Below, piece after piece: positions 1 to 45,926 of a DNA stretch of 45,926 bases. Each line of letters begins with the position of its first letter. Position 1 is the stretch's first letter. The DNA lies in NCBI GenBank assembly GCA_030446285.1, contig JASUSC010000006.1, positions 1-45,926 on the forward strand, read 5' to 3'. The DNA is from Eubacteriales bacterium (lineage in GTDB: Bacteria; Bacillota; JASUSC01). A model generated the notes under the pieces. That model saw only the letters and a list, made by a program, of their open reading frames with translations, made no database searches and was not told the origin of the DNA. The translations under genes and the position numbers were made by a program.

Positions 1-102
1 AAAGATTCGGAATATCCGTTCTTGGCGGGAATAAAAACCTTGGTGAGGTGTAGGGTGGAAAGAGAGGAAATGAAAATAAGTGGGCAAAAGATAGTTTTTT
101 AA
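1..102 (+). CDS. C-terminal end of an unidentified gene (cut by window edge)
   Basis: Frame 1 is open from the first base to a TAA at 100-102 and gives 33 residues ending in SGQKIVF. It stops 12 bases before rapZ, so it is probably the preceding gene of the same operon. In related genomes the gene before rapZ is often murB or a PHP-domain phosphatase. The visible tail is too short to choose between these, and I do not recognise it. It could also be a chance open frame. Confidence 0.45.
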   Translation, partial: KDSEYPFLAGIKTLVRCRVEREEMKISGQKIVF

Positions 103-114
103 GAGGGGATTTTT

Positions 115-996
115 ATGTCTGATTTGCAGCTGGTGATAGTTACCGGTCTTTCCGGGGCGGGGAAGACTCAGGCGGTGCGATGTCTAGAAGATTTAGGTTT
201 TTTTTGCGTGGATAATTTACCGCCAACCCTTATTCCCAAGTTTGCCGAGTTAGTTTCCCAATCCGGAGGCAAGATAAAAAAAATTGCCCTGGTGATTGAT
301 ATCAGAGGGGGCGAATTTTTTGACAGTGTCCCTGAGATTCTCGAGCAACTTAGCCGGGAAGGGATAAAATACGAAATTCTTTTCCTGGAAGCCAGCGATG
401 AAACCCTGGTCAGGCGGTTTAAAGAGTTGCGCCGCCGTCACCCGTTAAATCCCGAGGGAAGTGTGTTAGAGTGTATCCGGGAAGAGAGAAAGCGGCTGGA
501 AGAGTTACGCGGCAAAGCCAACAAAATAATCGACACTACGGATCTTTCTCCCCAGCAGCTCAAGGAGGAAATTTTCAATCTCTACGGTGAGGGTCAGGAG
601 AAAAATGTTATCACCATAACCGTTATGTCCTTTGGCTTTAAATACGGTCTGCCCCTGGATGCTGATTTGGTAATCGACGTTCGTTTTTTACCCAATCCCT
701 ATTATATCAAAGAGATGAGAAATCTTACTGGGAACGACCCACTGGTGACAAAATACGTAATGGATTCGGAAGTTACCCAGGGGTTCTTGGCTAAGTTTAA
801 CGATCTGATGACCTTTCTTCTCCCCCATTATATTAAAGAAGGAAAAACCAGCCTGGTTATAGCTATTGGTTGTACTGGAGGTCAGCACCGGTCGGTTGTT
901 CTGGCCAACGAGATTGGAAAAAAATTGGCGGAATTAAACTACCGGGTAAAAGTGAAACATCGGGATGAAAAACGGGTCCTTGGGGGAAGAGAGTAG
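115..996 (+). CDS. rapZ: RapZ/YvcJ family nucleotide-binding protein
   Basis: Cytoplasmic P-loop ATPase/GTPase of the RapZ (YvcJ) family, 293 residues, normal for the family. The Walker A motif GLSGAGKT is at residues 11-18, followed by the family's CVDNLPP segment. The C-terminal domain has the conserved [10 protein letters not shown] signature. In E. coli RapZ is an RNA-binding adaptor controlling glmS mRNA decay. In Firmicutes the role is less clear and has been linked to competence and carbon metabolism. The ATG follows a GAGGGG ribosome site, and the stop abuts the yvcK ATG with no gap, so the two are translationally coupled in the classic rapZ-yvcK-whiA operon. Identity is certain; the exact function here is inferred. 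Confidence 0.95.
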
Positions 997-2346
997 ATGA
1001 GAAAGTTTTTGAAATGGTTTTTCCCCGGACTAAAAGTTAAACGCTGGCTTTTTCTGATAGCAGCCGGACTTTTTGTTCTTATCCTCGGCCTGACGCTGCT
1101 CAGCGACCAGCACCTTTTTTCCCGGCTGGAGATGACTCTGCGGGGGGTGATGAAAAAACTAACCGGTGCTGAACATGAGACTTTAATCGGTCTTTTTTTC
1201 TTACTCACCGGACTGTTTGCCGTTTGCCTGGGCATGCAGAAGACCATCCAATCCATAATCACCACCCTACTTCCAGAAAGTGAGCAAAAAATAATAGACA
1301 TTCTTTATAACCGTCATTATCTGCGCCGGGGTCCCCGGGTAGTGGTGATAGGCGGCGGGACAGGCCTTTCGGTACTCCTGCGCGGCCTGAAAAAATATAC
1401 CAGTAATATCACCGCCATAGTTACTGTAGCCGATGACGGCGGTAGTTCTGGTCAGCTAAGGGGAGAGATGGGTATTCTTCCTCCGGGCGACATTCGTAAC
1501 TGCCTGGTGGCTTTAGCTGACCGGGAAACGCTGCTGGAGGAGCTGCTCCAGTTTCGCTTTACCGATGGAAGCTTGGAAGGGCATAACCTGGGAAATCTGT
1601 TTATTGCTGCTTTAACCCGTATTACCGGCCGTTTTGAACAGGCGGTGAAAGAGATGAGCCGGGTCCTGGCGGTGCGGGGACAGGTGCTGCCGGCAACACT
1701 GGAGGATGTGACCCTTTATGCTGAACTGGAAGACGGCACGGTGGTAGCTGGGGAATCGCGAATTGGCAAGTGCCGCGGCATAAAACGGGTCTACATCAAG
1801 CCGGAGGATTGTAAGCCTTTGCCGGAAGCTGTTGAAGCCATTGCTGAGGCGGATGCGGTGATTATCGGTCCCGGCAGCCTTTATACCAGTATCATGCCCA
1901 ACCTGCTGGTGCAAAGGCTGCGGGAGGCGGTGAAAAGCAGCCCGGCGGTGAAAATTTATGTCTGCAATATAATGACCCAGCCGGAAGAAACTCACGGCTA
2001 CACAGCTTCGCGCCATGTTCAGGCCCTTCTGGACCACTTTGGACCGGGGCTTTTCGATTATGTCATTGTCAACAAGGATGAGCCCTCGCGGAAGATTTTG
2101 CAGGAATGTCAGCGCAAAGGATATGCTTTTGTTAAGCCGGATATAAAGGCTATTGAAAGAATGGGATTAAAGGTGAAGACAGAATCTCTGTGGGACCGAG
2201 AAACGGGGCTCCTCCACGACGGGGATAAACTGGCCAGAGTGATTTTAGCTACTATTCTAGAAAACAAAACGACGGCGGAAAAACTGAACTTCCTCGATCT
2301 CTATCTCCTGGTAGACAAAATAAAGGGTATTTCCCGCTTTTCCTGA
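997..2346 (+). CDS. yvcK: YvcK family protein (gluconeogenesis factor) with N-terminal membrane region
   Basis: YvcK has a CofD-like fold and binds UDP-sugars. It is needed for growth on gluconeogenic carbon and for cell shape in Bacillus, where it influences PBP1 placement. The conserved core begins near residue 110 with VVVIGGGTGLSVLLRGL, then TVADDGGSSGQLR and PPGDIRNCLVALA, with IIGPGSLYTSIMPNL near residue 290. At 449 residues it is about 120 longer than the short Bacillus form. The extra N-terminus holds two hydrophobic helices (about residues 16-36 and 63-82), so this version should be membrane-anchored, a layout found in clostridial members. It starts directly after the rapZ stop. Confidence 0.93.
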   Translation: MRKFLKWFFPGLKVKRWLFLIAAGLFVLILGLTLLSDQHLFSRLEMTLRGVMKKLTGAEHETLIGLFFLLTGLFAVCLGMQKTIQSIITTLLPESEQKIIDILYNRHYLRRGPRVVVIGGGTGLSVLLRGLKKYTSNITAIVTVADDGGSSGQLRGEMGILPPGDIRNCLVALADRETLLEELLQFRFTDGSLEGHNLGNLFIAALTRITGRFEQAVKEMSRVLAVRGQVLPATLEDVTLYAELEDGTVVAGESRIGKCRGIKRVYIKPEDCKPLPEAVEAIAEADAVIIGPGSLYTSIMPNLLVQRLREAVKSSPAVKIYVCNIMTQPEETHGYTASRHVQALLDHFGPGLFDYVIVNKDEPSRKILQECQRKGYAFVKPDIKAIERMGLKVKTESLWDRETGLLHDGDKLARVILATILENKTTAEKLNFLDLYLLVDKIKGISRFS

Positions 2347-2356
2347 GGTGTTGACA

Positions 2357-3316
2357 ATGCTCAATTTTTCTCTGGCAACCAAAAATGAGCTGGCCCATTT
2401 ACCCAAAAAGAAAAAGTGCTGTGCCCGGGCCGAGCTGGCGGCACTGCTGCGGATGGACGGCGAAATTCATATCAGCGGCGGCGATATGTTTCTGCAGGTG
2501 GTAACGGATAATGCGGCGGTGGCTAGACGGATATTTTGTTTACTCAAGGATGTTTTCCGCTTTTCTTCCGGGATAATGGTAGTTCGGCGCCGCCGCCTGC
2601 GGAAAAACAACGTGTACTTTATCAGGGTAGATGGGCGGGAAAGAGTAAAAGAAATAATGGAAACGCTGGGATTTATCGATTCGGCCGGGCAGATAATAGG
2701 CGGAGTTAACCCTCATTTGCTGTCCCAGGACTGCTGCCGGCGGGCTTACCTCCGGGGAGCTTTCTTAGGAGGTGGGTCGGTGAGCAGTCCGGAAGGAACC
2801 TACCACCTGGAAATTACCGCCGGTAGTGAGGAACACGCTGCCCAGTTGGTTGAAGTGATGAAAGGCTACGGGCTAACCCCTGGTATCAACCGGCGCCGCA
2901 ATAAGGTGGTAGTTTACTTGAAGGGGAGCGACGGCATCAGCACTCTTCTCAGTTTAATGGGCGCCCATACGGCGCTGCTTAATTTTGAAAATGTGCGAAT
3001 ATACAAAGATATGCGCAATCACATCAACCGTCTGGTTAACTGTGAAACTGCTAATTTGAACAAAACGGTAGATGCTGCCGTGCGCCAGGTGGAAAACATT
3101 CGTTTTCTCGACCGCCACCTTGGCATTGATAACCTGCCACCAGGGCTAAAGGAAGTGGCGCGGCTGCGCCTGGCTTATCCCGACGCCAGCTTAAAGGAGT
3201 TGGGGAATTTACTCAATCCCCCTTTGAGCAAATCGGGAGTAAATCACCGCTTGCGTCGCTTGGATTTGCTGGCGGAAAAAATGCGGGCTGAGGGAGAAGG
3301 TAAAAAGGATGGCTGA
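2357..3316 (+). CDS. whiA: WhiA, DNA-binding regulator with homing-endonuclease-like fold
   Basis: WhiA is 319 residues from the ATG at 2357. That start is preferred over an in-frame GTG at 2348, because GAGGTG lies just upstream of 2357 and the family begins with a short F-S-x-x-x-K-x-E-L-A segment, seen here as FSLATKNELAHL. The N-terminal LAGLIDADG-like half includes RRAYLRGAFLGGGSVSSP; the C-terminal helix-turn-helix ends LKELGNLLNPPLSKSGVNHR. WhiA controls sporulation septation in Streptomyces and affects cell division and chromosome segregation in Bacillus. It overlaps the next gene by 8 bases. Confidence 0.95.
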   Translation: MLNFSLATKNELAHLPKKKKCCARAELAALLRMDGEIHISGGDMFLQVVTDNAAVARRIFCLLKDVFRFSSGIMVVRRRRLRKNNVYFIRVDGRERVKEIMETLGFIDSAGQIIGGVNPHLLSQDCCRRAYLRGAFLGGGSVSSPEGTYHLEITAGSEEHAAQLVEVMKGYGLTPGINRRRNKVVVYLKGSDGISTLLSLMGAHTALLNFENVRIYKDMRNHINRLVNCETANLNKTVDAAVRQVENIRFLDRHLGIDNLPPGLKEVARLRLAYPDASLKELGNLLNPPLSKSGVNHRLRRLDLLAEKMRAEGEGKKDG

Positions 3317-4313
3317 ATGGGCGAAGCTGGACCGATTACTAAGGGAGAAAAGTTTGAAGGCGATTGAAGCTTCTGCCAGAGAGTGGAAAGAAAAACAGCC
3401 GGAGATAAAAAAGAAGCGTGGAGTTGAGATAACTTTTCTCGGCACCGGTGGAAATCCGGAAGCAGTTATCAGCCAGGTTCCCCGCACAGGGGGCTTTTAT
3501 CTTCAATTTGATGACCTGCGAATGCTCGTAGATCCAGGGTTGGGGGCTCCTCTTTATGCCCGCGAATGCGGAATAGACCTGCGTTCTCTCGATGCCGTGT
3601 ATATTTCCCACGGCCACACGGACCACTATGCCGGGGCGGAGACGGTAATTGAGGCCATGTGCTGGGCCATGTCCTGCCGGCGGGGTATGGTGCTGGGGCC
3701 CGGTCAGGTTTTTGCCGAAAACCGGGTAATCAGCTGTTACCACCAGGGGCAGACTGAGAAAAGCGGCTACCGCGGCGGGCCGGAGGTGGTGGTTCTGGAG
3801 GCTTTCCGGCCAGTGGAAATAAAAGGAGCAAGATTGACTCCCGTGCCGGTCTACCACGGCGGGGAAAATTACGGCTTCATTCTGGAGAAGGAAGGATTTA
3901 AGCTGGGTTATACCAGCGATACTTCTTACATTAAAGCTTACCGGAACGCGGCGGGGACGGTGGAAGTAGGCCGCGTGGGAACTGTCATGGATCTGGAGGA
4001 GATTGTTGACTTTCGCCGGGACCTAAAAGAAATTTTCGGCCGGGTGGATGTTCTCATCGCCAACGTAACTTCCCACAATTCCTGGTTTCACCGGCACATC
4101 ACTACTTTGGGACTGGCCCACCTTCTCCGGGGGAGTAGAGTTCGACTCTGTCTTTTGACCCATTTTAATTACAGCTGTGTGGTGCCGGAGGATTTGCGAC
4201 CGTTGATGGCCAGGTATGTAGAGGAATACTCGGGAGTTGCCGCCAAGGCGGTTAGAGACGGGGAGACGGTGTTGCTGGACTGTTTTCGTAAGCTTAGTTC
4301 CCAGGAAGCCTAA
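3309..4313 (+). CDS. MBL-fold (metallo-beta-lactamase superfamily) hydrolase
   Basis: Protein of 334 residues. Zinc-binding motif HGHTDH lies near residue 100; a further ligand histidine is in PVYHGG, a bridging aspartate in YTSDTSY, and a late histidine in LLTHFN. This is the ligand layout of ribonuclease Z/arylsulfatase-like MBL hydrolases. The substrate cannot be told; a phosphodiester (RNA or cyclic nucleotide) is possible. The ATG is inside the end of whiA (ATGGCTGA), so translation is coupled. The gene ends 4 bases from the convergent rqcH stop, with no clear terminator between them. Confidence 0.85.
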   Translation: MAEWAKLDRLLREKSLKAIEASAREWKEKQPEIKKKRGVEITFLGTGGNPEAVISQVPRTGGFYLQFDDLRMLVDPGLGAPLYARECGIDLRSLDAVYISHGHTDHYAGAETVIEAMCWAMSCRRGMVLGPGQVFAENRVISCYHQGQTEKSGYRGGPEVVVLEAFRPVEIKGARLTPVPVYHGGENYGFILEKEGFKLGYTSDTSYIKAYRNAAGTVEVGRVGTVMDLEEIVDFRRDLKEIFGRVDVLIANVTSHNSWFHRHITTLGLAHLLRGSRVRLCLLTHFNYSCVVPEDLRPLMARYVEEYSGVAAKAVRDGETVLLDCFRKLSSQEA

Positions 4314-4317
4314 TATC

Positions 4318-6075
4318 TCAGGCTTTTTTTTCTACCCCTGGAGGGATTTCTGCTTTTACCACCAGGGTTTTCTGGTTTTCGTAAACGACCATTCCCGGCC
4401 GGGCATGACGGGGTTTACGGACATGGCGAACGGCTGTATAGTCTACCTCTGCTTTACCGGCGGCGCGACCGCGGCTGAAATATGCTGCTAAGGATGCTGC
4501 TTCCAGCAGAGTTTGGGTAGGCACATCTTTGCCGCCGGTACGGATAACTACGTGGGAGCCAGGGATATTGCGGGCATGAAGCCAGATGTCATCGGGTGAG
4601 GCCAGTTTCATGGTGAGATAGTCGTTTTGCCGGTTGTTTTTCCCCACTAAAATTTCCAGGCCGTCGCTGGAGAGGTAGACGGCTGGGGAAGGGGGGGTGG
4701 CTTTTTTCTGGCCGGCAGGGGTTTTGCTGGCAGGAGAGGAGAGGTAGCCTTCGTCGCTGAGCTCCTTTTCGATTTCGGCCAGTTCTTCTAAAGTGGAGGC
4801 CTCCAGGAGGGCCTGACGGACACTTTCCAGATACTCCAATTCAGCTATGGCTTCTTCTTTTATGGTTGTTGCTCGGGCAATGGTATTTTTGGCTTTGCGA
4901 TACAGGCGAAAATATTCTTCCGCCTGCCGGGATGGTTCCAGGTCTTCCCGCAGCGGAATGGTGACGGGAAGAGGAGGGTCCTGGTAATAATTTTCTACCG
5001 TGATGCTGGTGGCACCGGCAGGGATGCGATAAAGATTGGCATAGAGCAGTTCTCCCAGCAGGCGGTAGTGTTCGGGGTCTCCCGCCTGGGCAATGGCTTC
5101 TTCTTGATGCTCAATGCGCCGTTTCTGGCGTTCCATTTCTTTGGCTACGGTTTGCAGGAGCTTTTGTTTCAAGGAGGACGTTTTTTCCAGCTCTTCCTTT
5201 TGTCGGTAAAAAGAATCGGCTAAGAAGGAAGCCGGGCCAGTTGTGGCAGGAAGATTGCCCAGATGGTAGAGAGGAAAGGCACTGAGGAGATGGGGGCGTT
5301 GGTCGGCATAGTAAAGGTGGGGCGAAAAATTCCCTCCTGCTGCGGAGCGGAAAAGGGCTTGCAGTTGCCGGAGAAGGGCGGCAAACTCGCCGCTTCCCCA
5401 TTCATCTACCGGCACGCTCTCCAAACCGGCGCGGTGCAGGACCTCTCTGGCCATGAATGGGGCCAGTCCCTCAACGTGGCGGACGAGAAAGTTTTCTCCC
5501 TTGGTGCCTGCAGGCAAAGGGGCTGCTAAGGAGATTAAATCGGTTTCTTCTTTAAGGGCAAGAGGATCTACTTTTTCCTGACGGGGGGGCGGGATATAAG
5601 GACGGCCGGGAAGCACTTCCCGGTGGCGGCTCACGGCGTGGGAGTAGCGTTTGATGGCGTCGTAGATTACGTTTTGCCGGTAGTCGACGAGGATAATATT
5701 GCTGTGTTTGCCCATTATTTCTACAATCAGGTCTTTAACCGCCAGCTCGCCCATTTCGTCCCGGTTTTCTATTCGCAGGCGGACAATGCGGTCCCAGCCT
5801 TCCTGAAAGAGGTCGACTATCCGTCCGCCTTCTAAGTGTTTGCGCAACACCATGCAAAAGAGAGGTGGCTGCTGGGGATTGTCTCTACCTGTTGTCGTGA
5901 TGTGCAGGCGGGGGGCGTCGGCCCGGGCGGAGATGAGCAGACGGTGTTTTTCGCCGCCGGCACGGATGAGAAGCTGAATTTCTTCCGGCAGGGGCTGATA
6001 AATTCTTTCTACTTTCCCGTGGAGAAGCTTTTGGCGCAGTTCTTCCACTACGGCGCGAATATAAAGGGAGTCCAT
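4318..6075 (-). CDS. rqcH: RqcH/Rqc2-type NFACT protein, ribosome-associated quality control
   Basis: RqcH binds obstructed 50S subunits, recruits tRNA-Ala and adds an alanine tail that marks the stalled peptide for degradation. It was formerly annotated as a fibronectin-binding protein. This protein has 585 residues. The NFACT-N domain includes Asp95-Arg96 in GWDRIVRL, which appears to match the D97/R98 pair required in B. subtilis RqcH, and VEIMGKHSNIILVD. Coiled coils occupy the middle (about 300-450). The C-terminal NFACT-R domain includes IWLHARNIPGSHVVIR and VRHVRKP. The start at 6075 has AGGAGGG at a proper distance; an upstream in-frame GTG would bury that site. A strong promoter lies upstream. 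Confidence 0.93.
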   Translation of the reverse strand: MDSLYIRAVVEELRQKLLHGKVERIYQPLPEEIQLLIRAGGEKHRLLISARADAPRLHITTTGRDNPQQPPLFCMVLRKHLEGGRIVDLFQEGWDRIVRLRIENRDEMGELAVKDLIVEIMGKHSNIILVDYRQNVIYDAIKRYSHAVSRHREVLPGRPYIPPPRQEKVDPLALKEETDLISLAAPLPAGTKGENFLVRHVEGLAPFMAREVLHRAGLESVPVDEWGSGEFAALLRQLQALFRSAAGGNFSPHLYYADQRPHLLSAFPLYHLGNLPATTGPASFLADSFYRQKEELEKTSSLKQKLLQTVAKEMERQKRRIEHQEEAIAQAGDPEHYRLLGELLYANLYRIPAGATSITVENYYQDPPLPVTIPLREDLEPSRQAEEYFRLYRKAKNTIARATTIKEEAIAELEYLESVRQALLEASTLEELAEIEKELSDEGYLSSPASKTPAGQKKATPPSPAVYLSSDGLEILVGKNNRQNDYLTMKLASPDDIWLHARNIPGSHVVIRTGGKDVPTQTLLEAASLAAYFSRGRAAGKAEVDYTAVRHVRKPRHARPGMVVYENQKTLVVKAEIPPGVEKKA

Positions 6076-6113
6076 TTGGTAAATCCCTCCTGTCACTTCC
6101 GACCTGTAGAATA

Positions 6114-6142
6114 AGTATAAACCATAGAGTTTTCGTGGTCAA
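6114..6142 (-). promoter_or_regulatory. Sigma-A promoter of rqcH
   Basis: On the minus strand, TTGACC (6142-6137) and TATACT (6119-6114) are separated by exactly 17 bases. This is a near-consensus vegetative promoter about 40 bases upstream of the rqcH start. Confidence 0.75.
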
Positions 6143-6382
6143 AAACCAGCTCTTTGCTTGTCTTTGAACCGGGGGCGGCAAAAAAGTTTCAAAATTTTTC
6201 GGCAAAAACTATATAATTGTTAGAAGGAGAATTTTTTGGTGGAAGGATGAAGTTTATGGGACGGGAAAAACCAGTTGGGCGGCAGGAAAGAAAAACGGCG
6301 GGGCCGGAGGGAGTTCCGTTTCCGGAGAAGAGGAGGAAACGGAAGTTTGCTCCGGTTTTTTTGTTCAGGGGGTGGAGTACCT

Positions 6383-7020
6383 GTGAAAATTAGCCCCTCG
6401 CTGGAGCGAAAGCAAACTTTAAAGACTGGTTATTCCCTCCGTCAAAGACAGGCTTTAGAGATTTTACAGAAGTCGACCTGGGAATTGGAAGAGTATTTGC
6501 AGAAGGAGGCAGTGTTAAAGAAGGTGCAAAACTTGGATCTGCCGGGGGTTGGGGCCAGGGATCCTACGGGATGCCTTCTCCTTCAGGCCGTACCCTGTAC
6601 CGGATAGCAGAAGCCTTAGTAAAATTGCAGAAGCCGTTCTTTCTCCAGGGTCCCCAGGCTCTTAAACCACTGACTTTAAAAGAAGTAGCAGTAGAGACGG
6701 GTTTGCATGAGTCAACTGTAAGCCGAGCCCTTCAGGGGAAATACATGCAAACCCCTTTCGGGATTTTTGCCATGAAGAGGTTGTTCTCCAGTGCGCTGGA
6801 GGTGGAGGAAGGGGAAGCAGTAAGCGTTGAGACGGCGCAAAAGATGTTGAGAGAACTGATCGCGGAGGAGGATCCAGCGCGGCCTTACAGTGACCGCCAA
6901 CTGGCGAGTTTGCTGGCGGAGCGAGGAATAAAAAGTGCCCGAAGAACAGTACTCAAATACCGGGAAGAAATGGGAATTCCCGCTGCTCCATGCTGCCGAC
7001 GCTATCAACAAAAGAAATAG
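6383..7020 (+). pseudogene. rpoN: Decayed rpoN (sigma-54) with internal deletions and a frame change
   Basis: Three separate pieces of sigma-54 remain in order. Region I starts at a GTG at 6383 (GGTGGAG upstream) with ISPSLERKQT and LRQRQALEILQKS. It runs straight into the core-binding motif LPGVGARDPT and CLLLQ (about 6535-6582). After a shift to another frame comes region III, with LHESTVSRALQGKYMQTP and the RpoN box ARRTVLKYRE at 6937-6966. An intact sigma-54 has about 430-460 residues; here about 215 codons remain in two frames, the first stopping at 6605-6607. About 130 residues are missing between pieces one and two and about 100 between two and three. The C-terminal piece can still be read as a 149-residue ORF from an ATG at 6571. 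The 240 bases before this gene contain one TATAAT (6212-6217) without a good -35. Confidence 0.88.
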
Positions 7021-7048
7021 TATGACATAATTCCTGGACTGTGTCATA
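7021..7048. repeat. 7-bp inverted repeat just after the rpoN relic
   Basis: TATGACA at 7021-7027 and TGTCATA at 7042-7048 are perfect inverted copies with a 14-base spacer, starting at the first base after the rpoN stop codon. It could be an operator, the end of a small mobile element, or chance. Confidence 0.5.
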
Positions 7049-7058
7049 AAAAAACATG

Positions 7059-8298
<1,240 letters not shown>

Positions 8299-8356
8299 GC
8301 GGGTTTTTAGCCGGGTCTTGGGACCGAGGAAACTACTGCAGAAAGGGTGAGGAAAT

Positions 8357-9565
8357 TTGGCCAAACTGACGGTTCGGGACGTAGACGTAAGAGGTAAAAG
8401 AGTTTTTGTCCGCGTGGATTTTAACGTGCCACTAGATAAAGAAGGCAACGTAACCGACGATTCCCGGATCAGGGAGGCCCTGCCGACGATTAAGTACCTA
8501 CTGGAGAGAGGAGCCAAGGTTATCCTGGCTTCTCATTTGGGACGACCTAAAGGACAAGTGAAAGAAGAGCTCCGTTTGGGTCCCGTTGCCAGAAGGTTGG
8601 AAGAACTGCTGGGGCGCAAGGTTGTAAAAACCGATGACTGTGTGGGGCCAGAAGTGGAAGCGGCGGTAGCAGCCATGAAAGAAGGGGACGTGCTTTTGCT
8701 GGAGAACGTGCGGTTCCATCCGGAAGAAGAGAAGAACGACCCCGAGTTTGCCCGCAAGCTGGCTTCCCTGGCCGACCTTTTCGTCAACGATGCTTTTGGC
8801 ACTGCTCACCGGGCGCATGCTTCCACTGCTGGGATTGCCCGCTATATTCCTGGTGTGGCCGGGTTCCTGCTGGAAAAAGAAATTACCAGAATGGGCGAGG
8901 TGCTGAAGAACCCCGAATCGCCCTTTGTGGTGGTCCTGGGTGGAGCTAAAGTTTCTGACAAAATAGGGGTTATTGAAAACCTCTTACCCAAAGCGGACCG
9001 TTTCCTCATTGGCGGCAGCATGGCCAACACTTTCTTGCGGGCACAGGGTTATTCTCTGGGCAACTCCAAAGTAGAGGAAGACAAGCTAGATCTGGCCAGA
9101 GAAATTATGAACAAGGCCGCTGCCTTAGGGAAAGGTTTTGTCCTTCCCGTTGATCTTGTGGTGGCTGAATCCCTTTCCGAAACAGCTCCTGCCCGGGTGG
9201 TAACTCCCGATGCCGTGCCGGATGGCTGGATGGCTCTGGATATCGGTCCTCGCACCCGGGAAAACTACGCTGCCGTGATCGTAGAAGCGGCTACAGTCTT
9301 CTGGAACGGACCTATGGGCGTCTTTGAAATGCCCCCCTTTGCCGCGGGGACGGAGGCTGTCGCCCGGGCAATGGCAGAATGTGCCGGAACCACTATTGTG
9401 GGTGGTGGCGACTCTGCGGCTGCGGTTCGCAAGTTTGGTATCACCGACCGGATAACCCATGTTTCCACCGGCGGGGGAGCGTCGTTGAAGTTTTTCGAAG
9501 GGAAAGAACTGCCTGGGATCGCGGTATTGAAAGACAAAGATGAAGTAGTGGCAGAAATTCGATAG
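8357..9565 (+). CDS. pgk: Phosphoglycerate kinase
   Basis: Transfers phosphate from 1,3-bisphosphoglycerate to ADP, making ATP and 3-phosphoglycerate. It has 402 residues, a typical bacterial monomer. The signature [12 protein letters not shown] is at about residues 16-27, SHLGRPKG at about 59-66, [17 protein letters not shown] in the middle, and the nucleotide loop [10 protein letters not shown] near residue 350. It starts with TTG at 8357 after GGGTGAGG. It lies 58 bases after gap with no terminator between. Confidence 0.97.
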
Positions 9566-9592
9566 GGGAGAGAAAGAAGTAGGAGGAAAATT

Positions 9593-10351
9593 ATGCGGAA
9601 ACCGATAATTGCTGGAAACTGGAAGATGCACAAAACCAGAGGGGAAGCTGTTGCTCTGGTTAAATCCTTGAAACCACTGGTGGCGAGGGCGGCCTGCGAA
9701 GTGGTGGTCTGCCCTCCCTTTACTGCTCTTACGGCGGTAGCCGAAGAAATTGCCGGGAGCAACATCGTTCTTGGCGCGCAGAACATGCACTGGGAAAAAG
9801 AAGGGGCTTTTACCGGCGAAGTGTCACCTGGTATGCTCAAAGATGTGGGAGTTAAGTATGTGATCCTGGGACACTCGGAGCGCCGCCAGTACTTTGCCGA
9901 AACCAACGAAACGGTCAATCTCAAGGTAAAAGCCGCTTTTGCTTACGGACTTGTTCCCATTGTTTGTGTGGGGGAGACTTTGACCGAGCGAGAAGCAGGC
10001 AAAACGGAAGAAGTGCTGGAAGATCAAGTACGCAATTCTTTGGCCGGACTTACAGAAAATGAGGCGGCGGAACTGGTGGTGGCCTACGAGCCGGTCTGGG
10101 CTATTGGAACGGGCCGTACTGCTTCGGAAGGAGATGCCCAGGCAAGTATTGCTTTTATCCGGCGGCTCTTGGCCGATATGTACGGGGAGGATACTGCCGC
10201 TCGGGTAAGAATCCAGTACGGCGGCAGTGTGAAACCCGAGAACATAGCCGGACTGATGGCCCAACCGGACATTGATGGGGCTCTGGTTGGCGGTGCCAGT
10301 TTGCAGGCAGAAAGTTTTGCAGCGATAGTTAATTACGGCCGTGGCCAATAA
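9593..10351 (+). CDS. tpiA: Triosephosphate isomerase
   Basis: Interconverts dihydroxyacetone phosphate and glyceraldehyde-3-phosphate. It is a 252-residue TIM barrel. Active-site residues are visible: Asn/Lys in AGNWKMHK, His in LGHSERR and catalytic Glu in [12 protein letters not shown]; the phosphate-binding YGGSVKPEN and VGGASL loops follow. ATG start with AGGAGG upstream. It is the third gene of the operon, 27 bases after pgk. Confidence 0.97.
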
Positions 10352-10376
10352 CGACAACAGCAAAGGAGGATGATCC

Positions 10377-11933
10377 TTGGCTCGGAAAAAGCCGCTGGCC
10401 CTGTTTATCCTTGACGGATGGGGGATGCGGGAAGAAAAAGAGGGAAACGCCATTTTAACCGGAGATACGCGCTTTTTCCACCGTCTCTGGCGTGAATACC
10501 CCCACGTTCTTTTGAAGGCCTCGGGAGAGGCCGTGGGCCTTCCTGAGGGGCAAATGGGTAATTCGGAAGTAGGCCACCTCAACATGGGAGCGGGAAGAAT
10601 CGTCTACCAGGATCTCACCCGGATTAGCAAGGCTATCCGGGAGGGGGAATTTTTCCGCAATCCGGTTCTTCTTGAAGCCGTTGCTCATGTCCAGGGCAAC
10701 AATTCAGCCCTTCATCTGATGGGGCTTCTTTCTGACGGCGGTGTTCACAGTCATATTGAACATCTCTTTGCCCTCCTTGAGCTGGCCCGACGCCATGATT
10801 TATCCCGGGTTTACGTTCACTGTTTCCTGGATGGCCGGGACGTTCCACCCCAGAACGCTGCTGAGTACATTACCGCTCTGGAGGAAAAACTCCGGGAAAT
10901 GGGGGTAGGAGTGATTGCCAGTATCAGCGGGCGCTATTATGCCATGGACCGAGATAAACGGTGGGAACGGGTAGAGCTGGCCTACGATGCCCTAACCCTG
11001 GGCAGGGGTCTTACCGCTGGGAGCGCTATGGAAGCTTTACAGGCGGCCTACGACCGGGGGGAAACGGACGAATTTGTTAAGCCCACGGTTATTGTTGACG
11101 GGGAAGGCCGGCCGAGGGGTGTTGTGGAAAAGGGGGATGCGGTGATCTTTTACAACTTCCGACCTGATCGAGCGCGGGAGTTAACGCGGGCCTTTGTCGA
11201 TAGAGATTTTCAGGGTTTTGAACGGAAGAAGAAGGTGGAAGATCTTTATTTTGTTTGTATGACCCAGTATGATAAAACTATTGAGGCACCGGTGGCTTTT
11301 AAGCCGGAAGTTATGGTTAACACCTTGGGAGAATATTTAAGCAAGCAGGGTTTACGCCAAATGCGGATGGCCGAAACAGAAAAATATGCTCACGTTACCT
11401 TTTTCTTCAACGGAGGCATAGAGCCCCCTTACCCTGGGGAAGACCGCCGCTTAATTCCTTCTCCCAAGGTTCCCACCTACGATTTAAAGCCCGAAATGAG
11501 CGCCTATGAGGTTACCGATGCTTTTCTGGAGGAACTGGCCACCGGTAAATACGACGTGTTTGTGGTTAATTACGCCAACCCGGATATGGTTGGACACACC
11601 GGCATTATGGAGGCGGCGGTGAAAGCGGTGGAAGCAGTGGACCGGTGTTTGGAAAGGGCGGTGACGGCTGTATTGGAGCGCGGCGGCCTGGCGATTGTGA
11701 CGGCAGATCACGGGAATGCCGAAAAAATGGTGGATCCAGAAACGGGCCAGCCCCATACAGCTCACACCACCAGTCCGGTTCCCTTTATCCTGGTGGATGA
11801 AGAGAGAAAAGGGTGTAGGCTGCGAGAAGGCGGGGCTCTGGAAGATGTTGCCCCGACCATCTTAGAACTTTTAGAACTGGAAAAACCGGTTGAAATGACC
11901 GGGCGGTCGCTGTTGCAATTGGAAAAATCTTGA
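10377..11933 (+). CDS. gpmI: 2,3-bisphosphoglycerate-independent phosphoglycerate mutase
   Basis: Converts 3- to 2-phosphoglycerate through a phosphoserine intermediate using two Mn2+ ions. It has 518 residues, normal for i[14 protein letters not shown] holds the first metal aspartate and [10 protein letters not shown] the nucleophilic serine. [12 protein letters not shown] and the late [11 protein letters not shown] and [11 protein letters not shown] supply the remaining metal ligands and catalytic residues. TTG start at 10377 after AAAGGAGG. The enzyme needs no 2,3-BPG cofactor. Manganese-dependent iPGM is the usual form in spore formers, where it is known to be pH-sensitive during sporulation. 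Confidence 0.97.
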
Positions 11934-11947
11934 CAAAGGAGTGATGA

Positions 11948-13240
<1,293 letters not shown>

Positions 13241-13266
13241 AAAAAAGGGGCGGCTTGCCCCTTTCT
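13241..13266 (+). terminator. Probable terminator of the glycolytic operon
   Basis: AAAGGGG and CCCCTTT flank a seven-base loop right after the eno stop. The run of T after the stem is short, so termination may be leaky, but a new promoter follows for hppA. Confidence 0.5.
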
Positions 13267-13316
13267 CCCAAAGTTTTTGTTTTTTGATATTGTATGATAA
13301 CGAATCGCCAGTGTTA

Positions 13317-13345
13317 TTGTAATTTTGCCACTTGTGTGCTATAAT
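13317..13345 (+). promoter_or_regulatory. Sigma-A promoter of hppA
   Basis: TTGTAA (13317-13322), a 17-base spacer and a perfect TATAAT (13340-13345). It implies a leader of about 105 bases before hppA. The leader contains GGGTG-AGGAG-CACCC, a small hairpin, and no riboswitch class I recognise. Confidence 0.75.
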
Positions 13346-13456
13346 GCCGTCATGTGGTATATCCTTTAGGGGGGTGAGGAGCACCCGGGGGCTGGGAGGA
13401 GGAAGTACATAATTTAGGTGAACGTGAAAAAAACGTAGGGGAGGTTGGGAAATCAC

Positions 13457-15544
13457 ATGGATGTGAGCACGAATTTGGCCTGGTTTGGTCTAGGGGCGGG
13501 GATTTTCTCGGTGTTGGTAGCCCTGCTGTTTTTGCGGCTCGTTCTCAACGAGGACATCGGTACGCCGCGGATGAAGGAATTGTCTGATGCGATTTTTGAA
13601 GGTGCTATGGCTTATCTCAATCGCCAGTACAAGACGCTGGCTCCCATCGTAGCAGTCATCTTTATCGTTCTCTGGTTTGTCCCGCCTGAACTGTTTGCTC
13701 ACGGCGGCAGTGCGGAAAATCTGTCCAAATCTTCTCTACCGGTAGCTTTCCTCGTTGGTGCGGTTTTCTCTGCTCTTGCCGGTTATGCCGGTATGGTCAG
13801 TACCACCAAATCCAACGCCCGGACTGCTAACGCTGCCCGGAAAAGCTTGAACAAAGCCCTCATGGTATCTTTCCGGGGCGGCGCAGTTATGGGTCTTTCG
13901 GTTGCCGGTCTCGGTCTTACCGGTGTGTCTGCTCTCTACCTCATTTACGGCAACCCGGTAGTTATCAACAGCTTTGCTTTTGGTGCTTCGGCGGTGGCGC
14001 TCTTCGCGCGGGTTGGCGGTGGTATTTACACCAAGGCTGCTGACGTCGGTGCTGACTTGGTTGGTAAAGTTGAAGCTGGTATTCCCGAAGACGATCCGCG
14101 GAACCCGGCTGTTATTGCTGACAACGTGGGTGACAACGTCGGTGACACCGCTGGTATGGGTGCTGACCTCTTTGAGTCCTTTGCGGCAACTACCATTGCG
14201 GCGATGATTATTGGTCAGACTGTTGGTGCCAAAGTGGGTTGGCAGAATAGTGAAGGGGTTCTTTACCCTGTTCTAGTTGGTGCCGTAGGAATCATAGCGG
14301 CTATTATCAGTACCTTCTTCGTACGTCTGGGTGATGAGGGTGGTAACCCGCAAACCGCTCTCAACTACGGTCTGTGGGGAACCAACATCCTCACCGCTAT
14401 TGGGTCGCTGGGTGTGGCTTATTACCTCTTCCCCGACAAGGCTCTCTACATCTGGGTAGGTCTCTTGGCCGGTCTGATTACCAACGTGGCTATCGGCCTT
14501 ATTACTGAGTTTTACACTTCCTACCATTACAAGCCGGCAAGAGAAATTGCCAAGGCTGCTGAAACCGGTCCTGCTACCAATATCATCAAAGGCTTGGCTG
14601 TAGGTCTGCGCAGTACCTACGTACCCATCCTGGTTATCGTTGGCGCGATTTTTGTTGCTTACTTTGCGGCTGAGCAAGCTGGCAGTGGTCTTGGCATTTA
14701 TGGCATTGCTATGGCGGCCATGGGTATGCTGGCTACCTCCGGTATGGTAGTGGCTGTTGACTCCTTCGGTCCCGTTGCTGACAACGCCGGTGGTATTGCC
14801 GAGATGGCTGAGCTCGGTCCGGAAGTGCGGAAAAACACTGACAAATTGGATGCTGTTGGTAACACCACGGCTGCAGTGGCGAAAGGTTTTGCTATCGGTT
14901 CGGCTGCCTTGACGGCGCTGGCTCTCTTTACCGCTTACCGTGAGTCTACTGGTCTCGACACGATTAACATTTTAGATCCCATCGTTATCATTGGTCTCTT
15001 CCTGGGAGCTACGGTTCCCTTCTTGGTAGCTTCTCTGGCCATGGACGCGGTGGGCCGGGCGGCCTTCGACATGATCGGCGAAGTACGGCGGCAGTTCCGT
15101 GAGATTCCTGGCCTGATGGAAGGAAAGGCCAAGCCCGACTACGCTCGCTGCGTTGACATCAGTACTCGCGCTGCTATCCGAGAAATGGTTGCTCCTGGTC
15201 TGGTGGCTATCGGAACTCCGGTAGTGATTGGTTTCCTCCTCGGTCCCACTGCCCTGGGTGCTGTTCTGGCCGGTGGTACTGCTTCCGGAGTGCTTCTTGC
15301 TATCTTCATGGCCAACTCCGGTGGTGCTTGGGACAACGCCAAGAAGTACATTGAAACTGGCGAGCACGGTGGTAAGGGTAGTGATCCTCACAAGGCTGCC
15401 GTTGTTGGCGACACGGTGGGCGATCCCTTCAAGGATACTGCCGGTCCGGCTATGAACCCGCTGATCAAAGTTATGGGAACGATTTCCCTTATCCTAGCTC
15501 CTATCATTGTAAAGTACAATCTACTCTCAAAGCTGTTTGAATAA
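13457..15544 (+). CDS. hppA: Membrane-bound pyrophosphatase, ion-pumping, potassium-dependent type
   Basis: An integral membrane enzyme with about 16 helices that hydrolyses pyrophosphate and pumps H+ or Na+ outward. It has 695 residues from the ATG at 13457. The PPase signature [45 protein letters not shown] and the late [15 protein letters not shown] hold the Mg-pyrophosphate ligands. [10 protein letters not shown] has alanine where K+-independent enzymes have lysine, so it should need K+. The pumped ion cannot be told by eye. The in-frame TTG at 13445 is rejected because GGAGG directly touches it. It lets the cell recover energy from biosynthetic pyrophosphate, common in energy-limited anaerobes. 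Confidence 0.95.
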
Positions 15545-15559
15545 AAGGGTCAATTTTAA

Positions 15560-15588
15560 CCGGAGTCGATTTGGCTCCGGCTTTTTTG
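15560..15588 (+). terminator. Terminator after hppA
   Basis: CCGGAG and CTCCGG make a perfect six-base stem with a nine-base loop, then CTTTTTTG. It isolates hppA from the next cluster. Confidence 0.85.
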
Positions 15589-15625
15589 TGTGCTCGACAA
15601 AATTCTTTCATTAAAGGGTTTTACC

Positions 15626-15654
15626 TTGTCAGTAGGTGTCAAAAATGATAAACT
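15626..15654 (+). promoter_or_regulatory. Probable sigma-A promoter of the DUF4321-maf-radC-mre cluster
   Basis: TTGTCA (15626-15631), a 17-base spacer and TAAACT (15649-15654). The position, just before the first gene of a long same-strand cluster, supports it. Confidence 0.55.
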
Positions 15655-15752
15655 AATATAGGATTGTAACCGACCGAGAGAGTTGGCAAAAGTGGCAGGA
15701 AAAGGAGAGGCGTACTTTTTATTTTTTACTCGCGGGGGTAATTGCTGACACG

Positions 15753-16016
15753 GTGATTGGAGAAGCCCTGGCGAAAACAATACCCTTTTTGGTCAGGAGT
15801 TATGACATAGGCTTAACCAAACCGGTAGCCTTTGATGCGGGTGTGTTGGAATTTACTGCTGAGATAAGATTCCGGCGTAGTTTGAGTGGTATTGCCGGGC
15901 TGCTGCTGGCGTATTTTCTCTACCGAAAAATATTAGGAGGTAAAGATGTTGCGGCAGCTAATCTTGGCTTCGGCGTCACCCCGCCGGCGACAGCTTTTAA
16001 AACAGGTGGGATATAG
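15753..16016 (+). CDS. DUF4321 family small membrane protein, start codon unclear
   Basis: The readable frame matches the DUF4321 pattern: an N-terminal hydrophobic helix, FLVRSYDIGLTKP, a short strand-forming segment, then LSGIAGLLLAYFLYRK at the C-terminus. Homology-like sequence begins upstream of the first in-frame GTG (15753), at about 15708 (RTFYFLLAGVIADT), but no ATG, GTG or TTG exists in that stretch back to the stop at 15654-15656. A strong AAAAGGAG site at 15700-15707 and a GTG at 15692 are out of frame by one base. The real gene may therefore start at 15692 and carry a one-base indel. It overlaps maf by 71 bases. Function unknown; it is commonly beside maf/radC/mreB in Clostridia. 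Confidence 0.6.
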   Translation: MIGEALAKTIPFLVRSYDIGLTKPVAFDAGVLEFTAEIRFRRSLSGIAGLLLAYFLYRKILGGKDVAAANLGFGVTPPATAFKTGGI

Positions 16017-16575
16017 CTTTCACGTCCATCCTGTGGATGTGGAAGAAAATATATCTCACGATTTACCGGCTATGGACGTACCGTTAGCCCTGGCTGCCAT
16101 CAAAGCCGAAGCGGCTGCTGGGCAGCTACAGGGAAGAGACGGGGTTGTTCTTACAGCGGACACAGTAGTGGTACTGGACAACAAAGTTCTCGGTAAACCT
16201 GCTAGCGAAGCGGAAGCGTATGCCTACCTGAAGGCTTTAAGTGGCCGCTGCCATGATGTGGTGACCGGTTTTGCTGTCCGCGACCTAAAAAAAGGAAAGG
16301 TAATTTTAGAGAGGGAAATTACGCGGGTGGTTTTCCGCATTCTTTCTCAGGAAGAGATAAAAGCTTATGTAGCCACCGGTGAGCCGATGGATAAGGCCGG
16401 CGCCTATGCTATTCAGGGGAAAGGAGCCCTTTTGGTGGAAAGAATTGAAGGTTGCTACTATAATGTTGTCGGTCTTCCTTTGCCAAGGGTGGCGCTGGCG
16501 TTAAAGGAATTTGGTTTTGCACCTTTTGCCACAGGAGAGGAAAAGAGTGCCCGTCCAGTATCAGATAACGATTAA
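15946..16575 (+). CDS. maf: Maf family nucleoside triphosphate pyrophosphatase
   Basis: Hydrolyses non-canonical or modified NTPs (dTTP/UTP-type Maf) to the monophosphate and pyrophosphate, and is linked to division arrest in Bacillus. It has 209 residues. The N-terminal LILASASPRRRQLLKQVG is the substrate-binding motif. LTADTVVVLDNKVLGKP and LSGRCHDVVTGFAV carry conserved acidic and basic residues, and GAYAIQGKGALLVERIEG closes the active site. ATG with AGGAGG at ideal distance. Overlaps radC by 29 bases. Confidence 0.95.
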   Translation: MLRQLILASASPRRRQLLKQVGYSFHVHPVDVEENISHDLPAMDVPLALAAIKAEAAAGQLQGRDGVVLTADTVVVLDNKVLGKPASEAEAYAYLKALSGRCHDVVTGFAVRDLKKGKVILEREITRVVFRILSQEEIKAYVATGEPMDKAGAYAIQGKGALLVERIEGCYYNVVGLPLPRVALALKEFGFAPFATGEEKSARPVSDND

Positions 16576-17254
16576 AGATTTGCCGGTCGAGGAAAGGCCA
16601 CGGGAGAAGCTCTGCCGACTGGGCAGCCAGTTTTTGTCTACCAGCGAACTGCTGGCTATTCTCCTGCGCACGGGTTTCCAGGGCATGTCGGCTCTGCAAC
16701 TTGCGGAGCATTTGCTGGCCGCGGCCGGGGGACTGCGGGGGTTGCTCGACCTAACGGTTGAGGAGCTTTCGGCTTATCCCGGCATCGGGATGGCAAAGGC
16801 GGCTCAGATTAAAGCGGCTTTGGAACTGAGCAGGAGGTTAGCTATAGCTGGTCTTACCGAACGCCCGGTAGTTAAGTCGCCGTCAGACGTAGCCCGTTTG
16901 GTAATGGAGGAGATGCGGCACTACGACCGCGAACACATAAAAGCTGTGCTTCTCAACAGCAAAAATGCGGTTCTGGCGGTGGAAACGGTCCATGTGGGAA
17001 GCGTCAATTCTTCCCTCGTTCACCCGCGGGAGGTTTTTAAAGCTGCCATCCGCCGCAGTGCTGCTGCTCTTATCCTCGTGCACAACCATCCCAGCGGCGA
17101 CCCCCATCCCAGCCAGGAAGACGAAGAGGTGACCCGGCGTTTCCGGGAGGCAGGGGAGCTCTTAGGGATTGACCTTCTCGACCACGTAATAATTGGGGAC
17201 GGGTGTTATTACAGTTTCCGCGAAAAAAGCTGTTTACTGTGGGCAGAAAAATAA
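16547..17254 (+). CDS. radC: RadC family (JAB/MPN domain) protein
   Basis: It has 235 residues from the GTG at 16547, chosen because GGAGAGG is upstream; a longer frame to 16511 lacks a site. The N-terminal half has a helix-hairpin-helix (ELSAYPGIGMAKAAQIKAAL). The C-terminal MPN domain has the full metal motif: Glu in ETVHVGSVNSS, then HNHPSGDPHPSQED. The family was once tied to DNA repair, a role since disproved in E. coli; it is probably a metalloprotease or nuclease of unknown substrate. The maf-radC-mreB order is conserved in Firmicutes. Confidence 0.93.
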   Translation: MPVQYQITIKDLPVEERPREKLCRLGSQFLSTSELLAILLRTGFQGMSALQLAEHLLAAAGGLRGLLDLTVEELSAYPGIGMAKAAQIKAALELSRRLAIAGLTERPVVKSPSDVARLVMEEMRHYDREHIKAVLLNSKNAVLAVETVHVGSVNSSLVHPREVFKAAIRRSAAALILVHNHPSGDPHPSQEDEEVTRRFREAGELLGIDLLDHVIIGDGCYYSFREKSCLLWAEK

Positions 17255-17310
17255 TTCGCGAACCTATCCATACTAAGCTATGAAAATTCTACAGCGAAAG
17301 GAGACGGCCT

Positions 17311-18348
17311 ATGTTCAGACCATTTTCCCTATTTTCCAAAGATTTAGGAATTGACCTGGGAACTGCTAACTCTCTGGTATACATGCGGGGTAAAGGGATT
17401 GTTCTCCGTGAGCCTTCAGTAGTAGCCATTCAGAAAGACACCAATCAGGTACTGGCCGTTGGTGAAGAGGCCAAACAGATGATTGGTCGTACACCGGGGA
17501 ATATCATTGCCATTCGGCCGATGAAAGACGGTGTAATTGCCGATTTTGACACTACCCACAGCATGCTCCGGTATTTTATAACCAAAGCTTTAAAACGCCG
17601 TCCCATTCTCTTCCGCCCCCGGGTGGTAGTTTGTATTCCCTCCGGTGCCACTCCTGTAGAAGAGAGGGCTGTCCGGGAAGCGGCGTTACAGGCGGGTGCC
17701 GGCGAAGCGTACCTTATTGAAGAACCTATGGCGGCGGCTATAGGGGCTGGTCTGCCTGTGCATGAGCCCACCGGGAACATGATCGTTGACATCGGTGGTG
17801 GAACTACCGAAGTGGCGGTCATTTCCTTAGGGGGGATCGTAACCAGTCAGTCCATCAGGGTTGCTGGCGATGAAATGGACGAAGCCATTATCCAGCATAT
17901 CAAGCGCCACCATAACCTGATGATCGGTGAAAGGACGGCTGAGGAAATCAAAATTAAGATTGGCAATGCTTATCCGCTGGAAAAAACTGAGACGTACGAA
18001 GTGCGCGGGCGGGACCTGGTCACCGGTCTTCCCAAGACGGTAGTGATTACCTCTGACGAGATTTATACAGCTTTAGCCGAACCGGTGCGGGCAATTGTTG
18101 ATGCCATCAAAGCAACTCTGGAAATGACACCACCGGAGCTGGCGGCAGATATCATGGACAGAGGGATTGTAATGGCAGGAGGCGGCTCGTTGCTGAGAGG
18201 GCTTGACAGGCTTGTCAGCGAAGAGACGGGTATGCCCGTACATGTGGCGGAAGAGCCTCTCAACTGTGTGGCTGAAGGGACGGGGAAAGCTTTAGAAAAT
18301 ATCGAAATTTTGCGGAAAGTTTTGATTCATTCCAAGAAATCCTTGTAA
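17311..18348 (+). CDS. mreB: Rod shape-determining protein MreB
   Basis: Bacterial actin homologue that polymerises on the membrane and directs the elongasome. It has 345 residues. Phosphate-1 loop [29 protein letters not shown], phosphate-2 loop [18 protein letters not shown] and the C-terminal adenine-binding [14 protein letters not shown] are complete. ATG after AAAGGAG. It is the only intact MreB-type gene in the window; its paralogue mbl at 33277 is broken. It heads mreBCD-mrdA and is 56 bases downstream of radC. Confidence 0.97.
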
Positions 18349-18377
18349 TCCTGCAAAGCTAATTTGTTAAAGGCGTG

Positions 18378-19250
18378 ATGGCGTTGTGGCGCTCATTTTG
18401 GAAAAAACCCTTGTTTTATCTGGTCATATTGTTTGTTGCAGGTCTGGTCCTGGTCCGGTATACCGCCCAGGACATACCTTTTTTATCGCCGGTAAATCTG
18501 GCGGTAAGGGAAATTACGTCGCCTCTGGAATGGGCGGGGACCTTTATCAGCGGAACGATTAGCAATTTTTTGCAGGGGATTGTGTCTTACCAGTCTGTTA
18601 AAGCAGAAAACGAGACGTTAAAAAAGAAAATTGCTGCTCTGGAGGCAGAAAACCGGCGGTTAAAAGAATTCGAGTACCGCAGTTTGCGCTTACAGGACCA
18701 GCTTAACTACAAAGAGGCTACTGCCGACCAGTTCGAAATGATGCTGGTGTCGGTAATTGCCCGGGATCCAGGGACCAACTGGTTGCGGCGGTTAACTATC
18801 AATGCAGGCAGTGAAGATGGTATCACCAAAAACATGGTCGTGGTTACCTACGAAGGGCTGGTTGGGAAAGTGGTTTCTGTCTCGCCCCATACCGCCGAAG
18901 TAGCGCTTATTCTCGATCCGAACGCAGGAGCGGTGGGGGGATTAGTCCAGGTTACCCGGACTATGGGAGTAGTGGAAGGGATGCCTGACCAGTCCGGTCT
19001 CCTGCGGATGATTCATCTTTCCCAGGATGCACCCATCAGAGAAAATCAGCTGGTGGTGACGTCTGGCCTGGGCGGTGTTTACCCGAAAGGAATTCCCATT
19101 GGCCGGGTGGTGAGAATTCAGCCCGAAAGCAACAACATCCTCAAAAGTGCTGTAATTAGGCCCCTGGTGGATTTCGATCGTTTGGAAGAAGTATTTGTTA
19201 TCACCAGGGTTGTGGATTCTTCTATGCCCTATCCGGCCCAGGGGGAATAG
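18378..19250 (+). CDS. mreC: Rod shape-determining protein MreC
   Basis: Single-pass membrane protein that bridges MreB filaments and the periplasmic-side elongation enzymes and activates PBP2. It has 290 residues from the ATG at 18378; an in-frame GTG immediately upstream would sit too close to the AAAGG site. A transmembrane helix is at about residues 12-28 and a coiled coil with ENETLKKKIAALEAENRRLK at about 76-95. Two beta domains follow, with the family's GTNWLRRLTINAGS and VVTSGLGGVYPKGIPIG segments. Confidence 0.95.
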   Translation: MALWRSFWKKPLFYLVILFVAGLVLVRYTAQDIPFLSPVNLAVREITSPLEWAGTFISGTISNFLQGIVSYQSVKAENETLKKKIAALEAENRRLKEFEYRSLRLQDQLNYKEATADQFEMMLVSVIARDPGTNWLRRLTINAGSEDGITKNMVVVTYEGLVGKVVSVSPHTAEVALILDPNAGAVGGLVQVTRTMGVVEGMPDQSGLLRMIHLSQDAPIRENQLVVTSGLGGVYPKGIPIGRVVRIQPESNNILKSAVIRPLVDFDRLEEVFVITRVVDSSMPYPAQGE

Positions 19251-19255
19251 AGTAA

Positions 19256-19753
19256 ATGCGAAAACTGGTTATTTTTGCCATTCTCTTTTTTGCCCTTGTT
19301 CTGGAGAATTCCCTTTTTAATTACCTGAAAATAGCTGGAGTAAAACCCGATCTCCTATTGCTGGTAGTTATTTTTCATGCCCTTCTCAACGGCCCCAGAG
19401 AGGGTTTTTTTACAGGCCTGGCGGCCGGGCTTTTGCAAGATTTACGGGTAGGAGAAATGCTCGGCCTTTTTGCTATTAGTAAAGCTTTTACCGGCTACCT
19501 TTTTGGCGTGGCTGGCCGAAGAATTTACCGTGAAAACCTCATTGTTGCTTTTTTCTGCGTTGTTATCGGTACTTTTATTCATGGTTCCTTTGTATACCTT
19601 CTCACTCGGGCGATTCCTCTGCCTTTATCTTTTTGGCCCCTTCTAATTCAAAAAATGTTGCCGGAAGCCCTTTACAACGGCACGCTGGTTTTCTTTACTT
19701 ATTACCGCTATTACCATTCCAACTATAAAGGCCTCCTCAGAAAAGACTACTGA
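19256..19753 (+). CDS. mreD: Rod shape-determining protein MreD
   Basis: A 165-residue hydrophobic protein with five to six membrane helices. The family segment GVKPDLLLLVVIFHALL, then GPREGFFTGLAAGLLQDL, matches MreD closely. It lies five bases after mreC and 23 bases before the PBP2 gene, the normal mreBCD-mrdA order. It works as a membrane partner of MreC and the RodA-PBP2 complex. Confidence 0.93.
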   Translation: MRKLVIFAILFFALVLENSLFNYLKIAGVKPDLLLLVVIFHALLNGPREGFFTGLAAGLLQDLRVGEMLGLFAISKAFTGYLFGVAGRRIYRENLIVAFFCVVIGTFIHGSFVYLLTRAIPLPLSFWPLLIQKMLPEALYNGTLVFFTYYRYYHSNYKGLLRKDY

Positions 19754-19776
19754 CAGCCGTTACAGGAGGTTATACA

Positions 19777-21795
19777 GTGGAGCAAAAGGTTATTGAGCAC
19801 AAAATCAGGGTGTTGCTCCTGCTGGTGGTAATGATTTTTGTCATCTTAGTTTCTCGTTTGGTCTACCTCCAGGTTTTTCAGAGTGAAAAGTACCGTACTC
19901 TTTCCGAACAGAACCGCGTTCGTTTTATTTCCATTCCTGCTCCCCGGGGTGAGATCAGAGACCAGAAGGGGAGAGTAATTGTTCGTGACAGACCCGTGTA
20001 CGTTGTTTCAATCATGAATATCAATGAAGAAAATACTCTGCGCATGCTGGACAAACTGAGCAAATTGTTACAACTGACGCCGGAGGAAAAGGAGAAGATC
20101 AGGCAGAAAGTTTTACGCCGGGAGATTCCCAGCTACGAACCGGTGCGGGTAAAAAAAGATGTCCCGATGGATTTGGTAACACGTATTGAAGAGCACCGGG
20201 AAGAGTTGCCCGGTGTGGTCATTGACGTGGAACCCCAGCGGGAATATCTTTACGGCTCTATGCTTGCTCATGTGGTGGGGTATGTTCGGGAGATAAATGA
20301 GGAAGAACTGGCGAAAAACAAGGACAAAGGTTATAAACCTGGAGACCGTTTTGGCAAGGCGGGCTTGGAGAGAAAATACGAAGAGTATTTGCGGGGAGAA
20401 GATGGTGCCCGCCAGGTGGAGGTCAACGTTCAGGGCCGGGTGGTCAAATCGCTGGGGTTGAAAAGCCCGGTGCAGGGGAACAGCTTGATATTGACCATAG
20501 ATATCGACCTGCAGAAAAAAGCAGAGGAAATAATGGACCGGACTCTCCTCGAGGTGCAAAAAGAATTCCCCAATGCCAAAGCCGGTGCCATGGTTATGCT
20601 GGATGTGAAAACCGGCAAGATTCTGGCGATGGTAAGCCGGCCTACCTACGATCCCAGTATTTTTAACCGGGAGATAACAGTAGAAGAATCTCGCGCCCTC
20701 TTCAGCAACGAGACTCCTTTTCCGGCCTTTACCAACCGGGCTCTGGCCGGTTATGCTCCCGCTTCTACCTTTAAAATGATTACGGCCTTAGCTGCTCTCG
20801 AAGCGGGGACGGTTACTCCTTCCACAGTAATTAACTGCCCTGGCGCCTACCGTCTTGGGACCGGTATTTTTAAATGCTGGGCGACCTGGGGTCACGGTGC
20901 CGTCAATTTGGTGCGGGCATTGCAGGTTTCCTGTGACGTCTATTTCTACACCATTGGCCACCGGACGGGCGTAAACGAAATTGCGCGGGTGGCGAAAGAG
21001 TTTGGCCTGGGGCAGCCCACAGGAATTTTGCCGGAAGAGGGAATAACTTTAGTGCCAACACCTGAGTGGAAGAGAAAAGTCAACGAAAAGCCGCTGAAGG
21101 AAAAGTACGAAAAGATTTACAAAGAGATCGAGGAGAAATACCAGTCCCTTATCGCTGTGGCTTCCAATGAGCAGGAGAAAAAACAGTTGGAAAAAAAGCG
21201 GGATCAAGAGCTGGCTCGGGCCCGGGCTGAGTATAACGAAAAGTATCGCTGGTATGTTAACTGGCAGGCTTATGAGACTATCAATATGTCCATCGGTCAG
21301 GGGGATAACTTGTATTCTCCTCTCCAGCTAGCTAACTACGTTGCTACGATAGCCAACGGTGGGACTCTTTATCGTCCCTATCTAGTGGAGAAAATCGTTG
21401 CTCCTAACGGCAAAACAGTGAAAGAGTTTACTCCCCAGGTAATTCGCAAAGTGGCGGTAAAACCGGAGAACCTGGAATGGGTGAAAAGAGGAATGATAAA
21501 AGTTACGGAAGGGGAAGGGACTGCCAGCAGCCTTTTTGTGGGCTGGCCGATCAAAGTGGCGGCCAAGACGGGGACGGCCGAGTTGGGCCGAGACCCTAAA
21601 ACCGGTAAAGAAAGAGATAACAACGGCCTTTTTGTCGCTTTTGCTCCTGCCGACGACCCGCAGGTAGCGGTAGCGGCGGTGGTGGAATACGGCGGCCACG
21701 GCGGTTCCTCGGCCGGGGTGGCTGCGCGGGATTTACTGGCTGCCTACTTCGGGATCGAGATGAGCAACCGGGGAGTCGGCTACAGCCCCGAGTGA
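19777..21795 (+). CDS. mrdA: Penicillin-binding protein 2, peptidoglycan DD-transpeptidase
   Basis: Class B PBP that crosslinks peptidoglycan during elongation with RodA. It has 672 residues. An N-terminal membrane anchor is at about 11-30, then the pedestal dimerisation domain (APRGEIRDQKG, GMLAHVVGYV-like segment) and the transpeptidase with S330-T-F-K, S385-C-D and K597-T-G-T. An unusual lysine/glutamate-rich segment at residues 436-491 splits the sequence between PTPEWKRK and INMSIGQGDNLYSPLQLA; see findings. GTG start at 19777 after AGGAGGT. Confidence 0.95.
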   Translation: MEQKVIEHKIRVLLLLVVMIFVILVSRLVYLQVFQSEKYRTLSEQNRVRFISIPAPRGEIRDQKGRVIVRDRPVYVVSIMNINEENTLRMLDKLSKLLQLTPEEKEKIRQKVLRREIPSYEPVRVKKDVPMDLVTRIEEHREELPGVVIDVEPQREYLYGSMLAHVVGYVREINEEELAKNKDKGYKPGDRFGKAGLERKYEEYLRGEDGARQVEVNVQGRVVKSLGLKSPVQGNSLILTIDIDLQKKAEEIMDRTLLEVQKEFPNAKAGAMVMLDVKTGKILAMVSRPTYDPSIFNREITVEESRALFSNETPFPAFTNRALAGYAPASTFKMITALAALEAGTVTPSTVINCPGAYRLGTGIFKCWATWGHGAVNLVRALQVSCDVYFYTIGHRTGVNEIARVAKEFGLGQPTGILPEEGITLVPTPEWKRKVNEKPLKEKYEKIYKEIEEKYQSLIAVASNEQEKKQLEKKRDQELARARAEYNEKYRWYVNWQAYETINMSIGQGDNLYSPLQLANYVATIANGGTLYRPYLVEKIVAPNGKTVKEFTPQVIRKVAVKPENLEWVKRGMIKVTEGEGTASSLFVGWPIKVAAKTGTAELGRDPKTGKERDNNGLFVAFAPADDPQVAVAAVVEYGGHGGSSAGVAARDLLAAYFGIEMSNRGVGYSPE

Positions 21796-21829
21796 TTTCT
21801 TTCTCTTGTCTATCCGTGTATGATTGTGA

Positions 21830-21861
21830 CCGAAAAAGGGGAACGGTTTTTCGGCCTTTTT
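21830..21861 (+). terminator. Terminator after the mre-PBP2 operon
   Basis: CCGAAAAA and TTTTTCGG form an eight-base stem, followed by CCTTTTT. It lies 35 bases after the PBP2 stop and 115 bases before minC. The rest of this 180-base gap shows no gene and no convincing promoter. Confidence 0.75.
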
Positions 21862-21975
21862 GCCGGGAAGGAGAAGGAATTGCCCCCTGTGTGTAGAATC
21901 TAAACAAAAAGCGTTTTTCCAGTATATGTACACTCAGGGAACGATACGTACAGGACAGGGGGCGAGGGAGAAAGA

Positions 21976-22863
21976 ATGGAGGGAAAATCAAAGGAAAGAG
22001 AGATTGTAATTGTTTTGCCGGAAGATGGAGATATGGTAGCTATTAAAGATTTTCTCCAGAAAAAACTGGAAGAAGAAGAAATTGACAAAAATAGCCGCGT
22101 GATCCTTCAGGAAAAGGTTACCCTTTCTGGCAAAGAGAAAAAAGAAATTGAAAAGTTTTTGCGCAAAAGAGCCGGTTTGAGCAGCCAAAAATTGAGCTGG
22201 GTTCAACATTTGGCGGAAGAAAAAAGGGATGAGGTGCAACCAGAAAGTAATGCTGTTGGTACGGTAATTCCTTTCGTGCTGCCGGCGGTTGGCAGAGAGG
22301 AGCCGGAAAAGACGCTGGCCAGGGGGGCTTCCAATTTTAGCCAGGTGAAAGAGGGGAGCGGCGTAAACCAGGGAAGGGAACAGGAAGGGGAGAGAGAGAT
22401 GCTGCCCCTGAAGCCCAGAGAAGGAGAAGGACGGGAGAAACGCGGTTTAACGCCTCTGCCTATCTTCTTTACCTCCGGGGAGCGGATGACAGTGTGGGGT
22501 GATGAGAATACTATTTTGGTCCAGCGTACTCTGCGCTGCGGACAGAGTATTAGTTATGACGGCAACGTAGTTATCATTGGCGATGTCAATCCCGGCGCGG
22601 AAGTTGTGGCTGGAGGAAGCATCATAGTGATGGGTGCCCTGCGGGGTGTGGCTCATGCTGGAGCGCAGGGGGATGAAAAGGCCGTAGTGGCCGCTTTCCG
22701 TTTGCAGCCTACCCAGCTGCGTATTGCTGGCTATATCTCCCGTTCGCCAGACGGTTCTACCTCCACACCAGAATATCCCGAAGTGGCCAGGGTGAAAAAC
22801 GGGGGGATTGTTATTGACTCTTTGCAGCCGTCTCTGGAAAAGCAATTATGTGCGGGAAATTGA
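21976..22863 (+). CDS. minC: Septum site-determining protein MinC, with long linker
   Basis: Inhibitor of FtsZ assembly, recruited to the membrane by MinD. It has 295 residues against about 220 usually. The C-terminal beta-helix domain (about 178-285) is clear: VQRTLRCGQSI, GNVVIIGDVNPGAEVVAGG, IIVMGALRGVAHAG and the MinD-binding region RLQPTQLRIAGYI. The N-terminal 75 residues are weakly conserved and rich in Lys/Glu. Between them is a low-complexity charged linker of about 100 residues. ATG with GAGGGAG upstream. First gene of minCDE. Confidence 0.9.
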   Translation: MEGKSKEREIVIVLPEDGDMVAIKDFLQKKLEEEEIDKNSRVILQEKVTLSGKEKKEIEKFLRKRAGLSSQKLSWVQHLAEEKRDEVQPESNAVGTVIPFVLPAVGREEPEKTLARGASNFSQVKEGSGVNQGREQEGEREMLPLKPREGEGREKRGLTPLPIFFTSGERMTVWGDENTILVQRTLRCGQSISYDGNVVIIGDVNPGAEVVAGGSIIVMGALRGVAHAGAQGDEKAVVAAFRLQPTQLRIAGYISRSPDGSTSTPEYPEVARVKNGGIVIDSLQPSLEKQLCAGN

Positions 22864-22907
22864 GCTAAACCGAATTTTTATAAGCAAGGTAGAAGGAGGC
22901 ATTGTCA

Positions 22908-23705
22908 ATGGGTGAGGTTATTGTCATAACATCTGGTAAAGGAGGGGTGGGCAAGACCACAACTACGGCCAATATTGGTACTGGTCTGGCCACCATGGGA
23001 TACAAAGTTGTGCTGGTAGACACTGATATTGGCCTGCGTAATCTGGACGTGGTCCTCGGACTGGAAAACAGAATTGTTTACGATATCGTTGATGTAACCA
23101 AAGGAAACTGCAAGTTACGTCAAGCCCTTATCAAAGATAAACGATTTGAAGGTTTGCACCTTCTTCCGGCGGCCCAGACAAAGGATAAAACGGCTGTCAG
23201 CCCGGAGGAAATGAAAGCTCTCTGTGCTGAGCTGAAACGGGATTTTGACTACGTAATTATCGACTGTCCGGCTGGAATAGAACAGGGATTTAAAAACGCC
23301 ATTGCCGGAGCGGAAAAAGCCATTGTCGTAACCACTCCGGAAGTATCGGCGGTGCGGGATGCTGATCGGATTATCGGTCTTCTGGAAGCGGCAGAACTAT
23401 ATCAGCCCAAGTTGATTATCAACCGGTTGCGGCCCAAGATGGTAAAAAGAGGCGACATGATGAGCATCGAAGACATAATTGATATTCTGGCAGTGGAACT
23501 GATTGGGGTGGTACCTGAGGACGAGTACATTGTGGTTTCCACTAACCGGGGTGAGCCTGCTATCCTCGATCCCAATTCGCGGGCTGGGCAAGCCTACCGC
23601 AATATTGCCCGCCGGATAACGGGTGAGGAGGTGCCTTTCCTTAATCTGGAGGAAGAAGAAGGGTTTATGAGTAAACTGAAAAAGATAATCGGGCTGAGCC
23701 GATAA
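22908..23705 (+). CDS. minD: Septum site-determining ATPase MinD
   Basis: Membrane-binding ParA-type ATPase that positions MinC. It has 265 residues from the ATG at 22908 (AAGGAGG upstream; the in-frame TTG at 22902 is too close). Deviant Walker A SGKGGVGKTTTTANIG, switch DTDIGLRNLD, Walker B DYVIIDCPAGIEQGF, and a C-terminal amphipathic membrane-targeting helix (FMSKLKKIIGLSR). Located 44 bases after minC. Confidence 0.97.
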   Translation: MGEVIVITSGKGGVGKTTTTANIGTGLATMGYKVVLVDTDIGLRNLDVVLGLENRIVYDIVDVTKGNCKLRQALIKDKRFEGLHLLPAAQTKDKTAVSPEEMKALCAELKRDFDYVIIDCPAGIEQGFKNAIAGAEKAIVVTTPEVSAVRDADRIIGLLEAAELYQPKLIINRLRPKMVKRGDMMSIEDIIDILAVELIGVVPEDEYIVVSTNRGEPAILDPNSRAGQAYRNIARRITGEEVPFLNLEEEEGFMSKLKKIIGLSR

Positions 23706-23721
23706 GAGAGGAGGGGCCGCT

Positions 23722-24009
23722 TTGCTTGACTTTTTGCTAAAAATTTTTGGCCGGGATACCGAAAGCAGTAAAAATGTAGCCAAGGAGCGCTTGCGCCTAG
23801 TCCTGGTTCACGACAGGACGAGTGTCTCCCCGCAAATTTTAGAAGCTCTGAAAGAGGATCTAATCAAAGTTATTTCCGACTACATGGAGATTGACGAAGA
23901 TGCTCTGGAAGTAACTTTTGACCGTTCCGAAAAGAGTGTGGCTCTGGTTGCCAGCATTCCCATTAAAAAAGTAAAACGTACTGCCGCGGTAAGCAAAACA
24001 GTGAGCTAA
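23722..24009 (+). CDS. minE: Cell division topological specificity factor MinE
   Basis: Stimulates MinD ATPase and drives pole-to-pole oscillation. It has 95 residues. KERLRLVLVHDRTSVSPQIL is the MinD-binding helix/strand of the family; the C-terminal dimerisation half contains VISDYMEID and VALVASIPIKK. TTG start at 23722 after GAGGAGGGG. Its presence means a MinE-based (oscillating) system rather than a DivIVA/MinJ one in this cell. Confidence 0.95.
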   Translation: MLDFLLKIFGRDTESSKNVAKERLRLVLVHDRTSVSPQILEALKEDLIKVISDYMEIDEDALEVTFDRSEKSVALVASIPIKKVKRTAAVSKTVS

Positions 24010-24019
24010 GAAAGACATG

Positions 24020-24056
24020 GTCCTCTGCTACCGGCAGGGGACTTTTCTTTTTTTTT
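24020..24056 (+). terminator. Terminator after minCDE
   Basis: GTCCTCTGC and GCAGGGGAC pair over nine positions (one T-G wobble) around TACCG, then TTTTC and nine T. Very strong intrinsic terminator. Confidence 0.9.
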
Positions 24057-24134
24057 ACAGCGAAGAGACTATGGTTTTGCGGGAATGGGTGCGATATAAT
24101 TTTTTAGAGATGAGGTGGGACAGGAGGGGCGCTG

Positions 24135-25277
24135 GTGTTTGAACGAAGACACCTGAAAAATCTCGATTTTCCCCTTATCATCGTGACAATATTGCTGCTT
24201 CTTTTTGGGCTGGTTGCCATTGCTAGTGCCACTCATTTTACTGCCGGTGAAAAGAGTAATGCGCCCTACTATCTGACGCGGCAGGTCGTTGGTATCTTTT
24301 TGGGACTTGTAGCAATTCTCTTTATTCTGCGTATTGACTACAACGATTTGGCCAAAATTTCCTGGGGACTGTATGGTATTAATCTGGGTCTTCTTGCGCT
24401 GGTGGATATTCTCGGCCATACCACCCTGGGAGCCCAGCGGTGGATAAAAATTGGGCCTTTACAGCTTCAGCCTTCGGAATTGGCCAAGGTTTTGATTATC
24501 ATTACTTTTGCCGATTTTCTTCAGAAACGGGCAGGACGTCTTAACAGTTTAAGGCAAATGCTACCCTGCTTCATCTATATAGCCATTCCTGCTTTGCTGA
24601 TCATGAAGCAGCCTGACCTGGGAACCACACTAGTATTTATAGCGATAATGTTTGGAATGATGTACACCGCCGGCGCCCGGCCTGCGATTCTTCTCTCTAT
24701 TTTCTTGGGAGGACTTGCCCTGGCCATAGGGGTGGTTTACGGCCAGTACCATTTTGGCTGGAAATGGCCCCTGGAGGAGTACCAGTTGAAACGGCTGACC
24801 GCTTTTCTCAACCCCACCCGGGACCCCCTCGGCTCGGGTTACCAGGTTATTCAATCTCTGGTGGCTATAGGGTCGGGAGGGGTTTTTGGCAAAGGGTTAT
24901 TTAAAGGAACCCAGATAGGGCTGGACTTTTTACCACGGGACGAGCAGCACACCGATTTTATCTTTGCCGTCCTTGGCGAGGAGCTCGGGCTGGTAGGAGA
25001 ATTAGTGCTTCTTTTCCTCTTTTTCCTTTTCCTCTACCGCTGTCTGGTTATAGCTGCTAGAGCTAAGGACCTTTACGGTACCCTTCTTGCTGCCGGAGTA
25101 GTGTCTATGGTTTCCTTCCACCTGCTGGTTAACATAGGCATGACCACAGGGATTATGCCGGTGACAGGGATACCTCTGCCTTTTATCAGCTACGGAGGGA
25201 GCTCCATTTTGGCTAACTTGGCAGCGGTAGGATTGCTTTTGAATGTAAATATGCGGAGAAGAAAAATTACCTTTTAG
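24135..25277 (+). CDS. rodA: RodA-type SEDS peptidoglycan glycosyltransferase
   Basis: Polymerises lipid II at the elongasome with PBP2. It has 380 residues with about ten membrane helices. SEDS hallmarks: GAQRWIKIGPLQLQPSELAK, KQPDLGTT, then the catalytic-site region DFIFAVLGEELGLVGE (with Glu/Asp essential in the family) and GIPLPFISYGGSSI. GTG start at 24135 after AGGAGGGG. Called RodA rather than FtsW or SpoVE from the mre/min neighbourhood; FtsW would sit in the dcw cluster. Confidence 0.9.
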   Translation: MFERRHLKNLDFPLIIVTILLLLFGLVAIASATHFTAGEKSNAPYYLTRQVVGIFLGLVAILFILRIDYNDLAKISWGLYGINLGLLALVDILGHTTLGAQRWIKIGPLQLQPSELAKVLIIITFADFLQKRAGRLNSLRQMLPCFIYIAIPALLIMKQPDLGTTLVFIAIMFGMMYTAGARPAILLSIFLGGLALAIGVVYGQYHFGWKWPLEEYQLKRLTAFLNPTRDPLGSGYQVIQSLVAIGSGGVFGKGLFKGTQIGLDFLPRDEQHTDFIFAVLGEELGLVGELVLLFLFFLFLYRCLVIAARAKDLYGTLLAAGVVSMVSFHLLVNIGMTTGIMPVTGIPLPFISYGGSSILANLAAVGLLLNVNMRRRKITF

Positions 25278-25343
25278 TCCCGGGAGCAGGAGCTGTGTTT
25301 AGCCCTGGCCCTGCAACATATAAATTGGTCAGGGTGATGTTGT

Positions 25344-26096
25344 ATGCGGGTGCTTTTTCTTTCCCGACGATTGTTGACGACCCTTCTGCTTTGTGCTGTT
25401 TTTCTTACTCTTTTCTTTGCTTTGCTGCCTTCTCTGAGCGAAAGGTTTGTGGTGCAGCCAGCCGACACAACTTTAGTAACCAGGGTGGAGAGCAAAGAGA
25501 AATTGGTAGCTTTAACTTTTGACGATGGGCCGGACCCGGTTAGTACGCGGGAAATTCTCCCTTTGCTGGCGCGCTACCAGGTTAAAGCTACTTTTTTCCT
25601 CGTAGGCTACCGGGTACGCCAGCACCCCGACTTGGCGGCGGAAATTGCGCGGCAAGGACACCAAATAGAAAATCACAGTATGACCCACCCTCCTCTGAAC
25701 GGGTTGCGGCAGCAGGATGTGGAAAGTCAGATAAAAACAGCTGCTTTTCACATTCAGGAAGCTACCGGCCACCGTACGCGTTATTTCCGGCCGCCCGATG
25801 GTGAAATTAGCCCGGCAGTGGAAGAAGCAGCCCGGAGAACCGGGCACAAACTGGTGGGCTATAGCCTTACTGCGGCAACTATCCCCTACCGGGGCATTTT
25901 GCCGCCTGGGAAGCAGTGGACGGATATAATTCCGCCGGGGTCGATAATTCGGCTGCGGGACAGGGAAGATTGCCGGGAGGAGACCCTGCGTTGTCTTCAT
26001 TTCCTGCTGGAAGTTTTGACCAGAGAGGGCTATCGCTTTATGACGATAGATCAATTGATTGCGGCTGGGGAAGAAGAGGCGAAGAAAAAACAGTAA
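25344..26096 (+). CDS. Polysaccharide deacetylase-like (NodB) protein with altered active site
   Basis: A 250-residue protein with a signal anchor at about residues 10-30 and an extracytoplasmic NodB domain. Motif 1 TFDDGPD (58-64), motif 2 His111 and His115 in HSMTHP, and motif 3 RPPDG (149-153) are intact. Motif 4 is atypical (SLTAATIPY), and motif 5, usually an L-L-H turn, reads IIRLRD (201-206) with arginine in the place of histidine. The substrate would be peptidoglycan or another wall glycan. A CATATAAAT box at 25317-25325 resembles the one upstream of spoIIP and may be a sigma-E -10, but no good -35 is present. Confidence 0.85.
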   Translation: MRVLFLSRRLLTTLLLCAVFLTLFFALLPSLSERFVVQPADTTLVTRVESKEKLVALTFDDGPDPVSTREILPLLARYQVKATFFLVGYRVRQHPDLAAEIARQGHQIENHSMTHPPLNGLRQQDVESQIKTAAFHIQEATGHRTRYFRPPDGEISPAVEEAARRTGHKLVGYSLTAATIPYRGILPPGKQWTDIIPPGSIIRLRDREDCREETLRCLHFLLEVLTREGYRFMTIDQLIAAGEEEAKKKQ

Positions 26097-26175
26097 AAGC
26101 CGCTGTAGAAAGAGAGAGGTCTTTGCTACGCTTAGCTTGGTCCAGAAGCTGGGATTACTTGATGCCATTTGTCTA

Positions 26176-26204
26176 TTGCAGGGCTGTGGCGGCTATTATA
26201 GAAT
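26176..26204 (+). promoter_or_regulatory. Possible sigma-A promoter of lon-engB
   Basis: TTGCAG (26176-26181), a 17-base spacer and TAGAAT (26199-26204), in a 214-base gap before lon. No CtsR or CIRCE heat-shock operator was recognised in this gap. Confidence 0.4.
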
Positions 26205-26310
26205 TATAGTTGAGTATGCAATATAAATAGTAAGGTGTAATCGGCCGGGAAAGGGTTATTTTTTTATTTGCCTTTTTACTAATTTTTACTAATTGCTGGG
26301 GGTGAAAGGG

Positions 26311-28734
26311 ATGGCAGCTGAGACGAAGGAAAGAAAGGAAACCCAGCTTGAGACAGTGAAGGTTCTCCCCCTTTTGCCTTTGCGGGGGTTACTGGTTTTC
26401 CCTTTTATGGTAATTCATCTCGACGTGGGCCGGGAGAAGTCGGTGCGGGCCATTGAGGAAGCAATGGTGCGGGACAGGATAATATTTTTGGCTACTCAGA
26501 AAGAGGCTCAGACCGATGACCCTGGAGAAGATGATATTTACCAGGTGGGTACAATAGCCGAGGTTAAACAGCTTCTGAAGCTTCCTGGCGGCACTATTAG
26601 GGTGCTGGTGGAAGGCTTGGCCCGGGCCAAAATTAATCGTTACCTCTCCCATGAGCCTTTCTTCCAGGTGGAAGTGGAGGAGTATCCCGAGAAACCGGTG
26701 GCCCTCACACCGGAAATTCAGGCTTTAACCAGATTTCTGATAAATCAGTTTGAACAATACGTTAAAATCAGCAAGCGCATTCCGCCGGAGACAGTGGTTT
26801 CTATTATAAGCCTGGAGGATCCGGGACGGCTGGCAGATGTGATTGCGTCCCAGATGACTCTGAAAGTTGAAGAGAAGCAAAAAATTTTAGAAGCCGTTGA
26901 CATCAAGGATCGCCTGGAAAAACTTGCCTCGATAATCGCCAATGAACTGGAGATTGCGGAACTGGAGCGGAAAATCAACATCCGGGTCCGCAAACAAATG
27001 GAAAAGGCGCAGAAGGAGTATTACCTGCGGGAGCAGCTCAAAGCCATTCAAAAGGAACTGGGAGAGAAGGACGAGCGGGTAGCTGAAGCTGAAGAACTAA
27101 GGGAGAAAATAGCCAAGGCCAAATTGCCCCGGGAAGTGCGGGAGCGGGCCTTAAAAGAGGTCGAAAGACTGGAGAAAATGCCGCCCATGGCTGCGGAAGC
27201 GGCGGTGGTTCGTACTTACCTGGATTGGCTCCTGTCTCTCCCCTGGACCAAGCAAACCAGGGACAGGCTTGACCTCAAGGTGGCGGCAAAAATCCTCGAT
27301 GAAGACCACTACGGACTGGAAAAGGTAAAGGAGCGTATTCTGGAATACTTGGCAATCCGCCATCTGTCCAAGAAGATGAAAGGGCCGATTCTCTGTTTTG
27401 TTGGTCCTCCCGGGGTCGGCAAAACATCGCTGGCCCGTTCTATTGCCCGGGCTTTGGAGCGCAAGTTCGTGAGGATGTCTTTAGGAGGCGTGCGGGATGA
27501 AGCGGAGATTAGGGGACACCGTCGGACTTACGTGGGGGCGTTGCCTGGAAGAATAATCCAGGGGATGAAACAGGCGGGCTCGAAAAATCCCGTCTTTCTC
27601 TTGGATGAAATTGACAAAATGAGCATGGATTTTCGCGGTGACCCCTCCGCGGCTCTCCTGGAGGTGCTGGATCCCGAGCAGAACAACAGTTTCAGCGACC
27701 ACTACATCGAGATTCCCTTTGATCTCTCCCACGTTATGTTTATTACCACGGCCAACGCCCTTCACAATATTCCCCGGCCCCTTCTGGACCGGATGGAGGT
27801 TATTTACATTTCCGGTTATACAGAGGAAGAGAAGGTCCAGATTGCGCAGCGATATTTGATTCCCAAGCAGATGGAGAGTCACGGTTTAAAACCAGAACAG
27901 TTGCGGATTACCGAAAGCGCCATTCGCAAGATAATCCGTGAATACACCCGGGAGGCGGGAGTGCGCAATCTGGAACGGCAAATTGCGGCCATATGCCGCA
28001 AGGCGGCCAAAAAAATTGTCAACGGCGAAGCCCAGACGGTGCGGGTTGGTATTCAGAACCTGCATCAGTTCTTGGGTATAGCCCGTTATCGCTACGGGGT
28101 GGCAGAAAAACACGACGACGTAGGTATTGCCACCGGTCTCGCTTGGACGGAAACCGGTGGGGAGGTTCTTACAATCGAAGTTACGGTGATGAAAGGGAAG
28201 GGTAAGCTGACTTTGACTGGTAAACTAGGAGAGGTCATGAAGGAATCGGCACAGGCCGGATACAGCTATATCCGTTCCCGGGCAAAGCAGCTCGGGCTGG
28301 ATGAGGATTTTTATGAGAAGTACGACATCCATATTCACGTCCCTGAGGGGGCAATTCCCAAAGACGGGCCTTCGGCCGGGATAACTATGGCCACTGCCCT
28401 GGCTTCGGCTTTAACCGGCAAAAAGGTGCGCAGTGATGTAGCCATGACGGGGGAAATTACCCTGCGGGGAAGGGTACTGCCCATTGGCGGGGTAAAAGAG
28501 AAAGTATTGGCTGCTCACCGGGCCGGGATTAAGACGGTAATTCTGCCCAAGGAGAACAAAAAGGACCTGGAAGAAATTCCGGCCAAAGTGAGGAGCAAAA
28601 TGGAGTTTGTCCTGGTGGACCATATGGATCAGGTCCTGGCCCGGGCCCTGGTGGAGGAAAAGGACCAGGGCGAGAGAAGAACCCGGAAAGAGGAAAAAGT
28701 TAATGCGGGTGCTGCAGCGGGGGCGGAAAAATGA
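26311..28734 (+). CDS. lon: ATP-dependent protease Lon (LonA)
   Basis: Homohexameric AAA+ serine protease for misfolded and regulatory proteins. It has 807 residues from the ATG at 26311, preceded by GGGGGTGAAAGG; an in-frame TTG at 26293 is rejected. The N-terminal LAN domain begins [13 protein letters not shown], followed by coiled coils, Walker [10 protein letters not shown], the pore segment [20 protein letters not shown], and Walker [11 protein letters not shown]. The protease domain has catalytic Ser688 in KDGPSAG and Lys731 in [10 protein letters not shown]. The stop overlaps the engB start (ATGA). Confidence 0.97.
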
Positions 28735-29318
28735 AGATCAGCCGGGTAAACCTGGTGGCCACCGCCATGGCAGCGAACCAGTTTCCCCGCACCCCGTACC
28801 CGGAAGTAGCTTTTGCCGGGCGTTCGAACGTAGGCAAATCTTCTCTCCTCAACAAGCTGGTAAACCGGAAAAATCTGGCCCATACCAGCTCCAGCCCGGG
28901 AAAAACACGGACGATAAACTTTTACCTGGTCAATGACCAGTTTTTCCTGGTTGACCTGCCGGGTTACGGGTATGCCCAGGTGAGTAAAGAAGTCCGGAAA
29001 AAATGGGGCGAACTGATTGAAAATTACCTGCGGGAACGGGAAAACTTAAAGGGTGTGGTCCTGCTGGTGGATGCCCGCCATGAGCCTACTGAAGATGACC
29101 GGCTCATGTACGACTGGTTGGCCTATTACCGGGTTCCCGTGGTTGTGGTGGCAACCAAAGCGGACAAAATTTCCCGGGGAAAATATTTACCCCAAGAAAA
29201 GGTCATCAGACAGAAATTAGGGCTTGGAGAAGGAGTACCGGTTCTGTTCTTTTCTGCCCGGACTGGCCAGGGACGGGAAGAGCTGTGGAAGTTGATTTTG
29301 GGATGGATTGAAGGGTAA
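28731..29318 (+). CDS. engB: Ribosome biogenesis GTPase YsxC/EngB
   Basis: Essential GTPase for late 50S assembly. It has 195 residues. G1 [10 protein letters not shown]2 region [15 protein letters not shown]3 DLPGYGYA, G4 TKADK and G5 FFSARTG are all present. Overlaps lon by four bases, so the pair is translationally coupled; lon-ysxC is a conserved Firmicute pair. Confidence 0.96.
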
Positions 29319-29329
29319 AGGACAGCCTG

Positions 29330-29354
29330 GACAGCCTAGGCTGTCATTTTTTTT
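29330..29354 (+). terminator. Terminator after lon-engB
   Basis: GACAGCCTAGGCTGTC is a perfect 16-base palindrome followed by A and nine T. A partial extra copy, GACAGCCTG-like, directly precedes it. Confidence 0.85.
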
Positions 29355-29396
29355 TCTGCCGGGAGTAGAATTTATACCGGCAGAGGAGGCGAGAAA

Positions 29397-30377
29397 ATGG
29401 GCCAGTACGTTACGCTCCTGCTGGGGCTGGTGACAATTTTAGCCGGGGCCGAGTTTTTTACCAACGGCATTGAATGGGCTGGTAGGAAATTAAGGCTTTC
29501 CGACGGGGCTACCGGCAGTATTCTGGCTGCCGTAGGAACAGCGTTACCGGAAACCATGGTGCCGGTGATAGCCATTGCCTTTGGCCATGGGGCGCGGCAG
29601 CAGGAAATAGGGGTGGGGGCTATTCTAGGAGCTCCCTTTATGCTGGCCACCTTGGCCCTTGCGGTTGCCGGTTTCAGCGCCACTCTTTTTGCTTTTACCA
29701 GCAGGCGTACTCTTACCCTGCAGACGGAACGGGAAGTTGTGGAACGGGATTTGCGTTTTTTTGTAATGTTTTACACTCTGGCCATCGGAGCGGCTTTTAT
29801 CCCGTGGAACCCGATAAAAAAGGGAATTGCGCTGGTTTTAATTGCCGGTTATATTTTTTACGTGTACATTACCTTTCGATGCGGTGAATGCCAGGAAAGA
29901 GCTTTACCCCTTCTTTTTCTCTCCCGCCGTTTACCACCATCCTGGTTGCCGGTAATTGGGCAAATAGTTTTGGCCTTGGGAGCGATCATTGGTGGGGCCC
30001 ATACTTTTGTTCACGCGCTGGAAGACCTCTCCAACTCTTTCGGCATCTCTCCTTTCCTGTTGTCTGTTCTCATTACGCCGGTAGCTACTGAGCTTCCGGA
30101 GAAATTTAACAGTATCCTCTGGCTGGCAAAGCGAAAGGATACTTTGGCCATCGGTAACATTACCGGGGCAATGGTTTTTCAGAGTTCAGTTATCCCGGCT
30201 TTAGGAATAATGATGACTCCCTGGGTTCTCACTTCTCAGGCGCTTATTACTGGCCTTCTCGCTCTGGCTGCCGGAGGGTTTTTCTGGCTTCTCTTTCGCC
30301 GGCGTTACCGGGTCTTTTCTTTTGAACTCATGGCAGGAGTCTTGTTTTATGCGGTTTTCCTCAGCCGGGTATTTTGA
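29397..30377 (+). CDS. CaCA-family sodium/calcium exchanger-like membrane protein
   Basis: A 326-residue protein with about ten membrane helices and the two inverted alpha repeats of the Ca2+/cation antiporter family. Alpha-1 has GAEFFTNGIEW and AAVGTALPETMVP; alpha-2 has LITPVATELPEKFNS. The paired glutamates in LPE are the cation ligands. The central cytoplasmic loop is short. The ion (Ca2+ with Na+ or H+) is inferred from the family. ATG with GGAGG upstream; flanked by a terminator and a new promoter, so a monocistronic gene. Confidence 0.85.
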   Translation: MGQYVTLLLGLVTILAGAEFFTNGIEWAGRKLRLSDGATGSILAAVGTALPETMVPVIAIAFGHGARQQEIGVGAILGAPFMLATLALAVAGFSATLFAFTSRRTLTLQTEREVVERDLRFFVMFYTLAIGAAFIPWNPIKKGIALVLIAGYIFYVYITFRCGECQERALPLLFLSRRLPPSWLPVIGQIVLALGAIIGGAHTFVHALEDLSNSFGISPFLLSVLITPVATELPEKFNSILWLAKRKDTLAIGNITGAMVFQSSVIPALGIMMTPWVLTSQALITGLLALAAGGFFWLLFRRRYRVFSFELMAGVLFYAVFLSRVF

Positions 30378-30433
30378 TTTCCGAGAGGTGGTGCTTTTTC
30401 CCTTTTTTGGCAGCAACTTTCCGGCAACAGCCC

Positions 30434-30462
30434 TTGGCTGGGAAAAGAAAATTTGTTATACT
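30434..30462 (+). promoter_or_regulatory. Sigma-A promoter of murA
   Basis: TTGGCT (30434-30439), a 17-base spacer and TATACT (30457-30462), about 41 bases before the murA start. Confidence 0.7.
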
Positions 30463-30503
30463 GATTATACTGAAACTGACAGGTTAGAAACGGGAGGACT
30501 TCG

Positions 30504-31757
30504 ATGGAGAAGCTAATTATCGAAGGTGGAACGCCTTTAGAAGGAACTGTTCGCATCAGTGGTGCCAAAAACGCCGTCCTACCAATTTTGGCAGCATCTT
30601 TGCTGGCAAATTCCCCCTGCTATATTCACGATGTTCCCGACCTGGCCGATGTGGAGACCATGGTCCAGGTTCTTGCCAGTTTAGGAGTTAAAGTCGAGAG
30701 AGATGGCGATACCATTATGGTCAATGCAGAAAAGATTACCTCTGTAGAGGCCCCCTACCACTATGTGAGGAAAATGAGGGCTTCTTTTCTTGTCATGGGT
30801 CCTCTCCTAGCCAGGTTAGGAGAAGCTCGTATTTTCCTTCCCGGAGGTTGTGCCATCGGGGTACGGCCCATTGACCTTCATTTGAAAGGTTTTGAGGCTT
30901 TAGGAGCCAAAATTGAAATGGAGCAGGGGTTTATTCGGGCAAAAGCTTCCCGGTTGAAAGGGAACCATATTTACCTGGATTTTCCCAGCGTAGGGGCAAC
31001 GGAAAACATAATGATGGCGGCTACGCTGGCCGAGGGACAGACGGTCATTGAAAACGCGGCCGAGGAGCCGGAAGTGGTGGACCTGGCCAACTTCATTAAC
31101 GCCATGGGCGGCCGGGTAAAAGGAGCCGGGACCAAGGTAATCCGTATCGATGGGGTAGAGAGTTTACGAGGTGCGAGACATACTGTTATTCCCGATCGGG
31201 TGGAAGCGGGAACCTTTATGGTCGCCGCAGCCATCACCGGCGGCAGGGTGAGGGTGGAAAACGTCATTGTCAATCATGTTAAGCCCGTAATGGCCAAGTT
31301 GCGGGAAGCGGGCGTGATAATCGAAGAAGAGGAAAACGGGCTGCTGGTCCAGGGAACGGATCGGATTAGCCCGGTGGATATAAAAACTCTTCCCTATCCA
31401 GGGTTTCCGACGGACATGCAGCCCCAAATGATGGCCTTGCTTACCCTGGCCGACGGAAACAGCCTCATTACTGAGACGGTTTTCGAAAACCGTTTTATGC
31501 ATGTGGACGAGCTGAGGCGTATGGGGGCCAAAATAAAGATTGAGGGGCACACGGCTTTTGTGGAAGGGGTTGAGTATTTGAGCGGAGCTCCTGTGAAAGC
31601 TACCGACCTGCGGGCGGGGGCAGCACTGGTTCTCGCCGGTCTCGCTGCAAGAGGTACTACCGAAGTAGGCTGTCTCCACCACATCGACCGGGGATATGAA
31701 AGATTAGAGGAGAAGCTCCAGCAACTGGGAGCGAAAATAAAAAGGGTAAGAGGTTAA
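30504..31757 (+). CDS. murA: UDP-N-acetylglucosamine 1-carboxyvinyltransferase
   Basis: First committed step of peptidoglycan precursor synthesis, adding enolpyruvate from PEP to UDP-GlcNAc. It has 417 residues. The N-terminal [16 protein letters not shown] holds the conserved Lys/Asn pair. The catalytic loop [16 protein letters not shown] carries Cys116, the fosfomycin target. [12 protein letters not shown] and the [18 protein letters not shown] region are intact. GGGAGG ribosome site. Clostridia often have a murA copy beside spoIID, as here. Confidence 0.96.
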
Positions 31758-31768
31758 AAGAAGACGAC

Positions 31769-31802
31769 AAACACCGGTATATTGAAAAGACCGGTGTTTT
31801 TT
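31769..31802 (+). terminator. Terminator after murA
   Basis: AACACCGGT and ACCGGTGTT form a nine-base perfect stem with an 11-base loop, followed by TTTT. The probable spoIID promoter begins just past it. Confidence 0.88.
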
Positions 31803-31804
31803 GT

Positions 31805-31833
31805 TCTATTTCTCGCCGGGTAGCGGTATAGAT
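31805..31833 (+). promoter_or_regulatory. Candidate sigma-E promoter of spoIID
   Basis: TCTATTT (31805-31811) and GTATAGAT (31826-31833) are separated by 14 bases, resembling the sigma-E pattern of an AT-rich -35 and a -10 like CATACAnT. spoIID belongs to the sigma-E regulon in Bacillus. Sequence match is moderate. Confidence 0.4.
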
Positions 31834-31851
31834 AAACAAGCGGGGGATAGT

Positions 31852-32805
31852 ATGAGAAGAAAAACAGGGTCTTTGCGGGTGCTGCTGACCGGGCCTTTCT
31901 TTCTTTTTCTGGCGATATTGCTGGCGGTTATCATTCCGGGGTACGATACGGGCAGGGAAGATAGTAGTATGAAAAAAGAAGTGAAAATCTTTCTTCACCG
32001 GACCGGGAGAGTAATTAGCCTTTCCGAGGAAGAGTATTTGGTGGGTGTTCTCGCGGCAGAGATGCCGGCTTCTTATCCGGAAGAGGCTTTAAAAGCCCAG
32101 GCGGTAGCAGCCCGTACTTATTTGTACTGGCGTTTGCAGGAAGGAAATAAAAAGGGAGAGCCTGCCCCTCTTTGTGACCGCCCGGACCATGCTCAGGGTT
32201 GGTTGCCCCGGGAGGAAAGAAAAAAGAAATGGGGAAAAGCCTATTCCTTCTTTGAAAATAAAATGTTAAAGGTGGTGCAGGCTACTGCCGGGGAGGTAAT
32301 AGTGTGGGAGGGACAACTTATTAGAGCTTATTACCATGCTTCTTGCGGCGGTCGTACAGAGACAGCAGAAGAAGTCCTTGGCAAGAGAATACCATATCTC
32401 ATAAGCGTGACCTGTCCGGAGTCAAACCCTCCCCGGGAAACTCGTTTTTATTCTTGGGAAGAGTTTTTTTCCCGCCTCGGCGGGGATGTTTTGCCGGCAA
32501 CGAGCGGCACTAAGGGACAGGTAGAGGTTACCGCTAGCGGCCGGCTACGTTTCCTGTCCTGGGGAGGCAGAGTTTGGGCGGGAGGAGAAGTGCGCAAGAA
32601 GTTAGGGCTGAAGTCAACTCGGATGGAGTTTAGATTTACAGAGCAGGGGGTTATAGTCACCACTACGGGATACGGTCACGGCTTGGGGCTCTGTCAGCGG
32701 GGGGCGCGGGAATTGGCTCTGCGAGGTAGTGATTACCAGGCCATCCTTCGGCATTACTATCCGGGTTGCCAGATTCAGAAACTCAAACCCCGGAGCGGAA
32801 GTTGA
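31852..32805 (+). CDS. spoIID: Stage II sporulation protein D (lytic transglycosylase)
   Basis: Membrane-anchored enzyme that cleaves denuded glycan strands during engulfment, working with SpoIIP and SpoIIM. It has 317 residues from the ATG at 31852 (GGGGGA upstream). A membrane anchor lies at about 12-36. The domain begins EEYLVGVLAAEMPASYPEEA, with the catalytic glutamate in AAEMP, then KAQAVAARTY, YHASCGGRTE and the C-terminal GYGHGLGLCQRGARELA. Preceded by murA as in many Clostridia. Confidence 0.95.
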   Translation: MRRKTGSLRVLLTGPFFLFLAILLAVIIPGYDTGREDSSMKKEVKIFLHRTGRVISLSEEEYLVGVLAAEMPASYPEEALKAQAVAARTYLYWRLQEGNKKGEPAPLCDRPDHAQGWLPREERKKKWGKAYSFFENKMLKVVQATAGEVIVWEGQLIRAYYHASCGGRTETAEEVLGKRIPYLISVTCPESNPPRETRFYSWEEFFSRLGGDVLPATSGTKGQVEVTASGRLRFLSWGGRVWAGGEVRKKLGLKSTRMEFRFTEQGVIVTTTGYGHGLGLCQRGARELALRGSDYQAILRHYYPGCQIQKLKPRSGS

Positions 32806-32826
32806 TTCCGCTGCCGGGGTATTTTT
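32788..32826 (+). terminator. Terminator overlapping the spoIID stop codon
   Basis: CCCCGGAGCGGAA pairs with TTCCGCT-G-CCGGGG (one bulge) and is followed by TATTTTTG. The TGA stop of spoIID lies in the loop (32803-32805). Long, strong hairpin. Confidence 0.85.
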
Positions 32827-32830
32827 GTGC

Positions 32831-32858
32831 GCATTTGCTCGGGTGGCAGGCATATACA
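32831..32858 (+). promoter_or_regulatory. Candidate sigma-E promoter of spoIIID
   Basis: GCATTTG (32831-32837), 13 bases, then CATATACA (32851-32858). The shape agrees with sigma-E promoters, and spoIIID is a known sigma-E target in Bacillus. Confidence 0.45.
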
Positions 32859-32890
32859 TGTAATAGATTTGCGGGGAGGAGGATAGCCTG

Positions 32891-33145
32891 GTGCAGGAGT
32901 ATATTCGCAAGCGAGTTTTGGAAATCTGTTATTACATGCTGGAGACCAAGGCTACAGTGAGACAGGCTGCAGCAGTTTTCAATGTCAGTAAGTCCACCGT
33001 TCACAAAGATATGACCGAAAGACTGCCCAGTATTAACAAAAAGCTTGCTGCCCAGGTTAAAGAAGTTCTGGAATTTAACAAGGCAGAGCGTCATATCCGG
33101 GGCGGCGAAGCTACCAGAAAAAAGTATCAAGAAATGGCAAATTAG
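32891..33145 (+). CDS. spoIIID: Sporulation transcriptional regulator SpoIIID
   Basis: Small DNA-binding protein that adjusts sigma-E genes in the mother cell and helps switch on sigma-K. It has 84 residues, the family length. The helix-turn-helix is TVRQAAAVFNVSKSTVHKD at about residues 21-39, and the basic tail ends IRGGEATRKKY. GTG start at 32891 with GGAGGAGG upstream. It lies 85 bases after spoIID; no spoIIQ-like gene lies between. Confidence 0.96.
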   Translation: MQEYIRKRVLEICYYMLETKATVRQAAAVFNVSKSTVHKDMTERLPSINKKLAAQVKEVLEFNKAERHIRGGEATRKKYQEMAN

Positions 33146-33276
33146 AGCCAAAGGAAAGAGGATTTTGCAAAAATGTGACGAATAGTGAAAAATACAAGGT
33201 AAGGTTTCTTCTATTTTTAGCTGTTACTTAGACAGGCCTGGCTCTTTCACACTGAAACTGGAGAGGATCAGGGAAG

Positions 33277-34054
33277 ATGTTTTTTCGGCGCGGATATAGG
33301 TATTGACCTTGGTACGGCTACGGTCCAGGTTTATGTAGGTGGAAAAGGGATTGTTTTGCAAGAACCCTCGGTGGTTGCCATTGACAAAAATACCGGTAAG
33401 CTGATAGCTGTTGGCGAAGAAGCCAGGCGGATGCTGGGACGGACGCCGGGGAATATAGTGGCCATTCGTCCGCTGGAAGAGGGTGTTATTGCCGACTACG
33501 AAACTACGGAAAAAATGCTCCGTTATTTTATCCAGAAGGCGGTGGGCCGTTCTCTTTTCTCCCGTCACCGAATTATGGTTTGTGTTCCCACCGGCATTAC
33601 CAGCGTAGAAGAACGTGCCGTGCGGCAAGCAGCTCTGAACGCTGGCGGTAAAGAGGCTTATGTGATAGAAGAACCTCTGGCTGCTGCTTTAGGAGCAGGA
33701 GTGGACATTTCTGAGCCCAGCGGTTCCATGGTAGTGGATATTGGGGGCGGGACGACCGATGTGGCGGTTCTTTCGCTGGGAGGGATTGTCTGCAGTACGT
33801 CTTTACGGGTAGGCGGAGATAAATTTGATGAGGCTATTGTCCGTTTTGTGCGGCGGGAGTTTAACCTGATGATAGGCGAACGCATGGCGGAGGAGTTGAA
33901 AATAACCATCGGTACGGCTTTTCCGCCGGAAAAAACAGAGAGTATGGAGATTCGCGGTCGCGACCTAAAACAAAGGGGCGAGAGATTAAAGTTTGACTTT
34001 CGTGTATATTTGTCCGCCAAGTTATTAAAAAATTTAAATCAACTTGTTTGTTGA
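33277..34054 (+). pseudogene. mbl: Broken mbl (MreB-like actin): 5' frameshift and missing C-terminus
   Basis: The protein frame reads [51 protein letters not shown] and [13 protein letters not shown], clearly MreB/Mbl. The ATG at 33277 (GGGA upstream) is one base out of frame: ATG is followed by six T (33280-33285), and with five T it would read [11 protein letters not shown], the normal Mbl start. After EIRGRDL (near 33966) homology stops, and an unrelated 27-residue tail ends at 34054, so about 110 C-terminal residues, including the last nucleotide-binding GGG loop, are gone. The only in-frame start in the conserved part would give a 233-residue fragment. The spoIIID-mbl-flgF-flgG order shows it is the orthologue. 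Confidence 0.88.
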
Positions 34055-34068
34055 GGGGGTGAAAAAGG

Positions 34069-34818
34069 ATGATCAGGGGATTATATACCGCTGCTACCGG
34101 CATGCTGGCGGAACAGACACGGGCGGACATAACTGCTAACAATTTGGCCAACTTAAACACCGGCGGCTATAAGAAAGACGTAGCCGTCTTTCGGTCTTTC
34201 CCGGAGTTGTTAGTGCAACGAATCAACGATCCCCAAGACAGGGGGGCGCGGCCGGTGCTGGGAAGTTTGAGCGGAGGGGCAGTGGTAGATGAGGTGCTGA
34301 CTTCTTTTGCCCCGGGTGTACTGAAAGAAACAGGGCGGCCTCTGGATTTGGCTTTAGAGGGAGGAAATTTCTTTGTTCTTCAGACCCCAGCGGGGCTGCG
34401 CTATACCAGAAACGGAGCCTTTACTCTTGATGGAGAGGGTTATATCGTCAACAGCGATGGCTACCGGCTGCTGGGGGAAAACGGTCCGATTCAGGTTCGC
34501 GGGCAGAAGATAGAAGTTAATCGGGACGGAACGGTAGTGGTAGACGGTCAGCCAGTGGACCGCCTTCTTCTCGTTAGTTTTGCCAACCCCCGGGACCTGC
34601 AAAAGGCCGGGAACAACCTGTTTATCGGCGTAAATCCGCAGCCTGCGGTGGCAGGGGGGGTACTCCAGGGTTATTTAGAGGGGTCCAATGTTAACGTAAT
34701 TACTGAAATGATTGACATGATTACAATAATGAGGGCCTACGAAGCCAATCAGCGGATGATCCAGGCCCAGGACAGCATTCTGGACAAAGCGGTTAACCAA
34801 GTGGGAAGCCTGCGTTAA
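34069..34818 (+). CDS. flgF: Flagellar rod/hook-basal body protein, FlgF-type (FlhO)
   Basis: A 249-residue component of the flagellar rod. The N-terminal rod signature MIRGLYTAATGMLAEQTRADITANNLANLNTGG-type helix is visible (about residues 1-33), and the C-terminal coiled coil ends YEANQRMIQAQDSILDKAVNQ. The central domain carries GRPLDLALEGGNFFVL and YTRNGAFTLD. ATG after GAGGGGGTG. It pairs with the next gene downstream of the broken mbl, matching the mbl-flhO-flhP order of Bacillus and Clostridia, outside the main flagellar cluster. Confidence 0.92.
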   Translation: MIRGLYTAATGMLAEQTRADITANNLANLNTGGYKKDVAVFRSFPELLVQRINDPQDRGARPVLGSLSGGAVVDEVLTSFAPGVLKETGRPLDLALEGGNFFVLQTPAGLRYTRNGAFTLDGEGYIVNSDGYRLLGENGPIQVRGQKIEVNRDGTVVVDGQPVDRLLLVSFANPRDLQKAGNNLFIGVNPQPAVAGGVLQGYLEGSNVNVITEMIDMITIMRAYEANQRMIQAQDSILDKAVNQVGSLR

Positions 34819-34890
34819 TCTCCACGGCTGGACCGCATAGCGGGGGCCGGAGAGCGGATCGACAGAAGCTCTCGCGGGAGGTGATCTGTT

Positions 34891-35682
34891 TTGATTAGGG
34901 CTTTATACAATGCCGGGAGTGGCATGATAATGCAGCAGCTCAATATGGATAATATTGCCAACAACGTGGCCAATATAAATACCACCGGCTACAAGAAAAC
35001 GCGGACGGAGTTTGCCGATGCCCTTTATTCCAGGTTGCGGGGAGAAAATGCTGCCAACCGCTGGGGACAGGTGCTGCCGCAGCCGGTTGATGTAGGGAGC
35101 GGTACTCGCCTGGCTGCTACCTTAATTGACTTTTCCCAGGGAAATTTCCAGCAGACGGGAAGGGACCTGGATCTGGCTATTGAGGGGGATGGCTTTTTTG
35201 CCCTCCGTCTCCCCGACGGGCGAATAGCTTACACCCGTAGTGGTGCTTTTCGCCGAGATGCGGCCGGGAGGGTGGTGAGTGCCCAGGGGTACTTGTTGGA
35301 GCCTCCTCTCACTGTGCCGGCAGGGGCTACAGAGCTTACGGTAGCTCCTGATGGAACGGTTACGGCTTTACTGCCGGGGCAGGGTGAACCTGCGGTTATT
35401 GGGCGGATAACTCTTTATACTTTTACGAATCCGGCCGGCATGGAGAAAATCGGAGAAAACCTGTTCGTGCCCACGGTAAATTCCGGACAGGCTACTGCCG
35501 GTTTTCCCGGCACCCAGGGTCTGGGCAAGCTTCGGCAGGGCTACCTAGAGATGGCCAATGTTAATCTGGCAGAGGAAATGATGGAGGTAATTACTGCCCA
35601 GCGCGCCTACGAGATAAATTCCCGGGTGGTAAGAACCTGCGATGAGATGCTGGGGATGGCTAATTCTCTGTTACGACGCTAG
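34891..35682 (+). CDS. flgG: Flagellar rod/hook-basal body protein, FlgG-type (FlhP)
   Basis: A 263-residue paralogue of the preceding gene. N-terminal helix IRALYNAGSGMIMQQLNMDN then ANNVANINTTGYKKTRTEF; central DLDLAIEGDGFFAL and YTRSGAFRRDAAGRVV; C-terminal YEINSRVVRTCDEMLGMANSL coil. TTG start at 34891 after GGGAGGTGAT. It forms the distal rod. The 72-base gap from flgF shows no terminator, so the two are probably one transcript. Confidence 0.92.
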   Translation: MIRALYNAGSGMIMQQLNMDNIANNVANINTTGYKKTRTEFADALYSRLRGENAANRWGQVLPQPVDVGSGTRLAATLIDFSQGNFQQTGRDLDLAIEGDGFFALRLPDGRIAYTRSGAFRRDAAGRVVSAQGYLLEPPLTVPAGATELTVAPDGTVTALLPGQGEPAVIGRITLYTFTNPAGMEKIGENLFVPTVNSGQATAGFPGTQGLGKLRQGYLEMANVNLAEEMMEVITAQRAYEINSRVVRTCDEMLGMANSLLRR

Positions 35683-35684
35683 AA

Positions 35685-35718
35685 AAATACCCCCCCTTTA
35701 GCGGGGGTTATTTTTTTG
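35685..35718. terminator. Bidirectional terminator between flgG and the tagA-type gene
   Basis: AATACCCCC and GGGGGTTATTTTTTT form a stem with an A-run on the left and T-run on the right, so it can stop transcripts from both converging units. The stop codon of the minus-strand gene (35698-35700) lies inside it. Confidence 0.8.
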
Positions 35719-36450
35719 GCGATATTCCTGCCAGGTGAGCCGGAGGAAGGTGAGGAGAAAACGAAAGCGGTAGAAGCGTTTTGGTTCTCTTAGACCTCGG
35801 TAAAACCATTCTAGTCCCAGACGGCGGAAAAGAAGGGGAGCTCGGCGCAGGCGGCCGGAAATAACGTCCAAGCTACCACCTACACCCATAGCAACCTTTA
35901 CCTGCAGGCGATGGCGGTGGTGAAAAAGCCACTTCTCTTGCCGAGGGCTACCCATACCCACAAAGAGTATATCGGGCTGGGAGCGGTTGATGAGCCCGAT
36001 GACTTTTTCTTCTTCCCCGCTATCAAAATAGCCGTGGTGATAACCGGCTATTTTCAGGCTTGGGTACTGGGATGACAGCTTGGCGGCGGCTTTTTCTACT
36101 ACTTCCGGCTTTGAGCCAAGAAGAAAAATCCGGAAGTCTCTGCTGGCAGCTAAATGAATGAGTTTTTGCATCAGATCAAAGCCGGTAACCCGTTCTCTGA
36201 GAGGCTGTCGCAACAGCCGGGAGGCCCATACCAGGCCAATACCGTCTGGGATAAGGAGATCGCTTTGTTGAAGAATGGAGAGCAATTCTTTATCTGTGCT
36301 GGCCCGGGTGATTTTTTCCGGGTTGGCGGCAAAAATTAAAAAAGGGGCTGCTGCATAGGTTTGGACTTGCAAGATTTTTTCAACGGCAGCGACAGCTTCC
36401 TTCATATCCACATTGGCTACGGGTAAGTTATAAAGCAAGTTTCTTTTCAT
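35698..36450 (-). CDS. WecG/TagA/CpsF family glycosyltransferase
   Basis: A 250-residue GT26-family enzyme. The typical member transfers N-acetylmannosamine from the UDP-sugar to undecaprenyl-PP-GlcNAc, the first linkage step of wall teichoic acid or a related wall polymer. Visible motifs: LLIPDGIGLVWASRLL, FLLGSKPEVVEKAA, then the hallmark FVGMGSPRQEKW, VAMGVGGSLDVISG and APLLFRRLGLEWFYRG at the end. It lies 15 bases after the sugar dehydrogenase gene and is likely co-transcribed with it, which fits ManNAc polymer synthesis. Confidence 0.9.
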   Translation of the reverse strand: MKRNLLYNLPVANVDMKEAVAAVEKILQVQTYAAAPFLIFAANPEKITRASTDKELLSILQQSDLLIPDGIGLVWASRLLRQPLRERVTGFDLMQKLIHLAASRDFRIFLLGSKPEVVEKAAAKLSSQYPSLKIAGYHHGYFDSGEEEKVIGLINRSQPDILFVGMGSPRQEKWLFHHRHRLQVKVAMGVGGSLDVISGRLRRAPLLFRRLGLEWFYRGLREPKRFYRFRFLLTFLRLTWQEYRQKNNPR

Positions 36451-36465
36451 TGCATCGCTCCCCGG

Positions 36466-37785
36466 CTACAGAGAGTAGTAAACACCTCCCCGTTGGCTGA
36501 TTTCTTCTTTAGTAAAGACAAAACGAGTGTCAATAACTACAGGTTTTGGTTTCATTAGGGAAAGCAGTTCTGGAATGGAGGAAAATGGAATTTCCTTCTG
36601 GCGAGCTAAGATTAAGAGGCAGTCGCTGTCGCGGAGACAGTCTTCCAGGGAAGAAGCTTTCAAAGGTCCTTCATAAGGTACAGCCGGGTCAAAAATTGAG
36701 ACAGCAACGCCTCTTTCCTGTAACTGCCGGATGATAATCCAGGCAGGGCTCTGGCGGTCGTCGCTGGAATAATCTTTCATAGCCAAGCCCAAAACAGCTA
36801 TTTTGGCTTCGGCAGGGGAAACTCCTTTGGCCGCCAGGGCAGAAAAAACCATCTGGCTCACGGATGCCGGAATGCTGTCGTTTACCTGGCGGGCGGTGGT
36901 AAGAAGAGGGAGACTTAACTCTTTTTCCCTGGCGCGGGGGAGGAGGTAATAAAGGGCGTTGGGAAGACAGTAACCTCCAACTCCCGGTCCGGGTTGGAGG
37001 AGATTAACTCTTTTGTGGGTGTTGGCCAGGCTGATAACTTCCTGGGTGTTGAGTCCCACAGCTCGGCAGAAAGCGGCGAATTCGTTAACCATAGCAATAT
37101 TTACATCCCGGGAGATATTCTCAAACAGTTTAGCTGTTTCAACTGCTGTCATGGAGGAGGCGCGATAAATGGGTGCCCTGGCTATTAACCCGAGCACTTT
37201 TTCGGCTCGACGGCAGCACTCTTCACTCAGACCGGCTACTACTACTGGCATGTTGCGGAATTCTTCAAAAGCTTTACCTTCGGCAATTCTTTCGGAAGAA
37301 TAGGCCAGGTTGAAATCTATCCCTGCCCGCAGGCCTTTTTCTTCCAGGAGAGGGCGGGCAATTTGTTCGCTAAAGCCTGGCGGTACTGTGCTGCGGAGCA
37401 AAACCAGATCGCCTTTTTTGAGAACCTCTCGCACCATCCGCAGGGCCTGCAGGAGAGGCTCATAGAAAGGCTCTTTTTTTACCACCGGTATGCCTACAGT
37501 GATGATATAGATGGTGCAGTCAGAAGGAACTTCCTCTTTTGGCACGAAACTCCCTGCTTCCAGTTGTTCCCGCAGGATTTCCTGAATAGACTTCCCTTCG
37601 AAACTTTCTTTGTGATAAGTGATGCCTGCTTTTAGCTGCTGGATGAGTTCTCTGTTGGTGTCTACGCCGATTACTGGATGACCTTCCATGGCAAAACTAA
37701 GGGCCAAGGGAAGGCCGACATAACCAAGGCCGAGAATGCAAATTTGGGGAACGTGGTCTTTCCTTTCTGTTGTTTGCCCTGGCAA
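36466..37785 (-). CDS. Nucleotide-sugar dehydrogenase (WecC/UDP-glucose DH superfamily)
   Basis: Oxidises a UDP-hexose (most likely UDP-ManNAc or UDP-GlcNAc) to the uronate with two NAD+. It has 439 residues from a TTG at 37785, chosen because GAGGAGG precedes it; a longer frame to 37830 places that site inside the gene. Rossmann motif ICILGLGYVGLPLAL, RSTVPPGFSEQI, YSSERIAEGKA and the conserved KLFENISRDVNIAMVNEFA are clear. The catalytic cysteine is in GPGVGGYCLPNAL, lacking the usual Asp-Pro after the cysteine loop. Substrate is inferred from family and neighbour only. Confidence 0.88.
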   Translation of the reverse strand: MPGQTTERKDHVPQICILGLGYVGLPLALSFAMEGHPVIGVDTNRELIQQLKAGITYHKESFEGKSIQEILREQLEAGSFVPKEEVPSDCTIYIITVGIPVVKKEPFYEPLLQALRMVREVLKKGDLVLLRSTVPPGFSEQIARPLLEEKGLRAGIDFNLAYSSERIAEGKAFEEFRNMPVVVAGLSEECCRRAEKVLGLIARAPIYRASSMTAVETAKLFENISRDVNIAMVNEFAAFCRAVGLNTQEVISLANTHKRVNLLQPGPGVGGYCLPNALYYLLPRAREKELSLPLLTTARQVNDSIPASVSQMVFSALAAKGVSPAEAKIAVLGLAMKDYSSDDRQSPAWIIIRQLQERGVAVSIFDPAVPYEGPLKASSLEDCLRDSDCLLILARQKEIPFSSIPELLSLMKPKPVVIDTRFVFTKEEISQRGGVYYSL

Positions 37786-37833
37786 GAAGAAAACCTCCTC
37801 AAACTTTGCGAAACTTGACACAATGCTCAATTT

Positions 37834-37839
37834 ATTATA
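37834..37839 (-). promoter_or_regulatory. Possible -10 element for the sugar dehydrogenase-tagA pair
   Basis: A perfect TATAAT on the minus strand, about 50 bases upstream of the TTG start. The -35 region is only AT-rich (TTATTT at 17 bases), so the promoter is tentative. The gap between this and murJ (37840-37985) shows no gene. Confidence 0.35.
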
Positions 37840-37985
37840 GCCCGCGTGAGATAAAAAATAAAGACGGAAAGCTTTTGGAAAATTATCGCAACTTTTAGCA
37901 GTTATTTCTGCCTGGTTGGTCTTGAACCCGACGATTTCCGGGCAGAGGCAGATAAAATCCTGTTCCCACAGAATTTTTTGTCCTT

Positions 37986-39542
37986 CTACCGAAAACGGCG
38001 GCCCACTGCTTCCAGAACAAAGCGGGCTTCAGGCATTTTTAGAAACATGCTGAAAGCCAGGTAGAGACCTACTCCCAGGACTACGGCGGTGGTTACCTGC
38101 GCCAGTTGCACTGCTAACCTTTGCACGGAGAGAAATTCGAAGAGAGAAGCGATAAACCAGACGCTTATACCCATGACTGCGCTTACGGCCACGATTTTGA
38201 CGGTGGCGGTAACAAGGGATTTTAAACCCAGCGGGCCTACCTTTCGCCGGAAGAGGAAGAGGAGGGTGATGAAGTCAAACATTCCGGTAAGGGTATAGGC
38301 CAGAGCCAGTCCTTCTGCTCCTAAACTGTGAATGAGGGTGGCGTTGAGGAAGTAGTTAAGGGCAACGGTGACCAGGCCGAAGGTGAGGGGGGTTAAGGTG
38401 TCGTGGAGGGCGTAGAACCCCCGCATGACCATTTGCAGCCCGGCTTGAGCGAAAATTCCCAGGGCGTAGAAGGAGAGGATGCTGGCCGTGCGCAGGGTTT
38501 GTTCATGGGTGAAAACCCCGTGCTCGAAGAGGAGGCGCACTATCGGTACCCCCAGGGCGATAAGGCCTACGGCGGCGGGGATATTGATAAAAAAGGTAGC
38601 ACGCAGACCGAAAATTACCGCTTCTTTGAAAGCTTTGTTTTCGCCTCTGGCAACCAGCTCGTTTAAATTGGGGAAAAGGGCGACGGCAATGGCCGCACCG
38701 AATACTCCTAACGGTAGCATCATTAAACGGTTGGCCAGCCGCAGCGCGGAAATGGTGCCCGGATCAAGGGAGGAAGCGAAGTTCTGGTTGATGACCAGGT
38801 TAATCTGGTTGACCGACATGGCCAGCACTACGGGAGTCATCAGACGCACGGTGCGGCGGATACCGGGGTGAAGAAGATTGAAAGAAAAGACGTAGTACTT
38901 GGTTAAACCGTGTTGCACCAGGGCTGGGACCTGAATCAAAAAGGAAAGGAAAACTCCTACTACCACTCCGTAAGAAAAACCCTTTATTCCCAACCAGGGG
39001 GAAAGAAGGAGACCGGTACCGATAATGCCGATGTTATAAAGCAGGGAACCGTAAGCCGGCGTGTGGAAATGTTTGTAGGAATGGAGGATACCCATCTGCA
39101 GGCCGTTAAAGGCGGTGAATATTACGGAAGGAAAAATAATACGGGTCAGTTCTATTGCTAATTCCCGGTATTGAAGCGGCAGTTTGTAGGCTACCAGCGG
39201 TAAAAGATAAGGGGCGTAAATCCAGCCCAGGATGGTGGCAATAACCATCGTCAGAGTGACGAGGTTTATGGCAATGCTGGCGAATTTCCAGGCTTCTTTT
39301 TCGTTTTCCTGATGCAGGTAGGAGGAAAAAACGGGTATGAAGGCCGAACTCAGGGCACCTCCGACTAGAAGAGTGTAGAGAATATCAGGAATAGTAAAAG
39401 CGGCAAAATAGGCATCCGTTACTCCACTTAACCCGAATTTGGCGGCCATAATCTGTTCCCGGACAAACCCTAGTACCCGGGACAGGAGGGAAGTGATGAC
39501 GATTATCCCGGCAGCTCGGGCTACCCTGTTACTTGCTCTCAT
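37986..39542 (-). CDS. murJ: Lipid II flippase MurJ (MviN family)
   Basis: Moves lipid II across the cytoplasmic membrane for wall synthesis. It has 518 residues with about 14 membrane helices, the MOP-superfamily layout. N-terminal TSLLSRVLGFVREQIMAAKFG has the conserved arginines that line the cavity; GLQMGILHSYKHFHTPAY and VVLAMSVNQINLVINQNFAS are family segments. ATG start with GGGGAG upstream and its own promoter. The same strand carries wall-polymer genes downstream. Confidence 0.94.
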   Translation of the reverse strand: MRASNRVARAAGIIVITSLLSRVLGFVREQIMAAKFGLSGVTDAYFAAFTIPDILYTLLVGGALSSAFIPVFSSYLHQENEKEAWKFASIAINLVTLTMVIATILGWIYAPYLLPLVAYKLPLQYRELAIELTRIIFPSVIFTAFNGLQMGILHSYKHFHTPAYGSLLYNIGIIGTGLLLSPWLGIKGFSYGVVVGVFLSFLIQVPALVQHGLTKYYVFSFNLLHPGIRRTVRLMTPVVLAMSVNQINLVINQNFASSLDPGTISALRLANRLMMLPLGVFGAAIAVALFPNLNELVARGENKAFKEAVIFGLRATFFINIPAAVGLIALGVPIVRLLFEHGVFTHEQTLRTASILSFYALGIFAQAGLQMVMRGFYALHDTLTPLTFGLVTVALNYFLNATLIHSLGAEGLALAYTLTGMFDFITLLFLFRRKVGPLGLKSLVTATVKIVAVSAVMGISVWFIASLFEFLSVQRLAVQLAQVTTAVVLGVGLYLAFSMFLKMPEARFVLEAVGRRFR

Positions 39543-39577
39543 TGCTCACGCTCCCCGGCAGAATCCTGACAGACAAT

Positions 39578-39605
39578 ATCATACCACGTTTTGCCGGGCA
39601 GTTAA
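39578..39605 (-). promoter_or_regulatory. Probable sigma-A promoter of murJ
   Basis: On the minus strand TTAACT (39605-39600), 16 bases, TATGAT (39583-39578), about 36 bases before the murJ start. Confidence 0.55.
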
Positions 39606-39630
39606 ATCCTGGCCGCTCGCCGGATGACTT

Positions 39631-39996
39631 TTATCTGCCCTTTTCTTTCTGCCAGGCGGCTTTTCTCTCTTTTTCTTTTTCCAGTATTCGTTGGGATAAG
39701 ATGCAGGAAGAGGTTTTTATTTCCTCCCATTCTTTCCGCCAGCGGGCGATTTGGGTGTTCCATCGGCTGTGGACAAGGGCAATTTTTTCTCTTACTTTTT
39801 CTTTGAGGCTTTCTGTTGCGATGATAAAGGAGGTACCGGTAACCTGGATTTTAACCTGTTTGCCGCTGGTCTCTATGGCTACCATGGGAGGAATAGGGCG
39901 CTTTATCAGGTGGGAGAAGACGGCAGCCGTATAGTTTGTTGCCTGCACTGTTACTATTAGGGCCAGAAGAAGGAGCAGCCAGCGGGTTTTGGACAT
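39631..39996 (-). CDS. Small hypothetical membrane-anchored protein
   Basis: A 121-residue protein I do not recognise. It has an N-terminal hydrophobic helix or signal peptide (about residues 5-22), a short strand-rich middle, and a highly charged, helical, tryptophan-containing C-terminal half (VHSRWNTQIARWRKEWEEIK, then a Lys/Glu tail) likely to form a coiled coil. GGAAAGGGGG precedes the ATG. It lies 47 bases downstream of spoIIP on the same strand with no clear terminator between, so it may share the sporulation promoter. Confidence 0.65.
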   Translation of the reverse strand: MSKTRWLLLLLALIVTVQATNYTAAVFSHLIKRPIPPMVAIETSGKQVKIQVTGTSFIIATESLKEKVREKIALVHSRWNTQIARWRKEWEEIKTSSCILSQRILEKEKERKAAWQKEKGR

Positions 39997-40043
39997 AAAA
40001 AACCCCCTTTCCTGATAACTAAAATTACCAGAAAAAGGAGGAG

Positions 40044-41132
40044 CTATTCGCGGGAGCTTCCAATCATTTCAGCCAGGACATCGGCAAGGAGGCTGACGGC
40101 TTGCAACGCTTCTTCGCGGGTGTTCTCCGATCCTCCCACTTCAATGAGAATAGCGTGAGGGTGCAGGTGCTGGTTGTAACGCCCTGCTTCCAAACGGATG
40201 CCGCGGCTCAGGCCGGGGTATTTAGCCTGGAGGCGCCTGTCCAGTTCCCTGGCAAAGGCCAGATTTTCCTGCCAGCGAGGGTGTTCCAGCCGCTGGTTGC
40301 TCCCCATGACCAGCATTATCTGGGCCGTTTTTTTGCCGTTAATTTCTGCAGTAGTGTATTTCCGGGGAACGTTGCCGTCTCGGTGGAGGTCAATGAGAAC
40401 GGCTAAGCGGGGGTACTGGGTAACCAGTTCTCGGGCGGTGACTTCCGATTCCACATAGGAGTAATTGTAAAAGTAATCGTGGATTTTGTCGCTGTGGACG
40501 GTACGAATCCCGTATTTTTCTTCCAGGATTTTTTTCAGCTCTTCTCCTACCTGGACGACACCGCCTTTTTGGCGGGTAAGGTGATCGGCGCCATCGCTGG
40601 GTCGGTAGCTTTCGCTGGTATGGGTGTGATAGATGGCTACTAGAACATCCCGGCTAAGCTTTTTCTTTTTTCCTGAAGAAGTCGCCGGCGACGAGACTGG
40701 TTTAGAAGTAGCTTTAGGGGGAACTGAGGGCTGAGGAATAGGAAGAGAAGCTGATACAAGGAAAGAGGCGGGGGATTGCTTCATTGCCAGTTGGCAAAGC
40801 AAATCTTCCCAGGATTGATTTTTTTTCCTTAAAGCACCGCTTTTTTCTTCTTTACTATTCTGCCAGAGGGGAAATTCCAGATGGAGGAGATTTCTGGCCG
40901 AGAAATTGTTTTTTTCCAGCCAGTGGAGGACCAGATTAGCCAGATTGATGCGGTTAAAGTTTAGGTTTTGTTGACTCAGGGCAGGTTTAATGGACTGGTT
41001 TTGGGAAGCGATCTTTTCCTGGTAGAAGAAATGCCAGCCGGCCATCAGGGAGCTGATGCCCACGACGAAGAGGAGCATGGCTCTGAGAAAAGGAAGCCAG
41101 AAAAGTCGGGGGTGTCTCCGGAAAGAGAGCAT
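40044..41132 (-). CDS. spoIIP: Stage II sporulation protein P (amidase/endopeptidase)
   Basis: Membrane-anchored amidase that works with SpoIID in engulfment. It has 362 residues from the ATG at 41132, chosen for the AGGAGG nine bases upstream; an upstream in-frame GTG would include that site. A membrane anchor lies at about 17-34 (with AMLLFVVGISSLMAG), then a Ser/Pro-rich linker at about 130-160. The catalytic domain has VAIYHTHTSESYRPS (zinc histidine and following residues), AVLIDLHRDG and ILIEVGGSENTREEAL (catalytic glutamate). Confidence 0.95.
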   Translation of the reverse strand: MLSFRRHPRLFWLPFLRAMLLFVVGISSLMAGWHFFYQEKIASQNQSIKPALSQQNLNFNRINLANLVLHWLEKNNFSARNLLHLEFPLWQNSKEEKSGALRKKNQSWEDLLCQLAMKQSPASFLVSASLPIPQPSVPPKATSKPVSSPATSSGKKKKLSRDVLVAIYHTHTSESYRPSDGADHLTRQKGGVVQVGEELKKILEEKYGIRTVHSDKIHDYFYNYSYVESEVTARELVTQYPRLAVLIDLHRDGNVPRKYTTAEINGKKTAQIMLVMGSNQRLEHPRWQENLAFARELDRRLQAKYPGLSRGIRLEAGRYNQHLHPHAILIEVGGSENTREEALQAVSLLADVLAEMIGSSRE

Positions 41133-41174
41133 AGAGCATTGCCTCCTAATTTTTTCTCCGGGTTGTCTCCCCAC

Positions 41175-41204
41175 ATTTATATGGGTGGTTGGGAAAAGTT
41201 ATGA
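41175..41204 (-). promoter_or_regulatory. Candidate sigma-E promoter of spoIIP
   Basis: On the minus strand TCATAAC (41204-41198), 14 bases, CATATAAAT (41183-41175). Matches the sigma-E shape and lies about 43 bases upstream of spoIIP, a sigma-E target in Bacillus. Confidence 0.5.
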
Positions 41205-41389
41205 CCGAGGAGACGGGGCCGAGAAATGTGAAACGGCCGACTTTTTTCCTGCAATTGGCGTGGAATTTTTGGCTTTTGGGCGATGGTTTTAAGCGTGCTG
41301 GTTTTGGCTTTCAATAATAAAAGCTAAGGACTATCTTTTCTTTAGAGCAATTAGCATATGCGAAAACAATCATGGGTAATTGTCTGAAG

Positions 41390-41418
41390 TTGTACCTGTT
41401 TCACTCCCGTGGTATATT
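41390..41418 (+). promoter_or_regulatory. Sigma-A promoter of the ACT-DUF711 operon
   Basis: TTGTAC (41390-41395), a 17-base spacer and TATATT (41413-41418), 32 bases before the ACT gene start. Confidence 0.7.
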
Positions 41419-41449
41419 ATTACTTAAATCGGTAAGGGGGAGAGGAGAA

Positions 41450-41740
41450 ATGAGCGAGAAAGAAAAACAAAACCGGATAATTGTAACCGTTTTAGGGAAG
41501 GACAAGGTGGGAATAATTGCTGGTATCACCGGTGTTCTTGCCGACCTCAACGCCAATATCCTAGACATTCGCCAGACCATCATGCAGGAGTTTTTTACGA
41601 TGATTATGATCGTGGATATCAGCAAATGCCGGGTAGATTTCGATACCCTGCTGGCAAAACTGCAGGCCAAAGGGGAAGAACTGGGGGTAAAAGTAAACGC
41701 CCAACATGAAGATGTATTTTCCTTTATGCACCGGATCTAA
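41450..41740 (+). CDS. ACT domain-containing protein (UPF0237 type)
   Basis: A 96-residue single ACT domain: IVTVLGKDKVGIIAGITGVLA is the ligand-binding beta-alpha segment, with ANILDIRQTIMQEFFTMIM following. ACT domains usually bind amino acids. ATG at 41450 chosen for GAGGAG just upstream and for the domain start; an open extension to 41372 precedes the promoter's transcription start. It is 15 bases before the DUF711 gene, a conserved pair in many Firmicutes and archaea, so it is probably that protein's regulatory partner. Confidence 0.9.
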   Translation: MSEKEKQNRIIVTVLGKDKVGIIAGITGVLADLNANILDIRQTIMQEFFTMIMIVDISKCRVDFDTLLAKLQAKGEELGVKVNAQHEDVFSFMHRI

Positions 41741-41755
41741 GGCGGAGGGTTGAAA

Positions 41756-43114
41756 ATGCTGAGCACGCGCGAAATTATGGAAACCATTCGCATGGTTCAA
41801 GAAGAGCACCTGGATATCCGGACTATCACCATGGGGATCAGCCTGCGGGATTGCGCTGATAGCAGTTTAGAAGTAATGGGGAGGAAGATTTACGACAAAA
41901 TTACCAGATTGGCGGAGCGGCTAGTGCCGGTAGGGGAAGAAATCGAGAAGGAGTTCGGCATTCCCATCGTCAACAAGAGAATTTCCGTAACTCCCATTGC
42001 TATTGTGGCCGAATCCTGCCAGGCGGACAGTTATGTGGAACTGGCTCGGGTCTTAGATCGGGCCGCGGAAGCGGTGGGAGTGAATTTTATCGGTGGTTTT
42101 TCCGCCCTGGTTCACAAAGGTTATACCAGGGGGGACCGCGTTCTTATCAACAGTATTCCTGCTGCTCTTGCCGAAACGGAACGGGTTTGTTCTTCGGTCA
42201 ATGTGGCTACCACCAAGGCGGGAATTAACATGGATGCCGTGCGGGAAATGGGCACGGTAATAAAGAAAACGGCGGAGTTGACGGCAGACAAGGGTGGTAT
42301 TGGCTGTGCCAAATTAGTTGTTTTTGCCAATGCCCCCGAAGACAATCCTTTCATGGCCGGGGCTTTTCACGGCGTGGGAGAGCCGGAATGTGTTATTAAT
42401 GTAGGGGTGAGCGGGCCCGGTGTGGTGCGGAGAGCGGTGGCCGAACACCCTGATGCCGATTTGGGTACGCTGGCGGAAGTGGTGAAAAAAACGGCGTTCA
42501 AGATAACGCGAATGGGAGAACTGGTGGGGAGAGTGGCCTCCCAGCGCTTAGGGGTGCCTTTTGGCATCGTTGACCTTTCCCTGGCTCCTACGCCTACCAT
42601 CGGCGACAGTGTGGCCGAGATTCTCGAAGCGATGGGGTTGGAACGCTGCGGAGCCCCGGGGACCACGGCGGCCTTGGCTCTGCTTAACGATGCTGTGAAG
42701 AAAGGGGGAGCCATGGCTTCCTCCTACGTGGGAGGACTGAGCGGTGCTTTTATTCCCGTGAGCGAAGATGCGGGCATGATCCGGGCGGTGGAAGAAGGGG
42801 CCCTGTCCCTGGAAAAGTTAGAAGCCATGACCTGTGTTTGTTCAGTGGGACTGGACATGATAGCCGTTCCCGGCGACACCCCGGCGGAGACCATTGCCGC
42901 CATTGTTGCCGATGAGATTGCTTTGGGGGTTGTCAACCAGAAAACCACGGCAGTAAGGATTATCCCGGCTCCGGGGAAAAAAGTAGGAGAGAGGGTAGAC
43001 TTCGGTGGTCTACTCGGTTCGGCGCCGGTTGTAGCCGTAAATAAATTTGACCCGGCGGCCTTTATCCGCCGGGGAGGGCGCATTCCAGCGCCGGTGCAGA
43101 GCTTGCGTAATTAA
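41756..43114 (+). CDS. UPF0210/DUF711 family protein (PFL-like fold)
   Basis: A 452-residue member of the DUF711 family, which has a pyruvate-formate-lyase-like barrel but unknown activity. Family segments include [67 protein letters not shown] and [14 protein letters not shown]. No glycyl-radical motif is visible at the C-terminus. ATG at 41756 with GGCGGAGG upstream. Coupled with the ACT gene; function unknown. Confidence 0.9.
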
Positions 43115-43135
43115 ATAGAGCAACTTTATTGGTGA

Positions 43136-43172
43136 CCGTCTCCTTAAAAAGAGGGGACGGCTTAATTTTTTT
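43136..43172 (+). terminator. Terminator after the ACT-DUF711 operon
   Basis: CCGTCTCC pairs with GGGGACGG (one T-G wobble) around an A-rich loop, then CTTAATTTTTTT. Confidence 0.75.
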
Positions 43173-43321
43173 CACGAAGAGAGAGGAAAAAGCAGGAAAA
43201 TCCCTGAGTATCTTGGAAAACCTTAGTTAATAAAAAATTTATTAAAATATTTTACCCAACGGAGCAGGAAAATTATTTTTTTTAGAGAAGAGACTTTTTG
43301 AGAAAGGTTTAACAAAAAAGG
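43173..43321. other. AT-rich non-coding stretch next to the IS relic
   Basis: About 150 bases of markedly A/T-rich sequence without a supported gene. The minus-strand frame of the IS256 relic continues open into it to 43242, but the peptide loses all resemblance to transposase past about 43322. Confidence 0.5.
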
Positions 43322-43785
43322 GAGGTGAGGCCTTAAAGCCGTGCGTCCTCTGAAAGTGCTCCTGTATATCCTGGGTGCTCATGCCCTTGGCGTACGTGGA
43401 TAGTATCTGCTCTTCAAAGCTGGAGATGCCCCTCTGGTGTTTCTTCACTACGATAGGCTCAAATTTATCCTCGCGGTCCCGGGGAACTTTGATCTCCAGA
43501 GACTCGCCTTCGGATTTGACCGTTTTTTTGGGGTACTAGTTTCTCGTGTTATCCGTCTTTTTGTTGCGGTAGTCATGCCGACTATAACCGAGTTCGTACT
43601 CGAGTTCGACTTCGAGCATTTGCTGGATAGGCTAGCCGAACGAGGCCCTGACCGCCTCCTGAGCGTCCTGAGCTGTCGCCAGGTTGTTCTCTTGGATAAA
43701 GGCTCGCAGCTGTTCTTTGGAAAATGTACGTACTATCGGTCTTACCCCTGGCTTGAGTTTAGCATTATCCAGAGGGGTTTACACA
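43322..43785 (-). pseudogene. IS256-family transposase relic (N-terminal part, two stops)
   Basis: On the minus strand one frame reads the N-terminal part of an IS256-type (mutator) transposase: FSKEQLRAFIQENN, IQQMLEVELEYELGYSRHDY, RNKKTDNTRN, LEIKVPRDREDKFEPIVVKK, HQRGISSFEEQILSTYAKGM, STQDIQEHF. Amber stops interrupt it at 43634-43632 and 43538-43536. The sequence ends at HGFKASP, just before the catalytic domain would begin, so the catalytic aspartates and about 270 residues are missing. No in-frame start is visible at its 5' end. No intact terminal inverted repeats were found. It is dead. Confidence 0.88.
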
Positions 43786-43841
43786 AATTATTCTCATTTT
43801 CAATCTCATTTTCAAAATAAAGGGACAAGGAGGGATATGCG

Positions 43842-45713
43842 GTGAAAAATAACTGGCTTTTTTCAGTACGCAATAAAATTGCCCTTCCCATGATTGCAGT
43901 AAATATCTTGGCACTCCTTTTTGTAAGTGTGTATTTTATCATCACTTTTCGCCATTGTTACAACCAACAAGTGTTGGAAAAAGTAAAGTCTGATCTGGCC
44001 CTTGCTCATCGTATTTTAGATTTGACTTTTCCTGGACCTTATGCAATAAAAAATGGCAAGCTTTATAAAGGAGACACCGTCCTAAATGAAAACTATACTG
44101 TTGTTGATAAAGTATCTGAGTTGTCGGGAGATACTTGTACTATCTTTCAAAAAGATACTCGCATCGCTACTACAGTAAAAAAAGATGACGGTTCCCGAGC
44201 CATAGGGACTAAAGCTACTCCAGAGGTTATCCAAAAGGTGATCTATGAGGGGCAAAATTATTATGGCGAAGCAGTAGTTGTCAACAAAAAGTACCAAACG
44301 GCTTATATGCCCTTGCGAGACGAAAAAGGTGAGGTAGTTGGAATTTTTTACGTTGGCGTCCCCAAAGACAAAATTGACCAGGAAGTTGGAGCTATTGTCC
44401 GTAACATAGTTTTGCTTCTTGTTGTTACGGTTATTATTTGTTTAGGAGTGGCCTACTTCCTGGGGGGCCAGTTTACCAAGCGAATTGTCGCTTTTGTTAA
44501 GGCAATGGAGAGTATGGCAAATGGTGATCTTACTGCCAAGATTGAGTATCGTACCCGAGATGAGTTTGCTCGCTTGAGCGATGCTTATAATAAGATGAGC
44601 CAAGGACTCAGGAACATGGTAGAAAAAATTATTATAGCGGGACAGAGAGTTGCCGAGAAGAGTTCTCTTCTTTACCGCGAAGCAGAGAAGACCGCCGGTG
44701 AGACAGAAAAGGTAGCGGGAGCGATGGCGCAGCTTGCTACAAACAATGAGCAGGTAGTGCAGAATGTTGAAGCTAGTGTTACTATGATCAACGAGCTGAA
44801 CAGCGTCATTGGCCAGATTAAGGGAGCAGTAGAAGAACAAGCAACAGAGGCTTCCACTACTAACCAGGTTATTAAACAGATGGGACATGCCATTGATGAA
44901 GTCGCTAACCGCGCTCAAGAGGTTGCTAACTACACTACCCAGACGGCGGAGGCAGCTGGACGGGGTCAAGAGGCAATTGGCGAGATTGTTGCCGAGATGG
45001 AACGGATAAAGGATTCCGTTTTTACCACAGCTCGCAGTATCCAGGAGTTGGGGGAGCAATCTAAACAAATTGGCCAGATTATCCAGGTTATCGACGATAT
45101 TGCGGAGCAGACCAACCTGCTGGCATTAAATGCGGCTATTGAGGCAGCGCGCGCAGGCGAACACGGCAAAGGGTTTGCTGTGGTGGCGGATGAAGTGCGG
45201 AAACTTGCGGAACGGAGCAGCAAGGCTACCAAAGAGATTGCTGGTTTGATCAGCGCTATCCAGCAAGGGACGGAGAACGCTGTAAGGGCTATGGAAGAGA
45301 ACACAAAAGAAGTAGAAAAGGGAAGCCTTTTAGCGCGTGAGGCTGGGGAAGCGTTGCGAGGGATTATTCAGATGATAGAGCAAGCGGCTGACCAAATTGG
45401 CGGTATTTCCGCTGCAGTGGAAGAGATGGCAGCCAGCAGTAACGAGGCAGTAGGGGCGATTGAAAATCTCTCGGCCTACACAGAGGAGACTAACGCTGGT
45501 GCTGAGGAGATGGCGGCGAGCAGCAATGAAGTGGTGAATTACATCCAAGATGTAGCCAGGCTCGCGCAGGAGAGTTCCGCCGCTGCTGAGCGGGTGGCTG
45601 GTTCTATGCAGATGTTGAGGGAGATTACCGCGGGTCTTAATACTGCAGCGAGGGAACTGGCAGCAATTGGGGAAGAGATGAACAGCTTAATGGCAAGCTT
45701 TCGCCTGAATTAG
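43842..45713 (+). CDS. Methyl-accepting chemotaxis protein with extracytoplasmic Cache sensor
   Basis: A 623-residue transmembrane chemoreceptor. Membrane helix 1 is at about 13-35, an extracytoplasmic single-Cache sensor at about 36-185 (GVPKDKI and [18 protein letters not shown] typical of the strand before the second helix), helix 2 at 188-208, HAMP at 209-262, then a long coiled-coil signalling domain with the hairpin tip [19 protein letters not shown] and [16 protein letters not shown], which contacts CheA/CheW. Ligand unknown. GTG start at 43842 after AAGGAGGG. The sensor half is visibly more A/T-rich than neighbouring genes. Transposon debris lies on both sides. Confidence 0.93.
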
Positions 45714-45723
45714 CCTGAATTAG
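45704..45723 (+). repeat. Tandem 10-base duplication across the chemoreceptor stop codon
   Basis: CCTGAATTAG occurs twice in a row (45704-45713 and 45714-45723). The first copy contains the stop TAG; the second follows directly. Confidence 0.85.
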
Positions 45724-45727
45724 AAAA

Positions 45728-45753
45728 ATGCAAGGGAACCTTTTCCCTTGCAT
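45728..45753 (+). terminator. Hairpin after the chemoreceptor gene
   Basis: ATGCAAGGG and CCCTTGCAT form a nine-base perfect stem around an eight-base loop. There is no T-run after it, so it may be a transcript-stabilising hairpin or a weak terminator ahead of the stronger one. Confidence 0.5.
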
Positions 45754-45766
45754 CAGCTTGAAGACA

Positions 45767-45810
45767 AACACCGCTTTTAGGCAGCCAAACCTAAAAGCGG
45801 TGTTTTATTT
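45767..45810. terminator. Strong terminator, probably bidirectional
   Basis: AACACCGCTTTTAGG and CCTAAAAGCGGTGTT form a perfect 15-base stem with an eight-base loop, then TTATTT. On the minus strand it contains the end of the transposase-like frame. Confidence 0.8.
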
Positions 45811-45926
45811 ATGGCGAGGAGTTTGCAAATTTTAGCAAAAAGCGGAGAAAAAACAGGGGCTAAAGGTGGCAGCATACCTCTTCTTTTTTTCCATATGGCC
45901 AACTTCTTTAAATTCATGCACGCGAA
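45777..45926 (-). CDS. C-terminal end of a probable transposase (cut by window edge)
   Basis: The minus strand is open from the window edge for 49 codons to a TAA at 45779-45777. The visible start FACMNLKKLAIWKK resembles the C-terminal N-L-K-K-L-A segment of DDE transposases such as the IS1182 group, followed by a short basic and hydrophobic tail. The rest lies outside the window, so family and intactness are uncertain. Confidence 0.5.
   Translation of the reverse strand, partial: FACMNLKKLAIWKKRRGMLPPLAPVFSPLFAKICKLLAINKTPLLGLAA

Follow-up and report, generated by a model that had tools for sequence, protein, structure and literature searches.

Why would a broken rpoN keep a readable DNA-binding end? 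We analyzed a window of 45,926 nucleotides (contig JASUSC010000006.1) from the draft genome of a Eubacteriales bacterium (G000; 1.70 Mb, 87 contigs, 82% complete). At positions 6383-7020, the gene for sigma-54 is reduced to pieces. The original prediction offered two readings: the promoter-binding end might have been retained, so that it could bind -24/-12 promoters without recruiting RNA polymerase, or it might simply be dead. We consider it highly likely that 6383-7020 is a relatively young pseudogene, formed in place after the loss of the sigma-54 regulon.

Three pieces of rpoN remain at the ancestral locus

Translated searches with intact RpoN proteins from relatives recovered three pieces of RpoN, in order, at 6383-7020, and Pfam agrees (Table 1). 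As predicted, the last piece lies in another frame. Region I begins at the GTG at 6383, in a frame that runs for 74 amino acids to the TAG at 6605-6607. The second piece, 24-27 residues of the core-binding domain, is in the same frame. The third piece, the DNA-binding domain, is in a different frame; it spans 6589-7005 and matches positions 23-156 of the 160 positions of PF04552 (E = 7e-49, 166 bits). The 149-residue ORF that had been proposed to carry the promoter-binding end is indeed open.

We compared these pieces to the intact RpoN of a relative (L035). The first gap, ahead of the core snippet, removes about 119 residues (from residue 57 to residue 177), and the second takes the alignment from residue 201 to residue 341. 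Thus, the predicted two internal gaps are there, but the total loss is about 255-260 residues (119 + 139) rather than about 230. Similarly, region III had been described as intact, and its helix-turn-helix (HTH) and RpoN box are readable, but profile positions 1-22 of PF04552 are absent and an arginine downstream of the RpoN box, which is universal in 100 of 100 intact relatives, is a cysteine here. Compared to a functional sigma-54, the locus has the DNA-binding domain with the HTH and the RpoN box, minus this one conserved arginine, and lacks a complete core-binding domain in one frame with regions I and III. The nearest solved structures are sigma-54 chains. A search of the window against Rfam gave no match, so no RNA function is indicated.

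Table 1. Features of the rpoN remnant and its surroundings (window coordinates)
Feature	Position	Strand	Basis
Good GGAG ribosome-binding site of the ancestral rpoN	6374..6377	+	sequence; 5 nt upstream of the GTG
Region I (activator-interacting domain) remnant	6383..6508	+	PF00309, E = 2.6e-7; tblastn with intact RpoN
Core-binding-domain snippet (...GVGARD..CLLLQ)	about 6506..6586	+	PF04963 positions 52-92, E = 1.2e-7
Second junction, ~139 residues lost and frame change	6586..6589	+	tblastn
Open frame of 149 codons with the RpoN DNA-binding domain	6571..7020	+	ORF; PF04552
Helix-turn-helix LKEVAVETGLHESTVSRALQGKYMQTPFG, conserved	6676..6762	+	segment score equals the mean of relatives
RpoN box ARRTVLKYRE	6937..6966	+	single change vs. 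ARRTVAKYRE
Intrinsic terminator of the former rpoN transcript	7058..7086	+	3' of the stop codon
gapA, usual downstream neighbor of rpoN	7291..8298	+	synteny with relatives

The remnant lies downstream of rapZ, yvcK, whiA, a gene for an MBL-fold protein, and rqcH (reverse strand), and upstream of gapA, pgk, tpiA, gpmI, and eno. The order rpoN-gapA is common to many relatives, with or without an intervening gene that we take to be cggR. Intact rpoN is found at the same locus in Thermincola (L036) and in Carboxydothermus (L057), whose gapA is 81% identical. Because relatives have an intact rpoN at the same position, the fragment must be the remains of the ancestral gene. In other words, as would be expected for a unitary pseudogene, the frame is broken at the ancestral locus and the orthologs in relatives are intact.

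The sigma-54 system has very probably been lost

The original prediction was that the organism has lost sigma-54 unless a second rpoN exists. We found no second rpoN in the 82% complete assembly: its single match to PF04552 and its single match to PF04963 are both at the remnant. Nor did a search with PF00158 identify any sigma-54 activators (enhancer-binding proteins) in this assembly, and activators in the same genome are another feature of a functional sigma-54. (The only PF00158 matches were rejected as activators, as they are a LonB-like protease, L002, and ClpC, L003.) Given that neither a second rpoN nor an enhancer-binding protein is present in the 82% complete assembly, we regard the predicted loss of sigma-54 from the organism as very probable. 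For sigma-54 to have survived undetected, several activators would all have to sit in the missing part of the assembly.

The presence of sigma-54 and the presence of its activators match nearly perfectly across bacteria (PMC3162934). We surveyed their co-occurrence in 40 genomes from the same phylum. In 23 of the 40, rpoN is intact or nearly so (E ≤ 1.1e-53), and all 23 encode activators (best E ≤ 5.6e-66). None of the 15 genomes without rpoN encodes activators (best PF00158 E ≥ 1.9e-15). The other two genomes fall outside both groups: G031 has a weak match only and G033 has a fossil, which is described below. With a best PF00158 E of 9.8e-14, our genome groups with those that lack rpoN.

One of the 23 genomes, G004, has an rpoN (L028 / L031, G004:C26:1009-1505) that is split by one frameshift close to where the DNA-binding domain begins. 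This genome has 22 matches to PF00158, and the frameshift is either an error of sequencing or a mutation that occurred very recently.

The remaining pieces appear to be under relaxed constraint

We scored each piece with leave-one-out hidden Markov models (HMMs) against 100 intact relatives. Region I scores 29.4 bits, and just 4 of the 100 relatives score lower; for the core snippet (19.1 bits) and the DNA-binding part (181.6 bits), the corresponding numbers are 3 and 9. Half of the near-universal residues of the snippet are changed (3 of 6), including a proline, universal in relatives, that is now leucine. So, while region I and the core motif are present as predicted, both are degraded. Only 2 of the 38 near-universal residues in the DNA-binding part are changed, one of them the universal arginine mentioned above, and the HTH segment has an average score among relatives, as in a living protein. 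Of the three pieces, the DNA-binding part has decayed the least.

Two other measures also point to relaxed constraint on the DNA-binding part. First, it has changed faster than its neighbors would lead one to expect: its identity to relatives is 6-7 points below the expectation from the identities of gapA, pgk, and tpiA. When the expectation is based on gapA only, its deficit puts it below all 40 relatives; with gapA and pgk, it is the second lowest beside 28 relatives; and with gapA, pgk, and tpiA, it is below all 26 relatives. Second, its codon score falls 0.18 short of that of its neighbors (the shortfall is smaller in 56 of 57 intact relatives) and is lower than that of every sampled gene segment of the window.

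These comparisons indicate that the remaining pieces are under relaxed constraint, as would be expected for a unitary pseudogene; the relatives compared are at most ~55% identical in the DNA-binding domain. Our genome collection contains no closer relatives from the same family or class, and the nearest DNA-binding domain is ~55% identical.

A probable pseudogene rather than a new regulator

The evidence of relaxed constraint at the DNA-binding part is best fit by the reading that the fragment is dead. We propose that the lineage would first have lost its sigma-54 regulon and that selection on rpoN would then have ceased, so that deletions and substitutions would now be eroding it. Region I, which faces the activators, may have relaxed first, as the activators were gone. 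Three observations count against a pseudogene: the 149 codons are open, the HTH has the score expected of a living protein, and the decay of this part is milder than that of the other pieces. However, a DNA-binding part that is relaxed and yet less degraded than the rest is what a recently dead gene would show, because its best conserved domain stays recognizable the longest. Two things explain why the DNA-binding end can still be read: conservation is highest in this part of the protein, and the deletions have mostly missed it so far. Under the pseudogene explanation, which fits best, it is not kept for a function.

Broken rpoN genes have been described before, as the rpoN-like sequences (RLS) of Neisseria (PMC3162934, PMC6755734). 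Like our locus, the RLS is a broken rpoN that has stayed where the gene was, and no activator is obvious in the genome (PMC3162934). The degenerate sigma-N of the meningococcus is described as being transcribed, with the protein undetected, and as dispensable for pilin transcription (PMC6755734). In contrast to 6383-7020, which has lost the core-binding middle but still has a readable HTH and RpoN box, the HTH is lost in Neisseria, and the RLS lacks the RpoN box as well.

Alternatively, the 149-residue fragment might be produced and bind sites resembling -24/-12 promoters without recruiting RNA polymerase, as a natural "roadblock." There is precedent for the biochemistry: the isolated 60-residue C-terminus of RpoN from Aquifex binds the -24 element, and an engineered RpoN roadblock peptide represses genes in Pseudomonas even without the native RpoN (PMC5626770). 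Like our fragment, the molecular roadblock consists of the DNA-binding end of RpoN and lacks the part that binds polymerase, and it shows that the C-terminus of Aquifex RpoN can act alone as a DNA binder or as an engineered repressor; unlike our fragment, whose product is putative, it was designed and was expressed from a plasmid (PMC5626770). The open frame, the retained HTH, and the nearly complete RpoN box would also fit a regulator. But constraint appears to be relaxed and the codon bias of the locus has been lost, even if the other pieces have decayed further than the DNA-binding part. Furthermore, translation would have to begin from the ATG at 6571, which has a weak ribosome site (AGGG, 10 nt upstream) and falls within the upstream frame that stops at 6607. 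Together with the faster change and the altered arginine, this runs counter to the idea that the promoter-binding end was retained for a purpose.

The original prediction had also called for a search for promoters of the type TGGCAC-N5-TTGC. Allowing up to one mismatch, the -24/-12 motif occurs 111 times, as compared to 95 times for a reversed control, which is not a clear enrichment; nor are the sites well placed, as the two exact matches are both inside ORFs. With the sigma-54 regulon gone, there is no obvious target for the fragment to repress. Finally, among the relatives examined, we saw no ORF with only the RpoN DNA-binding domain that bears the marks of a kept gene; those that we found are frameshifted, scrambled, or cut. 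We therefore view a natural roadblock as quite improbable, and we similarly doubt that the DNA-binding end of sigma-54 has outlived the regulon as a small, independent DNA-binding protein.

Also very improbable is that both gaps are assembly errors and that rpoN is intact in the organism: although we worked from a draft genome of 87 contigs, the pieces show degradation that does not depend on the gaps (in universal residues, codon bias, and rate), activators are missing genome-wide, and the large ORFs that we sampled around the remnant have full-length or nearly full-length matches in Pfam.

We conclude that this is ordinary gene decay and that nothing here points to a new regulator. As a decaying pseudogene, the locus gives a clear snapshot of the loss of sigma-54, with the activators gone and the factor half eroded. 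The snapshot comes from a class that has this genome as its sole representative in the collection.

Other rpoN fossils in the phylum

Two other genomes have fossils of rpoN at this locus. In G033, the fossil is ~200 nt between whiA and gapA (L029:1381-1578, G033:C10) and contains a core snippet ending in ECLLIQ, followed by the RpoN box through the stop codon. It thus retains almost the same core snippet as 6383-7020, along with the RpoN-box end. In the sole PF00158 match of G033 at E ≤ 1e-20 (L178, G033:C17:4612-5115), the GAFTGA motif is replaced by GRPVGV, consistent with a loss of dependence on sigma-54. In G058, rpoN adjoins gapA and is full of stops; two activators remain, one of which has an intact GAFTGA, unlike in our genome.

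Both fossils resemble 6383-7020 in that rpoN is decaying in place beside gapA, through deletions within the gene and changes of frame, but they are more decayed, with ~200 nt left in G033 and the stops in G058. Intact rpoN is found in other genomes from the families of G033 and G058, which implies that these decays are independent. Together with these older fossils, our locus indicates that the loss of sigma-54 is recurrent at the same place in the genome.

The jump from the snippet to the RpoN box in G033 resembles the jump right after CLLLQ at 6383-7020. The similar junctions possibly reflect a shared deletion hotspot, or they could be due to chance.

G286 (L160, G286:C170) has no PF00158 match at E ≤ 1e-20. 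Its rpoN-like frame is divergent, is ~397 codons long, and includes one TAG; it is perhaps another decaying sigma-54.
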